Source: Synechococcus sp. Nb3U1 (GTDB lineage: Bacteria; Cyanobacteriota; Cyanobacteriia; Thermostichales; Thermostichaceae). Taken from it: a stretch of 64,000 nucleotides of DNA. The DNA lies in assembly GCF_021533835.1 (NCBI RefSeq), contig NZ_JAKFYQ010000002.1:372001-436000 (forward strand), given 5' to 3'. Below are positions 1 through 64,000 of the stretch, in pieces. Under the pieces are notes generated by a model that was not told where the DNA came from, did no database searches, and saw nothing but the letters and a program-made list of their open reading frames with translations. How positions within the stretch are numbered: position 1 is the stretch's first letter; the number at the start of each line of letters is the position of its first letter. The translations under genes and the position numbers were made by a program.

Positions 1-746
1 GGGCAAACATCTTGGCAAATGTCGCATCCGGCAACCCAATTGTTGAGGTTCTGGGCGATTTCAGATGGGATCCCTTCCGCGTGGCTTTCTAGGGTGTGGT
101 AAGCAATACAAAGACGGGAATCGACAACGCCCGGGCTGACAATTGCTTGGGTGGGACAGGCTACTAAGCAACGGGTACAGGTGCCGCAGTGGAAAGGATG
201 CGGGCGATCCGGCATTAACTTCAAGGTGGTGAGTAGCACCCCCAAGAAGATCCAGGAGCCATACTCGCGGGTGAGCAAGAGGCCATTTTTGCCAATCCAT
301 CCCAAGCCCGCCTGCATAGCCCACGGTTTTTCCGCGATCGGGCCGGTATCCACGTAGAAGCGGTTTTGGCAGTCGGGGAATGCTGTCTGCATCCACAGGT
401 GCAGCTGCTTCAGCCGTCGCCCCAGCACCCGGTGATAGTCGCGGCCCCAAGCATACCGAGAGATTTTGCCCTGGCTCGGATCGCAGCTGTGCTGAATAGG
501 GGTGTAATAATTAAGGGCCACACACACCACCGATTGGGTTCCTGGCAGAACCAACCCCACATCCCCTCGACGGGGATCCCTCATCCAGTCCATATCCGCA
601 GCCATGCCCTGCGCCAGCCAAGTGCGCCAGCCCTGTAAATCTGGGGGATCCGCCACGCTAGCAATGCCGACTTTATCGAAGCCAAGGGCCAGCGCCTGTT
701 GCTTAATCTGCTCTGTGGCTCTGGCGCGATCTGCTTCCTCCAACAC
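1..746 (-). CDS. queG: Epoxyqueuosine reductase QueG, C-terminal end cut by window edge
   Basis: QueG reduces epoxyqueuosine to queuosine in tRNA, using cobalamin and two [4Fe-4S] clusters in the cytoplasm. The reading frame on the minus strand is open from about 746 to the left edge. It shows EQIKQQALALGFDKVGIA near the N-terminus, then ALNYYTP, the first ferredoxin-like cluster motif CGTCTRCLVACP, and the second motif CDICQDVCP right at the edge. I chose GTG at 746; TTG at 743 is also possible and neither has a strong ribosome site. About 248 residues are present of the roughly 310 usual. It lies 27 bases after the amidohydrolase gene on the same strand, so the two are probably cotranscribed. 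The identification is firm; only the start is uncertain. Confidence 0.88.
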   Translation of the reverse strand, partial: MLEEADRARATEQIKQQALALGFDKVGIASVADPPDLQGWRTWLAQGMAADMDWMRDPRRGDVGLVLPGTQSVVCVALNYYTPIQHSCDPSQGKISRYAWGRDYHRVLGRRLKQLHLWMQTAFPDCQNRFYVDTGPIAEKPWAMQAGLGWIGKNGLLLTREYGSWIFLGVLLTTLKLMPDRPHPFHCGTCTRCLVACPTQAIVSPGVVDSRLCIAYHTLESHAEGIPSEIAQNLNNWVAGCDICQDVC

Positions 747-773
747 GGGATCCCAACGGCAACGCTGCTAAGG

Positions 774-2180
774 CTATTCTGGCAACCCCATGACACGGCG
801 GTAGCGGGCCTCCAGTTGTTCCGCCTGCGCCGACTTACGGAAGGGATCCCAGTTGCTGTGGGCAAACAGATCCTGTCGTAGCTTCTCTACATTCAGGGTG
901 GTTACGGTTCCCGCTGACACCACCTGCTTCCCTTTCACCCAGACACTATCCACCACTTGCGTGGGGCGGCCCAAAATCAAAAGTCCAATCGGGTCGGTGC
1001 GGGGCAGAATTGACAGTTGGGTTAGGTCGTAGAGCACCAAATCCGCTTGCATCCCCACCGCCAGGGATCCGAACTGATCCGCCATGCCTAGGCCAGTAGC
1101 CCCACCCCGTGCTGCTATTTCCACACTTTCGCGGGGGGTAATCCAGTGGCGGTAGTCGAAATCGGTGACATTGTGCAGGATGCTGCCGATCTTGATGGCT
1201 TCCAACAGATCCTGGGAATCGTTGCTGGCAGATCCATCGCAGCCAAAAGAAACATTCACCCCTGCCTGCCGATATTTCAGCATGGGGGCAATACCGCTGC
1301 CCAGGCGCAGGTTGCTCAAGGGGTTGTGGACGACTGTGGATCCTGTCTGAGCCAGGATCTCGATATCCGCATCTGTCAGCCAAACGCAGTGGGCCAAAGA
1401 AGTTTTCTGGTCCAGATAACCAATCCGTTGCAAATGTTCGACGGCGCTGCAGCCATATTTTTCTTGGGCCAACATTTGCTGGGCGCGGGTTTCCAGCAGA
1501 TGGGCATGACGGGGCAGGTTGTACTTTTGGCTCAGCTCCACGCAGCCCTTAAAGAGATCATCCGAACACAGTTGGATCCCGGTCGGGGCCACCATCAAAG
1601 TTACCCCTTCTTCCGGTCGATGGAATTGCCGCACGGCTTCTTCCACAATCCCTAGCACTTCGGCGGTGGTGAGGGGGTAAGCCTCGTGCTCCAAATCGGT
1701 GAATTCCCCGGTTGGTAACCCTGTTGACAGGGCTTGATCCTGGATCAGGGGGCCAATAAAGGCGCGGATCCCGCTTTGTCGGTAGGCTTGTACGGCTGCT
1801 TCAATGGTGGCTAGCTCTTGCCCGGGGATCAGTACCAAGTGATCCACCACCGAGGTACCCCCCGTGAGCAGGGTTTCCACGGCAGTGCCCAAAGCACTCA
1901 GATAGATTTTCTCGGAATCCAGTGGCGCATACTCGTGCAGTTGCGCAATCCACAGCTCCAGCGGGTAGGGAGGAATGATCCCCCGTTGCCACATTTCAGA
2001 AGAATGGGTGTGGGCATTAACAAAACCTGGCAAAAGCAATTTATCGCGGGCATCTAGTTCTGTGCCGGTTACCGATAAGCCTGAGCCAATCGCCGCAATT
2101 TTCCCCCCTTCGATATGTACATCTGTGGTTTCGTAGCCCGTGTGGGTGGGAATCAATGCATTGCGTAGGACGTAGCTCAT
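774..2180 (-). CDS. Metal-dependent amidohydrolase (MtaD/TrzA/ATZ-type)
   Basis: This 468-residue protein belongs to the cytosolic amidohydrolases that deaminate or dechlorinate heterocyclic compounds, such as methylthioadenosine/S-adenosylhomocysteine deaminase and related chlorohydrolases. The metal site is visible: NAHTHS gives His57 and His59, HAHLLET supplies a third histidine near residue 240, AHCVWL a fourth near 275, and GCDGSASND the aspartate near 325. The C-terminal GMQADLVLYDL is the typical returning beta-sandwich segment. Length is normal for the family. The substrate cannot be read from sequence: methylthioadenosine, S-adenosylhomocysteine, guanine and 8-oxoguanine deaminases all share this fold. 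It is followed after 27 bases by queG, so a purine or deazapurine salvage role is possible but only inferred. Confidence 0.8.
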   Translation of the reverse strand: MSYVLRNALIPTHTGYETTDVHIEGGKIAAIGSGLSVTGTELDARDKLLLPGFVNAHTHSSEMWQRGIIPPYPLELWIAQLHEYAPLDSEKIYLSALGTAVETLLTGGTSVVDHLVLIPGQELATIEAAVQAYRQSGIRAFIGPLIQDQALSTGLPTGEFTDLEHEAYPLTTAEVLGIVEEAVRQFHRPEEGVTLMVAPTGIQLCSDDLFKGCVELSQKYNLPRHAHLLETRAQQMLAQEKYGCSAVEHLQRIGYLDQKTSLAHCVWLTDADIEILAQTGSTVVHNPLSNLRLGSGIAPMLKYRQAGVNVSFGCDGSASNDSQDLLEAIKIGSILHNVTDFDYRHWITPRESVEIAARGGATGLGMADQFGSLAVGMQADLVLYDLTQLSILPRTDPIGLLILGRPTQVVDSVWVKGKQVVSAGTVTTLNVEKLRQDLFAHSNWDPFRKSAQAEQLEARYRRVMGLPE

Positions 2181-2258
2181 GCCAGGGATCCAAAAAGGCC
2201 GCCTGTTACCTTAGCGTGTTCGAGTTAACACTGCCAAGGCAGACACTAGGAAAGTCCC

Positions 2259-3068
2259 TCAAGCGGACAGACGGGCGTGGGCTACTTTCAGGGCATCCAG
2301 CAGATCCAGGCTCAGGCCCATCATGTTTAGATGAAACCCCGCTTGATTCGGCCCGTGATAATCGCTTCCTCCGGTCACTACCAGATTGTGTTTCTGGGCC
2401 AGTTTCAACAGTTGCCGCTTCTCCCGCACGCTGTGATCCGGGTGGTAAACCTCCAGGCCTGTCAAGCCTGCCTCCAACAGTGCCGTAAAGGTATTTTCTA
2501 AAGTATCTCCCCGAAACAGGGCTGGATGGGCCCATACCGGCACCGCCCCACAGGATCGCAACAGTTGGATCCCTTCCAGGGCGCTGAACTTTTCGTAAGG
2601 AACAAAGGCTGGTCTATCATCTCCTAGAAAGCGTTCAAAGGCTTCGCGGGCATTGCGCACATGGCCTGCTCTCACCAAAGCTTGCGCTAGATGGGGCCGA
2701 CCGGGGGCAATAGGGGTATCGGGCATGGGGATCGGGTAACCCAGTGCTGCTAAGCGTCTCACCATGGCCTCGGCGCGTCGGATCCGCCCTTGGCGACGTT
2801 CTTCTAAGGGAGGGGTGAGTTGCTCTGGCCGGGGATAAAAACCCAACAGGTGCAAAGACCGCCCCTGCCAAACGGTACTCAACTCCACTGCCGGGACAAT
2901 CTCAATTCCCCAAAGGGATCCGGCCTCTAACGCTTCATCCCAACCCGCTAGGGTGTCGTGATCGGAAATAGCTAAGGCTTTCACACCAGCACGAGCAGCA
3001 GCCTCCACCAATTGCGATGGACTCAGGGATCCATCAGAGCAGGTGGTATGGCAGTGCAGCTCTAGCAT
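2259..3068 (-). CDS. PHP-domain phosphoesterase (YciV/TrpH type)
   Basis: This 269-residue protein carries the polymerase-and-histidinol-phosphatase (PHP) metal-binding fold. The N-terminus HCHTTCSDGS gives His5, His7 and Asp12, and SDHDTL gives Asp36, His37 and Asp38; GGSDYHGP near the C-terminus completes the metal cluster. Members of the family (E. coli YciV, now called RNase AM) hydrolyse 3',5'-nucleoside bisphosphates or short RNA 5' ends, and that activity is inferred here. It starts 9 bases after the tsf stop codon and is therefore probably the third gene of an rpsB-tsf-PHP transcript. Length and motifs are intact. Confidence 0.82.
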   Translation of the reverse strand: MLELHCHTTCSDGSLSPSQLVEAAARAGVKALAISDHDTLAGWDEALEAGSLWGIEIVPAVELSTVWQGRSLHLLGFYPRPEQLTPPLEERRQGRIRRAEAMVRRLAALGYPIPMPDTPIAPGRPHLAQALVRAGHVRNAREAFERFLGDDRPAFVPYEKFSALEGIQLLRSCGAVPVWAHPALFRGDTLENTFTALLEAGLTGLEVYHPDHSVREKRQLLKLAQKHNLVVTGGSDYHGPNQAGFHLNMMGLSLDLLDALKVAHARLSA

Positions 3069-3077
3069 CGGTTTATT

Positions 3078-3851
3078 TTATTTTTTCTTTTTGGTGGATC
3101 CCTTTTTGGCCGGTTTGCTCTCGGCAGTGGGAGCAGGGGTAGGTGCTTCTGCAAGGGGCGGAGGAGGTGCTTCTTCCACTTTCGGGGGCTCTGCTGGTTT
3201 GAGACCGGCCTGGGCAGCCACCTCAGCGGCAAAATCCACCTCTTCTTTTTCGATCCCTTCTCCTAGCACAAAGCGGACGAAGCGCCGCACCTGGATGTTT
3301 TCCCCCAGTTTGGCGATGTGCTGCTTCACCAATTCCTCTACGGTGATCGAGGAATCTTTAATGAAGGGTTGATCCAACAGTGACAACTCTTTCAGCCGCT
3401 TTTCGATACGACCCTGCACAATCTTTTCCCGCACATTTTCAGGCTTACTGGCCAGGTCGTCTTTGCCCATTTCGATGATTTTTTCTCGTTCCACCACTTC
3501 GGGGGGGATCTGGGCAACGCTGACGTATTCCACGTTTTGACAGGCAGCAATTTGCTTGGCGATATCCTGCACCAACTTCTTGAAATCTTCGCTACGCCCA
3601 ACGAAATCGGTTTCGCAGTTCACCTCCACCAGCACGCCAATCCGGTTGCCAAAGTGGATATAGCTATCTACAGCCCCCTCTGCCGCGACGCGGCTGGCTT
3701 TTTTAGCAGCCCCTGCCAACCCCTTCTGCCGCAGCCAAGTGATGGCTTTTTCCATATCGCCATCCGATTCTACGAGGGCTTTTTTGCAGTCCATCATGCC
3801 TGCGCCCGTCTTCTCGCGCAGTTCTTTGACCAATTTGGCATCAATACTCAT
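3078..3851 (-). CDS. tsf: Translation elongation factor Ts
   Basis: EF-Ts is the guanine nucleotide exchange factor of EF-Tu. The N-terminal UBA-like domain [19 protein letters not shown] and the core signature NCETDFVGR are both present. The protein is 257 residues long, somewhat more than the smallest bacterial forms, and ends in a Pro/Ala-rich linker followed by a lysine run (KKGSTKKKK). A ribosome site GAGGA sits six bases before the ATG. It follows rpsB on the same strand, the usual bacterial pair, and precedes the PHP gene by 9 bases. Confidence 0.97.
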
Positions 3852-4035
3852 GAGGGTTCCTCGAGTCTCACATCGTACAAATAAGGGGTGACAAAAAAGT
3901 GTGGCCGGATCAGAGGATGGGCAGGCTCAGGGGTAAATTGTGAACCTATATGTCAAGGATACAAGTTTCTGGGTCGGGAGCAGGCAGGGAAATCCACAGC
4001 TGGGTAGGGGGGGATCCCTGCCTTTGACCTAGGGG

Positions 4036-4833
4036 TTACTCGCCTTCGTCAGCGTCTCCTTCTTCTTCGTCCTCCAGGTCCTCTAGACCTTCATCATCTA
4101 GATCCATGGCCCCCTCGTAGTCGAACTCATCCTCTTCGCTGCTGTCGAGCTGTCCGTGCCGCCCTTCGTAAATGGCATCTGCCAGCTTGCCTACGATCAG
4201 CTTGATGGCTCGAATCGCGTCGTCATTGGAAGGAATGAACACATCGCTCAGATCCGGATCACAGTTGGTATCCAACAGAGAGATGATCGGGATGTTGAGT
4301 TTGACACATTCTTGGATGGCGTTGGCTTCCCGCCGTTGATCCACGATGATCACGGCATCCGGGGGCTTGCGCATGGTTTTGATGCCGCCCAAGTATTTCT
4401 CCAGCTTGGCCAGTTCCCGCTTCAGCCGAGCGGATTCTTGTTTGGGCAAGCGATCCATTATGCCGCTGCTCTGCATTTCCTCGATTTCTTTGAGGCGGTC
4501 GATGCGGGTTTTGATGGTGATCCAGTTGGTCAGCATACCCCCCAACCAGCGCTGGTTGACAAAGTGGCTGCCACAGCGACGGGCTTCTTGGGCGATGATC
4601 CCGGCGGCTTGCCGTTTGGTACCGATGAACAGAAACCGCCGCCCTTTGTCGGCAGCATCCCGCACATACTCGTAGGCTTCGTTGAGGTAACGGGCCGTCT
4701 GCACCAAATCGATGATGTGGATGCCGTTCCGCTCTGTAAAGATGTAGGGCCGCATTTTCGGGTTCCAACGGCTGGCTTTGTGGCCAAAGTGAACCCCTGC
4801 CTCCAGCAATTGAGGCAAACTGACTACGCTCAT
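4036..4833 (-). CDS. rpsB: 30S ribosomal protein S2
   Basis: S2 is a late-assembling small-subunit protein needed for S1 binding. The 265-residue sequence begins with [21 protein letters not shown], the standard S2 signature, and contains [10 protein letters not shown] and the PDAVIIVD segment. The end is a long acidic tail of Glu and Asp from about residue 230, which is commoner in cyanobacterial S2 than in E. coli S2. It is the first gene of the rpsB-tsf operon; the 184-base gap to tsf holds no gene and may contain a regulatory leader. Confidence 0.97.
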
Positions 4834-4964
4834 GAATGTGTGATCTCCTGCGGGTTAGCCTCCGCCCGAACGGATCCCATAAGGACACCCGATGGTTCAG
4901 GCGTGTGATTTTTTAACAGCTTAACTAAGCTAGCATGTCTCTTACGGGATCCCGCAATCTGGGG

Positions 4965-4994
4965 TTAACGCCTGTTGGGATCTGGTGCTAGACT
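4965..4994 (+). promoter_or_regulatory. Candidate sigma70-type promoter for tRNA-Pro
   Basis: TTAACG at 4965-4970 and TAGACT at 4989-4994 are separated by 18 bases, a reasonable -35/-10 pair about 40 bases upstream of the tRNA 5' end. Each box matches the consensus at four of six positions, so this is a proposal from spacing and position only. Confidence 0.35.
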
Positions 4995-5033
4995 AGCGAA
5001 GCACTTCTAGAGTTTTTTCTCCTGTAGGTGCAT

Positions 5034-5107
5034 CGGGGCGTAGCGCAGCTTGGTAGCGCACCACTTTGGGGTAGTGGGGGTCGAAGGTTCAAATCCTTTC
5101 GCTCCGA
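5034..5107 (+). tRNA. tRNA-Pro (anticodon GGG)
   Basis: The 74-base sequence folds as a cloverleaf: the acceptor arm CGGGGCG pairs with CGCTCCG (one G-T pair), the anticodon stem CCACT pairs with AGTGG around the loop TTGGGGT, giving anticodon GGG, and the T loop is GGTTCAAATCC. The discriminator base is A and CCA is not encoded, as is common in cyanobacteria. The gene stands alone between the divergent rpsB operon and a terminator. Confidence 0.95.
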
Positions 5108-5127
5108 TAGTAAAAAAATCCCCTAAA

Positions 5128-5150
5128 ACCTGCTCAGTGAGCGGGTTTTT
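5128..5150 (+). terminator. Rho-independent terminator after tRNA-Pro
   Basis: ACCTGCTC and GAGCGGGT form an eight-pair stem around the loop AGT, followed directly by TTTTT. It lies 20 bases past the tRNA 3' end on the same strand. Confidence 0.8.
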
Positions 5151-5472
5151 GCTTTTCTGGATCCCTACCCCAGAGAATGTAGTTGACTTGCTTGACTAGC
5201 ACCGCCACCGTAGAAAGGTCAGGACGGGATAAGCAACACGCTCGAAGGTTGGATAAGTTGGCTGAGCAACCAGAGGAAGGGATCCATTCTCCAAGGCCAT
5301 CGAGTGGTGTTTCGAAAGGTGCGGCTAGAAGACTTGGTGTTTACTGCAAGGCAAGGCTGACCAGCCTATGGAGAACAGCCCCAGCGGGGGAAAAACGTGT
5401 CTGTGGTGGTGGGGTTAAGCTTGGCCGGGGTGGTGCTTCGGCGGTGATTTTAGGTTCTGTTCGACCGGAGCC
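5151..5472. other. Spacer of about 320 bases with no recognised gene
   Basis: A 103-codon open frame on the plus strand has low-complexity, unnatural composition and no family resemblance, so I do not call it. The DNA contains local complementary pieces (for example AGGTTGG and CAACC) and a GTGCGGCTAG start-like string that faintly recalls the 5' end of group II introns, but no domain V, tmRNA, RNase P or SRP core could be found. It remains unexplained. Confidence 0.4.
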
Positions 5473-6153
5473 TCAGATTCGACGCAGCCGCTGAAGCAGC
5501 TCTTCCCCCAAACGCATAAAATTTTCAATAGCTTCCGGTTGTACCCGCTGGTTACTGCGCCAGAGAATCAAATAGGATCCGGATCCCGCGACAGCATAGT
5601 TGAGATGATCCTCCAGAAAACTCAAGACACCAGGGTGAAAACGCATCCGAATTTGATCTTCATCCTGTCCTCGTAAGAGGTAGCTCCGAGAAAACTTGGG
5701 GTGACTCTCGAAGTTGATGTCTTTCATGCCGAAGGCTTTGGCGATGCCATGGAAAAAAGCATTTTCGGGGTGCAGGCGAAAGCTGGGCAAGCGTAGGTCT
5801 TTTTGGTAGGCTGAAAAGACCGTCATCCGGTAGGTACCGCGATCTCTGGTGTGGCCAATGGTGTATTCGTAATCAAACAGCGTGATTTCGGTGTCATCGA
5901 TCAACCGCTTACTCAGAAGATTGAAGGAACAGCGACTGTGGCCCCGCTGAAACAGCTCAAAACCGGATTGATCCAAACCGGATGGGATCCCCTCAACTGA
6001 CCAGGCAGCAAACCGCATTCCCAAACGAGCAGCCACCTGCTCTAGGGCTTCCCGACGTTTCTTTTTCTGGTAAAAGTTGAGGACAATCAGCCCAACAACC
6101 CCAACAAACAGAGCGGCAAACAGGATCAAAATCAGCCAAAACGGATCCATCAT
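5473..6153 (-). CDS. Membrane-anchored protein of unknown function
   Basis: I place the start at ATG 6153 because a strong ribosome site GGAGG lies six bases upstream; the open frame extends further to 6228 but that part looks like spacer. The 226-residue product has one N-terminal hydrophobic helix (residues about 5-25, FWLILILFAALFVGVVGLI) followed by a KKKRRE stop-transfer patch, so the bulk faces the cytoplasm. The soluble part contains ARLGMRF, a beta-rich middle and a C-terminal FMRLGEELLQRLRRI helix. I do not recognise a named family. It stands alone between the tRNA terminator and glnA, all on the minus strand. Confidence 0.75.
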   Translation of the reverse strand: MMDPFWLILILFAALFVGVVGLIVLNFYQKKKRREALEQVAARLGMRFAAWSVEGIPSGLDQSGFELFQRGHSRCSFNLLSKRLIDDTEITLFDYEYTIGHTRDRGTYRMTVFSAYQKDLRLPSFRLHPENAFFHGIAKAFGMKDINFESHPKFSRSYLLRGQDEDQIRMRFHPGVLSFLEDHLNYAVAGSGSYLILWRSNQRVQPEAIENFMRLGEELLQRLRRI

Positions 6154-6306
6154 CCTTCTCCTCCTGGACTCAGCCCTACCCCCAGAATACCCAGAAGCAG
6201 GCCTAAAAAAGGATCCCCTCACAGCCAAGAGAAGGGATCCAGATCCAGTGCGATAGCTGAGATAGTTGCGATTCTCCAGGCCTAATGCCGAAGATCAAGC
6301 ATCCGA

Positions 6307-7731
6307 TCACGCATCGTAATAGAGGGCGAACTCATAGGGATGAGGCCGCAGGTTGATCGGGTTGATCTCGTTGTCGATCTTGTACTCGATGTAGGTCTCG
6401 ATCAGGTCTTCGGTAAAGACACCCCCTTCCAGCAAAAAGGCATGATCCTTTTGCAGGTTTTCCAAAGCATCCAACAGGGATCCGGGGGTGGAGGGAATCT
6501 TGGCCAGCTCTTCCGGCTCCAGATCGTAGATATCTTTGTCGAGGGGCTCGCCGGGGTGGATCTTGTTCTTGATCCCATCCAAACCGGCCATCAACATGGC
6601 GGAGAAGGCAATGTAAGGGTTGCAGGTGGCATCGGGACAGCGGAATTCCAGACGCTTGGCTTTTGGGCTGGTGCCGGTCACCGGAATGCGAATGGAAGCG
6701 GAGCGGTTGCCTTGGGAGTAAGCCAAGTTTACCGGAGCCTCAAACCCGGGTACCAGGCGCTTGTAGGAGTTGGTGGTCGGGTTGGTGAAGGCCAGGATGG
6801 CGGGGGCATGCTTGAGGAGGCCACCAATGTAATAGAGGGCGGTTTCGCTCAGGTTGGCATAGGTGCCCTCCCCATAGAAGAGGGGCTGGCCATCTTTCCA
6901 GAGGGACTGGTGGGTGTGCATGCCGGTGCCGTTGTCGTTGAACAGAGGCTTGGGCATGAAGGTGACGGTTTTGCCGTGCTTGCGGGCCACATTGCGAATC
7001 ACATACTTATAAATCAGCATGTAGTCGGCAGCCGAGATCAGATCGGCGAAGCGGTAGCCCAGCTCCCCTTGTCCGCCGGTGGCCACCTCATGGTGATGCT
7101 TCTCGATCGGCACCCCTAATTTGGCCATGGTTAGCAACATCTCGGTGCGGATGTCTTGGTGCGAGTCGGTGGGAGGAACGGGGAAATAGCCCTCTTTGTA
7201 GCGGGGTTTGTAGGCCAGGTTGCCGCCCATTTCTTCGCGGCCAGAGTTCCAACGGCCTTCGATGGAATCGACAAAGTAGTAGCCAGAATTTTGGGTTTGG
7301 TCAAAGCGGACATCTTCAAAGATGAAAAATTCCGCTTCTGGGCCGAAGTAGGCGGTATCGGCAATACCAGTGGATTGCAAATAGGCCACGGCGCGGGTAG
7401 CCAAACTGCGGGGGCAACGGGAGTAAAGCTGCCCCGTGCGGGGCTCAACAATGCTACAGGTGAGGCTAAGGGTGGGAACTTCCAGGAAGGGATCGATCCA
7501 GGCGGTCTTGGGATCCGGCACCATGAACATGTCGGACTCGTTGATTGCTTTCCAGCCCCGGATACTGGATCCATCGAAGGCTAACCCCTCGCTGAAGGTT
7601 TCTTCTCCAATCATCGAGGTGTGAAAGGAGACGTGCTGCCAGGTGCCGAAGATATCCACAAACTTGAGATCCACCATCTGGACGTTGTTGTCCTGGATCA
7701 TCTGAAGCACTTCTTGGGGCGTGGATGCCAT
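6307..7731 (-). CDS. glnA: Glutamine synthetase, type I
   Basis: GlnA makes glutamine from glutamate, ammonia and ATP and is the entry point of the cyanobacterial GS-GOGAT nitrogen pathway. The 474-residue length is that of a dodecameric GSI. Visible motifs are [21 protein letters not shown], the ammonia/ATP-site string [28 protein letters not shown] and the tyrosine segment [11 protein letters not shown] that corresponds to the adenylylation loop in enterics. Cyanobacterial GSI is normally controlled by small inactivating proteins (GifA/GifB) rather than adenylylation; no gif gene is visible here. A ribosome site AAGGAG precedes the ATG by seven bases, and an NtcA-like promoter lies about 120-170 bases upstream. 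Confidence 0.97.
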
Positions 7732-7857
7732 TACTCTCTCCTTATTGGATTTGCGGTTAGGACTGGGGTGAACTACGGTGGGTTCGGGTGAGTTTATACG
7801 GGATCCCAGCGATCGATCCCCGCGTTTTGACCCAAGTACGGCCAGAAACGCTCACTC

Positions 7858-7899
7858 ATCCTAAAAAGGCCGACACCGGCATTTTGTTGTTTCTGATAC
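7858..7899 (-). promoter_or_regulatory. NtcA-activated promoter candidate for glnA
   Basis: Reading the minus strand, GTATCAGAAACAAC (7899-7886) matches the NtcA box GTA-N8-TAC at five of six positions. It is followed after exactly 22 bases by TAGGAT (7863-7858), which fits the TAN3T -10 element. The family architecture is GTA-N8-TAC, 20-24 bases, TAN3T, with no -35 box, so both spacing and order fit. glnA is a well-known NtcA target. Predicted transcription start is near 7851, giving a leader of about 120 bases. Confidence 0.6.
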
Positions 7900-8034
7900 A
7901 AAATTTGCCAGAACTGCTCTTTGCTGACAACTTCGTGGCTTTTCTTTCAGGGAAGTCTATGCCCTTCTAGGGATTCCCGTCTGCATCGGCATCTCACATC
8001 GTGGGGGTGAGTCCTTTAGGTTTAGGATCGAGGT

Positions 8035-8274
8035 TTGTTTGGGATCCCTGACATGCTGCTTCTGGAAACTGAAATGGGATCCCTAGTGTTGCAGGTGGGG
8101 TTTGAACAGTTGGGGTTAGCAGAGATCGGCTGCTGGACTTTAGCCCAGAACTGCGCCTCCCAACGGGTGATGGAAAAGTTGGGGTTTGTCTTTCAGCGCC
8201 CCATCACCCATGCCGGGTTGCCCCATCTGTATTACCAACTTTCTGTGGCGGATTTTGCCCGCACCCGCAGCTAA
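8035..8274 (+). pseudogene. GNAT acetyltransferase C-terminal remnant
   Basis: The reading frame encodes GFEQLGLAEIGCWT, then NCASQRVMEKLGFVFQ and a short tail ending in HLYYQLSVADFARTRS. This is the C-terminal third of a RimJ/RimL-type GNAT N-acetyltransferase (the N-x-x-S-x-x-x-M-E-K-L-G-F motif). The N-terminal two thirds, including the acetyl-CoA pyrophosphate loop, are absent and upstream sequence in all frames shows no match. I read it as a decayed gene between the glnA control region and glgE. A functional mini-protein is unlikely. Confidence 0.65.
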
Positions 8275-8294
8275 AACCCTACAGCCTCAGCTCT

Positions 8295-10295
8295 CTAAGA
8301 ATTCTCCAAGAGAAAAATGTGGGCGGGCATCGTCCAGGGATCCAATTTGATGTAGTTGCTGGATCCCTGCCACGAGTAGTGGCGACCATCCAACAGATCC
8401 GTCAGCTTAAAGGTTTGCCAATGCTCCAAGTCCAAAGCCGCCAGGTTTAGGTTGACCCAACCGGATTGAATGTGAAAGGGATCCAAATTGACGGCCACCA
8501 AAATGCGATTGGAACCATCAAAGGTGCGTTTGGAGTAGCAAATGAGGGCATCATTGTTGGTGGGGTGAAACACCAGGCTCCAGTCACTTTGTAGAGCTAG
8601 ATTTTGCCGGCGAATGTGGTTAACTGTGGTGATTAAGGGCCGCAAGTTATCCGGCGCATCCAGATCCCAGTGACGGATTTGGTATTTCTCGGAATCCAGG
8701 TATTCTTCGCTGCCTTGGCGAACCGGACGCCCTTCACACAGCTCAAAAGCCGGGCCGTAAATACCGTAGTTGGATCCCAGTGTGGCGGCCAAAATAAAGC
8801 GCAACATAAAGGCCGGGCGACCCCCCGTTTGCAGAAACTCGTGCAGAATATCGGGGGTATTGGGCCAGGGATTGGGACGGTAATACTCCCGCATCGGAGT
8901 TTGGGTCAGTTCGGTGAAATACTCCGTCAGGCCCCACTTGTCGTTGCGCCAAGTGAAGTAAGTATAAGACTGGGTAAAGCCTAACTTGGCCAAAGATTTC
9001 ATCAATTTTGGACGGGTAAAAGCCTCTGCTAAAAAGATTGCCTCGGGGTGTTTGGCTTTGATCTCACCAATGCACCATTCCCAGAAGCCAAAAGCCTTGG
9101 TATGAGGATTATCCACCCGAAAGATGGTCACCCCCTGGTCGATCCAGTATTGGATCACACTTTTCAACTCTTCCCAGAGGGTCTGCCAATTTTCGGTTTC
9201 AAAGTTAATGGGATAGATATCCTGATACTTTTTGGGCGGATTCTCCGCATACTGAATGGTGCCATCGGGGCGCTTTTTGAACCACTCGGGATGCTCTTTG
9301 ACATAGGGGTGATCCGGAGAGCATTGAAAGGCAATATCCAGGGCAATATCGATGTTGAAGGTTTTGGCTTGGGCCACCAACTCATGAAAGTCTGACAGGG
9401 ATCCCAGTTGGGGGTGAATGGCTTTGTGTCCCCCTTCCGGCCCGCCAATCGCCCAGGGGGATCCCGTATCGCCCGGTTCTGGAGTCATGGAGTTGTTTTT
9501 GCCCTTGCGGAAGGCCAACCCAATCGGGTGGATTGGCGGCAGATAGAGAATATCGAAGCCCATCTCCGCGATCAGGGGCAGGCGGGCGATCACATCTCGG
9601 AAGGTGCCGTGGGTGTGTTCGTCGGGGCCGCAGGAGCGGGGAAACAGCTCATACCAGGCGCTAAATTGGGCTTTCACCGGATCCACCCAGATCCGCCGTT
9701 CCGGATAGGTACTGGTAAAAGGGCGCTCACCGTACACCTGCATCAGATCTCCCAAGTTGTCGGATAGGGCCGTTTCGATGGCGGGATCCCTGTGGGCCGG
9801 ATCCGGGGCTGCTCCCCCTTGGCGGAGGCTTTGGGCATAGTTGCGCAGCTTGTCCTGGATATCGCCGCTGTGCAGTTGGGCGGCCCTCTCGATCAACTCC
9901 GCCCCGATCAGCAGCTCCACCGAGACATCCTGTCCGGCCTCAACCCGCTTGTGCAGATCCTGCTGCCAAGTTTTGAAGTGATCCACCCAGGCCCGAATCG
10001 TATAGTAGGCCTGCCCCAGTTGGTTCAGTTGAAATTGCCCCCGCCAGCGATCGTTGCCGACCGGTTCCATAAACAGCTCTTGCCAGATCTCTGAGCCCGC
10101 CTCCCGAAAACAAAGTACCGCCGACAGTTGGTCGTGGCCATCCCCGAAAATATCCGCTTCCACCACCACGTATTCGCCGACGGTGCGTTTAATGGCATAG
10201 CGTCCGCCGTCTATTTCCGGTGCAACCGACTCGATGATGGCGCGTTGCCGCCCTTCCGCTGGCCACATGGTCGCGTAAGCGTTGCTGAGCAACAT
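8295..10295 (-). CDS. glgE: Alpha-1,4-glucan:maltose-1-phosphate maltosyltransferase GlgE
   Basis: GlgE (GH13 subfamily 3) transfers maltosyl units from maltose-1-phosphate to the non-reducing ends of alpha-glucan. The N-terminal beta domain (residues about 1-190) is followed by the GH13 barrel with YELFPRS, ILYLPPIHPIG, the nucleophile Asp in TIFRVDNPH and the acid/base Glu in IFLAEAFTRP. I prefer ATG 10295 (666 residues) because AGAGG sits about six bases upstream; a GTG at 10325 would add ten residues. No treS, mak/pep2 or other trehalose-to-glycogen genes are nearby, so the donor source is not visible here. Family assignment is strong; the alternative is a general alpha-amylase-family protein. 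Confidence 0.88.
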   Translation of the reverse strand: MLLSNAYATMWPAEGRQRAIIESVAPEIDGGRYAIKRTVGEYVVVEADIFGDGHDQLSAVLCFREAGSEIWQELFMEPVGNDRWRGQFQLNQLGQAYYTIRAWVDHFKTWQQDLHKRVEAGQDVSVELLIGAELIERAAQLHSGDIQDKLRNYAQSLRQGGAAPDPAHRDPAIETALSDNLGDLMQVYGERPFTSTYPERRIWVDPVKAQFSAWYELFPRSCGPDEHTHGTFRDVIARLPLIAEMGFDILYLPPIHPIGLAFRKGKNNSMTPEPGDTGSPWAIGGPEGGHKAIHPQLGSLSDFHELVAQAKTFNIDIALDIAFQCSPDHPYVKEHPEWFKKRPDGTIQYAENPPKKYQDIYPINFETENWQTLWEELKSVIQYWIDQGVTIFRVDNPHTKAFGFWEWCIGEIKAKHPEAIFLAEAFTRPKLMKSLAKLGFTQSYTYFTWRNDKWGLTEYFTELTQTPMREYYRPNPWPNTPDILHEFLQTGGRPAFMLRFILAATLGSNYGIYGPAFELCEGRPVRQGSEEYLDSEKYQIRHWDLDAPDNLRPLITTVNHIRRQNLALQSDWSLVFHPTNNDALICYSKRTFDGSNRILVAVNLDPFHIQSGWVNLNLAALDLEHWQTFKLTDLLDGRHYSWQGSSNYIKLDPWTMPAHIFLLENS

Positions 10296-10487
10296 GGATC
10301 CCTCTACTGTCAAGTACATGTTCACGGACTGTCTGCCCTAGGGTTGCAGCCTCCTCCGTCGCCCCCATGATATCCAGGCGAAACCCCTCAGCCCCTTGGC
10401 CTAGGGATCGTGGCCGGTCGAGATGGGCTACTTTGTTACAGTTTTGGGCGAAAAGAATTAGGGACTAAACGAGGGTTGAAACGGGCT

Positions 10488-11840
10488 TTAGCCCGCAGTC
10501 ACCGAAACATCTTCTATGCGCAAAGCCGGAAAAGCAGTGCTGCCATTAAAAATGGTCACTTCTTGTGAAATTGCCGAGATATTCCGCAAACAGTCATAGA
10601 GGTTGCCGGCGATCGTGGTTTCCAAAATCGGACGTTTTTCCCCGCCTTTCACCAAAAACCCCCCTTTCACCACCCCAGAAAAATCGCCGGTGATCGGGTT
10701 GCTGCTGCCGGAGAGGCGCGTGACGATGATGCCCCGCTCCACAGCATACAGCTCAGATAAGGGGGTTTTGCCCGCAGCCACACTCAAACAGGCCGGCCCT
10801 ACCCCTGGTAAGCTCCCTGCCCCTCCCGTGGCATGACCATTGGAGGGGATCCCAGCGGCGCGAGATTCGTAGCTGTTGTAGAGGAAGTTACAGAGGATGC
10901 CCTCATTCACCAGGGGGGTAATTTGGCGCGGGATACCTTCCCGGTCAAACGGCTCGATCCGGTAACCGGGTAGCCCCAAGCCCTCCGAGACCACTGTCAG
11001 CAACGGGCTGGCGATCAGGGATCCCATTTTTTGGGCCAGGGGGCTTTTGCCTTTGCGCACCGCATCTGCCCCCAACACTGCGATCAAATCCCCCAGCAGC
11101 TCATCCACCGAATCGGGCGGGAGCAAAATGGTGCCGCGAAAACTCTCCCCCTGAGTGGCCCCCAGCGCCCCGATACACTTGTTGACAAACCGATCGAAGG
11201 CCCGCTCCAGAGCCGGGATCAGATCCGCCCGTGTCTGCACGCTGTCGCCATCGTAGGCAAAGCTTCCCACCTCCTCCCCATCAATGGCCATACCAAACAG
11301 GGATCCCCCCCCTTCGACGCTGTGGTAGTTGGCGCGGATCCCGGTGGAGGAGGCAATGGCCAGAGTATCTTCTTCAACGCTGATAGAGCCACTGTCGATG
11401 TTGATGCGGCTATCTTGGGCGCGGACTCGCTCTAGGAGTTCGGATCCCAGTTGAGTAAGGGTGGCAGCATCCAGATCCAGCAAACCGGCATCAAGCGGAA
11501 AAGGAACCGATGGCAGAGGCTGGGGATCCGGCAACCCATTCAGGGGATCCGCCGGGGAGGCTTTGGCCAGAGCCACCGCTTCTGCGGCGATATCCGCCAA
11601 TTCCTCCGGGCGATTGGAGGTGGCAAAGCCCAGCCTACCTCCGCAAAAAACCCGCACACCGAATAGGGTTTCGCTGCTGGTACGGGCTAGGTTCAGGTCA
11701 TTTTTCTCGAAGGTGACTTCTGTTTCCCGGCCTGAGTTGGCAAACACTTCCGCTTGGTCGGCCCCAGCAGCCAAGGCCTTTTGTACACCCTGCTCACAGA
11801 GATCCAGCAGGTTTTCGGGGGAGACGAGAGCACTGGCCAT
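10488..11840 (-). CDS. pmbA: TldE/PmbA-family metalloprotease subunit
   Basis: TldD and TldE (PmbA) form a heterodimeric zinc protease that processes peptides such as microcins, CcdA and modified ribosomal peptides. The sequence has the PmbA-type pattern: KALAAGADQAEVFANSG at the N-terminus, the loop IASSTGIRANYHS, LPGYRIEPFDREGIP and the C-terminal RLSGSSNPITGDFSG and LRNISAIS segments. I start at ATG 11840 (450 residues) because the open frame beyond it shows no family resemblance. Only one member is in this window; its TldD partner must be elsewhere. Confidence 0.87.
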   Translation of the reverse strand: MASALVSPENLLDLCEQGVQKALAAGADQAEVFANSGRETEVTFEKNDLNLARTSSETLFGVRVFCGGRLGFATSNRPEELADIAAEAVALAKASPADPLNGLPDPQPLPSVPFPLDAGLLDLDAATLTQLGSELLERVRAQDSRINIDSGSISVEEDTLAIASSTGIRANYHSVEGGGSLFGMAIDGEEVGSFAYDGDSVQTRADLIPALERAFDRFVNKCIGALGATQGESFRGTILLPPDSVDELLGDLIAVLGADAVRKGKSPLAQKMGSLIASPLLTVVSEGLGLPGYRIEPFDREGIPRQITPLVNEGILCNFLYNSYESRAAGIPSNGHATGGAGSLPGVGPACLSVAAGKTPLSELYAVERGIIVTRLSGSSNPITGDFSGVVKGGFLVKGGEKRPILETTIAGNLYDCLRNISAISQEVTIFNGSTAFPALRIEDVSVTAG

Positions 11841-11960
11841 AGGAGCACCGCATCCAGAAGAGCATCTCCTATTATCGGCTATGCCTTCGCTGAAGCCGGG
11901 ATCCTCACAGTTGGACATGTATGAGCTATGCCACTATTCTCTTAGCTTTAAAAAAGCGCT

Positions 11961-12067
11961 TACAGCCTTTTCTGACTTCATGAACGACACAAGGTCAAGA
12001 AGAAATTCTTGTCGGACAAAGGGTGGGCCTGTATCGGCTGTAGGATGTATCGCTGGAAAAGGCTGTA
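11961..12067. repeat. MITE-like element 1 (107 bp)
   Basis: The element begins TACAGCCTTTTC and ends GAAAAGGCTGTA, perfect 12-base terminal inverted repeats that include a TA at each outer edge, as expected for IS630/Tc1-mariner type insertions. It has no coding capacity. It sits directly after the M14 carboxypeptidase stop codon and pairs with element 2 at 13823. Confidence 0.75.
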
Positions 12068-12074
12068 CCTAGAT

Positions 12075-13778
12075 TCAGTCCCCCAACACCAACTGAGTAC
12101 GCACCGTTCCAGCTCGCTCCGCTCGGGCAACAATTTCTAGGCAACTGCCCTCAGGCGCTTGGATCACCCATTCCACCTTGCGGCGATAGTCAATGCCCGT
12201 ACTAGCAGACATAATCTCCCCGTAGGCTTTGTTGGAGCGGCCCTCCAGATGCCCGATCTCCTGTTGCTGGGATCCCATCACTAATCTGGATCCCTCGGGC
12301 AACTCAAGACTGACTTGAATCGGGCGAACGGCTTTGCGTTCCAGCGCTTTTTGGCTGGTATAGGTGGGCAAGAATCCTTGATTTTCGCATTGCACCACCA
12401 CCCGAAATAAAGACTGGGATGCGTCGGCAGTTTTTCCGAGGGGGTGAACTTCGCTGCGAGCTAGTGCTAACCGCGGCGACATGAGCGCATGGGCAATGGC
12501 AAAACGACAGTGCTTATCACATAGCTCCGGCAACAATTCTGGGGGCACATTTTGCCAAACCGCTTTGTAATCCCAACCGCCAATTTCCACCAAGCCCAAC
12601 TGTGGGTGTTCAAACGGCTGCCAATCGATGAAGCCTCGTCCCCCCAAAACCTGATCATTCCACTTCAACATCTTCAAATCATCTGCTTCCGGGTGCCAGC
12701 GAAACCACTGGATGAAATCTTTCTTCTCCACCCCCGCTTCGGTGGGCAGATCCCACAGTTCTGTGGTGAAGCCATACCAACCAAAGGCATCGTAGGCATA
12801 GCTATTGAAGTTACCGTGGCTAACTTTTTTCGGATGATAGCGGAAGTGATGGTAACCGGAAATGGTGGGGTAGCCGGTGATCTCGGTGGCTTTTTCGCCA
12901 ATCAGCTTGTGAATATCCAGATCTTCGGGCGGGTAATGCTCATCTGGATGGGTGGCGTAGGCGCGAATGTGAACGGCAGAAGAAGTGTGATAGGTAACAA
13001 AGCCGTTGATATTGCGGTGGGTACGTAGAAATTCCCCGATGGCCCGGGTTTCCGGCTCGGAATAGGGAAAGTCCCCCGCTCCCACCTGCTCATTTTCCGG
13101 GGCCCATTCGTGCGGGTAATTGCGGTTGAAATCCAACCCTTCAAGGGTCGGAGCCATCGGTAGATCGTAGCCATCAAACTCCCGAATCAGCCCTTCGGTC
13201 ATCAAATGGTAGTAGGTGCCGCCGAATTCCTCCGGATCCCGCCGTACCAAAATCCTGGGATCCAACGACGAAACCTTCCAGGCCCCGCAGGGATCCACTT
13301 TGCGCATTTGCAAAATCTTGCCATCCCCATTCACATCCTCCGGGTAAAGACCGGGTTGCGGATCCGGCTGTGGATAGGCACGGGTGCCCGAACGCAACCG
13401 ATAGGGGGTAGTTAGATATTTTTCCGAGCCATCGACGGCGATACGAGGCAGCACATAGATGGTATAGCCATCCAAGAGGCGGGTTGCCCGTTCATCTTGA
13501 CCGTAGTGGGTGAGTAGATAGTAGATGTCGTAAAGGGCAACCGCGGATCCCGTCACTTCTCCGGCATGAGTGTTGGCATCGAGCCAATAGGCGGGTTTTT
13601 CCAGGGCTGATCCCGTATTCTGTTGGGTCAGGGTAGCCAAAACGATATCCCGCCCCTCGTAGCTCCGCCCGATCACCTCCCATTGCATCAAATCGGGATA
13701 GGCTGCCACCATTTGCTGAAGAAAGTCAAGGATCTCAGCATGGGTGAAAAAATGGCTGAAGTCAAAAGGGGCAACAGA
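12075..13778 (-). CDS. M14-family zinc carboxypeptidase
   Basis: This 567-residue protein has an N-terminal M14 peptidase domain. The zinc ligands are visible in DANTHAGEVTGS (His72 and Glu75, the HxxE motif) and in GFVTYHTSSAVHIR (third histidine); YGFTTELWDLP carries the catalytic glutamate. Tyr- and Arg-containing substrate-site strings NRNYPHEWAPENEQ also fit. The last 200 residues form a beta-rich C-terminal domain seen in large bacterial M14 enzymes. No signal peptide is evident. I chose ATG 13778 because homologous sequence begins there; the frame opens at 13820. The gene is bracketed by two related MITE-like elements, one just beyond each end, which suggests it moved or was duplicated with them. 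Confidence 0.85.
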   Translation of the reverse strand, partial: SVAPFDFSHFFTHAEILDFLQQMVAAYPDLMQWEVIGRSYEGRDIVLATLTQQNTGSALEKPAYWLDANTHAGEVTGSAVALYDIYYLLTHYGQDERATRLLDGYTIYVLPRIAVDGSEKYLTTPYRLRSGTRAYPQPDPQPGLYPEDVNGDGKILQMRKVDPCGAWKVSSLDPRILVRRDPEEFGGTYYHLMTEGLIREFDGYDLPMAPTLEGLDFNRNYPHEWAPENEQVGAGDFPYSEPETRAIGEFLRTHRNINGFVTYHTSSAVHIRAYATHPDEHYPPEDLDIHKLIGEKATEITGYPTISGYHHFRYHPKKVSHGNFNSYAYDAFGWYGFTTELWDLPTEAGVEKKDFIQWFRWHPEADDLKMLKWNDQVLGGRGFIDWQPFEHPQLGLVEIGGWDYKAVWQNVPPELLPELCDKHCRFAIAHALMSPRLALARSEVHPLGKTADASQSLFRVVVQCENQGFLPTYTSQKALERKAVRPIQVSLELPEGSRLVMGSQQQEIGHLEGRSNKAYGEIMSASTGIDYRRKVEWVIQAPEGSCLEIVARAERAGTVRTQLVLGD

Positions 13779-13822
13779 CATGCGAGGGATCCCGTATCCA
13801 CAAGGGACATTCTGCACCACTT

Positions 13823-13928
13823 TACAGCCTTTTCCAGCGTTATCTGATACAGCAGATTAGGTCAATCCCTTGCTCCATAGGGTTTTTTGCCTAGCTCAAG
13901 GGCCTGTGTAAAGTCGGAAAAGGCTGTA
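13823..13928. repeat. MITE-like element 2 (106 bp), inverted relative to element 1
   Basis: It has the same 12-base ends TACAGCCTTTTC and GAAAAGGCTGTA. Its reverse complement matches element 1 next to both ends (CYGACTT after the left end, CGCTGGAAAAGG at the right end), so the two are homologous and lie in opposite orientation 1.86 kb apart, around the M14 gene. Confidence 0.75.
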
Positions 13929-13985
13929 TCGCCAGACTCCCAACCAACTGAGTAGGCAGAAGCACATTCCAGAGTTCTGTCCCCC
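13929..13985 (-). pseudogene. Remnant of an M14 gene 3' end
   Basis: Immediately beyond element 2 the minus strand contains CTGGAATGTGC, a short gap and TACTCAGTTGGT. These match the last codons of the intact M14 gene (CTGGAACGGTGC, TACTCAGTTGGT at about 12080-12112) with small indels. The fragment suggests that a second M14 copy once ended here. It is too short for certainty. Confidence 0.4.
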
Positions 13986-14012
13986 CTTGAAGTAGATGTT
14001 GATGCGAAGTCC

Positions 14013-14468
14013 TCAAGGGGTCGGGCTGGGGAACCCATTGGGAGAAGGGCTGGGGAAGGGACTGGGGCTGGGGGATCCTGTCGGAGAGGGGCTGGGACTG
14101 GGCGTTGGCAGAGGCGTGGCCACAATGCGGATCACCCGTTCTCCGGCAGAATGAGGAAACTGAGTCGGGTTCACCAACAGCAGGGATCCAAACCCAGAAA
14201 TTTGGTTATCTTCCTGGCGGGTACCCCCCGGATCAATGCGGATGCGATCCCCAATTTGGAAACCGACAATGCTGGAAGTGGGCAGACGATTGACTCCAGC
14301 GGGGATGGACTGATTAATAAACGTTTCGCCAGGGGAAGAAGGAGGAACCGTGACGGAGCGGCTGCTACTACCACACCCCACCGTAATCGCAGGTAGCAAC
14401 ATCAGAAGTGCTCCCAGCACAAAGCTCACTGTCCAGGTCAACCAAGACCGACGATGTTGACGATTCAT
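14013..14468 (-). CDS. Putative lipoprotein with Pro/Ser-rich tail
   Basis: The 151-residue product starts with MNRQHRRSW, a hydrophobic helix and the lipobox ITVGC with Cys32, so it is probably exported and lipid-anchored. The middle (residues about 35-115) contains VGFQIGDRIRIDPGG, a small beta-type domain of the hedgehog/intein-like or SH3-like look seen in other exported proteins (function not known). The last 40 residues repeat the pattern SPSPSP with Thr, Gly and Phe, a flexible wall-type linker. I chose ATG 14468 because the lipobox signal starts there; the open frame begins 24 bases earlier. Nothing in the neighbourhood indicates a role. Confidence 0.65.
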   Translation of the reverse strand: MNRQHRRSWLTWTVSFVLGALLMLLPAITVGCGSSSRSVTVPPSSPGETFINQSIPAGVNRLPTSSIVGFQIGDRIRIDPGGTRQEDNQISGFGSLLLVNPTQFPHSAGERVIRIVATPLPTPSPSPSPTGSPSPSPFPSPSPNGFPSPTP

Positions 14469-14492
14469 AACCACCCCACCAAAACAACACAC

Positions 14493-14758
14493 GCGAAATC
14501 AAATACAAAAAGCACCTCGAGGAGAGGAGCCCAAGGCCCTACCTACCTATTTTGTTCAGACTAACTGCCATCTCCTTCCTGGACAATGCCCAGAAGCCTG
14601 CCGAGGGTTGAGTGAGATGGTACTCGTTTTCTCGGGTGCAGGCTGTTAAGGTTGCGGGGATCCCTAATTTTCCCCCTCAGTTAGAGGATTTGCACAGAGG
14701 ATCCCCAACCAAAGACAATCTGATGGGATCCCTGAGTATGGATGGGATGAAGGGGGGG
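14493..14758. other. Spacer without a recognised gene
   Basis: It separates the convergent-in-order minus-strand lipoprotein and amine oxidase genes. Short open frames here have no credible composition. Several GGATCC palindromes (at about 14659, 14699 and 14727) lie in it. Confidence 0.4.
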
Positions 14759-16168
14759 TCAACTAGACCCCATAATCTCCTGAGCAGCCCGGAGTCCGGA
14801 CAGGTAAGCCCCGTGAGCCGTACCAAAGGCGTGACGTTCTGTTGCCTCTCCAGCAAAAAAGACCTTTCCACTGAGATTTTCGGCTAAGTGCTCCCGCATT
14901 TGGGGTGTGCTACCCACAGCATTAAATGAATAAGAGCCGCGAGCAAAAGGATCCGCAAGCCAACGGGTAATTTGATATCCCACAGGATCCATGACATCCT
15001 CCCCGAAAAGGCGAGTCAAGCTTTGTAGGGCGCTATCTACAATCTCTCTATCGGTTTGAGATTCCAGGGCGCGACCATAAGCGGCAGCATTAAACCCCAG
15101 CAGGATCGGCAACCCCAAAGATGGCACCAAACTGACCCAACTTGTCCAGGCTCCCCGTTGTGGCGACACTTGTTCTATCCAATCCACGCTTTCAGGCCAA
15201 AACACCTTTGGAAACCGCAGGTAACATTTGTTCAACACCCCCATCCCCAATCCTTGAATGGCTCTCCGCTTAGATTCGGGTAATTCAGGTTCAAAGGTTA
15301 CTGAATGGGCCTTAAGCACACCTAGGGGCAAAGTCACAATCAACTTGTCGGCTTGGTAGCTGGTTTGAGGGGTACTTACCACCACCTCGGAGCCAGCCCA
15401 ACGAATGGCTTTAGCCTCCTCCCCCAACCGGATGGTCAAGCCTGCCGCTAAGTGCTCCACAATCGTTCGATATCCCTGCACAAACAGGGCATCATTCCCA
15501 TCGTAAGCTTCGGCATCGTCATACCAATGGGTGGAAAGCTCCTCGGCGCTACCTGCATATTGGTGTTCAATCGTACTGGTGAGGACGAAGTTTAACCACT
15601 GTTGCTCTTGGGAAGATAGGGCTGAGCCATTGAGGGCGGCTAGCACCGTCGCATGGACGGACTGATCGGGATCCCGACTTTGACCTCGACGCAGCGCATT
15701 CTCCACTTGCTCGATCCAATCTTCAAGCTCGGATTCTTCCGCTTCATCCAATGCATTGCCCGCTGGGCCATAGACCCAAGCATTTTCATAATCGGTGGTC
15801 ACCAAGTCTGCCGAGATAGACTGCGCCAGGGTTGTCAAGGGATTGCCGTCCATGCCATGAATCCAGGACGCACCCATATCCACCGGAGCATCTGCCCAGG
15901 TTTGACTGGTCCAAGTGCGGCCACCGAGACGATCCCTCGCTTCTAGCACCTGTACGCCGTATCCCGCTTGGGTCAGGCTTTTCGCGGCAGCTAACCCAGC
16001 TAGCCCAGCTCCAATGATCAAAACCGTCGGCTTTTGGGTGGCATGACTGTTCCGAGTGCCCAGGTTGGATCCCAGGCTCAAAAGGGATCCCGCCAGCACC
16101 ATCTGACTGAGCTTAAGAAGCTTACGACGCTTGATCGTCTTCCCCACAACCCAAGAGGGCATTGTCAT
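14759..16168 (-). CDS. FAD-dependent amine oxidase, Tat-exported
   Basis: The 469-residue protein is a flavin monoamine oxidase-type enzyme that would oxidise amines (polyamines, aromatic amines or amino acids) with release of hydrogen peroxide. The N-terminus KRRKLLKLSQMVLAGSLL resembles a twin-arginine signal, so folded export is likely. The dinucleotide site IIGAGLAGLAAAKSL lies near residue 50, GGRTWTS follows, and the C-terminal FAD segment GKVFFAGEATERHAFGTAHG is intact. Substrate is not determinable from sequence. It is a monocistronic minus-strand gene. Confidence 0.85.
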   Translation of the reverse strand: MTMPSWVVGKTIKRRKLLKLSQMVLAGSLLSLGSNLGTRNSHATQKPTVLIIGAGLAGLAAAKSLTQAGYGVQVLEARDRLGGRTWTSQTWADAPVDMGASWIHGMDGNPLTTLAQSISADLVTTDYENAWVYGPAGNALDEAEESELEDWIEQVENALRRGQSRDPDQSVHATVLAALNGSALSSQEQQWLNFVLTSTIEHQYAGSAEELSTHWYDDAEAYDGNDALFVQGYRTIVEHLAAGLTIRLGEEAKAIRWAGSEVVVSTPQTSYQADKLIVTLPLGVLKAHSVTFEPELPESKRRAIQGLGMGVLNKCYLRFPKVFWPESVDWIEQVSPQRGAWTSWVSLVPSLGLPILLGFNAAAYGRALESQTDREIVDSALQSLTRLFGEDVMDPVGYQITRWLADPFARGSYSFNAVGSTPQMREHLAENLSGKVFFAGEATERHAFGTAHGAYLSGLRAAQEIMGSS

Positions 16169-16190
16169 GCAGCAGCCCTAATCCATCAGC

Positions 16191-16208
16191 TCATTCTAGT
16201 CATTCTAG
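16191..16208. repeat. Exact 9-bp tandem duplication
   Basis: TCATTCTAG occurs twice in a row in the spacer between the divergent amine oxidase and DUF4342 genes. Confidence 0.8.
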
Positions 16209-16368
16209 TCAGAAGACTCAAAAGAATTGGAGTGCAACAGGGATACCCCACCCCACGGCTGCCTTCAATCTGTTGAGATCAACTGCTTGACCTAATCGCT
16301 GCAGGGACAAACCCTCTAGGATAGATATAGTGAATACCGCTGACCCGACGTGAAGGAGGATCTTCAGC

Positions 16369-16704
16369 ATGAACCCAAACGAAACTCCGGATCCCAACAT
16401 CTCCAGCGAGGATAAAGAGACTTTCCCAGCCCCAATCGAGTACGACGTGGAGGAGTTTAAGATCAGCGGAGATGATTTGCTAGCCAAAATTCGAGAGCTA
16501 ATCGAAGAAGCCAACGTTCGCCGCATTCTCATCAAAAATGCCGAAGGGCACACCCTGATCGAAATTCCCCTAGGGGTTGGTGTGGCGGCGGGTGTTTTGG
16601 GGGCAACTTTGTTCCCTGTTTTGGCGGCTGTCGGGGCGATCGGGGCTCTGGTTGCCAAATTAACAATTGTGGTGGAGCGCACCATTCGAGATGAGGATCC
16701 CTAG
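16369..16704 (+). CDS. DUF4342 domain protein
   Basis: The 111-residue protein has an acidic, Pro-rich first third, then the DUF4342 core: DLLAKIRELIEEANVRRILI, a three-helix UBA-like segment, followed by IEIPLGVGVAAGVLGATLFP and a second hydrophobic stretch ending in KLTIVVER. The family is widespread in Firmicutes and cyanobacteria and is thought to associate with membranes; its function is unknown. A ribosome site GGAGG precedes the ATG by about 8 bases. It is followed by cobS after 92 bases. Confidence 0.8.
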   Translation: MNPNETPDPNISSEDKETFPAPIEYDVEEFKISGDDLLAKIRELIEEANVRRILIKNAEGHTLIEIPLGVGVAAGVLGATLFPVLAAVGAIGALVAKLTIVVERTIRDEDP

Positions 16705-16796
16705 AGGGGCTGGGGAGGCAAAAGCTTGTCTGTCTGGCCAAGGGATCCGGTTAAAACGGGCCGAATCCATTCCGAACCCAAGAAAGGATTGAGCGA

Positions 16797-17582
16797 TTGC
16801 GGCGCTTCTGGGCAGCCCTAACTTTTTACACCACCTTGCCCTTGGGAAGGTCGGAAAACTTGGAGTTCACGGGCATTGCCGCCTGGTTACCAGCGGTGGG
16901 CTTGGTCATTGGCGGGATCCTCTGCCTGATCGGGATCCCGTTGCGGGTCTTTCCGGATCCGGTACGGGCGGCTTTGCTGTTGGCGGTATGGGTACTGCTG
17001 ACAGGCGGGCTGCATTTGGATGGGGTGGCAGATACTGCCGATGGCCTTGCGATCAATATCCATCAAGAAACTCTCCCAAGCGAGGCAGAACCCGGAGTAC
17101 AAGGATCCCGTCGTCGCTTAGAGGTGATGCAGGATAGCCACACGGGGGCCTACGGGGTGATGGCCCTGATTCTGCTCCTACTGCTGAAATTTGCTGCCCT
17201 CACCCATTTGCGAGTTGGGCCATGGTTGCTGTTGGTACCTGCTTGGGGCCGTTGGGGTCAGTTGCTAGCCGTTGCCCTCTACCCTTATCTACGCCAACAG
17301 GGATCCGGGCGCTTCTTAAAAGAGTCCACCCCTTTTCCCGCTGCTCTCTGGCCGGGTACAGCCCTGCTGCTAGGTTTGACGGCTGGATTGGCTTGGGCGG
17401 GGATCCTGAACGGGCAACTTGTATGGCTCTGGACGATGGGGGCCGCTACCGGGGCCGTTGGAGTTGGGTACTGGATCAACCGTCAGTTAGGGGGACACAC
17501 GGGCGATACCTACGGAGCCACCTTGGAATGGTCGGAAGCGATAGCATTGCTGTGGGGATCCCTCTTCTGGTCTGGGTCATGA
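16797..17582 (+). CDS. cobS: Adenosylcobinamide-GDP ribazoletransferase CobS
   Basis: CobS joins adenosylcobinamide-GDP to alpha-ribazole in the last steps of cobalamin synthesis, in the cytoplasmic membrane. The 261-residue protein is a polytopic membrane protein with RRFWAALTFYTTLP at the N-terminus, the signature LHLDGVADTADGLA, and LEVMQDSHTGAYGV; hydrophobic helices fill the rest. The start is TTG at 16797, with AAAGGA about ten bases upstream. The stop TGA overlaps the moaE start as ATGA, so the pair is translationally coupled. No cobalamin riboswitch is evident upstream. Confidence 0.92.
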   Translation: MRRFWAALTFYTTLPLGRSENLEFTGIAAWLPAVGLVIGGILCLIGIPLRVFPDPVRAALLLAVWVLLTGGLHLDGVADTADGLAINIHQETLPSEAEPGVQGSRRRLEVMQDSHTGAYGVMALILLLLLKFAALTHLRVGPWLLLVPAWGRWGQLLAVALYPYLRQQGSGRFLKESTPFPAALWPGTALLLGLTAGLAWAGILNGQLVWLWTMGAATGAVGVGYWINRQLGGHTGDTYGATLEWSEAIALLWGSLFWSGS

Positions 17583-18043
17583 CTGCCTTGCCAATGACTG
17601 CTCTGCAAACCTCCTTTCAGATTACGCTGGCTCCACTGTCTATCGAGCAAGTGCACGAAAAAGCAGCTCATCCTGGCAATGGTGCTGTGGTGGTCATGAG
17701 TGGGACGGTGCGGGACACCACCGACGGTCGCCCTGTGGATCACCTGGAGTATCAAGCCTATGAGCCGATGGCCCTTAAGGTTTTTGCCGATATTGCCCAA
17801 CACATTCAGTCCCGCTGGCCGGAAAGTAACAGTGTGGTCATTCATCATCGGGTGGGCAAGCTGCACATTGGCGAGATCAGTGTGTTGGTGGCAGTGGGAA
17901 TGCCCCATCGAGCCGAAGCCTTCGCCGCCTGTCAATTGGCTATCGATACCCTCAAGCATAAGGCCCCAATTTGGAAAAAAGAGCATTGGCGGGATGGATC
18001 GAGCGGATGGGTGAGCATTGGCGCTTGTGATGTTGAGCACTAG
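17579..18043 (+). CDS. moaE: Molybdopterin synthase catalytic subunit MoaE
   Basis: MoaE, with MoaD, transfers sulfur to precursor Z to make molybdopterin. The 154-residue product contains VVVMSGTVRD, LEYQAYEPMALK, the helix IGEISVLVAVGMPHRAEAF and the catalytic lysine region KHKAPIWKKEHW, all intact. The ATG at 17579 overlaps the cobS stop by four bases (ATGA); another ATG at 17594 is possible. The open frame extends upstream to 17222, but that part runs inside cobS in another frame and is not translated. Coupling a cobalamin and a molybdenum cofactor gene is unusual. Confidence 0.93.
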   Translation: MTALPMTALQTSFQITLAPLSIEQVHEKAAHPGNGAVVVMSGTVRDTTDGRPVDHLEYQAYEPMALKVFADIAQHIQSRWPESNSVVIHHRVGKLHIGEISVLVAVGMPHRAEAFAACQLAIDTLKHKAPIWKKEHWRDGSSGWVSIGACDVEH

Positions 18044-18093
18044 AGGTTAGGGATCCCCAATGGCCCGACTGATTCAGAGACTGATTCAGAAGC

Positions 18094-19680
18094 TCAGGAA
18101 TGCTCCAAAAGCTGCCGTTGCCGTTCCCCCAACCTTTCGGAAGGGAACCTGACAGAGCCAGTTTCAATGCGGATCTGGGGTAAACATTCGGGGTAATGGG
18201 TTTGCACGAACTTCAGCATCTGTTCTCGCACATCACAGCGGAGATCCCAGGCCTTGGGCGAATCAACCGCACTGAGCAAGACTCGCAACTCTACGGTTCG
18301 CTCCTTCAGTTCCGTCACCTGGAGGCAATAGACTCGCCCATCCCAGAGTGGATGACGCCGCACGATTTCTTCAAACTTTTCCCGCAACACCTCGACCGGG
18401 ATGGTGTAATCGACGTCCATAAAAATGGTGCCGATGATTGAAGCGGAGGTACGTGTCCAGTTTTGAAAAGGTCGTTCGATAAAATAGCTAATCGGCAGTA
18501 CCAAGCGCCGCCAATCCCAAATTTTGACCACCACATAGGTGAGGGTAATTTCTTCAATCCAACCCCATTCGTTTTCTACAATCACCACATCATCCAGTCG
18601 AATGGGTTGGGTAAAGGCAATTTGGATCCCGGCAAACAGATTCCCCAGGGCCTTCTGCATAGCAAAACCGATGATAATCCCGGCTACACCGGCTGAAGCG
18701 ATGATCGCCTGTCCGAACTGCCGAACGGCGGGAAAAAACAACAGCACAGCGGCGATGGTGAATAACCCCAGCAAAAATAGACCGATGCGCTGAATCACAT
18801 GCACCTGGGTGTAGATGGTGCGTGCCCTCAGGTTGTCGGCGGCGGAAATGTCGAACTTGCGCAGGATAATGTCGTCCAAGTTGAGGAAAAACTGGGCGGC
18901 CACCCAACCCAGGCTGAGAATGCTCATCACCCAGGACAAAGCTGTGATGTTCTCTTGAAAGGCGGCAGGGACGGGCACCAACTGAAAAAACACCAACACC
19001 GCCAACAACGGGGTGATCACCTCTAGGGAACGGGCAGCCGTCGGGATCCAAATGGCGTGCAAAAAGGAGGCTGGTTTGGCCTTGCGAGCCGCGGCTTTGG
19101 CCCGATTGCGCACCTGCTCTAGTACCAGCAACATGAACCATACCCCGCCTGCCACCGAAGACCCGACGATCAGGTAGTGCAGCATCCTAAACATTTGCCG
19201 CCCTGAGATGCGGTCGTAGCCCTCTAGGTAGCTGAGTAGAGGAGCCATGGCTAGAAAGCCCCCATAAACCCAAATTTGGAAGCTGAGGGGGCGAATCAGA
19301 CTGATTAACAGGGTGCGGGTGAGAAAGTGGCGGATCCGTCGTCGCCGTTGCGGATGCAGTTCATGTCGAATGCGGCGGCGTACCCCTACCACCAAGCTGC
19401 CGATCAGCGCTATTAACACCCCTGTGGCCACCAAGCTCTGCAGTTCCAACGGGATCCCGCTCGGATCGATCCCCATCAGCTGGAGTAGCCCCCGCAGCCC
19501 CTGCAAACTGAAGCGGGTGGTGAAATCGGCCACTTGGTTGAGAAATTCCCCTGTGAAGCGGGCGGGCAAAGATTCGGTGGCCTCCTCAGGGGTCAGGATC
19601 CCATCCAACAGGGTTTCGCCAGTCTCTTGAACCAGCAGCATCCCTAACGGCCCACGGAGAAGCAACTCCAGCATCAGCAA
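18094..19680 (-). CDS. Mechanosensitive ion channel, MscS family
   Basis: The 528-residue protein is a large MscS-type channel of the cytoplasmic membrane that releases solutes under osmotic downshock. Several hydrophobic helices occupy the first 320 residues; the pore-lining helix is followed by the conserved beta-domain start GFAMQKALGNLFAGIQI and PIRLDDVVIVENEWGWIEEI. The C-terminal alpha-beta domain ends in ERQRQLLEHS. The early helices with GGFLAMAPLL and MLLVLEQVR are additional to the minimal MscS, so it resembles the YbdG/YnaI-like size class. It is not in an obvious operon. Confidence 0.85.
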   Translation of the reverse strand: MLMLELLLRGPLGMLLVQETGETLLDGILTPEEATESLPARFTGEFLNQVADFTTRFSLQGLRGLLQLMGIDPSGIPLELQSLVATGVLIALIGSLVVGVRRRIRHELHPQRRRRIRHFLTRTLLISLIRPLSFQIWVYGGFLAMAPLLSYLEGYDRISGRQMFRMLHYLIVGSSVAGGVWFMLLVLEQVRNRAKAAARKAKPASFLHAIWIPTAARSLEVITPLLAVLVFFQLVPVPAAFQENITALSWVMSILSLGWVAAQFFLNLDDIILRKFDISAADNLRARTIYTQVHVIQRIGLFLLGLFTIAAVLLFFPAVRQFGQAIIASAGVAGIIIGFAMQKALGNLFAGIQIAFTQPIRLDDVVIVENEWGWIEEITLTYVVVKIWDWRRLVLPISYFIERPFQNWTRTSASIIGTIFMDVDYTIPVEVLREKFEEIVRRHPLWDGRVYCLQVTELKERTVELRVLLSAVDSPKAWDLRCDVREQMLKFVQTHYPECLPQIRIETGSVRFPSERLGERQRQLLEHS

Positions 19681-19744
19681 TAGAACCTGTCAAAATCGAC
19701 CCTACCCTAGCAAGGGATCCGGTTCTCTCCAAAGGGAGGATGCT

Positions 19745-20725
19745 CTACCCCGGCAGGGCGGGACCAGTTTCAGCCAAAAAGCTCAAAGCCACTGACAAAA
19801 ACGCCGACGGCGCTTCGATATGGGGGAAAGCGGCTCCTGGCAGTCGATAGATCGGCACTTCAGGTCGCAGGGCCCGATACTGATCTGCTTGTTCTGGGGT
19901 TGTGAGACGGTTGCGCTCCCCCCACACTAGGGCCATGGATTTGGACACCACCTGAAAATCTTCTCGAATGGGCAGATTCAGCTTACCCGTCAAAAAGGAA
20001 CGGGGGGCGAAGTTGGCACCTGCCTGGTGAGCGGCTTGGTAGTAGTAATCCACCACCGCCGCATCCAGAGCATAGTCCGGCGAGAACAGACTTTGTTCTG
20101 TGAATAGGCGTACACTCCAGGGAGCGGTGATGCCGTTGTAAAGAGCTAAACCCAGTACCGGCAGGCTCAACAATCCGTAGGCAACTTGAGCCAAAGGGAT
20201 CCCGACACTGTCTGGCACCAAGCTGTTGTCGCCTAGAGGAGCGATCAGCAGCAACTTGCGCCAGTGCTGAGGGCGCAGCCGGGCCGAGCGCAGGACAAAC
20301 CCTGCTGAGAGAGAGTTGGCGATGGCGTGGGTGGGTCGCCCGATCACCTGCTCAACAAAATCCTGGATTATCTGGACGTAGAGGTCGCCGGTATATTCCA
20401 AATCCGGGCGCTCGGAGTTGCCCCAACCTAGTAAATCTGGGGCATAAACCTGGTGGTGCTGACCCAGCTCTGCCATAATGGCATGAAATTCATAGCTGGA
20501 GGATCCGGCCCCGATCCCATGCAATAACAACAGTGGCTGGCCGGATCCCGTGACTTTGTAAAATAGGCGATGACCGCGCCAAAAGTAAACCTTTTCCTCT
20601 CCTGGCAACAGACTTTGCAGAGGCTGGGTCTGAGCTGAGATCCAGGCATTGAGGATGGCCAAGATACTGACACCGGCAGCAGTGACCCAGAAGCCAGTTT
20701 TGAGAACTTGACTCAGCTCCTTCAT
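19745..20725 (-). CDS. Alpha/beta hydrolase with N-terminal membrane anchor
   Basis: The 326-residue protein has a hydrophobic N-terminal helix (residues about 13-30, WVTAAGVSILAILNAW) and then an alpha/beta-hydrolase fold. LLLLHGIGAGSSSYEF provides the oxyanion region, AIANSLSAGFV carries the nucleophile serine elbow (usual G-x-S-x-G here reads N-S-L-S-A-G), LVWGERNRLTTPEQ holds the acid, and LPGAAFPHIEAP the histidine. Such proteins are widespread esterases or haloperoxidase-like enzymes; the substrate is unknown. It directly follows infA downstream, with no clear terminator between. Confidence 0.78.
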   Translation of the reverse strand: MKELSQVLKTGFWVTAAGVSILAILNAWISAQTQPLQSLLPGEEKVYFWRGHRLFYKVTGSGQPLLLLHGIGAGSSSYEFHAIMAELGQHHQVYAPDLLGWGNSERPDLEYTGDLYVQIIQDFVEQVIGRPTHAIANSLSAGFVLRSARLRPQHWRKLLLIAPLGDNSLVPDSVGIPLAQVAYGLLSLPVLGLALYNGITAPWSVRLFTEQSLFSPDYALDAAVVDYYYQAAHQAGANFAPRSFLTGKLNLPIREDFQVVSKSMALVWGERNRLTTPEQADQYRALRPEVPIYRLPGAAFPHIEAPSAFLSVALSFLAETGPALPG

Positions 20726-20739
20726 ACTTCCTTCATACT
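20718..20739. repeat. Exact 11-bp tandem duplication
   Basis: TCCTTCATACT occurs twice in a row at the start codon and upstream spacer of the alpha/beta hydrolase gene, so the duplication reaches into its first codons. Confidence 0.8.
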
Positions 20740-20767
20740 CAGTGGCCCCAGAACAAAGAGGGGAGAT

Positions 20768-20992
20768 TCATTTTTTCTTGAGGCGGTAGGTGATGCGCCC
20801 CTTGTTTAGATCGTAGGGGCTCAGCTCCACCTTGACCCGATCGCCGGGCAGGATCTTGATGTAGTTGCGGCGAATTTTGCCAGAGATGTGGGCGAGTACG
20901 TTAAAGCCGTTGTCCAGATCCACCCGGAACATGGCGTTGGGCAGAGATTCCGTCACCACCCCTTCCATTTCAATGGCATCTTCTTTAGACAA
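20768..20992 (-). CDS. infA: Translation initiation factor IF-1
   Basis: The 74-residue protein is IF-1, the OB-fold factor that binds the ribosomal A site. [24 protein letters not shown] and [21 protein letters not shown] are diagnostic. It is the last ribosome-related gene of the S10-spc operon here; in most cyanobacteria it is followed by rpmJ, rpsM, rpsK and rpoA, which are absent from this place. Confidence 0.97.
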
Positions 20993-21105
20993 TGAGCCCT
21001 CCTAAAAACGACACAACAGTGGCCCTCAGCCACAGCGACACATTCTGAGCGATACACTCTGCCAGAATGCTTGACCTCTCCATCCTAACTTTTACGGGGG
21101 ATCCC

Positions 21106-21933
21106 TCAGGATTGGAAGGGAGTGCGATCCGTCAGGATTTCCGCCCCAGATTCGGTGATTAAAACGGTGTGCTCAAACTGGGCCGACCAAGCGCCATCTA
21201 CTGTCACCACCGTCCACTGATCCCCCAAGACTCGGGTTGCCTCTCCCCCGGCATTCACCATCGGTTCAATGGCAACGGTCATACCGGAGCGCAGCTTGGG
21301 GTTGGGCAAATCGCGGGTGCGGTAGTTGGGAAATTGCGGCTCTTCATGCAGGTTGCGCCCCACCCCATGGCCGACATATTGCTTGACCACCGAGTAGCCC
21401 CGCCCCTCGATGTAGTCCTCGATAGCCGCCGAGACATCCTGGAGTAAAATGCCGTGACGTACATGGTCGATGCCTGTTTGCAAGGCTTGGGCGGCGGTAT
21501 CAATCAAATCCCGGGAAGCCTCACTCAAAGGCTCTAGCCCAATGGTCAGGCAGGAGTCAGCATGCCACCCCTCGACAATGGCGCCAAAATCAACCTTCAC
21601 CACATCTCCCCCCTGGATCAGCTTGCGTCGGCTCGGGATCCCGTGTACCACTTCATGATTGACACTGACGCACACACAGGCAGGAAAGCCGTAGTAGCCC
21701 TTAAAGCTGGGCAAAGCATTCAGTTGGGCCACCCGTTTTTCGGCGTAGGCATCGATATCAGCCGTTGTCCAGCCAGGTTGCAAGCGCTCCGAGATCTCCT
21801 GCAGCACTTGAGCCACCACTCGACCGGCCCGCCGCATTTTTTCCACTTCCCGCCGAGATTTGATCTCGATCAGTTGCATACCCCGCCGCTGGGATCCCAT
21901 TTGGGAGGGGTTTCCGGTTCCTGTCTTAATCAT
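21106..21933 (-). CDS. map: Methionine aminopeptidase, type I
   Basis: Map removes the initiator methionine from new proteins. The 275-residue product contains the metal-binding segments [31 protein letters not shown] and [12 protein letters not shown]. The start ATG at 21933 overlaps the adk stop as ATGA and has a strong GGAGG five bases upstream, giving an N-terminal extension of 18 residues over the core start [16 protein letters not shown]. It is in the secY-adk-map-infA block typical of bacteria. Confidence 0.95.
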
Positions 21934-22535
21934 GCTGTCCTCCCGGATCCTGGCTTGCTCGCCTCTGACAAGCCCCGCACTAGCGCCTGAAGATGTTCCT
22001 GCACCGATTCCATGGACTGATCGCCGTTCACCCGTTGCAAACGTCCCTTAGCCTCGTAAAAAGCGATCAGAGGGGCGGTTTGTTGCCGATACACCTCTAG
22101 GCGCTTCAGGATCACCGCTTCATCTGCATCGTCGCTGCGCCCCTGTTCCTGTCCACGCGCCAGCAGCCGCGCCACCAACACCTGATCCGGCACATCCAGG
22201 TTGAGGACGTGATCGTAGTCTTGCCCAAGTTCCTTCAGAAGAGCCTCCAGGGCTTCTGCTTGAGGCAAGGTGCGGGGAAATCCGTCCAAGATCCAACCCT
22301 GCTCTGGAGACTGCTGCAACTGCCCTTTCACCATCCCCACCAGCACCGCATCCGGCACCAGTTCTCCCGCATCCATATACACTTTGGCCTGGGATCCCAG
22401 GGGAGTTTGGGCTTTCACTTCCGCCCGCAACAGATCCCCCGTGGAGATTTTGGGCATATGGTAAGCAGCCGCTAACCGCTCAGCCTGCGTCCCCTTACCC
22501 GCTCCCGGCGGCCCCAAAAAAATTAACCGTGGCAC
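21930..22535 (-). CDS. adk: Adenylate kinase
   Basis: Adk interconverts ATP, AMP and ADP. The P-loop [17 protein letters not shown], the AMP-binding [11 protein letters not shown] and [11 protein letters not shown] are all present. The product is 201 residues and lacks the long LID zinc motif, the short-LID form common in cyanobacteria. The start is GTG at 22535, sharing one base with the secY stop TAG, so the genes are tightly coupled; the end overlaps map by four bases. Confidence 0.96.
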
Positions 22536-23833
22536 TATTGCTTCACCATCCCTTCGTAGCGTTGCGAGATCACATAGGTTTGGATCTGCTTGGAGGTTTC
22601 AATCGCCACCCCCACCAAAATCAGCAGCGAAGTGGCTCCCAACCCTTGAAAGGTGGTAATCCCAGTCGCCCGTTCTACTGCGGTTGGAATGATGGCCACG
22701 GCACACAAGAACAGCGCCCCCAACAGGGTGAGTCGATTCAGGATCCCTTCGATGTACTCTGCTGTGGCTTTGCCAGGTCGCACCCCCGGAATGCTGGATC
22801 CCATCTTTTTCAGGTTTTGAGAGAGATCCACCGGGTTGATGATCAAAGAGGCGTAGAAATAGCTGAAGAAGAGGATGAGAACAAAGTAGACGGGAATATA
22901 AAACCAAGAGGTGGGGGCCAAAAGATTCGCCACCTGCACCAAGGTCAGGTTCTGGGTGTATTGGGCCAGAGCCAAGGGCAGAGACATCACTGAGTAGGCG
23001 AAGATGATCGGCATCACGCCCCCTTGATTCAGGCGCAACGGCAGGTAGCTTTTCTGTTCACGGAATAGTTTGTTCCCCACTTGACGTTTGGCGTAGACAA
23101 TCGGGATCTTGCGGCTGCCCTCCTGGACAAAGACAATGCCGACGATGGTGACAAGAAAAATGACCGTCAGCAAAAGGATGCCCCCAATGCTGCTGCTATC
23201 GGCACGGGCCAGGCTAATGGTTTGCCCTAGGGCACGGGGCAAGCTGGCGACGATGTTCACAAAAATCAACAGCGAAGGGCCACTTCCTACCCCTCTTTCG
23301 GTAATCAGTTCCCCCAGCCAAACCACGAACATAGATCCCGCTGCCAGGGCCAAGGTGGTGGAGGCGATGAACGCCAATTCGTTGGTGGTGCTAGCAAACT
23401 CCCTCACCCAGAAGGAGATACCGATGCCCTGAATGATGGCCCAGCCCAAGGTAACGTAACGGGTGTACTGAGAAATTTGTCGTCGTCCCTGCTCCCCTTC
23501 ATTTTTCTGCAGGTTCTCCAGAGCCGGAATGGCTGAGGTGAGTAACTGCATGATGATCGAGGCGTTGATAAAGGGCAGGATCCCCAAGGCAAAGATGCCC
23601 AGTGCGGAAATCCCCCCACCCGAGAACACGTCCAGCAGCCCAAATACAGGACTGTTGGCGGCTTCTGCCGCAAATCGGGCTCGGTCAATACTGGGGATCG
23701 GAATATAAATACCGAGTCGTACCAGCAGTAACAAACCCAGTGTCAGAAATAGACGACCACGCAGCCCAGATGCTTGAGCCATCTGCATAAAAGTCTCTTG
23801 GGCAGAGGGGGTAGAGCCTCGTGTATCAACCAT
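22535..23833 (-). CDS. secY: Preprotein translocase subunit SecY
   Basis: SecY is the protein-conducting channel of the cytoplasmic and thylakoid membranes. The 432-residue sequence has ten hydrophobic helices; [12 protein letters not shown] follows the first, the plug region [25 protein letters not shown] and the C-terminal RYEGMVKQ are typical. I start at ATG 23833 (MVDTRGST); an earlier TTG at 23866 is less likely. It follows rplO in the spc order and is coupled to adk. Confidence 0.96.
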
Positions 23834-23934
23834 AGGAAGGAGAACCTCGCGGGAGCAAAAAAGCAAGGTGAGCTATTTACCACTCTACGCCTCGGGTGGG
23901 GCAGTCGGCAAAAACCAGCCGTTTGGGATGAACG

Positions 23935-24390
23935 TCATCGGGCATTGAGGATCTGTACTTGACCTCCCGCCGCCTCGATCTTGGCTTGGGCGGAGGGGGT
24001 GATGGCTGCGGCACTAACCGTCAGAGGGACGCTCACCTCTCCGTGACCGAGAATTTTCAGGGGGCCATCGTTGGTAGTGACGATCCCCAGCTCGATCAAG
24101 CTTTCAAGGGTGACTTGGCTACCAGAGGGCAGCTCTGCCAGAGAGCGCAAGTTAATCAGAGTATAAGCCGGGCGCGGCGCGTAGCGAGAGAAATGCTTGA
24201 GTTTGGGCACACGCCGATAGAGGGGGGTTTGGCCGCCTTCAAAACCGGGTCGCGTACTGCCCCCCTTGCGAGCCTTTTGTCCACGCATGCCTTTGCCACA
24301 GGAGGCGCCCTGCCCGGCGGAGATGCCACGACCCAACCGCCGCCGCCGCCGCGTGGATCCCGCTTGGGGTTGAATGTCTTCCAGTCGCAT
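23935..24390 (-). CDS. rplO: 50S ribosomal protein L15
   Basis: L15 is an early-assembly 50S protein bound to 23S r[21 protein letters not shown] and [21 protein letters not shown] give the signature. The start at ATG 24390 is supported by GAGGTG five bases upstream; the open frame goes further to 24441 but overlaps rpsE. 151 residues, normal length. Confidence 0.96.
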
Positions 24391-24437
24391 GGTCACCTCT
24401 GCTTCACTGATACACTTTATTGGTTCTTCACTGACTT

Positions 24438-24974
24438 TCACTTGCTAAACAGACGGCGCACATCGATGTCTCGATCTTGGGCCACCTGCTCAAAGGTTCG
24501 CATCCGCCGCAAAGCATCGACGGTGGCACGGGCATTGTTGAGGGGGTTACTGGATCCCAGTTGCTTGGCCAAGCTGTTGCGCACTCCCGCCAGTTCCAGA
24601 ACGGTGCGTACCGCTCCCCCCGCGATCACGCCAGTACCGGGGGCAGCAGGCATGACCAGTACAGTAGCACCGCCCCCACCCCCGCGCATGGGATGTGGGA
24701 CAGACAGGCCGTTGGTGAGGGGCACATCGATCAGGTGTTTCTTGCCATCCACAACTCCTTTACGCACCGCCCCGATCACGTCATTGGCTTTGCCCACGCC
24801 AACTCCGACTTGGCCGCGCTCATTGCCGACCACCACCACAGCCCGGAAGCTCAGCTTTTTGCCGCCTTTGACCACTTTGGTGACTCGGCGGATCTGGATG
24901 ACCCGCTCTTGCCACTCGCTTGGTTGCTCTTCGCGGCTTTTCTTGTTTCTACGACGCTCTCTCTGCTCAGCCAT
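24438..24974 (-). CDS. rpsE: 30S ribosomal protein S5
   Basis: S5 contributes to decoding accuracy and helicase activity at the mRNA entry. [20 protein letters not shown] and [23 protein letters not shown] are diagnostic of the S5 DSRM and C-terminal domains. The N-terminus is a basic, Arg/Glu-rich extension typical of cyanobacteria. 178 residues. Confidence 0.97.
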
Positions 24975-25094
24975 GTGCGATTATCCTCAGTGACGCTTGG
25001 GATCCCTTGGGTTGTGTATCTGCAATCTGTACCCTGCTCTGTCAACGGAATCTGGATTGCTCCGATCCCTATTGCTGAAGTGTTGAAGCTGCCT

Positions 25095-25463
25095 TTAAAA
25101 CTGTAACCCTGCCTCTCGAGCGGCTTCGGCCAAGGCTTGAATGCGCCCGTGATAGAGCTTGCCCCCCCGGTCGAAGACCACCTGGGAAATGCCCGCCTGC
25201 AAGGCCCGTTTGGCGACCGATCGGCCGATTAGGGTGGCAGCCTCTTGCGTGGCGGCCCCGATTTCCCCCAACTCCTCCCGCAGCTCGGTGTCGAGGGTGG
25301 AAGCAGAGGCCAAGGTATGCTGGGCTACATCGTCGATCACCTGGGCATAGATGTGCTGATGGGAACGAAACACAGCCAAGCGGGGTCGCTCGGGGGTGCC
25401 AAAGACTTTGCGGCGAATGCGCCGATGGCGATGTTGGGTGGTGGTTTTGCGGTTGGTTTTCAT
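25095..25463 (-). CDS. rplR: 50S ribosomal protein L18
   Basis: L18 binds 5S r[31 protein letters not shown] is the usual core, followed by [10 protein letters not shown]-like [19 protein letters not shown]. The gene starts two bases after the rplF stop. The 120-base spacer to rpsE is the largest gap inside the spc half. Confidence 0.97.
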
Positions 25464-25465
25464 GG

Positions 25466-26011
25466 CTATTTCTTCGCTTTTCCAGATTTACCTGCCTTGC
25501 GGCGAACTTGCTCCCCTTGATAGCGGATCCCTTTGCCCTTGTAGGGCTCCGGTGGGCGGGTGGCCCGAATGCGTGCGGCGGTATTCCCCACTAGCTCTTT
25601 ATCAATGCCGGAAACCACAATGGTGGTATTGCCCTCAACGGCGATTTGGATCCCTGGGGGAAAAGGGATCTCCACCGGGTTGCTGTAACCGACGTTCAAA
25701 ATTAACTGGGTGCCCTGGATAGAGGCCCGGTAGCCCACACCCACCAGCTCCAGCTTACGCTCAAACCCCTTGGATACCCCATCCACCATATTGGCGACCA
25801 AAGTGCGGCAGAGGCCGTGCAGTTGGCGGGCCGGACGAGACTCATTCACCCGGCTGACCGTGAGCACCTGTGCCTCCTGATCCACGGAAATCAAGGGAGG
25901 CAAGCTACGGGACAGTTGTCCTTTCGGACCTTTCACTGAGATCTGCCGACCTTCAATTTGGATCTCAACCTTGGCAGGAAGGGTGATGGGACGTCTACCG
26001 ATACGGGACAT
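25466..26011 (-). CDS. rplF: 50S ribosomal protein L6
   Basis: L6 sits near the factor-binding site of the 50S subunit. [16 protein letters not shown] and [14 protein letters not shown] are diagnostic. The ATG at 26011 (181 residues) follows AGGAG with an eight-base spacer; an upstream start at 26041 is not needed. Confidence 0.97.
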
Positions 26012-26037
26012 GGGAATACTCCTGACCAGACAATGAT

Positions 26038-26442
26038 TCAATACACAAAGCAGAGCACTTCACCACCAATGCCGTTCTTACGGGCTTCCCGGTCGGTCAT
26101 GATGCCGCTGGAGGTGGAAATAATGGCGATGCCAATGCCCCCCAACACACGGGGCAATTCTTTGTGGTTGCGATACACCCGCAGCCCTGGGCGGCTCACC
26201 CGCTTCAGACCATTGATGATCGGTTTACGACCTTTGCCCTTATACTTCAACTGCAGCACCAGCTGAGCCTGGATCCCTTCTCCCTCTTCCTTCCATTCGC
26301 TCACAAAGCCCTCCTCATGAAGGACGCGAGCGATGTTGCGAGTCATGCGAGTTGCCGGGATCGCCACCGACTCGTGCCGAGCCATTGTGGCGTTGCGAAT
26401 GCGGGTGAGCATATCGGCGATCGTGTCGTTGGTGTGGGCCAT
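26038..26442 (-). CDS. rpsH: 30S ribosomal protein S8
   Basis: S8 is a primary 16S rRNA binder and, in E. coli, the spc-operon repressor. [19 protein letters not shown] and [26 protein letters not shown] are characteristic. Start at ATG 26442 (134 residues). rpsN (S14), which lies between rplE and rpsH in enterics, is absent here, as usual for cyanobacteria. Confidence 0.97.
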
Positions 26443-26507
26443 GGGTGGGTCGGTGCTCCTCGGGAGATCGATCAATCAATGCGGGTGTAAACAGTTAAAC
26501 AATGAGA

Positions 26508-27050
26508 CTAGGAGGTAAAGGGCATGCCAAACTCTTTAAGCAGGGCGCGACCTTCCTCATCGGTTTTGGCGGTGGTCACAATCGAAATATCCATACCCCG
26601 CAGCTGGTCAACAGAGTCGTAGCTAATCTCGGGGAAAATGAGCTGCTCTCGAATGCCCAGAGTGTAGTTGCCACGTCCATCGAACGCTTTGGGGCTGATG
26701 CCGCGAAAATCCCGGATCCGGGGTAGAGCAACATTGATCAAGCGGTCGAGAAAAGCGTACATGCGTTCCCGCCGCAGGGTCACCATCAACCCCACTGGCA
26801 TCCCCTGACGAATCTTGAAGCTGGCGATTGCCTTTTTAGCCCGGGTGATCACGGGCCGCTGACCTGTAATGGTACTGAGCTCTGCGATTGAGGATTCCAG
26901 GGCTTTGGCGTTCTGAGAGGCATCTCCCAACCCACGATTAACCACGATCTTCTCGATACGCGGCACCTGATGGATGTTGGCGTACCCCAGATCCTTCTGC
27001 AGCTTGGGGAGGATAACTTTTGTGTAGTGGGTCTGAAGACGTTGTGGCAT
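26508..27050 (-). CDS. rplE: 50S ribosomal protein L5
   Basis: L5 binds 5S rRNA and contacts the P-site tRNA. The 180-residue protein shows [16 protein letters not shown]-like [40 protein letters not shown] and [17 protein letters not shown]. Confidence 0.97.
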
Positions 27051-27113
27051 GGGGGTTTCTCCTTGCGGCTCTGGGCTGGGTCAGAGCCAAACCAATTTTG
27101 AGAAGGAATCGGG

Positions 27114-27512
27114 TTAGTCGAGGATCTCGCCGGTTTTCTTGAGAACACGGACTTTGCGACCGTCAGCGGTGACTTGATAGCCAATACGGCTGGCTACTTC
27201 CTGTTTTTTGGAGTAAGCCATCACCTTACAAACGGGAATGGGGGCTTCTTTGGTTTCAATCGTGCCGCTTTCCCCTTCCCGTTGTGGCTTGCGGTGGTAG
27301 GTGACGATATTTACACCTTCTACCAAAACCATATTGCGCTCGGGAAAGGCACGTAGCACCTCGCCAATTTTGCCTTTGTCATCCCCGGAGATGACTTGGA
27401 CAGTATCCCCTTGCTTGATGCGCATCTTGTATCGCAGCCCATTGCGGTGCTTGCGAATGCCAGGGCGCTCGGTCAATCGCCGAATTTGGCTGGGTTTAAG
27501 GGGACGAGCCAT
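27114..27512 (-). CDS. rplX: 50S ribosomal protein L24 with N-terminal extension
   Basis: L24 is an assembly initiator of the 50S subunit. The KOW core [20 protein letters not shown] begins at residue 30, and the segment before it is a basic extension of 29 residues. The longer start at ATG 27512 is supported because it overlaps the rplN stop as TAATG and has GGAGG seven bases upstream. The result is 132 residues, longer than the common 100-115. Confidence 0.94.
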
Positions 27513-27880
27513 TACAGTACCTCCGGAGCGAGTGAGACGATCTTGGTATAGTTTTTCTCGCGCAGTTCACGAGCCACGGGGCCAAAGACCCGTGTGCCAC
27601 GTGGGTTGCCTTCGTTGTTGATGATCACGACGGCGTTGTCATCGAAGCGGATGCTCATGCCATCAGGGCGACGGATTGTATCAACGGTACGAATGACGAC
27701 GGCTTTGACAACATCAGATTTTTTGACAGGCATGTTGGGCAGGGCATCTTTGACGACCCCGATGATCACATCTCCCAGGCTGGCGTAGCGGTGGCCACTG
27801 CTGCCCAAGACGCGGATGCACATCATCTTGCGTGCCCCGGTGTTATCGGCTACCGTCAACATCGTTTGCTGCTGAATCAT
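27512..27880 (-). CDS. rplN: 50S ribosomal protein L14
   Basis: L14 lies at the subunit interface. [20 protein letters not shown] is the universal N-terminus, giving exactly 122 residues from ATG 27880, with GGGAGGTG upstream. The start overlaps the rpsQ stop as ATGA. Confidence 0.97.
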
Positions 27881-28128
27881 AGTTTCTTCACCTCCCGCAG
27901 GACTTCGGCTACTTGCCAACGCTTGGTTCGGCTGAGGGGACGAGTTTCGGTAATGCGCACCAAATCCCCCTCTTGACAGCGGCCTTCCTCGTCGTGGGCT
28001 TTGAACCGCTTGGTTTTGACGACGATTTTGCCGTACTTGCTGTGGGCAACCCGATCTTCAACGGCAACGACCACAGTCTTTTGCATCTTGTTGCTGACGA
28101 CGACGCCAACCTTTTCCCGAACAGCCAT
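27877..28128 (-). CDS. rpsQ: 30S ribosomal protein S17
   Basis: S17 is a primary 16S rRNA binder with an OB fold. [21 protein letters not shown] and [17 protein letters not shown] are diagnostic. 83 residues. The start overlaps the rpmC stop as TAATG and has AAGGAGG just upstream. Confidence 0.97.
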
Positions 28129-28349
28129 TATTCCTCCTTGCCTGGGCGCTCGCCCCGCTTGCGTTCCCCTTCAACTGTCAACAGCTGTGCCAATTTGTGT
28201 TTGCGTAAACGAATCAAATGGGGTTGGTTCAATTGTCGTGTGGCCAACTGTAGGCGCAGCTCAAACAGTTCTTTCTTAACCGTGTAGATCTCGTTGCTCA
28301 ACTCTTCGTCAGAGAGGGCACGGGCATCGGCAATTTTGGGCATCGGCAT
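28128..28349 (-). CDS. rpmC: 50S ribosomal protein L29
   Basis: L29 lies near the peptide exit tunnel. The 73-residue product has [20 protein letters not shown] and [13 protein letters not shown] 28349 follows AAGGAG with a nine-base spacer, the ribosome site lying inside the rplP end; ATG 28343 is an alternative. The C-terminus [13 protein letters not shown] is longer than in E. coli. Confidence 0.95.
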
Positions 28350-28353
28350 AACG

Positions 28354-28827
28354 TTACTCTCCTTGGGCAGTGGCGGCGAGTTCTGTAGCAGCGCCTTTGC
28401 TGGATTCTTCTTCCGCAAAATCAGCCTTGGTGACAAACTTGACTTTGATCGGCATCTTTTGGGCGGCGAGGCGCATCGCTTCTCGAGCAATGGGTTCTGT
28501 GACTCCCCCCATCTCGAAGAGGATACGACCCGGCTTGACGACACAGACCCAAAATTCGGGGTTACCTTTACCGGATCCCATCCGGGTTTCGGCGGCACGC
28601 TGGGTGACGGGCTTGTCGGGAAAGATGCGAATCCAGATTTGGCCGCCCCGGCGGATGTAGCGGTTCATGGCACGACGGCTGGCCTCGATTTGTCGAGCGG
28701 TGATCCAACAGGGTTCGGTGGCCACCAAGGCGTATTCCCCGAAGTTGATGCGATTGCCTCGGGTGGCTTTGCCTTTCATGCGCCCGCGCTGTTGTTTGCG
28801 GTATTTGGTACGTTTGGGGCTTAACAT
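28354..28827 (-). CDS. rplP: 50S ribosomal protein L16
   Basis: L16 helps position tRNA at the A site. [19 protein letters not shown] and [16 protein letters not shown] are diagnostic. 157 residues, with an alanine/glutamate-rich C-terminal tail beyond the usual 136-140 residues. Confidence 0.97.
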
Positions 28828-28871
28828 GGCCGTTCCTCAACTGTGAACCGATAGGGATCCCTGGCAAACCC

Positions 28872-29618
28872 TCAGGCATCTGCTGCTGAGCGGTCTTCAA
28901 AGGTGGGCTTGCGCCGTTGCTGCCGACGTTTGGGCTGCTGTAGGGGCGCCTTTTGTTCGGGGCGCTCCTGTCCAGGTAGAACTTCGCCTTTGAAGATCCA
29001 AACCTTGACCCCGATGATGCCAAAGGTGGTGCGGGCGACGTGCTCGGCATAGTCGATATCCGCTCGTAAGGTATGTAGAGGGATCCGTCCTTCCCGAGTC
29101 CATTCGCTGCGAGCGATCTCGGCTCCATTCAATCGACCGGCAATTTGGATCTTGATCCCTTGCACGCTCGCCCGCTGGGCCCGCTGAATCACTTGACGTA
29201 CGATGCGACGAAAGGCAATCCGCCGTTCCAACTGCTGGGCAATGTTTTCTGCTAGTAAGGCCGCTTCTGCATCGGCGCGGGTCACCTCCACCACATTGAT
29301 GCGAATCGCTCGCTCGGTGCCATTCTGGAGGCTGAGTTCTTTCTGCAAGCCCTGGCGTAGAGCTTCCAAGCCGGATCCACCCCGACCGACTATCACCCCA
29401 GGACGGGAGGCACGAACCTCCAGATCAATTTGATCGGCTTTGCGCTCGATTTGAATATCCGCCAGGCCGGCACTACTTAGTTGTTTACTCAAGTAGGTGC
29501 GAATGCGCTCGTCCTCCTGCAACAGGGCCGGATAGCGAACTGGATCGGCAAACCAGCGGCTGCGATGTTCTTTAATCACGCCGAGGCGGAAACCGTTGGG
29601 GTGGATCTTTTGTCCCAT
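28872..29618 (-). CDS. rpsC: 30S ribosomal protein S3
   Basis: S3 lines the mRNA entry. [20 protein letters not shown], the KH domain [16 protein letters not shown] and [13 protein letters not shown] are present. 248 residues with a basic tail [11 protein letters not shown]. Confidence 0.97.
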
Positions 29619-29661
29619 GGTGGTGTTGGTTGAAAAGGTAGAGGGCTAGAAGTAGAAAAGT

Positions 29662-30033
29662 TTAGGATGCTGTTGCCGCTTCGGTTTCCATGGGCCGGAC
29701 AGCAATGGTGATGTGACAGGTTCGCTTGCGAATTTGGTAAGCACGACCTTGGGCACGGGGACGGAATCGTTTTAGTACCGGCCCTTGATCGGCATAGGCT
29801 TGGCTCACCACCAAATCACGGGGATCGAGGCCGTTGTTGTGTTCTGCATTAGCCACCGCTGAGCGCAGCACCTTGCGGATGGGTTCACAGGCGGCATAGG
29901 GCATAAACTCCAACAGGATCAGGGCATCGGCATAGGTGCGCCCACGGATTTGATCTAACACCCGACGCACTTTGAAGGGCGATATACGAATGTAGCGAGC
30001 TACCGCTTTGATGTCAGATGAAGAATCAGCCAT
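29662..30033 (-). CDS. rplV: 50S ribosomal protein L22
   Basis: L22 forms part of the peptide exit tunnel. [23 protein letters not shown] and the tunnel-loop end [20 protein letters not shown] are present. ATG 30033 (123 residues) follows AGGAG by seven bases; the frame opens at 30054. Confidence 0.96.
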
Positions 30034-30074
30034 GATGCTCTCCTGTTGGATCACTCTCCGATAGACCGCCTAGT

Positions 30075-30356
30075 TCAGCGGCGAGACGCTTTTTTATCGC
30101 TGCCTGCATGACCTCGGAAGGTACGAGTCGGGACAAACTCCCCCAGCTTGTGGCCAACCATTTGATCGGTGATAAAGAGGGGTACATGTTGCTTGCCGTT
30201 GTGAACGGCGATGGTATGGCCGATCATCAGGGGCAGGATGGTGCTGGCCCGCGACCAGGTTTTCAGCATTTGCTTCTCATTGCGCTCATTCATCCGCTCC
30301 ACTTTGAGAAGCAGTTTGGCATCGACAAAAGGGCCTTTTTTTAGTGAACGTCCCAT
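30075..30356 (-). CDS. rpsS: 30S ribosomal protein S19
   Basis: S19 binds the head of the 30S subunit. [16 protein letters not shown] and [18 protein letters not shown] are universal. 93 residues, normal. Confidence 0.97.
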
Positions 30357-30434
30357 GAGAACCTCGATAGTCTGGCAAGCGAAAAAGATCGAAAAAGCTC
30401 AAAGAGTAGACAGATAGGCTTCTCAAATGGGCTT

Positions 30435-31319
30435 CTATTGAGCCGCCCGTCCGCCCTTGTTACGACGGCCACCGCGACGACGCCCTCGCACCACCAGCTT
30501 GTTGCTGGCTTTGTTGCGTTTGCGCGTTTTGTATCCCAGGGTGGGTTTACCCCAAGGAGTGACAGGGCCACTGCGGCCAATCGGGGCCCGCCCTTCCCCG
30601 CCTCCATGGGGGTGATCCACGGGGTTCATCACCGAACCACGTACTTTCGGGCGGCGACCCAACCAACGGCTGCGACCGGCTTTTCCAAGACTGAGGTTGC
30701 TGTGGTCAACGTTGCCCACCTGTCCAATGGTGGCGTAGCACTCAGCCCGGATCATGCGCACCTCGCCGGAGGGTAGCTTCAGAGAAACATACTTGCCCTC
30801 TTTGGCCACCACTTGAGCCCCAGCCCCGGCAGCACGGACAATTTGTCCACCACGACCGGGATATAGCTCAACGTTGTGTACCACGGTTCCCAATGGGATC
30901 CGCTCTAAGGCCATGGCGTTGCCGATCTCAAAGGGGGCCTCGGGCCCAGCCACGATGGTGGATCCCACTTCTAAGTAGCGAGGGGCGAGAATGTAGCGCT
31001 TCTCACCATCTTCGTACTGCACTAAAGAAATGCGAGCGTTGCGGTTGGGATCGTATTCGACGGTTTTGACGAGGGCGGGGATCCCTCGCTTATCGCGGCG
31101 AAAATCAATCAGTCGATACAGTTGCTTGTGGCCGCCGCCCCGCCGCCGACTGGTGATGATACCGCGGTTATTGCGTCCCTTCTTGCGATGGATAAATTGC
31201 AACAGCGATTTTTCCGGTCTGTGGCGCTTACCGTTCTCGTCCCGAGACAGCTCCTCAAAACTGGAAACCGTCATTTGACGGGTACTGGGGGTGTAAGGTC
31301 GGAAGGTACGAATGCCCAT
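30435..31319 (-). CDS. rplB: 50S ribosomal protein L2
   Basis: L2 is required for peptidyl transferase assembly. The SGRNNRGRIT-like string [32 protein letters not shown] and [18 protein letters not shown] are diagnostic. The 294-residue protein is longer than E. coli L2 (273) because of a basic C-terminal tail [13 protein letters not shown]. Confidence 0.97.
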
Positions 31320-31387
31320 GGTTGCAGCGGGGGTGGAGGACTGAGTGCAGTTAGCTCAAGGAGGGGAAGGATTCTTGCAAGGATTTT

Positions 31388-31687
31388 TTAGGTATCTGGG
31401 AAGAGGGTAATGGAATCTCCTTCGGCCAAGGTCACCACGGCCCGCTTAGGACGGGTGCGATAGCCGACGAAACGACCGACTCGCCGCTGCTTGCGTGCAG
31501 GTTGCAGGGTGTTCACAGCAGTGACCCGCACCCCGAACATTTCTTCGACGGCAGCCCGGATTAAGGGCTTGGTGGCGGTGGGCATGACCTCAAAGGTGTA
31601 TTTCCTCTGCTCCATCAGTACCGTTGCTTTTTCCGTGATGATCGGGCGTAACAATACATCCGCCAGAATCCGCTTGCTCTCAGTCAT
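31388..31687 (-). CDS. rplW: 50S ribosomal protein L23
   Basis: L23 lies at the tunnel exit and docks trigger factor and [25 protein letters not shown] is typical. 99 residues. It overlaps the end of rplD by 8 bases. Confidence 0.96.
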
Positions 31688-32438
31688 CGCTTTGCTCCTC
31701 TGCTTCCGCTTCTGCTGCTGCCATTTCCACCGCTTCTGCAGGTGGTGGGTCTAATTTGGCTGCTACGGGAGTAGAAAGGGAATCCACAACTCCGGCTGCG
31801 CTAGATTCGGCTCCCCAACGGGCCTTGAATTGTTCCAAGGCAGAGGTGGTGATCAGCACCCAATCCACGTTGAGCAGATCAAACACATTGATCTGATCTA
31901 GACCCACCAATTTGACTCGAGCAATGTTGCGGACGACTCGTTCTAAGGTTTCTGTCCGCTCCGCCACGATCAATAAAGCCGACTGATCTTCCATGACCCC
32001 CCACCGCAGCAGAGCTTGAGCCACCTCGCGGGTTTTGGGCGGATCCAGCTGCGCTAGGAAATCTTGCACCACGATTAGATCTTCTACCCGGCTTTGCAAA
32101 GCAGTACGCAGGGCTAGTTGCCGTTCCTTGCGATTCATAGCCAGGTTGTACTCCCGCTTGCGGGGGCCGAAAATGACCCCCCCCTTCCGCCACAGAGGAG
32201 AACGAATCGAACCAGCACGCGCCCGTCCCGTCCCTTTCTGCTTCCAGGGTTTGCGACCGCCACCGCGCACCTCAGAACGGGTTTTGGTGTGGGCGTTGCC
32301 TTGGCGGGCGTTGGTCATCTGCCGACGTACGGCGAGGTGGAGGATGTGGGCAGCTGTTTCGGGGCGAGCCACTTTCAGGCTCAGCTCCGCATTGCCCACT
32401 GTTCCCCCTTGCCAATCTTTAACCACACAACTTGCCAT
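31680..32438 (-). CDS. rplD: 50S ribosomal protein L4
   Basis: L4 lines the exit tunnel and, in E. coli, represses the S10 operon. [21 protein letters not shown] and [21 protein letters not shown] are diagnostic. The 252-residue protein ends in a long Ala/Glu-rich tail not found in E. coli L4 (201 residues). Confidence 0.96.
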
Positions 32439-32502
32439 TGTTCCCTCGTCTTTGCGGATGCTTAGCGGCTTCAGTCTCTACAGGGATCGGGATCCCTTCT
32501 AC

Positions 32503-33147
32503 CTAGCGCTTGTTACCTACTTGCTTGGCGGGAGTGATTTCTAACAATCCACCCTCAACACCGGGCACGCAGCCTTTGATCAACAGCAGATCCCGCTCCA
32601 CATCCACCTGCACCAACTGCAACTTGCGGGTGGTAACCCGGGTGGCTCCCAGTCGCCCTGCCATCCGTAACCCCGGAAAGACGCGACCAGGGGTCGTACC
32701 GGCACCGATAGAACCTGGTTCGCGGTGGTTTTTGGAACCATGAGACATGGGGCCACGACCGAAGTGGTGACGCTTTTGGTTGCCGGCAAATCCTCGCCCA
32801 ATAGAGGTGCCCGCCACATCCAGCAACTGGCCAGGGGTAAACATCTCTACCGTCAGGGACTGACCTAGCTGGTAGCTTTCCGGTTGCTCGATGCGAAACT
32901 CGCGCAAATGACGCAACGGCTGCGACACACCCGCCTTGCTAAGGTGACCCCGCTGGGGTTGGGTGAGGTGCTTTTCGGTGGTAGGCAGGTAGCCCACCTG
33001 CAGAGCGTTGTAGCCATCTGTGGCTTGGGTTTTGATCTGCGTGACGGTACAAGGCCCCGCCTGCACCACCGTGACAGGAATGGCCAAACCTTCCGGAGAG
33101 AAGATCTGGGTCATGCCGACTTTTCTTCCAAGGATGCCAAGCACCAC
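32503..33147 (-). CDS. rplC: 50S ribosomal protein L3
   Basis: L3 is an early 50S assembly protein close to the peptidyl transferase centre. [18 protein letters not shown] and the tip segment [22 protein letters not shown] are intact. I start at GTG 33147 (214 residues) with GGGAGG five bases upstream; the open frame to 33186 carries no homologous residues. This is the promoter-proximal gene of the S10-spc operon; rpsJ is not in front of it, as usual for cyanobacteria. Confidence 0.96.
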
Positions 33148-33567
33148 GAGAGCCTCCCATCGAGCCACAGGACTCGCCTTGATCAATTTGCAATTGGCTC
33201 AACGAGCCGGAGTTGTGTAGAGATAGTCACAGCAGCACCATCAGGTCAAACCCAACGCTGCTCGAAAGCTTCAAGGTAAGCAAATCACACTGGATGCTTA
33301 TTGAGAGAAGACAAACAAGCACAACCGCCGCTGAGCTTTTTGCTTCACCTACCCCTGAATCACACGCTAAACTGCTCTCTCAGACTGCTCGGACTTGCCT
33401 GCTCAAGGAGGCAGTATCCGGGATAGCAGTATTCCACAGGTCGCCATAGACTCTTCGCCGAAAGGGGGCGGATTCAATTGGCAACAGTAGTACATCATAG
33501 TGAAGCGAAGACCTCTTTGTCCAGATCTTGAGGGGAAAAATCTGCTCGTGTTGGGAGGCCAGTAACG
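33148..33567. other. Divergent control region between rplC and helicase-like gene
   Basis: About 420 bases with no recognised coding sequence. The S10-spc operon must start on the minus strand here and the SF1-like gene on the plus strand. I could not assign a convincing -10/-35 pair by eye. The region is lower in GGATCC palindromes than its surroundings. Confidence 0.5.
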
Positions 33568-35586
33568 GTGATGATAGCTCCAGCCCAGGGAGAGCAACAC
33601 CCTGAGGGGAAATCCTCTCGGTTTCAGAGTGTGATCGGATGGGCAGGCAGTGGCTTGACTCAGGCGTGCATTGAGCGCTATCGGCATTTACTGAAAACAG
33701 GATCCGATCCGGGGCGGATTTTGTTTTTGGTGCGTAGCCAACGACAAGCCCGTGAGATTCTGGAACGCCTACAACAGGACAATTCGGGTTTGGTGGGGCC
33801 GTGGCGGGTGGAGACCTTTTTACAACGGGTCGGGCGATCCTTGGCAGACCATTGGCCGCAGGTGCGAGCCGGGATCCCGCAGTTGCCCGCCCAGTTTGAG
33901 CCGGTACCTTTGGCCAAAGATTTGACCCAATTTCTCTGTGCACGGGTTTGTGCCCTCTGCCCTCGCCATGGAGAAGCCTTTGCCAATATCGGCCTGAAGG
34001 ACTTTCAGGTTTGGGATCAAATCAGTAGTGCTGCCTATATTGCCGGGGCCTCGGGGTTGCTTGCCGAAGCGGTGGGATCCCGTTTGGCACAGGCCTGGCC
34101 GGAAGATAACGATCCCGCTCGGGCAGAGGCTTTACGGGCTATGGGCTGTTGTGTGGGTCGGCTGTGGGAGGCGGCACTGGAGTTGGGATCCCTGGACTTT
34201 GGTCTGCAAATTCGTCTATTTCGGGAACACGTCTTACCTTTGGCGGACTTTTGGGCGGAGTGGGATCACCTGATTGTGGATCAGGCGGAGGACAGTTGTG
34301 GGGTGGCACTGGAGTTTTATCGACAGGGACAATCTCATCTGCAAAGCCAATGGTTTAGCTACACAATTGGCGGTGGAGCCTCGTTCACGGGAGTCCCAGA
34401 AGGGGTGGCCCGTTTTTTGATGGAACAGACCCAATTCCAGTTTCTTGAGGATAGCCATCGAGCCTCGACCGGAATGATTCGGCTGGGGCTACAAATTGCG
34501 CAGGTGCTGGATCCACGGTTTTCTCATCCTCTGTCTGCACCGGACGCTAAAGATTTGCCTTCTATACAGGTTTTGGAAGGAGAAACCCAGTTTGCGGCGG
34601 TGGAAGTGATGGTGGCCCAGATCAAACGCCTGCTGGCGGCTGGCATTCAGGCCTCTCGCATCGCCATTCTGTTGCCCCGTATGGATGCGGGTGTCAGCCT
34701 CAGCCTACAGGAACAGTTGCCTGAGGTATGGCCGATTGCTCCGTTTCCGGCCTTGATTCGCTATCCTCTGGTGCGGGCGGTGTTGACGGTGGCGGAATTA
34801 GCCCATCCAGAGTGGGGTGCTTTTCCCACTTTGTCGGAGTGGCGGCTGATGCTCGGTTTGGTGCTGGGGCTGGATCCGATCCGGGCGGCTTTGCTAGCAG
34901 AAGATACGTTGGATCCGGTGGGACGTTCTTGGCGTCCACAAACGGCGGTACGGCAACCGGAACGGGTCGGGTTTTCCAACCTAGAGCGCTACCAAAAGCT
35001 GTTGACCTGGTTGCAAGGGTATCGCTCCGGCTCCCCGCTGGCCCACTTCTTCCAACAGTTTTTTGCTGATCATTTGGTTAATGGAGTGACTTCTGCGCAG
35101 GAGCAGGAATTGCTGCGATTGTTGATCGAGGCAGCCCAGCGATTTCGGCAAGCATTTCCCACAGAGACGGATCCCTCTTTTGTGGCCATGATTCGCTCGG
35201 GACAGACCCCCAGCAGCAGTCGCTATGAGCCTCACTATGCCCAGCATTTGGTTGTAGCTACCCCTGTGGCCTATATCAATCGGGGCTTGGAGGCGGATTA
35301 CCAGTTTTGGTTTGATATCACTAATCCCAGCTGGTCTCGCTCCCTCTGGCACACCCTCTACAATGACCGGGTACTCACCCCAGATTGGGACGGGGCGGTT
35401 TTTGATCCGGTGCAAGATCTACAAGCTCGGCAGCAGATTCTAGCCCGTACCCTACTCAATCTCTGCTGTCGGAATCGTCACGGTTTATGGCTGGTACGCT
35501 CGACCTTTAATTATCGGGGCGAGGAGAATACTGGCATTTTGGATCATCTGATTTTGAAAGGATTTCGGGCGATGGAGCCTATCTAG
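33568..35586 (+). CDS. SF1 (UvrD/PcrA)-like protein with degenerate Walker motifs
   Basis: The 672-residue product has the outline of a superfamily 1A helicase. The Walker A segment reads GWAGSGLTQ at residues 24-32, where the usual GxGKT lysine is Leu30. The Walker B segment reads HLIVDQAED, with Asp238 but Gln239 in place of the catalytic glutamate. A motif V-like string LVVATPVAYINRGLEADYQF near residue 570 matches the KGLE region (K replaced by R). RILFLVRSQRQ fits motif Ia. A GTG at 33568 or ATG at 33571 starts it, with GGGAGG upstream. Cyanobacterial genomes carry related poorly characterised proteins, often annotated as recombinase or helicase. ATP hydrolysis appears unlikely; a structural or recombination-adaptor role is only inferred. 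Confidence 0.7.
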   Translation: MMIAPAQGEQHPEGKSSRFQSVIGWAGSGLTQACIERYRHLLKTGSDPGRILFLVRSQRQAREILERLQQDNSGLVGPWRVETFLQRVGRSLADHWPQVRAGIPQLPAQFEPVPLAKDLTQFLCARVCALCPRHGEAFANIGLKDFQVWDQISSAAYIAGASGLLAEAVGSRLAQAWPEDNDPARAEALRAMGCCVGRLWEAALELGSLDFGLQIRLFREHVLPLADFWAEWDHLIVDQAEDSCGVALEFYRQGQSHLQSQWFSYTIGGGASFTGVPEGVARFLMEQTQFQFLEDSHRASTGMIRLGLQIAQVLDPRFSHPLSAPDAKDLPSIQVLEGETQFAAVEVMVAQIKRLLAAGIQASRIAILLPRMDAGVSLSLQEQLPEVWPIAPFPALIRYPLVRAVLTVAELAHPEWGAFPTLSEWRLMLGLVLGLDPIRAALLAEDTLDPVGRSWRPQTAVRQPERVGFSNLERYQKLLTWLQGYRSGSPLAHFFQQFFADHLVNGVTSAQEQELLRLLIEAAQRFRQAFPTETDPSFVAMIRSGQTPSSSRYEPHYAQHLVVATPVAYINRGLEADYQFWFDITNPSWSRSLWHTLYNDRVLTPDWDGAVFDPVQDLQARQQILARTLLNLCCRNRHGLWLVRSTFNYRGEENTGILDHLILKGFRAMEPI

Positions 35587-35698
35587 ACACCTAAGTGCTT
35601 CCTAGTTTCTGTTACAGAAATTTTCCTAAATCTATTTGTCAGTTCTTTAATTAGAACTGACAAATCAACCGTTGATAAATCAACTGGTAAATTCATGG

Positions 35699-36040
35699 TT
35701 ATTCCTCCCCAAATATTTGAGTCATCTGTTCCTTAAATTTTTGCAATATTCTTAGTTCTTGCTCATCGGTTGACTCGCGGCAAATCATTGCTTTAAGCAA
35801 CCCTTCAGCATGGAACCTATCCCTTCTTGCCAAAACCTTTTGCCATAGTTTCTCTATCCGCTCTGGCTCTGACGGTAAAATTATCATCAAATCTAATCCA
35901 ATGGCATCTCTTAAAAAGAGTCACTTGAAACTGTCCTCAGGAGAACCATTCTCTTTCAAAAGATTCAGAATCGATAATATCTCCTCTGCAACTTTTATAC
36001 ACCCTTGGCATAAACCAAGGATAATTTTCTCTATTTTCAT
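35699..36040 (-). pseudogene. AT-rich gene interrupted by one in-frame TGA
   Basis: A 39-codon open frame (start ATG 36040, stop TGA at 35921-35923) and a 63-residue frame (ending at 35699) lie in the same reading frame, joined by sequence that continues to read LFLRDAIGLDL. Together they make about 113 codons with one internal TGA. The N-terminal part is MKIEKIILGLCQGCIKVAEE, the C-terminal part contains RRDRFHAEGLLKAM and a helical QELRILQKFKEQMTQIF. No family is recognised. The DNA is much more AT-rich than its neighbours, suggesting recent acquisition. A real pair of small genes is the alternative. Confidence 0.5.
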
Positions 36041-36305
36041 TTTTTTTACCCCATCCCCTAAAATAAATTTGACAACCTCCAATTATTTACTGAATAAGTA
36101 AATAATTGAAACTTAGGGATCCCTGTCAAAAGGGATCCCATCCAAAAATTAGAGATCAGACGCAGGATCCTTGATCTGAATGATTAAATAACAGCCGACC
36201 TACCACCCGTAGAGATAGGGATCCCCTGTAGAAGGATAGCGCTGGGGATCCCGTCTTTCAATTGCTGTTGCCATTCAAAATCACATTCACAGTCAATGGA
36301 ATCCG
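36041..36305. other. Spacer rich in GGATCC palindromes
   Basis: No gene seen. At least five GGATCC copies lie within about 150 bases (for example near 36118, 36132, 36166, 36219 and 36246), more than in adjacent coding DNA. Confidence 0.5.
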
Positions 36306-36530
36306 CTATTTCCCCTGCTGCTCAGTAGCTTGGCGCAGTTCACTGGCCATTTCCATGAACTCTCGAGGATTGCCCGCAGTGCCATAGGAAGCGCGGTCTT
36401 GCACCTTCTTGCCGCTGCCTTGACGAGTGCGGATATTCAACAGGGAACTGGCCATTTCCATGAACTTAGCAGGATTTCCCTCACTGCTGGCCCGCATTGA
36501 GGAGCCCCGTCCGCCACGAGTGATTGCCAT
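36306..36530 (-). CDS. Small protein with duplicated GNPxxFMEMAS motif
   Basis: The 74-residue product contains GNPAKFMEMASSLL at residues about 18-31 and GNPREFMEMASELR at about 53-66, an internal duplication of 14 residues. The segments are separated by a basic Ser/Gly/Arg linker, and the N-terminus is Arg/Gly-rich (MAITRGGRGSSMR). I know no named family with this motif. The ATG has a moderate GGGG ribosome site about five bases upstream. It lies alone between the AT-rich patch and a polyamine-type permease. A structural or nucleic-acid-binding small protein is possible but nothing is shown. Confidence 0.6.
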   Translation of the reverse strand: MAITRGGRGSSMRASSEGNPAKFMEMASSLLNIRTRQGSGKKVQDRASYGTAGNPREFMEMASELRQATEQQGK

Positions 36531-36637
36531 AAATACCCCAATTCTCAGAAATGAAATGCTTGTTCATATCTTCCCACAAGGGATCCGGGATCAACCAGGC
36601 CCAATGCTGCATCTTGTGAAGCGGCTTCGAGGTGGGG

Positions 36638-37450
36638 TTAGCGAGTTGTGGTCTTCTCTTGGGCGAAGCGATGGGTTAGCCAGATGGGCAGCACGGTCAA
36701 GCTGATGACCCCCAAAGCCACCACATTGATCACCGGGCGCTGTCGGGGCTTGGTCAGTTGACTCAACACCCAGATCGGCAAGGTTTGTTGCTGTCCGGCG
36801 GTGAAGGTGGTGACGATGATCTCATCAAAAGATAGGGCGAAGGCCAGCAAGGATCCCGCCAGTAGTGCCGTGGCCAGTTCAGGTAAAAGGATATGTCGAA
36901 AGGTTTGCAGAGGATTGGCCCCTAGATCGGCAGAGGCTTCCAGTTGCGAGCGCCCCATGCGGCGAAACCGGGCCAGCACGTTGTTGTACACCACCACCAA
37001 ACAAAAGGTGGCATGACCGATGACAATCGTCCAAAAGCTAAAGGGAATGTGCAGTAAATTGATTGCTGAGCGCAGAGCAATTCCAGAGACAATGCCCGGC
37101 AAAGCAATTGGCAGCAGCACCAAAAAAGAAATGGTCTCACGGCCAAAAAATCGGCTGCGATAGACTGCCGCTGCCGCCAGGGATCCCAGCACCACTGCTA
37201 CCCCTGTAGCCACTAGCGCCACCCGCAAAGATAAAAATAGAGCCCGCCAAATATCCGCCCGCCCCCACGCCACCGCAAACCAATGCCACGTCAGCCCCGG
37301 CAACGGAAAGCGCAAGGTGGCCTCATCAGGGGTAAACGCATAAAGAACGATCACCAGCAGGGGTAGATGGAGAAAGAGCAACACTGCCACTGACAGAATC
37401 AGCCAAGGCCATTGGGAGAGGGACAAACCAGTGCGATTAAGGGATGTCAT
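36638..37450 (-). CDS. ABC transporter permease, PotC-like
   Basis: This 270-residue inner-membrane protein resembles the PotC/PotI permeases of spermidine/putrescine ABC importers. Six hydrophobic helices are visible; the EAA loop is [22 protein letters not shown], and [10 protein letters not shown] is the family string after it. ATG 37450 is the first sensible start (an upstream frame opens at 37510). The partner permease, ATPase and binding protein are absent from this neighbourhood, so the transporter must be split or the gene an orphan. Confidence 0.8.
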
Positions 37451-37715
37451 GTTAAGGTTTCGTCTTCCTCCCTTTGGTCTTAAGGTTCTCTCCAGGAGCG
37501 GTAGACCCACTTTCTCAGTCCAAGTGAGCCAGACCCTAGCTCACCAATATCCGCAAGTCTTTATCTCTGACGTTGATTCTGACATTGATGGCTGCATACA
37601 TAACCCTGTTGTGCTGTTGTCTGCCGTGAGGACAACCCAAAGAATCGACACCACCGTTTATCGTGGTAGAGGGATCTTTCCAAGGTTGAGCTGTCAGCAG
37701 GCGAGAGGAGCGATT

Positions 37716-39050
37716 GTGGTCTATCGGGTTGGGCTACTGGGGCTAGGCACCGTGGGCACGGGCGTGGTGCAAATTTTGCAGCGTCCAGGCCATTTTCTCT
37801 TGCAGGCAGTGGATATCGGCGCGGTGGGGGTGCGCTCGCTGAATAAACCTCGGGAAGTGCAAATCCCCCCTGAGCGCTTGACCACCGATCTGGAGCGCAT
37901 CGTGTCCGATCCGGAGATCGATGTGGTGATCGAGCTGATGGGGGGCCTTGAACCGGCTCGCAGCCTCATCCTGAAGGCCATCGACCATGGCAAACAGGTG
38001 ATTACTGCCAACAAGGCTGTGATCGCTCGTCATGGGGCAGAGATCTTTCAGGCAGCCGCCCAAGCCAAAGTCTCTGTGCTCCTAGAAGCTGCCGTCGCGG
38101 GTGGGATCCCGATTCTACAACCCTTACAACAATCTTTGCGGGCCAACCAAATCCGGGCAGTTTGGGGCATCATCAATGGCACCACCAATTTCATCCTCAG
38201 CCAGATGACCCAGGAGGACAGCTCGTTTGAGGAAGCCCTAGCGGTTGCCCAAGCCCGCGGCTACGCAGAAGCGGATCCCAGTGCGGATGTGGAAGGTTGG
38301 GATGCCGCCGATAAGATCGCCATTTTGGCTAGCCTCGCTTTTGGGGTGCCGGTACAGCGGGAAGCCATCCCCTGCGAAGGGATCCGCGACATTAGTGCCA
38401 CCGATATTCGCTACGCGCGGGAGTGGGGCTTTACCTTTAAACTCCTGGCCATTGCCCAACGCTCGCCGCTCGCGGCAAGTTCTGCCAGCCCCTCCCAGTT
38501 GGATATTCGGGTTCACCCCACCCTTTTGCCCTTGACCCATCCTTTGGCCAGTATCAACGGTGTGGAGAATGCTGTCTTGGTGCAAGGGGATCCCCTCGGG
38601 CAGGTGGTGTTGTCGGGGCCAGGGGCAGGGCGGGGGCCAACGGCCAGTGCGGTGGTTGGGGATCTGCTCACCCTAATCGCCCATCTGCAAACCGGTGCCC
38701 AGGCTCCCAATCCTTTGCTGGGGTTCTCCCCCTTGCTGACCTTTCCCGTAGGCGATGCGGAGCAACCGGGGCTGAAAGCCGGGATCCCGTTGGCAGAATT
38801 GGAGGCAGAGTTTTACGTGCGGGTATTGGCTCAGGATCAGCCAGGGGTGATCGGGGCGATTGGCACCTGCTTTGGTAACCACCGGGTCAGTCTGGAGAGC
38901 ATCACCCAAAAAGAATGCCATCGGGAGCAAGCGGAGATCGTCATTCTCACCCATACCGTCCGCGAGGCCGACTGCCAACAGGCGATTGCTGAGATCCGTC
39001 AACTGCCCCAGGTGGCCGGGATCCCTGGTCTGTTCCGGGTTCTGCGCTGA
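37716..39050 (+). CDS. hom: Homoserine dehydrogenase
   Basis: Hom reduces aspartate semialdehyde to homoserine, feeding threonine, isoleucine and methionine synthesis. The NAD(P) site VGLLGLGTVGTGVVQIL, the catalytic GIINGTTNFIL and the DVEGWDAADKIAILASLAFG segment are intact. A C-terminal ACT domain (YVRVLAQDQPGVIGAIGTCF) follows, as in allosterically threonine-inhibited forms. GTG 37716 is supported by AGGAG five bases upstream, giving 444 residues; the frame opens earlier at 37431 but that overlaps the divergent permease gene. Confidence 0.95.
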   Translation: MVYRVGLLGLGTVGTGVVQILQRPGHFLLQAVDIGAVGVRSLNKPREVQIPPERLTTDLERIVSDPEIDVVIELMGGLEPARSLILKAIDHGKQVITANKAVIARHGAEIFQAAAQAKVSVLLEAAVAGGIPILQPLQQSLRANQIRAVWGIINGTTNFILSQMTQEDSSFEEALAVAQARGYAEADPSADVEGWDAADKIAILASLAFGVPVQREAIPCEGIRDISATDIRYAREWGFTFKLLAIAQRSPLAASSASPSQLDIRVHPTLLPLTHPLASINGVENAVLVQGDPLGQVVLSGPGAGRGPTASAVVGDLLTLIAHLQTGAQAPNPLLGFSPLLTFPVGDAEQPGLKAGIPLAELEAEFYVRVLAQDQPGVIGAIGTCFGNHRVSLESITQKECHREQAEIVILTHTVREADCQQAIAEIRQLPQVAGIPGLFRVLR

Positions 39051-39068
39051 GTAGAGAGGAAGTTAAGA

Positions 39069-40562
39069 ATGAGTGTTTCTGCGCCTGAACAAGGGTATGA
39101 AGGGGATCTCACCCTCATCCCCAAAAAGGTGGTGGTGATCGGGGCGGGTATTACGGGCCTGACCCTGGCGCTGCGACTGCAGCAGGGGTTACAAAGCTCT
39201 GCTGGCCAAGGATCCCAGCCGGTGCTTTTGGCCGAGTCCAGCGACCGGGTGGGCGGGTGTATTTCCAGCCAAAGCAAAGATGGTTATCGCTGGGAGGAAG
39301 GCCCCAACAGCTTTACCCCCGTTCCGGCTTTGCTGAACCTGATTGCAGAGGTGGGGTTGACAGATCAACTGCTGCTGGCGGATGGCAAACTGCCTCGCTA
39401 TGTCTACTGGGAGAAAGAACTGCTGCCGGTGCCCATGAGTCCTGCTGCGGCGATCGGATCGCGGTTGTTGAGCGTTGGTGGTAAACTGCGGGCTCTGGGA
39501 GGGTTGTTGGGGTTTGTCGCCCCGCCCCCGGGTCGAGAGGAAACGGTACGGCAGTTTTTCCAGCGACAACTGGGCTCGGAGGTGGTGGAGCGGCTGGTTG
39601 TACCTTTCACCTCTGGAGTTTTTGCTGGGGATGCGGATCAGCTGAGTGCCCTAGCCGCCTTTTATCGGGTTGCCAGCTTAGAGGAACGCTATGGTAGCCT
39701 TTTTGCCGGTGCTTTTCTTCGTGCTCCCCGTAGCCAACCCGACCCTCTCTCGCCCCAAATTCAACCGGTGCCCAAGCGGGGTCAGTTGGGCAACCTGCGG
39801 CAAGGGCTCAAACAACTCCCGGAAGCCATCGCCGAAAAACTGGGAGATACCCTGCACCTGGGCTGGCAGGCTACGCATCTCAAGCAGAATGAAGCCGGTT
39901 ATTGGGTGGGGTTTAAGACTCCAGAGGGATCCCGTTGGGTTGTCGCTCAGCGCGTGGTGCTCACTCTGCCCGCTTATGCAGCTGCTGCCCTCCTGCGAGA
40001 GCTCAACCCCCAGGCCAGCCAGTTGCTCTCGGGCATTCTCTACCCGCCAGTGGCCGTGGTCACTTTGGCTTACCCAGAAGAGGCCTTGCCACAACCGCTA
40101 AGGGGTTTTGGTCATTTGATCCCACGCTCACAGGGCTTCCGCACGCTCGGCACCATCTGGGCTTCCTGCCTGTTCCCGGAGCGAGCCCCGCAAGGCTACC
40201 ACTGCTTCCTCAACTTCGTGGGGGGGGCTACCGATGTTGCCTATGCCCGCCAGAAAGGGATCCCGCCAATTTCGGCCCTCTCTCCCGAAGAACGCGCCCA
40301 AGTTGTGCACGAAGAGCTGAGCCAAATCCTTCTGACCCGCCCCGTAGAACCCATCCGATTGGGAGAACGACTGTGGCCACAAGCGATCCCACAGTATACC
40401 CTCGGTCACCGGCAGCGGATTGCCCAGCTACAGGAGAGTCTCGCCAACCAAACCCCAGGACTATCGGTCTGTGCTAATTATTTGGATGGGGTGGCCCTAG
40501 GAGATTGTGTGCGACGTGCTGAAGCGATGGCACAGGAGATCCTGAACGGCTGGGATAGCTAA
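39069..40562 (+). CDS. hemY: Protoporphyrinogen oxidase, HemY/HemG-type (oxygen-dependent)
   Basis: PPO converts protoporphyrinogen IX to protoporphyrin IX, the branch step to haem and chlorophyll. The 497-residue flavoprotein has the FAD motif VVVIGAGITGLTLALRL, SSDRVGGCISS, EEGPNSF and the C-terminal AMAQEILNG region. HemY-type is the oxygen-dependent class. It follows hom by 18 bases on the same strand, so they may be cotranscribed. Its stop shares the four bases CTAA with the stop of the convergent dihydroorotase-like gene. Confidence 0.9.
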   Translation: MSVSAPEQGYEGDLTLIPKKVVVIGAGITGLTLALRLQQGLQSSAGQGSQPVLLAESSDRVGGCISSQSKDGYRWEEGPNSFTPVPALLNLIAEVGLTDQLLLADGKLPRYVYWEKELLPVPMSPAAAIGSRLLSVGGKLRALGGLLGFVAPPPGREETVRQFFQRQLGSEVVERLVVPFTSGVFAGDADQLSALAAFYRVASLEERYGSLFAGAFLRAPRSQPDPLSPQIQPVPKRGQLGNLRQGLKQLPEAIAEKLGDTLHLGWQATHLKQNEAGYWVGFKTPEGSRWVVAQRVVLTLPAYAAAALLRELNPQASQLLSGILYPPVAVVTLAYPEEALPQPLRGFGHLIPRSQGFRTLGTIWASCLFPERAPQGYHCFLNFVGGATDVAYARQKGIPPISALSPEERAQVVHEELSQILLTRPVEPIRLGERLWPQAIPQYTLGHRQRIAQLQESLANQTPGLSVCANYLDGVALGDCVRRAEAMAQEILNGWDS

Positions 40563-41842
40563 CGAGTAGGTTCGGCCTTGCCCACTTGCGTGTGGAGAAC
40601 CCTGCCCTGAATCGGTTTCCCCAGCCAGGGGGTGGCCAGGGATCCTGACTTCAAGGTGGAAGCGGAGACGATCCAGGTGGGGTTGGGATCAAAAAGCACC
40701 CAGTCGGCTGCGGAGCCTGGTTCGAGAGGAAGGAGCTCCCGATCTAAACAACGGGCTGGATCCAGGCTGAGGGCTGACCACAGTTGCAAGGCAGTCAGGG
40801 ATCCGCTGTCTACCAGATTGTGCCAGAGCAGGGGCAGGGCCAGTTCCAGGCCAATCGCACCAACAGGAGCATCGGCAAAAGGTACGGTTTTTTCTTCGTA
40901 GGTGTAGGGGCGGTGGTCAGTTGCAATGACGAGGCTGCCAGAGCGGATCCCGTCGATCAAGGCTTGGCGATCAGACGCCGTAGGTAAAGGGGGCAGCAGG
41001 TGCAGGTTGGGGTTGTAATCCTGCTCCAGTACCGCTTGTTCGTCTAGGAGCAGGTGCATCCAGGTGGTACTGGCGGTGACCGGCAATCCTTGCTGTTGAG
41101 CTTGCTGGATCAACCTGAGGCTGCGGGTCTGGCTAATGCGCATGAAATGAACCGGGGTTGTAGTGGGTTCACTCCTGATCACCTCCAAAATCCGGGCCAA
41201 AGCAGAGGTTTCGGCACTGGGAGGGATCCCTTTTAACCCCAGTCTCAAGGCCCAAACCCCTTCATACAAGCTGCCCGACCCGGCCAAATTGGGATCCCAA
41301 GGCCAAAGCATCAGGGGCTTATTCCACATCCGCAAATACTCGAAAGCCCGCCGCAGCAGTACCAAAGAACGCAACGGCTGATCTTCCGTCAAACCGATTG
41401 CCCCAGTCTGGAGCAGTTCTGCCCATTCACTGGGTTGTTCTCCTTTTGCCCCTATCGTGAGGGCTGCCCAAGGTAACCAATGGGGATCCCCAGCTTGGCG
41501 GGTGTAGCGCCCTAGTTGCTCGGCACTGTCCAAAACCGGAGTGGTGGTGGGCAGAATCCCCACTTGAGTAAAGCCCCCGGCTAAGGCTGCTGCAGCCAAA
41601 GAGGCTAGGGTTTCACGGCTTTCATGCCCGGGCTCGCCACTGTAGGCATACAGATCCACCAGCCCCGGCCCCAGAACCCAACCTGAGCCATCCCATACCG
41701 GTACATCCTCAGGGATCCCTGGGCCAACAGCACGGATGCAGCCCTCCTGTAGCCACACGTCGGTCACCTGATCCCGGTTGTGCAGCGGATCCAGTAGGCG
41801 CACCCCTTGCAATCGCACCCGCGAGGGGAATGACAGCGTCAT
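40559..41842 (-). CDS. Dihydroorotase-like protein without HxH metal motif
   Basis: The 427-residue protein is similar to class I dihydroorotase in overall layout (TDHRPYTYEEK, ADAPVGAIGLELALPLL, ADWVLFDPN) but the diagnostic D-x-H-x-H-x-R-E-P-G motif reads DLYAYSGEPG at residues 63-72. The metal histidines are replaced by Tyr65 and Tyr67 and the arginine by Gly69. It is therefore probably not catalytic; some bacteria keep inactive PyrC paralogues that form the ATCase complex. No pyrB is adjacent. I start at ATG 41842 because the frame before it overlaps the phosphatase. Confidence 0.78.
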   Translation of the reverse strand: MTLSFPSRVRLQGVRLLDPLHNRDQVTDVWLQEGCIRAVGPGIPEDVPVWDGSGWVLGPGLVDLYAYSGEPGHESRETLASLAAAALAGGFTQVGILPTTTPVLDSAEQLGRYTRQAGDPHWLPWAALTIGAKGEQPSEWAELLQTGAIGLTEDQPLRSLVLLRRAFEYLRMWNKPLMLWPWDPNLAGSGSLYEGVWALRLGLKGIPPSAETSALARILEVIRSEPTTTPVHFMRISQTRSLRLIQQAQQQGLPVTASTTWMHLLLDEQAVLEQDYNPNLHLLPPLPTASDRQALIDGIRSGSLVIATDHRPYTYEEKTVPFADAPVGAIGLELALPLLWHNLVDSGSLTALQLWSALSLDPARCLDRELLPLEPGSAADWVLFDPNPTWIVSASTLKSGSLATPWLGKPIQGRVLHTQVGKAEPTR

Positions 41843-41847
41843 CTGTT

Positions 41848-43179
41848 TTATAGTGCCCCTGCCGCTGTACAGTCCAAAATTTGGCCGGATAGGTGGGTGG
41901 TGAGGTTCAACACCTTCAAGACTGGAGCTCCATCCTTGCCTTCTGGGTAATCGATCACCGTAACCGCGCCATTCCCCTGCTTGAACGTCCAAAAAGCCTG
42001 GGGCGACAGATCGAACAACTGACAGATGGCTGCTTTATTAATGGCATCGTGAGCGACAACAACCGCCGTCCCCTGCGGAAACTGAGCTTCAGTGGTGGCC
42101 AGAATATCTTGCCAAGCCATCCGAGTCCGTTCCCATACTTGGTTTAGGTTTTCCCCATTCGGCATTTGCACACTGGCGGGATCCCGTTGCCATTGTTCCA
42201 GTTCCCCCGGATATTCCGCTTCGATTTCACTTTGCAGTTTGCCCTCCCAATCTCCGTGGCTGATCTCCTGGAGGGCGGGAATGGGGCGCAAAATCAGGTT
42301 GCTATGGTTATTACAAATGGCATCGGCAGTGGCCCAAGGGCGTTTGAGAGGGCTAGAGAAGGCCAGTTGCAGAGGTTGAGTTGCCAAAAAATCTGCGACC
42401 TTGGTGGCTTGTTCTTCTCCCGTGGCATTGAGGGGAATATCCCGCTGCCCCTGAAAGCGTTGTTCCCGATTCCACTGGGTTTCACCGTGTCGCACCAGCA
42501 AAATACGCATCCCCTGCTTGCGTTTCGGCATTGCTTGGCCGAGGTGGGCAGTGATGTTAAGGGATTCTAGTTGCGGCGAAAAGGGGATCCCCTGGGGAAA
42601 ATTGAGAACGCTGATGGCGCAGTTGTCTTGCCCGAGGCGATGGTAGTAGTGAGGTTCTAGACCAATGGCGGTGCTAATCAGGGCGCGATTGATGCCGCTG
42701 TGCCCCACCAAAAGGATATTGATCAGTTCTTCTGGGTCAGGGATCCCTTGCGCTAAGGTTTGCCAAAAGTCTTGCGCCTGCTGCCAAAGATCCCGCACCG
42801 GAAAGCACCCCTCCAGTTCCAGATTCTCGGGGTGGTGCCGCCAGAGGTGATGGTCATCGGGGTATTTCTCTTTCACCTCCGCAAAGGTCAGCCCTTCCCA
42901 AGCAGTGAGGTCGATTTCCCGCAGTTGCTCCGTCACCGTTAGAGGGATCCCTTCCCGATCTTTGAGAATGATGCGGGCCGTATCGTAAGCACGGGTCAGG
43001 GGGCTGCAAAAGGCTTGGTTAAAGGGGATCCCGGCTAGAGACTTGGCCACACACTGCGCCTGTGATTCTCCTGTTGGGGTAAGACGAGATAGATCCGAGC
43101 GGCCTTGAATGCGACTTTCCAAGTTGAAAGTGCTCTCACCATGACGCACGAGCACAACACGCAGGGCAGGCTGAGCCAT
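41848..43179 (-). CDS. Tandem-domain histidine phosphatase
   Basis: The 443-residue product contains two phosphoglycerate-mutase-like domains: LVRHGESTFNLESRIQGR at residues about 9-26 and LVRHGETQWNREQRFQGQ at about 220, each with the catalytic RHGE histidine. The C-terminal half also has a VVAHDAINKAAICQLF segment. In cyanobacteria such proteins are studied as phosphoserine phosphatases or related dPGM-like enzymes; which half is active cannot be told. ATG 43179 is my start; the frame opens with a GTG at 43206. The gene is followed after five bases by the dihydroorotase-like gene and may be cotranscribed with it. Confidence 0.8.
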   Translation of the reverse strand: MAQPALRVVLVRHGESTFNLESRIQGRSDLSRLTPTGESQAQCVAKSLAGIPFNQAFCSPLTRAYDTARIILKDREGIPLTVTEQLREIDLTAWEGLTFAEVKEKYPDDHHLWRHHPENLELEGCFPVRDLWQQAQDFWQTLAQGIPDPEELINILLVGHSGINRALISTAIGLEPHYYHRLGQDNCAISVLNFPQGIPFSPQLESLNITAHLGQAMPKRKQGMRILLVRHGETQWNREQRFQGQRDIPLNATGEEQATKVADFLATQPLQLAFSSPLKRPWATADAICNNHSNLILRPIPALQEISHGDWEGKLQSEIEAEYPGELEQWQRDPASVQMPNGENLNQVWERTRMAWQDILATTEAQFPQGTAVVVAHDAINKAAICQLFDLSPQAFWTFKQGNGAVTVIDYPEGKDGAPVLKVLNLTTHLSGQILDCTAAGAL

Positions 43180-43363
43180 CGCTTGCACTAACTCACTCAA
43201 GAACACCTTCTAGGGTACAGCCCTTTACGCCAAAGGCACGTTAGCGCGCAGGCTTGTTACCTCGCGCCACAGAACTTGTCCAGCTCTTGAAGGGGATCTC
43301 GGGTTGGATTCGACCGGATGGGATGTGTAACGGGAGGGGCAGTCCGATCCCGGAGTCCGATGC

Positions 43364-44014
43364 TCAACCCAAGCGGCTTTTGACCACCGCCCAAATGCGC
43401 CGGGCCACCTCTTCAGGGGATCCCTGGGCATCAATGCGTACTATCCGCTGCGGTTCTGTGGCTGCTAGCTCTTGAAAACCCTGGTACAGCCGTTGGTGGA
43501 AAGGCCATTGGGCTTGCTCCATGCGGTCAACAGGGCTGAACTTCTTCGCCCCGCTGAGATGAGCGGTCTGTCGGGAACGGGCCCGCTCTAAACCCACCTG
43601 CAGGGGTAAATCCAGCCAGAGAGTGAGGTGAGGCTGCAAGTTGCCGGTAGCCAGTTGGTTCAACTGCCGAATCAGATCCAAATCGAGGCCGCGCCCATAG
43701 CCCTGATAGGCCAGTGTCGAGTCGGTGAAGCGGTCACAAATCACCACCTGCCCTGCCGCCAAAGCCGGACGAATACGGGTTTGCACATGCTCCGCTCGAT
43801 CTGCCGCATACAGGAGCAACTCCGCCAACGGTGAGATCGGATCCCCATGCAGCAGTAGAGCCCGCAGTTCTTGACCTAGAGCAGTACCTCCCGGCTCACG
43901 GGTACACAAACAGGCATATCCCTCCTGCTGCAGCCGCTCTGCCAAGAGAGCTTGTTGCGTGGTTTTGCCTGCTCCTTCTCCCCCCTCTAGGGTGATGAAC
44001 ACACCAGACCGCAT
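43364..44014 (-). CDS. tmk: Thymidylate kinase
   Basis: Tmk phosphorylates dTMP to dTDP. The P-loop FITLEGGEGAGKTTQQ, DRFTDSTLAYQGYGRG and DLPLQVGLERARSR are all present. I place the start at ATG 44014 (216 residues); a TTG at 44035 would overlap the upstream gene's stop as TTGA and cannot be excluded. Confidence 0.95.
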   Translation of the reverse strand: MRSGVFITLEGGEGAGKTTQQALLAERLQQEGYACLCTREPGGTALGQELRALLLHGDPISPLAELLLYAADRAEHVQTRIRPALAAGQVVICDRFTDSTLAYQGYGRGLDLDLIRQLNQLATGNLQPHLTLWLDLPLQVGLERARSRQTAHLSGAKKFSPVDRMEQAQWPFHQRLYQGFQELAATEPQRIVRIDAQGSPEEVARRIWAVVKSRLG

Positions 44015-44031
44015 CTGTGCATCAAGGTGGT

Positions 44032-45189
44032 TCAACGCAGGTTGAGCTGAGGCTGCAAGTTAAAAGAGTGTCCCGGCACCATGACGTACACATCCGGGAT
44101 GTTGGTGACCTCCAGGCTTTGCAGAGCCAACCCTTCCACATTGGAGCGGAGAGCGTTGTTGATCGTCGTTTCCAGTTGCGACAACACCTGCGCTTCGTTT
44201 CCTTGGTTGGCTAAGCCAGGGAACTGGTTGTAGACGGCTCGTGCCAAACTGCTGGCCAGCGGGATCTGAATCAAAGTCAGGTTCGAACCGCCCAATTGGG
44301 GGCCAAGGGTACTTGCTCGTCCCTGAATGCCGAGGGCTTGCAGCGCATTAGCGGTTTGGCTGACAGGAATCGTACAGGTGTCCATTTTATAGATCGGCAC
44401 CGAAGCCATGGTTAGGGCCGAAACACTGGTCAGCTCCACCACGGTAAAAGAAGCTGTGCCGTTGTAGGCAAAACAAAACTCTCGAAATGCTTCCGGCACA
44501 TTGGCGGCCCGGATCGGGCGTTCATCGTCAAAGCCCCCACTCTCGGAAAAGATGTTGCGAATCACAAAGCCGCCAAAAAAGGCCAGCAGCGCCACCAAGG
44601 CGACCACCGTCAGGCTGGAGGGAGAGAGCCCTCCCCGGGAGCCACCAGTGCCTGCCCCTATGCCAGCTCCGCCCCCGCCGACATAGCTGGAGGTATATCC
44701 CGAAGCGGCAGAACGGTTGTAGTCGCTGCGGTAGGGGCTGGTGTAGGCCGAACGATCGGATCCGGATCCCTCATAGCCACGGCTGCTAGGAGCAGGGCGG
44801 CGAGGTACCAGGGCTTGCCCGGAACGCCTGGGGCTAGAGCGTTCGGTGGATCGAGGGGATCCGGATCCCATTGCAGCTTCTCGGGGCTCGCGGCTAGGGC
44901 GGGCAGAGCGGGGGGGAAAGGACTCCGTCCCGCTGACGCGACCAGAATCAAGCCAATCGTCAGAACGATTGCTGGCGGATCCAGTCCGGCGACCTTCAGA
45001 GAGTGGATCTTGATCCGGTAAAGGGGGCGGGGTGCGACGGCCCTCTCCGGGAGTCAAGCCACCAGCACTGGGATAGGAAGGGGGACGCATCGCTCCCTCT
45101 CGTGTGGAATCGGAATTTTGTCCCTCTTCACGATTGCCTGGCGGCATGTTCGGATCCCGAGTGGAATCTTGATCCCCAGCAAAGGTCAT
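44032..45189 (-). CDS. Single-pass membrane protein of unknown function
   Basis: The 385-residue product has a long N-terminal half rich in Ser, Arg, Pro and Gly (PSYPSAGGLTPGEGRR, RSGQALVPRRPAPSS), one hydrophobic helix at about residues 187-207 (SLTVVALVALLAFFGGFVI) and a C-terminal globular domain from about residue 225 containing EAFREFCFAYNGTASFTVVE and MVPGHSFNLQPQLNLR. The N-terminal part would be cytoplasmic and disordered. I recognise no family. It is followed by tmk with a possible 4-base overlap, so the two may be coupled. Confidence 0.7.
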   Translation of the reverse strand: MTFAGDQDSTRDPNMPPGNREEGQNSDSTREGAMRPPSYPSAGGLTPGEGRRTPPPLPDQDPLSEGRRTGSASNRSDDWLDSGRVSGTESFPPRSARPSREPREAAMGSGSPRSTERSSPRRSGQALVPRRPAPSSRGYEGSGSDRSAYTSPYRSDYNRSAASGYTSSYVGGGGAGIGAGTGGSRGGLSPSSLTVVALVALLAFFGGFVIRNIFSESGGFDDERPIRAANVPEAFREFCFAYNGTASFTVVELTSVSALTMASVPIYKMDTCTIPVSQTANALQALGIQGRASTLGPQLGGSNLTLIQIPLASSLARAVYNQFPGLANQGNEAQVLSQLETTINNALRSNVEGLALQSLEVTNIPDVYVMVPGHSFNLQPQLNLR

Positions 45190-45240
45190 CCTCTAAGCTC
45201 CCAACGCAAAACTGGCATCTATACAAACCCTGCCTACAAC

Positions 45241-45861
45241 CTAGCCCAGACTGGTGCCTAAAATAAGCAACTGCTCCTTCAAAGCCCGTAAGGCTTGTCC
45301 GCGGTGGCCAAGCTCCTCTTTTTGGGCCGGGCTCATTTCCGCGAAGGTCAACCCCAACTCAGGCACCCAAAACAGTGGGTCGTAGCCAAACCCCCCCCGG
45401 CCCTGCGGCTGGGTCAAGATCTGTCCCTGGCACACTCCCTCCGCCAAAGCCCGCACCTGCCCCTGCGGATCCACTAGCGCCAGTGCACAGTGGAAGGTGG
45501 CCTCTCGAGGGTGCTCCGCACCTCGCGTAGCAAGATTAGGGATCCCGTCCATTTCCCTGAGCAATCGCTCGATCCGGGCAGCATCGGTAGGGGCATAACG
45601 AGCCGAATGGATCCCGGGGGCACCGTTAAGAGCCCGTACCGATAACCCTGAGTCATCAGCAAGTGTCCACTCTCCCAAGGCTTTCGCCACTGTTGTCGCT
45701 TTCAGCAGGGCATTTTCTGCAAAGGTGGCCCCAGTCTCTTCCACCTCCAACTCTGCAGGCTTTAAACGCAGCCTCCAGCCAGGGATATGATCCCGAAAAA
45801 AGGACTCGAACTCCCGCAATTTCCCGGGGCTGCTGCTGGCCAGAATCAGAGGACGAGGCAT
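45241..45861 (-). CDS. rdgB: RdgB/HAM1-type non-canonical purine NTP pyrophosphatase
   Basis: RdgB removes dITP and XTP from the nucleotide pool. The 206-residue product contains LILASSSPGKLREFE, ATFAENALLKA, DDSGLSVRALNGAPGIHSARYA and RGGFGYDPLFW. The usual S-x-N-x-G-K reads S-S-P-G-K, with a serine at the asparagine position. The frame opens a little further upstream; ATG 45861 matches the family start. Confidence 0.9.
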   Translation of the reverse strand: MPRPLILASSSPGKLREFESFFRDHIPGWRLRLKPAELEVEETGATFAENALLKATTVAKALGEWTLADDSGLSVRALNGAPGIHSARYAPTDAARIERLLREMDGIPNLATRGAEHPREATFHCALALVDPQGQVRALAEGVCQGQILTQPQGRGGFGYDPLFWVPELGLTFAEMSPAQKEELGHRGQALRALKEQLLILGTSLG

Positions 45862-45913
45862 GGGGTTAGGATCCAAACCAAGAGCTGCACCTGGGGTATC
45901 TTAGCGAAGTTTG

Positions 45914-46579
45914 TCAATGGATCTCGAGCACCATATTGTGCAAGGCGGCATTGACCACAAGGGTAGAGCCACAACGCTCAACTTTACCGCCATCCCAATG
46001 CATGTGTCCGCACAGATAATAACGAGGTTGGAGCTGATCCAAGAGTGGGCGCAGAGTTGGCATACGGCGGTGATACCACTTACCTGCTTCATCCAAAAGA
46101 CCCCGTGGTGGAGCATGGGTAATCAGCAGGTCAATCGGGTGGGGAGGTTGTTCAAAAAGGGTCAGCAGTTCTTGTAAATGGCTGGAGGTGAGTTGCCAGC
46201 CCCAACCGCAGGGAGGGGTCCAGGGTACAGCCAGAACCCGTAACCCCATCCATTCAAAACAGCAGGACTCCGTGATGGCCCGCCCACAAATTCCAGCCAG
46301 AGGCGCCAGAACGGGAGCTGTCGGATCATGGTTGCCCGGCAGAAAAAGCCAGGGCTTCTTAAATCGATCCACAGTCTTTAGAAAGGATTGCAGATGCTCA
46401 ACTTCCGCTCCGGCTGCTGGATGAAACCCCTGAGTTGCTTTGCGAGAGGGTTTTCCAGCCTTCGAACAAAAATCGCCACAATTAATGTAAGCATCTACCT
46501 GGGGCAAATGAGCCAGTGCCTGCTGGATCAGCTTGGGGCTGCCGTGGTAGTCGGATCCCAGAAGAAGTTTGATCCCCAT
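45914..46579 (-). CDS. Calcineurin-like metallophosphoesterase
   Basis: The 221-residue protein has the metallophosphatase pattern: GSDYHGSPKLI, NCGDFC, LPGNHDPTAPVLAPL, LLITHAPPRG and CGHMHWDG. All metal ligands are present. Substrates may be phosphodiesters or phosphoproteins; unknown. The start at ATG 46579 begins MGIKLLLGSD, with the upstream frame being spacer. It is a monocistronic minus-strand gene; a 13-base direct repeat lies near its start (46587-46599). Confidence 0.82.
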   Translation of the reverse strand: MGIKLLLGSDYHGSPKLIQQALAHLPQVDAYINCGDFCSKAGKPSRKATQGFHPAAGAEVEHLQSFLKTVDRFKKPWLFLPGNHDPTAPVLAPLAGICGRAITESCCFEWMGLRVLAVPWTPPCGWGWQLTSSHLQELLTLFEQPPHPIDLLITHAPPRGLLDEAGKWYHRRMPTLRPLLDQLQPRYYLCGHMHWDGGKVERCGSTLVVNAALHNMVLEIH

Positions 46580-46586
46580 GTTACTA

Positions 46587-46599
46587 AACTGAGTGCAAC
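46587..46599. repeat. 13-bp direct repeat, first copy
   Basis: AACTGAGTGCAAC recurs at 46695-46707 in the same spacer, 108 bases apart. The copies lie upstream of the metallophosphoesterase gene. Confidence 0.6.
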
Positions 46600-46861
46600 C
46601 AACTTGTGATATGAGCACTGGGAAATAGCCCACGCACACCGCAGTGTAACCTACAGCTCTTTTGCGAGTTTGCTACAACAGCGCTTGTGCCCCTAACTGA
46701 GTGCAACAGAGCTCTCGGAATTAACAGGTTTGGGTTTGGCTGTTTTGGTGACTCTTGCGGGCGGCTGGTTCTGGGAAGTCATGAGATTGTGCTCATCACC
46801 AGACTGGATGTACAGGCAACCGATTCCGACAGGGATCCCCTATAAAATCCATCAACCAGCC

Positions 46862-47602
46862 CTACGACGGCAAACTCCCTTCCCGCTCAGCCAACACTGG
46901 AGGACGATCCTGTCCGGTCGCAAACCAGTTCTGTAACCTATCCCATTCGATCTGGTTATAGCCATCCACCACCCAGTTGGCCCGCCGCTGCAACATATGC
47001 AAAGGAAGGAGGGTGGCCACGGCCAGCGTCGGGATCCCTGCCGAACGGGCCGCTCGGATGCCAGGATAGGTGGCTTCAATGCTCAAGCACTCACCAGCCT
47101 GCAACCCCATTCGCTCCAAAAGCAGCCGATGTAAATACCCAGGAGACTCCAGCGGATCCCCTTCATCCCCTGTGACCACAGAGGAGAAATAGTGCTCTAA
47201 GGGGCAGCGTCCCAGCACATAGTTGACCTCTGCCGCAGATTGCCCACATATCAACCCAACAGGCAACTGCAGCCGTCCCAGTTTCTCCAGGGTCTCCACC
47301 AACCGTGGGATCAGGGGCAATTGCGTTTGCGTCTCCAAGGCCTGCTGATAGTAAAGGACCTTGCGCTCCACCAGATCTTTCAGTTGCTTGGGGTTGAGCA
47401 CCCGTCCTTGATCACCCCAAAGGCTGCGCAGGCGTTCTCGATCCGGTTGACCCAGATATTGCAGCCGGTAGAGCTCTTTCTGATTCAGATCCCAGGGGCG
47501 CAGGTTCTCTTCCACCAACAATCGGTTGATCGCCTCTAGGTGTAGCCCCTCATCGTCGGCCACAACCCCACTCCAGCTCAGTATCACCCCTTGCAGTGCC
47601 AT
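46862..47602 (-). CDS. HAD-superfamily protein with degenerate catalytic motifs
   Basis: The 246-residue fold is that of beta-phosphoglucomutase-like HAD hydrolases: a core plus helical cap (RLRSLWGDQGRVL). Motif I, usually DxDGxxxD, reads SWSGVVAD, with Ser9 and Ser11 for the two catalytic aspartates. Motif II is VGLICGQS, motif III lacks a lysine (GDPLESPGYL) and motif IV reads CLSIEATYPG with Ala replacing Asp. All four active-site groups are altered, so no phosphatase activity is expected. It is a member of the Gph/beta-PGM family whose role may be regulatory. Alone on the minus strand. Confidence 0.78.
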   Translation of the reverse strand: MALQGVILSWSGVVADDEGLHLEAINRLLVEENLRPWDLNQKELYRLQYLGQPDRERLRSLWGDQGRVLNPKQLKDLVERKVLYYQQALETQTQLPLIPRLVETLEKLGRLQLPVGLICGQSAAEVNYVLGRCPLEHYFSSVVTGDEGDPLESPGYLHRLLLERMGLQAGECLSIEATYPGIRAARSAGIPTLAVATLLPLHMLQRRANWVVDGYNQIEWDRLQNWFATGQDRPPVLAEREGSLPS

Positions 47603-47725
47603 ATTGGCGACGACTACTCCAATGCCTCCCCGATTGCCAGCGCTCCCTCAGTCTCGCTAAGCGAGGTGCGTAGCACCATCAAAACAGATCCTAGCGGTAT
47701 CAGCAGGGGCTTGAGGGGCAAGAGG

Positions 47726-48721
47726 TTAGGCGGCGCGTATAGGTGGGGCCATGAAACTGGGGGGGATCGACTCGGGAATGCAGGTTTGCAGAATCCTGTC
47801 GATGGTTGCCATCGCCGCGGCATCCAACGACCAGCCCCACAGCCCGGACACCGCATCCAGATGATAGGGTTTGCGCGCCCCCCACAAGGCCACACTCACC
47901 CCTGGACGATCCAACATCCAGCGCACCGCCAGCTGAGGTAGGGTCTTGCCGTAGTGGTTCTGAGCAAACTGAGTTAGCTCTGCTGCTGCCTTCAGGTACT
48001 GAGAATAACGGGGTTCAGTGAATTTTGGATCGATCCCGGAGCGCATATCCTCCGCAGCAAAGGTGGTCTCTTTACTCATCCGCCCACTCAGCAGACCCCG
48101 ACACAGGGAGCTATACATCAGCGTGTGAATGCCATTTTGCTGACAGTAGGGCAAGACATCCGCCTCGATATCCCGTTCAAACAGGTTGTAGGGCGGTTGA
48201 GCGGTGTGCAGGGGGGCCACCTGACGGAAGCGAGCCATTTGTGCAGGCGAAAAATTGCTCACCCCAATAGCGCGGATTTTCCCCTGCTTGAGCAACTGCT
48301 CCAGAAAAGCGGCGGTTTCCTCAATCGGCTCCACCGGATCCGGCCAGTGAATTTGGTAGAGATCGATGACATCGGTTTGCAAGCGACGTAGAGAGTCTTC
48401 CAGCTCCTGGGCAAGGCGAGGCAGGCTGGAGTTGCGCACCACTTTGTTATTGAACCAATCCAACCCAGCTTTGGTGGCGATGATCACCTGATCGCGGCGA
48501 CCGGAGTCTTTGATCGCTTGCCCAACCACTTCTTCCGAAAGGCCAAGTCCGTAAATAGGGGCAGTGTCAAGGGTGGTAATGTCCAGGTCAATCGCTTTGC
48601 GAACCGTGGTGTAAGAATCCTGTCGGTCGGAAGGCCCCCACCAACCGCCGCCAATCGCCCAAGTACCCAACCCGACGCGGCTCAACCGGAGCCCCGTATC
48701 CGCAAGCGTCACAAACTCCAT
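47726..48721 (-). CDS. Aldo/keto reductase
   Basis: The 331-residue TIM-barrel enzyme reduces aldehydes or ketones with NADPH. The catalytic tetrad is visible: Asp52 and Tyr57 in DTAPIYG, Lys84 in IATKAG and His125 in QIHWPD. Family strings GVSNFSPAQMARF and LRRLQTDVIDLYQIH are present. The substrate is unknown. A 14-base palindrome (48840-48853) lies about 120 bases upstream of its start. Confidence 0.87.
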   Translation of the reverse strand: MEFVTLADTGLRLSRVGLGTWAIGGGWWGPSDRQDSYTTVRKAIDLDITTLDTAPIYGLGLSEEVVGQAIKDSGRRDQVIIATKAGLDWFNNKVVRNSSLPRLAQELEDSLRRLQTDVIDLYQIHWPDPVEPIEETAAFLEQLLKQGKIRAIGVSNFSPAQMARFRQVAPLHTAQPPYNLFERDIEADVLPYCQQNGIHTLMYSSLCRGLLSGRMSKETTFAAEDMRSGIDPKFTEPRYSQYLKAAAELTQFAQNHYGKTLPQLAVRWMLDRPGVSVALWGARKPYHLDAVSGLWGWSLDAAAMATIDRILQTCIPESIPPSFMAPPIRAA

Positions 48722-48839
48722 CCCTGCACCTCTCCAAATACCTGATCGAACCTACCTCCCGAGACTCTCCCAGCGTTAGGACACGAAAAGCTTGCAATTA
48801 TTTGCCCCTTACTGTGGCAGGGGATCCCCTGGAAAAATT

Positions 48840-48853
48840 GTAGCATATGCTAC
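48840..48853. promoter_or_regulatory. 14-bp perfect palindrome GTAGCATATGCTAC
   Basis: The palindrome is framed by AAAAATT on the left and TTTTT on the right, in the spacer between the divergent aldo/keto reductase and exported-protein genes. It may be a repressor operator or a weak bidirectional terminator-like hairpin. Confidence 0.3.
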
Positions 48854-49009
48854 TTTTTCTTGGTTACGGCAAAGAGGGTTGCGCAAATACTCCAGACAGT
48901 TGGCCTTGGCTGGAAGGAGATGACAGGCTTTTTACTCTGCTTCTGAGGGGAACTGGGTCGATAGGATCAGATTCAAGATGTATAACTGACCACTTCAAGG
49001 AATTGCCCG

Positions 49010-49519
49010 ATGAAGTCCTCTTCTATCTGTGTTCTTTTCGGTTGCGTGGGTGTGCTGTTGCTCACGGGATCTGTTGCTCAGGCGCAGGTGATCACCCCTA
49101 TTTTCCCTGAAACTTCACCAGCACCTATACCTGCTGAACCCTTGCTCCCCAGCCAGGATATTCCCACTTTGCCAATTGTGCCGGATGCTCAACCCTTGCC
49201 CGTCACGCCGGGCAGCACCCGTCCTTTACCTAGAGGTAGCTTTGAAGAGATCAGCCGATACTTTCGGGATCTGAACCGGGCCAAAAACCTGGCTCGCCAG
49301 ACTGCCGAGATCGCTAATGGGGGCTTGCAAAATTATCGTGCCGAAGCCTCGATGCACGGGGCAGCCATAGATTCCCCTTTTGAAGAGTTTGAGGACTATT
49401 GGATCTTCACCTTTCGAGGTGGGGAACCCGGCTTTGTGCAGCCCAGCATTGAAAGTCAGGTGCGGGTAGAGAGAGGTAGCTTCCAAACCACCCTGCTCTA
49501 CAACGGCCCTTTGCGCTAG
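49010..49519 (+). CDS. Exported protein of unknown function
   Basis: The 169-residue product has a clean Sec signal peptide: MKSSSICVLFGCVGVLLLTG then SVAQA-QV, with likely cleavage after AQA near residue 25. The next 60 residues are Pro/Leu/Ile-rich (PIFPETSPAPIP, PLPVTPGS). The folded end starts at EEISRYFRDLNRAKNLARQ and contains DSPFEEFEDYWIFTFRGG. I recognise no family. AAGGA sits nine bases before the ATG. It precedes pyrG by 60 bases on the same strand. Confidence 0.7.
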   Translation: MKSSSICVLFGCVGVLLLTGSVAQAQVITPIFPETSPAPIPAEPLLPSQDIPTLPIVPDAQPLPVTPGSTRPLPRGSFEEISRYFRDLNRAKNLARQTAEIANGGLQNYRAEASMHGAAIDSPFEEFEDYWIFTFRGGEPGFVQPSIESQVRVERGSFQTTLLYNGPLR

Positions 49520-51214
<1,695 letters not shown>

Positions 51215-51233
51215 ACCATCAGCTAAGCAACTA

Positions 51234-51986
51234 CTAGACGAACATAGGGATCCTTATGCCGGCCAGAGCTTCCATCAGGGCCCGCACCTGAGCCACCATG
51301 GCCACTTCGTCCTGAAGTTGGTTGATCGCCTTACCCACACCCACACCAGAGGCACCTGCCCCAATCGCCATCGGCACAGTTACCGTCGAGAGGCCGGAAG
51401 CACAAATCACAGGGATGGAAACCACACGGCTAATTTCGTAGGCGGCAGCCAGAGTGGGGGCAGCTTTTTCGATCAAGCCCAGGGAGCCACCGTGCAGTGG
51501 TTCAGCACTGGTTCCCCCCTCGGTTTGGATCAGGTCTGCCCCTAGGTCTTCCAATTTCTCGGCCAACTCTGCCTGCTGATCGAGGGGCAGCGTATGGGGA
51601 ACCGTGACTGACAGGAGGGTACGAGGCAGGAGAGCACGGGTTTGTCGGGTCAACTCCAGCACCTCTTCAGGGGAGAAGACGCGTCCGGAGTCATAAAAAC
51701 TGTCGTAGTTGCCGATCTCTGCCGCTGTCGCTCCGGCGTGAACGGCTGCGGCCAACTGTTGCGGATCCACTGCTGAAACACAAATGGGTAGCTCAACCTG
51801 AGCTCGTACCTGCTGAACCAATTCAGGACTGGCGGCAATATCCACCCAAGTGGCCCTTCCCTCTTGGGCAGCACGAGTAATTTTCAAGACTGAAGGCAGG
51901 TGAAAATTTTGCAGGCCACTGATCACCTTGAGTGCCCGTCGTTGGGCCAGGGCATCGAAGAGGGCAGAGTTTGGGGCGGTGGTCAT
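51234..51986 (-). CDS. ycf23: Ycf23 family protein (DUF561)
   Basis: Ycf23 is a TIM-barrel-like protein found in cyanobacteria and plastids, of unresolved function. The 250-residue product has RALKVISGLQNFHLPSVLKI, AAEIGNYDSFYDSG, TVPHTLPLDQQAELAEKLE and DLIQTEGGTS, which match the family. Its start shows no overlap with neighbours; the gene is convergent with pyrG. Confidence 0.85.
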   Translation of the reverse strand: MTTAPNSALFDALAQRRALKVISGLQNFHLPSVLKITRAAQEGRATWVDIAASPELVQQVRAQVELPICVSAVDPQQLAAAVHAGATAAEIGNYDSFYDSGRVFSPEEVLELTRQTRALLPRTLLSVTVPHTLPLDQQAELAEKLEDLGADLIQTEGGTSAEPLHGGSLGLIEKAAPTLAAAYEISRVVSIPVICASGLSTVTVPMAIGAGASGVGVGKAINQLQDEVAMVAQVRALMEALAGIRIPMFV

Positions 51987-52120
51987 GGGTCGTCAGCTCT
52001 TTATGAGTATTCTTTGTAGGTATTGCCTAGGGGCACACAGCACTCTGCTCAGTCTAAAAGTTTTGCCAGAATCCCACAAGGGATCCTTATTAAAATAGGG
52101 ATCCCATCTGGAATGCCACC

Positions 52121-53020
52121 ATGTATCGTTCCCCCGTCCCGTTTCTGGGCTTGCCTGAACTGGATCCTGAGGCTGCCCAAGCGATTCTGCTGCCTGTCCC
52201 CTACGAGGCCACCACCTCCTATGGCAAGGGTACGGCCAAAGGCCCACAAGCGCTCTTGGAGGCTTCTGCTTATGTGGAAATCTACGACGAGGTGCGGGAT
52301 CGAGAGCCGGCTCTGCATCCTGACTCGCCGACGGAGATCTCCCGCTACTGGACTGCCCCTGCTGTAGAGTTTACGGATCCCCATGAACCGGCAATGGCGG
52401 AAATTCAGCGGCGGGCAGCTGAGTGGGTCAAGCCGGGTCAATTCTTGCTGTCTATAGGGGGGGAACACTCTATCACCGGCCCCCTGATTGCTGCGCATGT
52501 GCCCCATTACCCGGAGCTGCACGTGTTGCAAATCGATGCCCACTGCGACCTGAGAAACAGCTATGAGGGATCCCGCTATTCCCATGCTTCCGCCATGGCC
52601 CGTGTGGTGGAGCAGGTGGATAACCGCCTTACCCAGGTGGGGATCCGCTCCATTTGTGCCGAAGATCGCCAAGCGATACGCGAGCGCCGTCTCCACACCT
52701 TTTTTGCCCACAGTTTGCAGAGCAAGCCCCCGCACCAATGGATTCAGGAGGTAATCGCTACCCTCGGCCCGCAGGTGTACCTGACGGTGGATGTGGATGG
52801 GTTGGATCCCGCGGTGGTTCCAGCTACCGGTACGCCGGAACCCGGTGGCTTGGGTTGGTGGGAAACCCTAGAGCTGATCCGCGCTTTGGGTCAACAACGG
52901 CAGATTGTCGGGGCGGATGTGGTGGAGCTATCGGTAACCGGGGAGCAAGAAACCGATCGGCGCAGTGCCTTCACCGTAGCCAAGCTCACCTATCAGATCC
53001 TGGCAGCAGCGCTGGGATGA
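52121..53020 (+). CDS. speB: Agmatinase / ureohydrolase
   Basis: SpeB hydrolyses agmatine to putrescine and urea. The binuclear Mn site is visible: LSIGGEHSITGP, QIDAHCDLRNSYEG, YSHASAMA and DVDGLDPAVVPATGTPEPGG. 299 residues. Cyanobacterial homologues also include guanidine hydrolases in the same family, so the substrate may not be agmatine. The ATG has no strong ribosome site. Confidence 0.85.
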   Translation: MYRSPVPFLGLPELDPEAAQAILLPVPYEATTSYGKGTAKGPQALLEASAYVEIYDEVRDREPALHPDSPTEISRYWTAPAVEFTDPHEPAMAEIQRRAAEWVKPGQFLLSIGGEHSITGPLIAAHVPHYPELHVLQIDAHCDLRNSYEGSRYSHASAMARVVEQVDNRLTQVGIRSICAEDRQAIRERRLHTFFAHSLQSKPPHQWIQEVIATLGPQVYLTVDVDGLDPAVVPATGTPEPGGLGWWETLELIRALGQQRQIVGADVVELSVTGEQETDRRSAFTVAKLTYQILAAALG

Positions 53021-53123
53021 ACCCTCTGCCTGGGTTAAGCTCAAAAAGGTTTCGGCGAGGGATCCAACCTTGGATCCCAATTCCTGACCCTTCTGTTCCG
53101 TGTGTTGTCTTGGTGGCACTCCT

Positions 53124-53990
53124 GTGAAATCGGCTCATCCCCGTCGTCCCAATTTTGATCCTTCCACCCTGTCCTGGATCCCGTTGGTGGGCGGGGCACT
53201 GGTGTTAATCCTTTTGGCTACTGTGCTGCAGTGCCTGCTGGTGGTACCTGCTGGTGCGCGGGCTGTGGTGTTCAACTCGCTGACGGGCCTCAAACTACAA
53301 CCTTTGGGGGAAGGGCTGCACCTGTTGCTGCCGGTGATAGAAACGCCGATCCTTTACGATGTGCGTACCCAAACCTACACCATGGCCTCTCAACGCTCTG
53401 AGAGCCAATCTTTGGGAGATGATGCCCTGAAGGTGCTGAGTGCCGACGGCCAGCAGATTACTCTCGATGTGTCGGTGCGCTTCCGGCTGGATCCGGCCAA
53501 GGTTTCCCACCTGCACCAAACCATCGGCCCCTCCTATGTGGACAAAGTGATCCGTCCGGAGGTGCGTACCGTGATGCGCAACGAACTGGCCCTGCACCGA
53601 GCCATCGCCGTCTTTTCAGAAGAGCGAGAAGAGATCCAAGAGAATGTCGAGCAGCAACTCTCCAGCATCTTTGCCGAGAACGACCTGATCCTACAAAACG
53701 TGCTCCTGCGCAATGTCCGTTTTTCTGACCAGTTCCAAACCGCCATTGAACAAAAGCAAATCGCTGAGCAAGAAAAAGAGCGGGAACGCTTCTTGGTGGA
53801 AAAAGCTGAGCTAGAAAAGCAACGGGTAGTGGTGCTCGCGGAAGGAGAAGCCCAGTCCATTCAATTGCAAGGGGAAGCCCTGAAGCAAAACCCAGAGGTG
53901 GTGCAATTGGACTACGTGCGCAAATTGGCTCCTGGTACCCGCGCCATCATTTCCCGGCCGGAAGTGCTCACGGATCCGTTGAAGCGGTAA
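53124..53990 (+). CDS. SPFH/prohibitin-family membrane protein
   Basis: The 288-residue protein has one hydrophobic N-terminal helix (residues about 20-42, LVGGALVLILLATVLQCLLVV) and an SPFH domain: PAGARAVVFNSLTGLKLQPLGEGLH, SADGQQITLDVSVRFRL and a long coiled-coil from LRNVRFSDQFQTAIEQKQIAEQEKE. Prohibitins form ring-like membrane scaffolds; in cyanobacteria they occur in thylakoid and plasma membranes. GTG 53124 is my start; GTG 53100 is possible. It takes the position in front of pipY where other cyanobacteria have pipX. Confidence 0.85.
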   Translation: MKSAHPRRPNFDPSTLSWIPLVGGALVLILLATVLQCLLVVPAGARAVVFNSLTGLKLQPLGEGLHLLLPVIETPILYDVRTQTYTMASQRSESQSLGDDALKVLSADGQQITLDVSVRFRLDPAKVSHLHQTIGPSYVDKVIRPEVRTVMRNELALHRAIAVFSEEREEIQENVEQQLSSIFAENDLILQNVLLRNVRFSDQFQTAIEQKQIAEQEKERERFLVEKAELEKQRVVVLAEGEAQSIQLQGEALKQNPEVVQLDYVRKLAPGTRAIISRPEVLTDPLKR

Positions 53991-54028
53991 CCCCAGTTTT
54001 TCTCTCCCCCTTTTTGGCGGGAATCCCT

Positions 54029-54736
54029 ATGGTTTCGATGCCACTGCCCACCTCCTCGGTCAATGAGCCCCTGATTCACAGCCGCATCCAGACGGTACGG
54101 GAGCGGATCCCTGCTCATGTGGAGATCATGGCGGTGAGCAAAGGCTACAGTGCCGACCACATTCGCGCTGCCTATCAAGCCGGGATCCGACACTTTGGGG
54201 AAAGCCGTGTCCAGGAGGCCAGGCAAAAACAAGCGGAACTCCAAGACCTGTCGGATATCATCTGGCACTTGATCGGGCATTTGCAAACCAACAAGGTCAA
54301 ACCCGCTCTCAAACAATTTGCCTGGATTGACAGCGTCGATAGCCTGCGCCTAGCCAAGTTGCTCAACCAAAAAGCCTGGGAACTGCAGCTCTCCCCCAAG
54401 CTGTGCCTACAGGTGAAGCTGGCCCCCGATCCTAACAAATCCGGCTGGTCGATTGCGGAGCTGCTGCAAAGCCTGCCCCAACTGGATCAGCTGCTGCAGG
54501 TGCAAATATCCGGCCTAATGACCATTCTGCCCCTAGGGCTCGACTCAGAAGCCGCCCTAGAGCTGTTTCGCAAACTAGTGGAGCTGGCGGATCACATTCA
54601 GCGTAGTGGCTACGAGCACCTTAACCTGCAAACCCTCTCCATGGGCATGTCGGATGATTACCCTCTGGCGGTGGAGGCAGGATCTAACTTGATTCGGCTA
54701 GGGCGCTCTTTGTTTGCAGATGCTGACCTAAAATAG
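54029..54736 (+). CDS. pipY: PipY / YggS-type PLP-binding protein
   Basis: PipY (YggS, PROSC) controls PLP and amino-acid homeostasis. The 235-residue protein has AVSKGYSADHIRAAYQAG with the PLP lysine, FGESRVQEARQKQ, IWHLIGHLQTNKVK and SMGMSDDYPLAVEAGSNLIRLGRSL. I start at ATG 54029; a TTG at 54014 opens the frame. It is followed by sepF and proC, the conserved order, but pipX is missing. Confidence 0.9.
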   Translation: MVSMPLPTSSVNEPLIHSRIQTVRERIPAHVEIMAVSKGYSADHIRAAYQAGIRHFGESRVQEARQKQAELQDLSDIIWHLIGHLQTNKVKPALKQFAWIDSVDSLRLAKLLNQKAWELQLSPKLCLQVKLAPDPNKSGWSIAELLQSLPQLDQLLQVQISGLMTILPLGLDSEAALELFRKLVELADHIQRSGYEHLNLQTLSMGMSDDYPLAVEAGSNLIRLGRSLFADADLK

Positions 54737-55222
54737 ACAAGCTTCCATAAAGACGTTAAACTGCTGTTAAATTTATGTTAAGCTTCGTCACCCTGGAACG
54801 GCCTTTTCGGGGTATTTTCAGGGCTAGCCTGGGGCTTGACCCGGCCCAAGGCTAGCAAAAATGGGGGGATCCCGCCTGAATTTCGATCTCTTGGGAGAAT
54901 TTCAGGGGAATTTGCAATCATTTGCGGCACTTCCGTTAATATGTGTTCAACCTGGGTAAAGTTAGGAGACTGCTTCTTAAGAGCACCTTGTTGGCCGATA
55001 GGATGACATTTTCGTTTCTCCTGGGTACACTCTATTCGTTAAAGCCAATGGGATGCCGTTAACAGACGTTAGCCCCCAGCTGCGGCGATTTTTTAAACAA
55101 ACCCTGTCTCAAACTCTTGAAATACTTTATTTAGGATCTGCCTGCGGGCCAAGAGATCTGTTGCTCAAGAGCTTGAACCATGTGCCTGGCGTGAACCATA
55201 ACCTGTAGTGAGGATGTGTGTG
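54737..55222. other. Long non-coding spacer before sepF
   Basis: About 485 bases without a gene. It contains three GAATTTC-like strings near 54880-54915 and an AT-richer block near 55080. A promoter for sepF is expected here but none could be assigned with confidence. Confidence 0.5.
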
Positions 55223-55882
55223 ATGACTGTGAATGGAATCTGGAGCAGGGTAAGAGATTTTGTGGGTCTGACGGATCCCGTGGATGGCTTGGAAGAGTAC
55301 TCTGATATGGAAGGTCGGGATGATTTCCGGCAGCTCTATGAGGGGCATCATTCCGCGCCAGTTACTCCAGTCGAAGAAGAGGAAGCAGATTCTTTCCCCC
55401 GCGGACGGCGGCAACGGGCAGTAGAAACGTCAGACAGTTCTCTCAGTCGGGAAGAGTCTCGTGGGCATCGGCGCAGTCAACATCGGGAGCGGGGATTAGG
55501 GGGCAGTATGGGCAGCAATGTGATCGGATTGCCGAGTGTAAGCCAACCCACCAGTGAGGTGGTGGTGATCGAGCCGCGCAGCTTTGACGAAATGGCCCAG
55601 GTGGTGCAACACCTGCGGGATCGCAAGACGGTGATCATGAATCTGACCCTGATGGATCCCGCCGATGCTCAGCGTTCTGTGGATTTTGTAGCCGGTGGCA
55701 CTTATGCTATCGATGGCCATCAGGAGCGTATTGGCGAAAACATTTTTTTGTTCACCCCTAGCACCGTGACGGTTTCGACCCCCGGTAGCCAGATGGGACA
55801 ACCCCTACAGCGGCCCCTGCAAAGCCCCGCTCCCCTCTGGTCCAGCAGCTATGACAATTTGCAGGCGGTCGGCCAACACTAA
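55223..55882 (+). CDS. sepF: Cell division protein SepF
   Basis: SepF binds FtsZ and the membrane and aligns the division ring. The 219-residue protein has the short amphipathic N-terminus [16 protein letters not shown], a charged, disordered middle (residues about 30-95) and the SepF core with [20 protein letters not shown] and [19 protein letters not shown], ending [13 protein letters not shown] lies nine bases before the ATG. Conserved neighbour of pipY and proC. Confidence 0.93.
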
Positions 55883-55942
55883 GTCGGGTTGAGAACCGGA
55901 TCGGTGAAGTTTATATAGTCCCCTTTCTACTCCGGTTCAGGC

Positions 55943-56746
55943 ATGGAGCAACCTTTCCTTAGTGTCATCGGCGGTGGTGCCATGGGATCTGCTCTGTTGC
56001 GCCGCTGGGTGGGTTCAGGCGTTTGCCCTCCAGACCAGATTGGCTTGCGAGAGCCGGATTCGGTGCGGGCCTCCGCGTTGCAAAAGGAATTGGGCATCCG
56101 TCTTCTCTCGGATCTTGCCCAAGCGGGGGAGGCCAAGATTTTATTTTTGGCGGTTAAACCGCAGGTTTTTGCCACGGTTGTGGCGGAGATGGGCCAACTG
56201 ACCACCCCGGAGCTGGTGATCTCGATCATGGCCGGGATCCCTTTGGAGCAGTTGCAGCAGGCTTTCCCCAAGCAGATGGTGGTGCGCACGATGCCCAACA
56301 CTCCCGCTTTGGTGGGGGCTGGCATGACGGCGATCAGCTATGGAACGGGCATTACGCCTACCCAAGTGGAGCAGGTGGAGAAGCTGTTTCGGGCTGTGGG
56401 AGAGGTGGTTACGGTTTCTGAGAACCACATGGATGCGGTGACTGCCCTTTCCGGTTCCGGGCCAGGGTATGTGGCGGTGATCTTGGAAGCCTTGATCGAC
56501 GGCGGAGTACGCGTCGGCTTGCCCCGCCCGATTGCCACCCAACTGGCTCTGCAGACGTTGTCCGGTACGGCGGCTCTATTGCAGCAGGAACAACTCCACC
56601 CCGCCCTTTTGAAAGATCGCGTCACCAGCCCGGGTGGCACCACCATTGCCGGGATCGATGCCCTTGAACAGGCGGGTGTGCGTGGGGCGTTGATGCAAGC
56701 GGTTCAGGCTGCCTATGAGCGCTCCTGCCAGTTGCGGGGATCCTAA
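55943..56746 (+). CDS. proC: Pyrroline-5-carboxylate reductase
   Basis: ProC makes proline from pyrroline-5-carboxylate with NADPH. The 267-residue protein has the dinucleotide start FLSVIGGGAMGSALL, FLAVKPQVFATV, RTMPNTPALVGAGMTAIS and the C-terminal domain LSGSGPGYVAVILEALIDGG and KDRVTSPGGTTIAG. It shares a CTAA stop overlap with the convergent NDH-2 gene. Confidence 0.96.
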   Translation: MEQPFLSVIGGGAMGSALLRRWVGSGVCPPDQIGLREPDSVRASALQKELGIRLLSDLAQAGEAKILFLAVKPQVFATVVAEMGQLTTPELVISIMAGIPLEQLQQAFPKQMVVRTMPNTPALVGAGMTAISYGTGITPTQVEQVEKLFRAVGEVVTVSENHMDAVTALSGSGPGYVAVILEALIDGGVRVGLPRPIATQLALQTLSGTAALLQQEQLHPALLKDRVTSPGGTTIAGIDALEQAGVRGALMQAVQAAYERSCQLRGS

Positions 56747-57966
56747 CGGGGCAACAGCCCTTCCCACAGGGGGCGGCTGATCCAGTTCCATCCCACCTTG
56801 AGTTGATGCTCCAGGGTAGGCATACGCACCAGATAAGCGGCTCGCCGGGCCAGGTAGCCGAGCGGGCCCGTCAAGGTAAAGCCCCCCAATGCAGACAGCA
56901 CCGCCGTATCCACCCCCAAACTGAGCATCTCCCCCAGCGACCAGTAGCGAAAGGGCAAAAGAGGCCGCTCCTGGGTGAGCGCAGCCCAGAGGTTCCAGGC
57001 GCAGTAGCTGGCCTGTTGAAAAGCCGCTTGAGCTGTGGCTGGCACACTTTGCCCGTCGGCATCCACCACCGCGGCCACATCCCCCAGGGCAAACACCGTC
57101 GGGAACGAGGGAATCTGGAGAGTGGGAAACACCTGCAGTCGTCCCTGCTCCGTTTTGGGTAAGTCTAGGGCACGGATCACCCCGGACATTTGCGTGCCCA
57201 CTGTCCACAGCACTGCATCGACGGGATCCGAAGCCATTGCTTCGCTATCGATTCGCCGCACGTGCAGGGCTAGGTCATTCTTCCTCTTCTCGTCAACGGC
57301 CTCTATCCGCAACACTTGGGTACGCAGCTCCACCTGGATCCCGCGCTCCTGCAGAGCCTGTTGGGCGGCTCCTCGGCTGGACTCGGCAAAGCCAGACAAA
57401 ATATGGGATCCCAACTCGATCAGCCGGATCTGGCCACGGGATCCCAGCCGATCCGCCAATTTGCAGGCCAACTCCACACCACTGGCTCCGGCCCCGGCGA
57501 TGGCCAGCCGAATGGGTTGGGCCGGCTCTCGAGCCTCTAGGTGCTTCAAGTGAGTGCGCAGCCGTTGGGCATCTGCCAAAGTGCGAAAGGGAAAAGCATA
57601 CTCCGCTGCTCCCGGCACCCGGTCCAAGGGGGTTTCTCCACCCAAAGCCAGCACCAGGCCGTCGTAGTCTAGGCTCTGTCCCTCTCCCAATGTGACTCGG
57701 CGTGCCTTTGGATCGATGGCTGTGACGGATCCCTGCACAAACTGTACCGACTCAGGTGACAACAAATTCTGAAAGCGGGGGGCCACTTCCCAATCCTCCA
57801 TTTCCCCCGTTAGCAGTTCGTAAAGAAGCGGGGCGAAGACAAATCGTTCCTGCCGATCGACCAGAGTAATCTGCGGCGGTTCTGGCCAGGGTTGTCGGCT
57901 GAGTTCGAGGGCGGTGTACAGCCCGCCAAACCCACCCCCAAGAATGCAAATGCGGCTCATGCTCAA
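56743..57966 (-). CDS. Type 2 NADH dehydrogenase (NDH-2)
   Basis: NDH-2 oxidises NADH and reduces quinone at the membrane surface without pumping protons. The 407-residue flavoprotein has two Rossmann motifs, ICILGGGFGGLYTALELS and LAIAGAGASGVELACKL, plus FVFAPLLYELLTGE, WTVGTQMSGV and a TFVLGD-like FALGDVAAV. The C-terminal RAAYLVRMPTLEHQLKVGWNW may be the membrane-contact helix. Cyanobacteria have several such ndb genes; I cannot say which this is. The stop overlaps proC. Confidence 0.87.
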   Translation of the reverse strand: MSMSRICILGGGFGGLYTALELSRQPWPEPPQITLVDRQERFVFAPLLYELLTGEMEDWEVAPRFQNLLSPESVQFVQGSVTAIDPKARRVTLGEGQSLDYDGLVLALGGETPLDRVPGAAEYAFPFRTLADAQRLRTHLKHLEAREPAQPIRLAIAGAGASGVELACKLADRLGSRGQIRLIELGSHILSGFAESSRGAAQQALQERGIQVELRTQVLRIEAVDEKRKNDLALHVRRIDSEAMASDPVDAVLWTVGTQMSGVIRALDLPKTEQGRLQVFPTLQIPSFPTVFALGDVAAVVDADGQSVPATAQAAFQQASYCAWNLWAALTQERPLLPFRYWSLGEMLSLGVDTAVLSALGGFTLTGPLGYLARRAAYLVRMPTLEHQLKVGWNWISRPLWEGLLPR

Positions 57967-57988
57967 ATGGTTGAGAGTGCTCCTACCC

Positions 57989-58008
57989 TAACAAACGGTA
58001 ACAAACGG
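57989..58008. repeat. Exact 10-bp tandem duplication
   Basis: TAACAAACGG occurs twice in a row just upstream of the NDH-2 start codon. Confidence 0.8.
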
Positions 58009-58055
58009 TGGGCGCGGAAACGGGAGCCCGTGGGTTGAGTGCATGGGTTACGTGC

Positions 58056-59354
58056 TCACTTGTGCTCGGCACTGCCTAGGGAAACTGGTTCTTTCTGGTG
58101 TAGAGACTGGCGTGGAGAGGTAGCCGCATTCACTTTGCCAGGCAAAATTTGGTTTAGCCAGCTCAAAATCCCCCACACCACGGCCACCGTGGCTACCCAC
58201 AAAACCCACAGGCCTCCGACCCAAGGTTGCGGCAGATCCAAGGCCACCCCGCCAATCATCGGGCCAGCGGCGAACCCCACCGCCCAACAGAGGGAATTGA
58301 TGGACAGATACACCCCCCGCAGATGCTCCGGGGCCAAATCCGCCACTAAAGCAGATGCAGAAGGGTTGTAGCTCACCAAGGCCAGAGACAACACCATTAG
58401 GGCCACCGTAGCCAAAGCCAAAGCTGGTACAGCCCCCAACTCCGCTGAAAGACCGGTCAGCAACACGAGGGCAAAGCCAATTCCCCAAATCAAGGCGGAT
58501 CCCTGTAGCCCTTGAATGCGGGTAAAGCGATTCAGCCAACGGGCTACCGGCATCTGTAGCAGGCCAATGAAGGCTCCATGTAGAGCAAACAAAGCGCCAA
58601 TTTGCACCTCAGGGATCCCGACAAAATTGCGGAAGTAAAGGGGCATGCTGCTGCTCAACTGAGCCACATAAGTGGTGAAGAGGATGTTGGATAATCCAAA
58701 CACCAACAACGAGTGATCCGTCAGGGCTGTTTTCCAACCTGCCAGCATCGGCCCTGCTGCCAAATTGGATTCACGGGCTTCCCGAATGAAGAACCAGAGC
58801 ACTGCCAAAAAGATCAAAAAGGTGAGGCCATCGATCACAAACAAGAGCCGATAGGCCCCAGTCAGCGCCACCAACGTGCTGGCCATCGCTACCCCAATGC
58901 TGTGGCCCAAATTATCCCCAAGGCGGTTCAGGGCATAGGCTTCGTTGCGCTGTTCGCGGGTGGTGAGATCGGCCACAATCGCTTCGGCGGGTGGCCAGTA
59001 CAACCCTTGGCCTAAACCCGCCGCCACATTGGCCAAGGCAAAAGCCCAAAAGTTGTAGGAGAGGGCCAACCCAAAGGAGCCAAGGGTGGAAATAACCAAA
59101 GACAAAATCAAGGTGGCTTTGCGCCCCCAAGCCCCATCCGCCATCGAGCCGCCGAAAATGCGGCCAAACACCCCGGCAAAGGCCATGATGCCCAGACCCA
59201 ACCCCACCTGGGTTGCCGTCAACCCCACTTGATTGACGAAAAAAATGGTGGCGTAAAAGAGTGTAAAGCCTGTCCCGGTTTGGGACAGCAGCCGACCGAT
59301 AAAGATCAGCCAAACCTGCAAGCTCAACTTCGGCCACCAGGAAGGAATGCCCAT
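58056..59354 (-). CDS. Major facilitator superfamily transporter
   Basis: The 432-residue protein has twelve hydrophobic helices. The loop between helices 2 and 3 reads GGSMADGAWGRKATL, the MFS G-x-x-x-D-R-x-G-R-K motif in altered form, and the second half repeats it loosely (PVARWLNRF). It resembles drug-efflux-type MFS proteins. Substrate unknown. It lies alone, transcribed away from the neighbouring small gene. Confidence 0.82.
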   Translation of the reverse strand: MGIPSWWPKLSLQVWLIFIGRLLSQTGTGFTLFYATIFFVNQVGLTATQVGLGLGIMAFAGVFGRIFGGSMADGAWGRKATLILSLVISTLGSFGLALSYNFWAFALANVAAGLGQGLYWPPAEAIVADLTTREQRNEAYALNRLGDNLGHSIGVAMASTLVALTGAYRLLFVIDGLTFLIFLAVLWFFIREARESNLAAGPMLAGWKTALTDHSLLVFGLSNILFTTYVAQLSSSMPLYFRNFVGIPEVQIGALFALHGAFIGLLQMPVARWLNRFTRIQGLQGSALIWGIGFALVLLTGLSAELGAVPALALATVALMVLSLALVSYNPSASALVADLAPEHLRGVYLSINSLCWAVGFAAGPMIGGVALDLPQPWVGGLWVLWVATVAVVWGILSWLNQILPGKVNAATSPRQSLHQKEPVSLGSAEHK

Positions 59355-59455
59355 AGTCTGTGCCAGGGGGATAGCCTACTTAGCCTAGGGGATCCCTGTC
59401 GCTTGCGCTCGGGAAAGTTCTCGGAAACCCACTAAGATTCAGCGGATTCGGCAGA

Positions 59456-59632
59456 TTAAGCCGAAATGCTCCAGATCAAGGCGGGTTCGGTTGGGGCAGC
59501 AGCCTCTGTTGCCTCGGTTTCGTTGAGGGATCCCGCGGAAACAGACACCAGCCCACTCAGCTCCAGATGCTCACTCAGCAGCCGCGCCAGCCGATAGACT
59601 CGATAATCCAACCGCACCAAAGAATTTTCCAT
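59456..59632 (-). CDS. Small protein, 58 residues, unknown
   Basis: The open frame starts ATG 59632 with MENSLVRLDYRVYRLARLLS and continues EHLELSGLVSV, then an Ala/Glu/Thr-rich tail ending ALIWSISA. The N-terminal amphipathic helix and sensible composition support a real small gene. Codon use is like its neighbours. No family is known to me. It lies between the MFS gene and the decayed pentapeptide gene. Confidence 0.5.
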   Translation of the reverse strand: MENSLVRLDYRVYRLARLLSEHLELSGLVSVSAGSLNETEATEAAAPTEPALIWSISA

Positions 59633-59835
59633 GGGTCGGAAGTACCCTAACCGTCTCTATTGAGATTATAAACAAATATTAAGTAAACGGAAAGCCTTTC
59701 TCCGCCTGGGAACCTGTCCGCCATAGGGACAGAAGACTGTACCCATCGGATCCCTCTGCCCACAGCTTGACCCGGTATCGCAGCATTCCTCGAAAGCAGT
59801 ACTCCCAAACAGGCGAATCGGTTGCACTATTGCAC

Positions 59836-60032
59836 TCAAGAAGCCCCACTCAAGCTGGCTCCCACCAAGTTGGCATAGCTGAGAAAAGCCTGAGCCAGGC
59901 AAATGCCCTCCAGATCTTCAGCTCTTGATGGCTCAGAGCCTCCCCGACCAGCACGGCATCGGGAAAGTCTCCTTCTCCTCAGGCATATCGACGCAGTAAG
60001 CTAGCAACGGTGAGATCCCGCTGCTCCAGAAC
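59836..60032 (-). pseudogene. Pentapeptide-repeat protein remnant
   Basis: The minus strand first reads VLEQRDLTVASLLRRYA, then an in-frame TGA (59979-59981), then GEGDFPDAVLVGEALSHQEL. After a frame change it continues DLEGICLAQAFLSYANLVGASLSGAS to a stop at 59836. The LLRRYAxGExDF start and A-N-L-x-G-A-x-L pattern are those of cyanobacterial pentapeptide-repeat proteins. The gene is broken by a nonsense codon and a frameshift. Confidence 0.65.
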
Positions 60033-60129
60033 CTATGCTGGGCTCTACTGATAAAGTTTCTCAGGTGAGTTCCAAAGTAGTTTAGCTGACAGACTGTAAC
60101 CCAAACATTGAAACCGCGTCCATTTCCGC

Positions 60130-60426
60130 CTAGCTGACAGCCACTTGCGGCGCAGCAGTGGAGGATACTGAATTTTTCTCTTCCTCAGGGGGAACTACCG
60201 CAAACTCGATGTGGTTGAGCAAGGTGGTGACAAACGCAAAAAGCAGAAAAGGCAAAGAAACCACCAAAATCAGCCCAATGGTGAGGAAAGCGTAGAGGGG
60301 GCTATTCATCAGGGAAAGGGCCGCCGCCAAACTAGCAAAGATCACGATCAACCAAATGATGATCTGCCCATAGATATCCCCAAAGGAGAGCGTGCAGGTG
60401 AAGCGATAACGGTCGTGGGTGTTCAT
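60130..60426 (-). CDS. Small membrane protein of unknown function
   Basis: The 98-residue product has two hydrophobic helices (residues about 20-40, IIIWLIVIFASLAAALSLM, and 44-66, PLYAFLTIGLILVVSLPFLL) after a hydrophilic N-terminus NTHDRYRFTCTLSFGD and ends in an acidic tail PPEEEKNSV. Such proteins are common in cyanobacteria; the function is not known. AGGAGG lies close upstream of the ATG. Confidence 0.7.
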   Translation of the reverse strand: MNTHDRYRFTCTLSFGDIYGQIIIWLIVIFASLAAALSLMNSPLYAFLTIGLILVVSLPFLLFAFVTTLLNHIEFAVVPPEEEKNSVSSTAAPQVAVS

Positions 60427-60502
60427 AGGGTTCCTCCTGAATGTGGTTTTCTTCTGAAATTCACTAAAATCAACAAAATGAGATTGACAAAACGTGCTTT
60501 CT

Positions 60503-60524
60503 TTAGGGTTTTGTTAGGGTTTTG
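60503..60524. repeat. Exact 11-bp tandem duplication
   Basis: TTAGGGTTTTG occurs twice in a row in the spacer before ycf34; it looks telomere-like but is only two units. Confidence 0.8.
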
Positions 60525-60796
60525 CAGATGTGCTGAAAGACAAGCAGTAGTCCCAGAAGCCACTCAACCGTGGGATCCCCGTCCCCAGCTCACTAAAAAA
60601 GGTTAGCCTGATCCTAGTCGAGATCAAGCTGCCAGTAGAAGAAGTATGTCGAGATTTTAGACAAGTCCCAACGGGATGCCCATCTTTGCAAAGAAATGTC
60701 TCAAGTAAGGTTTACAAGGTTTACAGAGTTAGGGATCCCCAACCTCCCAGAAATGTTATCGTCAAAGTCTTGCACTGTATCATGAAGACGGCAGCC

Positions 60797-61039
60797 ATGT
60801 GTATTTGTATTCACTGCCACTACGTGGATCGTTGCACCACTTATCACGCGGTTGAAGCTCAGCACCAACAGGCTCACCTAACCTTAGCCCCCGATTTTGA
60901 GCCTCAAGGGCCGCAGATCAATGTGAATATTCGCAACGGCGGCACGGAGATGGAATGGGATGTGGTGGGCTGCCAAAGCTTTTGGGAAGAACGTAACAAA
61001 TGGGCACGGCTGCGTCCTTATGAGGCGGTTCCCACCTAG
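60797..61039 (+). CDS. ycf34: Ycf34 iron-sulfur protein
   Basis: Ycf34 binds an iron-sulfur cluster and influences photosystem function in Synechocystis. The 80-residue product matches the family: [20 protein letters not shown], with clustered cysteines, then [20 protein letters not shown] and [12 protein letters not shown] at the end. I chose ATG 60797 because homologues begin MCICxxC; a start at 60782 would add five residues. Plastid genomes share the gene. Confidence 0.9.
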
Positions 61040-61146
61040 AATGGCTCTGGTTACCGCAATACTCTGTCGAGGCACCTTGCCGATGGAAGCGGGTGACGGA
61101 GTCCTTTTTCCAATCAACTTTCCCATCACCGATCTGTAATTCTGTA

Positions 61147-62154
61147 ATGACAATGCTGACCTCAAGCCCCGTAGGTCTGCCGGTGGATGCCCGCCAACAG
61201 GTGGGTCAATGGATGCGGCAGCTCCAGGATGACATCTGTGCCCGTTTGGAAGCTGTGGATGGTGAAGCCCAGTTCCGCGAGGATAGTTGGGAACGTCCGG
61301 GGGGCGGGGGCGGGCGCTCACGGGTGATTCAGCAGGGGCGGGTGTTTGAACAGGGAGGCGTTAACTTTTCCGAGGTGTTTGGATCCCATTTGCCGCCCTC
61401 GATCTTGAAACAACGCCCGGAAGCAGAAGGGCATTCCTTCTATGCCACGGGTACCTCGATGGTGTTGCATCCACGCAACCCTTATGTGCCGACGGTGCAC
61501 CTGAACTATCGCTATTTTGAAGCGGGGCCAGTGTGGTGGTTTGGCGGAGGTATGGATCTCACTCCCTACTACCTGTTCGAGGAGGATGCCGTTCACTTTC
61601 ACCGGACGATTCAGGCTGCCTGTGATGCGTTGGATCCCGTCTACTATCCTGTTTTCAAAACATGGTGTGATCAGTACTTTTTCTTGCCCCATCGGGGTGA
61701 GGCCCGTGGCATTGGGGGTATTTTCTTCGATTATCAGGACGAACGTCCCGGTTTGTTGTACCGACCTGATGGTCAGGTGGACGGGGCTCCCCAACCCCAA
61801 TCTTTACAAGTCCGGGTGGGATCCCGCAGTTGGGAGCATCTTTTTCAGTTGGTTCAGGCTTGTGGGAAGTCCTTTTTACCCGCCTATGTGCCGATTGTGG
61901 AGCGGCGGCAGGAGATGGACTGGGGGGAGCGAGAGCGGCAGTTTCAGCTGTATCGTCGCGGGCGCTATGTGGAATTCAACTTGGTGTACGACCGGGGGAC
62001 GATCTTTGGCTTGCAAACCCAGGGGCGGACGGAATCGATTTTGATGTCCTTGCCCCCCTTGGTGCGCTGGGAATACGGCTATGAACCGGAACCCGAAACT
62101 TGGGAAGCAAAGCTCTACGATGTGCTGCGCCATCCCCGCAATTGGGGCGTGTAG
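61147..62154 (+). CDS. hemF: Coproporphyrinogen III oxidase, oxygen-dependent
   Basis: HemF decarboxylates coproporphyrinogen III to protoporphyrinogen IX with oxygen, one step before the hemY product in this window. The 335-residue product shows [20 protein letters not shown], the [19 protein letters not shown] strand, [19 protein letters not shown] and [23 protein letters not shown] 61147 is my start; the frame opens with GTG 61093. It is about 100 bases after ycf34. Confidence 0.95.
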
Positions 62155-62162
62155 TCGCGAAG

Positions 62163-62213
62163 AATAGGCTAAATAGGCTACTTACTTGCTTGTACCTATC
62201 TACTTGTACCTAT
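62163..62213. repeat. Two nested tandem duplications
   Basis: AATAGGCTA occurs exactly twice at 62163-62180. CTTGTACCTAT occurs at 62189-62199 and again at 62203-62213, separated by CTA. They lie in the 79-base spacer between convergent hemF and the PspA-like gene. Confidence 0.8.
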
Positions 62214-62233
62214 TGAGGGGGCTACTGCCGCTG

Positions 62234-62989
62234 TTAGGGGGATTTCACCTCAAAGTCTAGATCCGGCATTGGCAGATTTGCCTGGGGGTTGCTCTGCCCC
62301 GTCAGCATGGCCAAACGGCGCGATACTTCATCATCCATTGCCATGTTGTCTAGTTGAGCGGCGATCTGTTCGCTGCGATCCTCCGAGAGTTCGCTCATGG
62401 CACGAGTTTTGAACTGGCGGGCCTGGACTGCGTTTTTGGCCGCTTCGAATTGGGACTTGGCGGAGTCGATACTGTAGGCATTGTTCACTCGGGTCATCTG
62501 CTCGAGGGCTTGGTTCACCTCGTTGATGTCCTTCATGTTGCTCAGTTCATTTTTGTAGGTGGTGAGCCTTTCTTTTTCGCGGGCCAGTTTTTGCTTGGCG
62601 GCGGTAACGTAGCGATCGGCAGTTTCGACGTTTTCTTTGAGGGGGCCGAGGATCGCCTCAATTTGAAGGGCTTGTGCCATAGCCATGCGGGCGGCCTCTT
62701 GATCTCCCCGTTGAGCGGCTAGGCGGGCTTTGTTCTCGAGAGACTGGTATTCGCGCACCTTTTGCATGTATTTCTGCTCGGCCCGCTGGTAGGAGGCCAC
62801 CTGGGTGGCCACAGCTTCGGTGAGGCGCTGGACAGATTCTTGCATGGTGCGTAGGGATTCTTCCGCCACCATCACCGCCCCGGTGCCGCCCTTATCCACA
62901 GGGATCCCCCACAACCAGTTCCAGGTGCCGACGATAACGCTGCCCGCCCGTTGCCCAAAAATGCCGTAGATGACTTTGCGTGCGCCCAT
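62234..62989 (-). CDS. PspA/IM30 (Vipp1)-like coiled-coil protein
   Basis: The 251-residue protein has a hydrophobic N-terminus MGARKVIYGIFGQRAG, a central long coiled-coil of the PspA type (RAEQKYMQKVREYQSLENKARL, AALQIEAILGPLKENVETADRYV) and a C-terminal acidic segment. The family rings bind membranes, in cyanobacteria at thylakoids. It lacks the usual PspA amphipathic start MGLFDRI and resembles a paralogue rather than canonical Vipp1. Convergent to hemF. Confidence 0.75.
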   Translation of the reverse strand: MGARKVIYGIFGQRAGSVIVGTWNWLWGIPVDKGGTGAVMVAEESLRTMQESVQRLTEAVATQVASYQRAEQKYMQKVREYQSLENKARLAAQRGDQEAARMAMAQALQIEAILGPLKENVETADRYVTAAKQKLAREKERLTTYKNELSNMKDINEVNQALEQMTRVNNAYSIDSAKSQFEAAKNAVQARQFKTRAMSELSEDRSEQIAAQLDNMAMDDEVSRRLAMLTGQSNPQANLPMPDLDFEVKSP

Positions 62990-63054
62990 GGCCTTGCTCC
63001 CATGCCTGTGCCTGACTTTACTGTATTCAATTTCTCGCGCAACCGGAATAGTTC

Positions 63055-63735
63055 TCAGGGATCCGAGAGGCGAACAAATTGAAAGCCCCGTTCCCGCAAC
63101 CTTGGGATCAACTGCTGCGTGATGGTTGCAACCTGGGATCCCCCATGGACTCCATCATGAAGCACGATCAGAGATCCAGACCGCGCTTGGGTGAGGATGC
63201 GCTCCAGCACCACCGAGACAGGCGGGGTGAGCCAGTCTTCTGGAACCACGCTCCACATGACCACTCGCAGTCCCCAATCGCGTAGATCCGCAAGGGTGTG
63301 CGGCCAAAATAGACCATTGGGTGGGCGCACATCCCGATAATCACGAGGGATCCCACCACAGGCCTCGGCCAAAGCGGCTTGGTTGCGGCTTAGGCTGTGG
63401 TGTATTTCCTCTCGCGTCAGTTGGGTGAACGAGCGATGTTGCCAACCGTGGAGGCCGATGTGATGACCTTGCCGGACGATCTCTTGGGCCAGCTGAGGCC
63501 AGCGCTGCACCCGTTCGCCGAGGACAAAAAAGTTGCCCGGCACCTGAAAGTGGGCCAAAACCTCCAGTAGAGCCGGGGTGTGATCCGGATGCGGGCCATC
63601 GTCGAAGGTGAGGGCAATGGGTTGAGTGTTCGGGTTGGCCTGTAATTCCCACAAACAGTCTGGGAAAAGGGTTTTCAACCCCCAGTGCAGAGGGGAGTAA
63701 AGGAATGGGGGCAGAATTTGAGGAGAAGCAACCAC
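63055..63735 (-). CDS. Polysaccharide deacetylase (NodB type)
   Basis: This 226-residue enzyme removes acetyl groups from cell-wall or exopolysaccharide N-acetylglucosamine. The catalytic TFDDGPH at residues 43-49 holds Asp45 and Asp46, and GLHGWQH provides metal histidines His96 and His100; RPPNGLFWP follows. No signal peptide is obvious, though the first 30 residues are hydrophobic-aromatic and may anchor it. Substrate unknown. Confidence 0.87.
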   Translation of the reverse strand: MVASPQILPPFLYSPLHWGLKTLFPDCLWELQANPNTQPIALTFDDGPHPDHTPALLEVLAHFQVPGNFFVLGERVQRWPQLAQEIVRQGHHIGLHGWQHRSFTQLTREEIHHSLSRNQAALAEACGGIPRDYRDVRPPNGLFWPHTLADLRDWGLRVVMWSVVPEDWLTPPVSVVLERILTQARSGSLIVLHDGVHGGSQVATITQQLIPRLRERGFQFVRLSDP

Positions 63736-63807
63736 GATGCTTGATTCTTGATGCTTTACTCTTCAAGATTCACTAGATTCACTGCTGAGGATCCACTAGA
63801 GATCTTC

Positions 63808-64000
63808 CTATATCCTCTGTTGCGCCTGGCAAATCCACTCCACAACTTGGGCAAAACTCAGTTGATGCCCCCGTTATCCTAGGGATCTCACTTGGAGACG
63901 GCAAAGGTTGCGATGCAGCACTTGCGGGGATCCCTTTGCCAACTGCTCTACCGACAAAATGCCTGCATGTAACAACAGCCCACACCCTTCTGGCCCCACT
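63808..64000 (-). pseudogene. DUF4332-like fragment with in-frame stop, running off the edge
   Basis: On the minus strand the frame reads VGPEGCGLLLHAGILSVEQL, then KGSPQVLHRNLRRLQVRSLG, then TAA (63874-63876), then in the same frame RGHQLSFAQVVEWICQAQQRI and TAG (63808-63810). DUF4332 helix-hairpin proteins contain LHxAGI..VEQLA, RLQV and a final VVEWIRQAQ segment, so the TAA splits what should be one protein. The start is outside the window. Either the gene is broken or the short form is used. Confidence 0.5.

Follow-up and report, generated by a model that had tools for sequence, protein, structure and literature searches.

Two IS630-type MITEs on either side of an M14 carboxypeptidase gene are most likely independent insertions of a high-copy family

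Nezha is a cyanobacterial MITE that was reportedly described by Zhou et al. in 2008 (cited in PMC10969869). Like the MITEs reported here, it is small, non-autonomous and bounded by terminal inverted repeats (TIRs), a likeness in general features. The cyanobacterial IS630 elements (NF033545; DDE_3, PF13358) share with our MITEs identical TACAGCCTTTTCC ends at TA and a further TACA at about +26. However, these IS630 elements are coding and about 1030 bp long, whereas the MITEs are non-coding and about 107 bp long, and homology is established for the ends alone. In Acinetobacter, MITEs flank integrons and form mobile units that recur around different cargo, as reviewed in PMC10969869. Our locus resembles these units by having two MITEs around a gene, but the Acinetobacter units are recurrent and carry varied cargo, whereas the pair described below is single, has chance-level spacing and surrounds a gene that is already in place in relatives.

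The window (i.e., the whole stretch of 64,000 nt analyzed) contains an intact M14 zinc carboxypeptidase-like gene (PF00246; ORF 12075..13820, (−) strand, with a likely ATG start near 13780) between two short elements. Element 1 (11961..12067, (−) strand) is a 107-bp member of subfamily A with 12-bp TIRs and TA edges, and element 2 (13823..13928, (+) strand) is a 106-bp member of subfamily B whose ends equal the 12 bp of element 1. Both carry the perfect inverted ends TACAGCCTTTTC/GAAAAGGCTGTA with TA at each edge, and the four exact 12-bp ends in the 64-kb window all derive from these two elements. Subterminal sequence is also related, with 54 nt at 72% and 18 nt at 94% between element 1 and inverted element 2. 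Element 1 matches the reversed A consensus (95%) and element 2 the forward B consensus (98%); thus, their opposite orientation holds, and since they fall into separate subfamilies, they do not represent a single element that was inverted. An earlier, sequence-only reading of this locus had described the sizes, perfect ends, TA edges, homologous subterminal sequence and opposite orientation of the two elements, all of which we confirmed. Both elements are short and non-coding with perfect TIRs, as is typical of MITEs, and occupy intergenic gaps within a run of same-strand genes, with a PmbA/TldD-type gene (10488..11918, (−) strand) downstream of element 1 and a small ORF (14013..14492, (−) strand) upstream of element 2. 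Similar copies of a 16-nt motif, ACCAACTGAGTA[CG]GCA, adjoin both elements. We rejected this motif as a sign of a larger shared unit; it is also found upstream of M14 in the closest relative (G005), where the MITE is missing, and therefore lies outside the elements proper.

The sequence-only reading had suggested searching the genome for the 12-bp ends. We found 119 exact occurrences (65 + 54), compared with 0 + 0 for a reversed control, which excludes chance. DNA searches of the same genome yielded 40 matches for element 1 and 29 for element 2 (the two lists overlap), and a total of about 89 elements and remnants were located, giving the dispersed, multiple copies characteristic of MITEs. Specifically, subfamily A comprises 22 near-full copies (median 94% to the consensus) and subfamily B 29 copies (median 95%), with 71% identity between the two consensus sequences. 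TA is present at both edges in 30 of the 44 copies for which edges could be measured, and in about a third it is missing on one or both sides, which could reflect decay or looser targeting. The closest pair in the genome (L122; C1:1503941-1504228) consists of an A-type and a B-type element whose starts are about 170 bp apart. Outside this genome, a search of 29 relatives returned no B-type match, and the single short match to element 1 among the sampled relatives was in the congener G005, at a site that holds a related, diverged 118-bp element with TACAGCTTTTCC ends. No published description of this family was recognized in the literature as far as our search reached into it. The finding is well supported but ordinary: the family is new, its kind is known, and it has about 90 copies and remnants in this single cyanobacterial genome, tied to IS630 through their ends.

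The evidence for this tie comes from a search for the 13-mer TACAGCCTTTTCC across 291 genomes of the class, which revealed its presence in 61 genomes, with many copies in a few. In another cyanobacterium (G100), exact, facing copies of TACAGCCTTTTCC with TA edges bound a 1034-bp IS that encloses two ORFs with IS630 HTH and DDE domains, so the MITEs have exact 13-bp ends in common with an autonomous IS630. In comparison, IS630 elements of 1020 bp in the congener G001 have the ends TACAGCCTTTT and TACAGCCTGTT beside TA. The second TACA at about +26 is common to the IS ends of G100 and G001 and to one end of each MITE, while the subterminal sequence at the right end of the MITEs (CGACTTC...) was not seen in the IS elements found. 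A further cyanobacterium (G019, loci L173-L177) has many copies of an IS-like left end with TACAGCCTTTTCC, followed by an ORF start that by eye resembles an IS630 transposase; the inner parts of these copies read N. The many copies, the TA at their edges and the existence of an IS630 with the same 13-bp ends support the proposal of the sequence-only reading that the two elements are MITEs with IS630/mariner-like ends, and an IS with the same terminal repeats, which it had advised looking for, exists in G100, outside the genome under study.

That reading was also right that the window holds no partner transposase, and we found none in the rest of the genome either. The genome's own IS630 copies (both DDE_3 matches, the only two) were rejected as partners on account of their unrelated ends, and a third HTH_32 match is not framed by matching ends. 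No IS with MITE-type ends was found in the assembly, whose four contigs at 99.9% completeness leave a small chance of a missed partner; hence, the MITEs look orphaned. From these comparisons of ends, we infer that the family is derived from IS630 and that this assembly lacks its autonomous element.

Relatives indicate how the two elements came to surround M14. In G005, M14 is 95% identical and the upstream flank is the same, including the small ORF, and a single TA takes the place of element 2 (CTTA-CCGCC in G005 versus TTTA-element 2-TATCGCC in the window). In G002 (contig CALFBB010000028), M14 adjoins pmbA with no element 1 between them. Each element is, therefore, missing from a relative in which M14 is in place. 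For element 1, divergence of the flank in G002 and its rearrangement in G005 obscure the exact target. Other MITE sites look empty or nearly so in relatives but are too diverged for the target to be read, so that the element 2 site is the sole clean TA empty site counted. Target duplication is thus seen in the TA flanks of 30 of the 44 copies and in this empty site. The sequence-only reading would have been refuted by ends unique to the two sites together with a block fixed in all relatives with no empty sites; for its MITE part this is not the case, and that part stands.

Its further proposal, that the pair acts as a composite unit, does not. In such a unit, two of the 12-bp ends, the outermost or another pair, would be used together and the 1968-bp block with M14 would move as one transposon. 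The ends are identical and properly oriented, and MITE-flanked cargo has precedents, e.g., the Acinetobacter integrons (reviewed in PMC10969869). However, M14 retains one or the other neighbor in element-free relatives, and G005 has M14 in place with element 2 missing over TA, which already contradicts joint movement. We found no second copy of the 11961-13928 block, only an M14 paralogue elsewhere in the genome (C2:539298-540968, L091) that is 68% identical to the window M14 and is matched by a G005 counterpart (C11). The two elements belong to different subfamilies, and their spacing is as expected by chance: 5 neighboring MITE pairs lie within 1862 bp, compared with 4.2 expected for random positions (P = 0.42). 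Nowhere, then, was the block seen to move or to be absent as one unit, and we consider its mobility highly improbable.

With M14 in place without each element and pair spacing at chance level, two independent insertions are the simplest account. We, therefore, conclude, with a probability of roughly 0.9, that the pair around M14 represents coincidental independent insertions of a high-copy, non-autonomous, IS630-derived MITE family that has apparently lost its parent, and that the pair does not move M14. The copy number, the ends, the TA edges and the one TA-only empty site are observed; transposition in trans is our inference, in which a transposase would have recognized the common ends (CAGCCTTTTCC, one of them with the second TACA at about +26), and each copy would have inserted at a TA and duplicated it. 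The autonomous parent appears to have been lost from the genome, and the family is, therefore, probably immobile now.

The two elements might instead have been retained for regulation, e.g., as transcribed hairpins that separate M14 from its neighbors, and their intergenic location in a same-strand gene run would suit such a role. Both also fold better than shuffled sequences (z −2.3 to −4.6), although TIRs give such folds in any case. Within the elements, promoter and terminator consensus sequences were not found above chance, an Rfam search returned zero matches, and G005 has the same gene but lacks element 2 upstream of it. A regulatory role thus seems improbable.

Compatible with independent insertion, and adding to it, is the idea that MITE copies serve as rearrangement points, with recombination or aberrant transposition having made the break beside M14. 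In a synteny comparison covering about 1.2 Mb of G005, colinearity was lost at the element in 11 of 19 testable MITE sites, compared with 2-7 of about 30 control points at the same loci, a contrast that is inflated because the control points are mostly inside genes and the MITEs mostly intergenic. In G005, the junction adjoining M14 maps to two separate MITE sites, L001 and L033, in the genome of the window. However, this was the only reciprocal break between two MITE sites among those compared with G005, and recombination between MITEs, seen in one case only, was rejected as a general explanation for the breaks. Moreover, G002 retains the M14-pmbA neighborhood, so the change beside M14 more probably took place in the lineage of G005, where no MITE lies at that position. 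We regard a role of the MITEs in this break as tentative and rather doubtful. It is also unlikely, in our estimation, that a lineage-specific MITE burst with no surviving autonomous element left copies that mark, and may even produce, a large proportion of the breakpoints at which this genome was rearranged. Should the link to synteny breaks withstand an unbiased control, it would inform how gene order is lost in such genomes. At one other MITE site (L022; C1:909718), about 570 bp separate the flanks in G005 (C19:5172-5743), and this extra DNA reads, by eye, like a small two-gene toxin-antitoxin module.

Follow-up and report, generated by a model that had tools for sequence, protein, structure and literature searches.

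What is encoded by a small cyanobacterial ORF in which the motif GNPxxFMEMASxL occurs twice, and what could such a protein do? The ORF in question lies in a stretch of 64,000 nucleotides from Synechococcus sp. Nb3U1, analysed as a whole and here called the window. It was pointed out in an earlier note that gave no strand; we place it on the minus strand, the plus strand over the same interval giving a different reading that contains a stop. The features on which the argument depends are as follows, in window coordinates:

36306..36530, minus strand: ORF of the double-motif protein, 74 residues, with its stop codon at 36306-36308; supported by conservation within the family and by dN/dS.
36438..36479, minus strand: motif copy 1, GNPAKFMEMASSLL, residues 18-31; putative docking element, largely overlapped by a predicted helix at residues 20-37 (weak AF2 model).
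36333..36374, minus strand: motif copy 2, GNPREFMEMASELR, residues 53-66; putative docking element, largely overlapped by a predicted helix at residues 55-73 (weak AF2 model).
36408..36422, minus strand: QGSGK, the conserved part of the basic linker, residues 37-41; Q37, G38, G40 and K41 are invariant in all eight family members.
36531..36610, minus strand: leader of about 80 nucleotides (5' UTR, perhaps promoter) including AACAAGCATTTC; 47 of 80 columns are invariant among six members of the genus.

The duplication described in the earlier note is real. The best internal 14-mer match of the 74-residue protein scores 51, a value reached by none of 2000 shuffles (maximum 35), and the two copies are identical at 10 of 14 positions, the second ending 8 residues before the C-terminus. 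Its description of the linker as basic was also borne out, the calculated pI of the protein being 10.5, with both linker and N-terminus basic. Two helices lying on the motifs are predicted by AF2, in a model of low confidence (mean pLDDT 61, pTM 0.26).

Homologues, which the note had proposed to seek in relatives, were found at full length in all eight genomes searched of a family that we take to be the Thermostichaceae, a lineage that we presume to be early-branching and associated with hot springs. Six of these genomes (that of Nb3U1 included) represent the genus and two represent other genera; identity to the window protein is 43-93% among the other seven members and 43-46% in the two from other genera. 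Within the genus, the six members compared in pairs give dN/dS values of 0.03 to 0.19 (15 pairs), indicating purifying selection. Because homologues are present throughout the family genomes searched and are under purifying selection in the genus, we regard the ORF, as judged from these comparisons, as a true gene rather than a reading frame open by chance. Variation in copy number, a further proposal of the note, did not emerge: every one of the eight members has two copies, and these are spaced by 35 residues in each, even at the 43-46% identity of the other genera. Copy 1 is slightly degraded in three of the eight, with GSP in L003, Y for F in L007 and GNT in L008. Across 388 cyanobacterial genomes, matches with E <= 0.01 occurred in 12, comprising the eight family members, three genomes whose matches contain an in-frame stop, and G109, where the match is a different small protein having one motif in common. 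Weak matches in G002, G003, G004, G008, G138 and G268 were set aside on account of in-frame stops, and the motif is absent from the other weak matches of the family search (L009-L023 and L027-L029).

The surroundings of the gene had been described as an AT-rich patch and a lone permease, a setting that proves uninformative. The gene upstream, as read by eye, is an ABC permease in four of the six genus members and cysC-like in the other two (L003 and L006), while an ndhH-like gene, also read by eye, lies downstream in the two other genera (L038 and L039). A functional link to the permease or to other neighbours was rejected, since the context changes within the genus, and phycobilisome genes do not adjoin the gene. 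The leader is far more constant than its own upstream flank, where only 6 of 87 columns are invariant in the six genus members; the invariant AACAAGCATTTC precedes the start codon, and a 21-nucleotide leader block, AACAAGCATTTCATTTCTGAG, is unique in the genome even when up to 3 mismatches are allowed. No Rfam match was obtained in the leader region up to E = 1, and no consensus promoter was found within 36531-36610. Because the gene keeps its leader whichever gene lies upstream, the two form a unit of their own, and the permease says nothing about function. The AT-rich patch itself (35699-36082) contains two small minus-strand frames of 63 and 53 residues, possibly the remains of a single decayed gene; neither has a Pfam match above cut-off. 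As a further observation on the window as a whole, GGGATCCC occurs 81 times, against about 1.5 expected from base composition, and is a lineage-specific HIP-like repeat; GCGATCGC, presumably HIP1, the usual cyanobacterial octamer, occurs 0 times.

Searches with the protein as a whole gave little direction. Pfam contains no family that matches it up to E = 10, NblA included, and no significant relative of the whole protein, or of its family profile, was found in the PDB. The top NCBIfam match of the window protein is GrpE (PRK14141.1; E = 0.019, with 14.5 bits where the cut-off stands at 192), which recurs in four of the eight family members with a best E of 0.0036; GrpE homology was rejected, the score lying far under the cut-off. 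Below it stands CpcG4, at E = 0.14 and in two of the eight members, and this weak match was the first lead to phycobilisome linkers. Viral contigs yielded no relative and a plasmid search one unconvincing match (E = 1), so that an origin from phage or plasmid is not supported. The literature string FMEMAS returned 0 papers. In the titles, abstract beginnings and passages retrieved on ApcG, ApcI, Sll1911, CpcG FxxM and Thermostichus linkers we saw no description of the double-motif protein, while the likeness between ApcG/ApcI-type proteins and the CpcG tail may already be published.

To pursue the motif itself, a strict DNA pattern for GNPxxF[ILM]xMA (any NAN codon at position 8) was built from the double-motif protein and three small proteins of other genomes (L032, L040 and L041), before any of the CpcG sites was known, and was run on the 388 genomes with the reversed pattern as control. 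It returned 27 sites in 22 genomes, against 0 for the control. On translation, 11 sites belong to the double-motif protein (in the six genus genomes) and 3 to the small proteins; the other 13, each from a different genome, lie in the C-terminal tail of CpcG, the frame being truncated at a contig edge in one case. As those three were known before the pattern was made, the new information lies in the 13 CpcG tails; the pattern is blind to TTR leucine codons and to GEP and GDP forms, so that its 13 CpcG hits among the 380 genomes that lie outside the family are not to be read as the frequency of the motif in CpcG. A looser pattern, GxPxxFxxMA, was run on 10 genomes and gave 33 sites, of which 13 represent the double-motif family, 7 represent CpcG (the six genus genomes and G010) and 13 represent neither; the reversed pattern gave 9. 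Among these last 13, eight look unrelated by translation, two have a stop inside the motif and three are without a locus. In the Nb3U1 genome the looser pattern marks five sites: the two repeats, the CpcG tail, one that is chance-like and one left untranslated.

The earlier note had known of no family with this motif, a statement that no longer holds: GxPxxFxxMA is the motif of the CpcG C-terminal tail in a number of cyanobacteria, Nb3U1 among them, where it reads GEPENFLNMARML. The Nb3U1 CpcG was named from its four best NCBIfam matches, all to CpcG models and under their cut-offs, together with PF00427. The tail of all six genus genomes conforms to G[DE]PENFLNMARML, and the window motif shares 6 of 14 positions with the tail of its own CpcG. 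Among solved structures, the CpcG of 7sc7 carries the tail motif TAGNPMNFLGMARSINP, whereas a CpcG4 in 7eyd has GDPRKFADLA (FADLA) at the corresponding place, so that the motif is not universal in CpcG. According to part of one report, the core-binding portion of CpcG is its C-terminal extension (PMC8448738), and this is where the shared motif G[N/D/E]PxxF[L/M]xMAxx[L/I] stands. The architectures differ: CpcG has one copy following an N-terminal REP domain (PF00427) seated in the rod, whereas the window protein carries the motif twice and lacks a REP domain, none of the six PF00427 matches in its genome falling at the double-motif gene. One additional frame in this genome, L077 (G000:C1:1442309-1442686; 176 residues), consists of little beyond a single REP domain (PF00427), and is separate from CpcG, the CpcC-like frame and ApcE.

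Does so short a likeness reflect common function? The window protein carries GxPxxFxxMA twice, and this is a short motif alone, CpcG being missed by a profile restricted to the repeats (A3), which recovers only the protein itself from its own genome at E <= 10. Against the PDB the same profile finds nothing significant, CpcJ ranking fourth at E = 1.6 behind unrelated proteins. Such weak statistics, the 13 of 33 looser-pattern sites that stay unexplained beside 9 for the reversed control, and the unrelated neighbouring genes speak for a rival reading, in which a short amphipathic helix has converged on the CpcG form in a protein acting outside the phycobilisome. We consider this decidedly unlikely: every strict-pattern site outside the family, across all the genomes searched, is either a CpcG tail or one of the previously known small proteins, which adjoin a quencher gene, and the control is empty.

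Two linkers of Anthocerotibacter panamensis that attach hexamers to the core, CpcJ and CpcN, have tandem FLxMA motifs ahead of located REP domains. CpcJ (531 residues, two REP matches) has FLDMAREL at 271 and FLNMAKDL at 291, its best REP match following at 351-471; a part of PMC10696076 assigns to its inter-domain linker the attachment of hexamers to the D/D' APC cylinders. CpcN, the chain-core linker (1182 residues, five REP matches), has FLEMARDL, FLDMAR and FLDMAREL at about 8, 48 and 65, before a first REP match at 126. Set beside them, the window protein resembles the attaching arm alone. The whole-chain E-values of CpcJ and CpcN in the PDB search with motif profile A2 (8.6e-5 and 2.3e-4) are sums of weak stretches, the best single stretches reaching 0.48 and 3.5, and the CpcG matches of this profile are circular, as it contained three CpcG tails.

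The F-x-x-M-A ending also recurs in the small core linkers of the ApcG/ApcI type, which we take to be Sll1873 (ApcG) and Sll1911 (ApcI) and which end in F[RK]xMAxx[LI]. With the Sll1911 N-terminal peptide given in PMC13339759 as a starting point, we collected a family that we take to be of this type, and obtained matches in 39 of 59 genomes, the match in G023 covering the N-terminal part only. All 17 loci read, namely the 12 best matches (of which the query profile already contained two) and 5 others, end in F[RK]xMA; of 12 loci from a pattern search, 5 were members. No PDB chain was matched by an ApcG-type query. One may ask whether the double-motif protein is itself an adaptor of this kind, with one motif or both holding the core and the basic N-terminus attached to a photosystem or to the membrane, so as to direct the transfer of energy. 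The common ending and the basic N-terminus and linker would suit such a role, and paper titles link ApcG with PSII and ApcI with red-light harvesting. Yet ApcG/ApcI-type proteins have one motif and a GLFGLF-type N-terminus, whereas the window protein has two FxxMAxxL motifs and is missing both the GLF-type segment and the FFLDxDxAKSxGxxEYMR block, and the role needs no second motif. Moreover, the genome already encodes an ApcG/ApcI-type gene of its own at G000:C3:8396-8728 (profile A4, E = 1.5e-25; the same profile misses the double-motif gene), on which ground a replacement of ApcG/ApcI by the double-motif protein was rejected. We therefore hold the adaptor reading to be rather unlikely.

The remaining carriers of the motif are the three small proteins from which the strict pattern was partly built, found in three genomes of one other family:

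L032 (frame 1495-1854), L040 (1492-1785) and L041 (frame 1258-1581): small proteins ending in GNPEDFL[EK]MAK, encoded divergently from a gene for an OCP N-terminal domain.

These proteins of 97-107 residues are small, like the window protein, and end in a similar motif; unlike it, they have a single C-terminal copy after an acidic-looking N-terminal part. The two that were tested have no Pfam match up to E = 1. At all three loci the divergent neighbour encodes an OCP N-terminal domain of HCP or quencher type (Pfam Carot_N, E 3e-56 to 1e-55). Binding of OCP to core APC is described in PMC12059629, the title of which speaks of such domains quenching phycobilisomes; the small protein is possibly a core-docking partner of the quencher. 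Within the genus, an OCP-type gene (G000:C3:278438-278887) is patchily distributed, being present in G000, G005 and G006 and not found in G001-G004 (G007 left out). Taken as groups, the proteins with a clear motif are phycobilisome linkers, are of the ApcG/ApcI type, or adjoin a phycobilisome-quencher gene.

On this footing we propose, as a moderately probable reading of the sequence comparisons, that the double-motif protein serves in the phycobilisome core as a small linker standing on its own, with each motif docking on APC and the pair probably bridging two sites. Each GNPxxFMEMAxxL copy would form a short helix with a GNP cap, and this helix would dock on the APC core at the kind of site taken by the C-terminal tail of CpcG; held at fixed spacing by a basic linker with its conserved QGSGK, the two helices would act as a bivalent clamp over two neighbouring docking sites. 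Bridging of neighbouring sites is the most likely arrangement because, apart from a basic N-terminus and linker, the protein consists only of the two putative docking helices, whose spacing is fixed. The clamp could then hold APC trimers or cylinders to one another like a staple, or it could plug docking sites against rods and so limit rod number. These elements differ in strength: docking of the motif on the core is supported by comparison with several phycobilisome linkers that carry it, binding of the core by the double-motif protein itself is what we infer from that likeness, and the stapling of the core or plugging of CpcG sites is suggested more weakly still. The earlier note had expected a new small regulator or structural protein, and it is the structural half of this that fares well, the protein being conserved, without a Pfam family, and carrying a motif that points to the phycobilisome scaffold; no sign was found of a role as regulator of gene expression.

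A regulatory role of another kind can be imagined, in which a protein resembling NblA in function docks on the core and recruits a protease or other factor for the dismantling or regulation of phycobilisomes. A small, basic, bivalent protein might serve such an end, and a conserved leader of its own is what a separately regulated gene would be expected to have; against this, neither NblA nor any other Pfam family is matched, and apart from QGSGK there is no further recognisable segment for binding a partner. We regard this as highly improbable and return to the stand-alone core linker.

The Nb3U1 genome contains a single CpcG and a single apcE-like frame, the latter with three REP domains, which makes it plausible that few kinds of rod linker attach to its core. 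For Thermostichus strains, PMC10053587 reports a single cpcG, either one or two copies of apcE, and three repeat domains in ApcE, and suggests a small bicylindrical core. A broader proposal, possible but considerably more doubtful than the linker assignment, is that FxxMAxxL is a portable core-docking tag shared by rod linkers, by linkers that direct energy to photosystems and by small proteins associated with quenchers, and that the minimal bivalent clamp of this lineage competes with CpcG and sets the number of rods per core.

The motif, then, is not a new one, since it stands in the tail of CpcG, and the double-motif protein is probably a previously unnamed core linker made of two such motifs and little else. 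If so, the phycobilisome of this lineage, presumably an early-branching one from hot springs, would gain a further small component, and the protein would point to a simple docking code on the APC core, with rod linkers, ApcG/ApcI-type proteins and quencher-associated proteins competing for the sites of one motif. It would become a testable question how the number of rods, coupling to photosystems and quenching are balanced at shared sites, and the motif pattern would offer a means of finding phycobilisome proteins that have escaped annotation.
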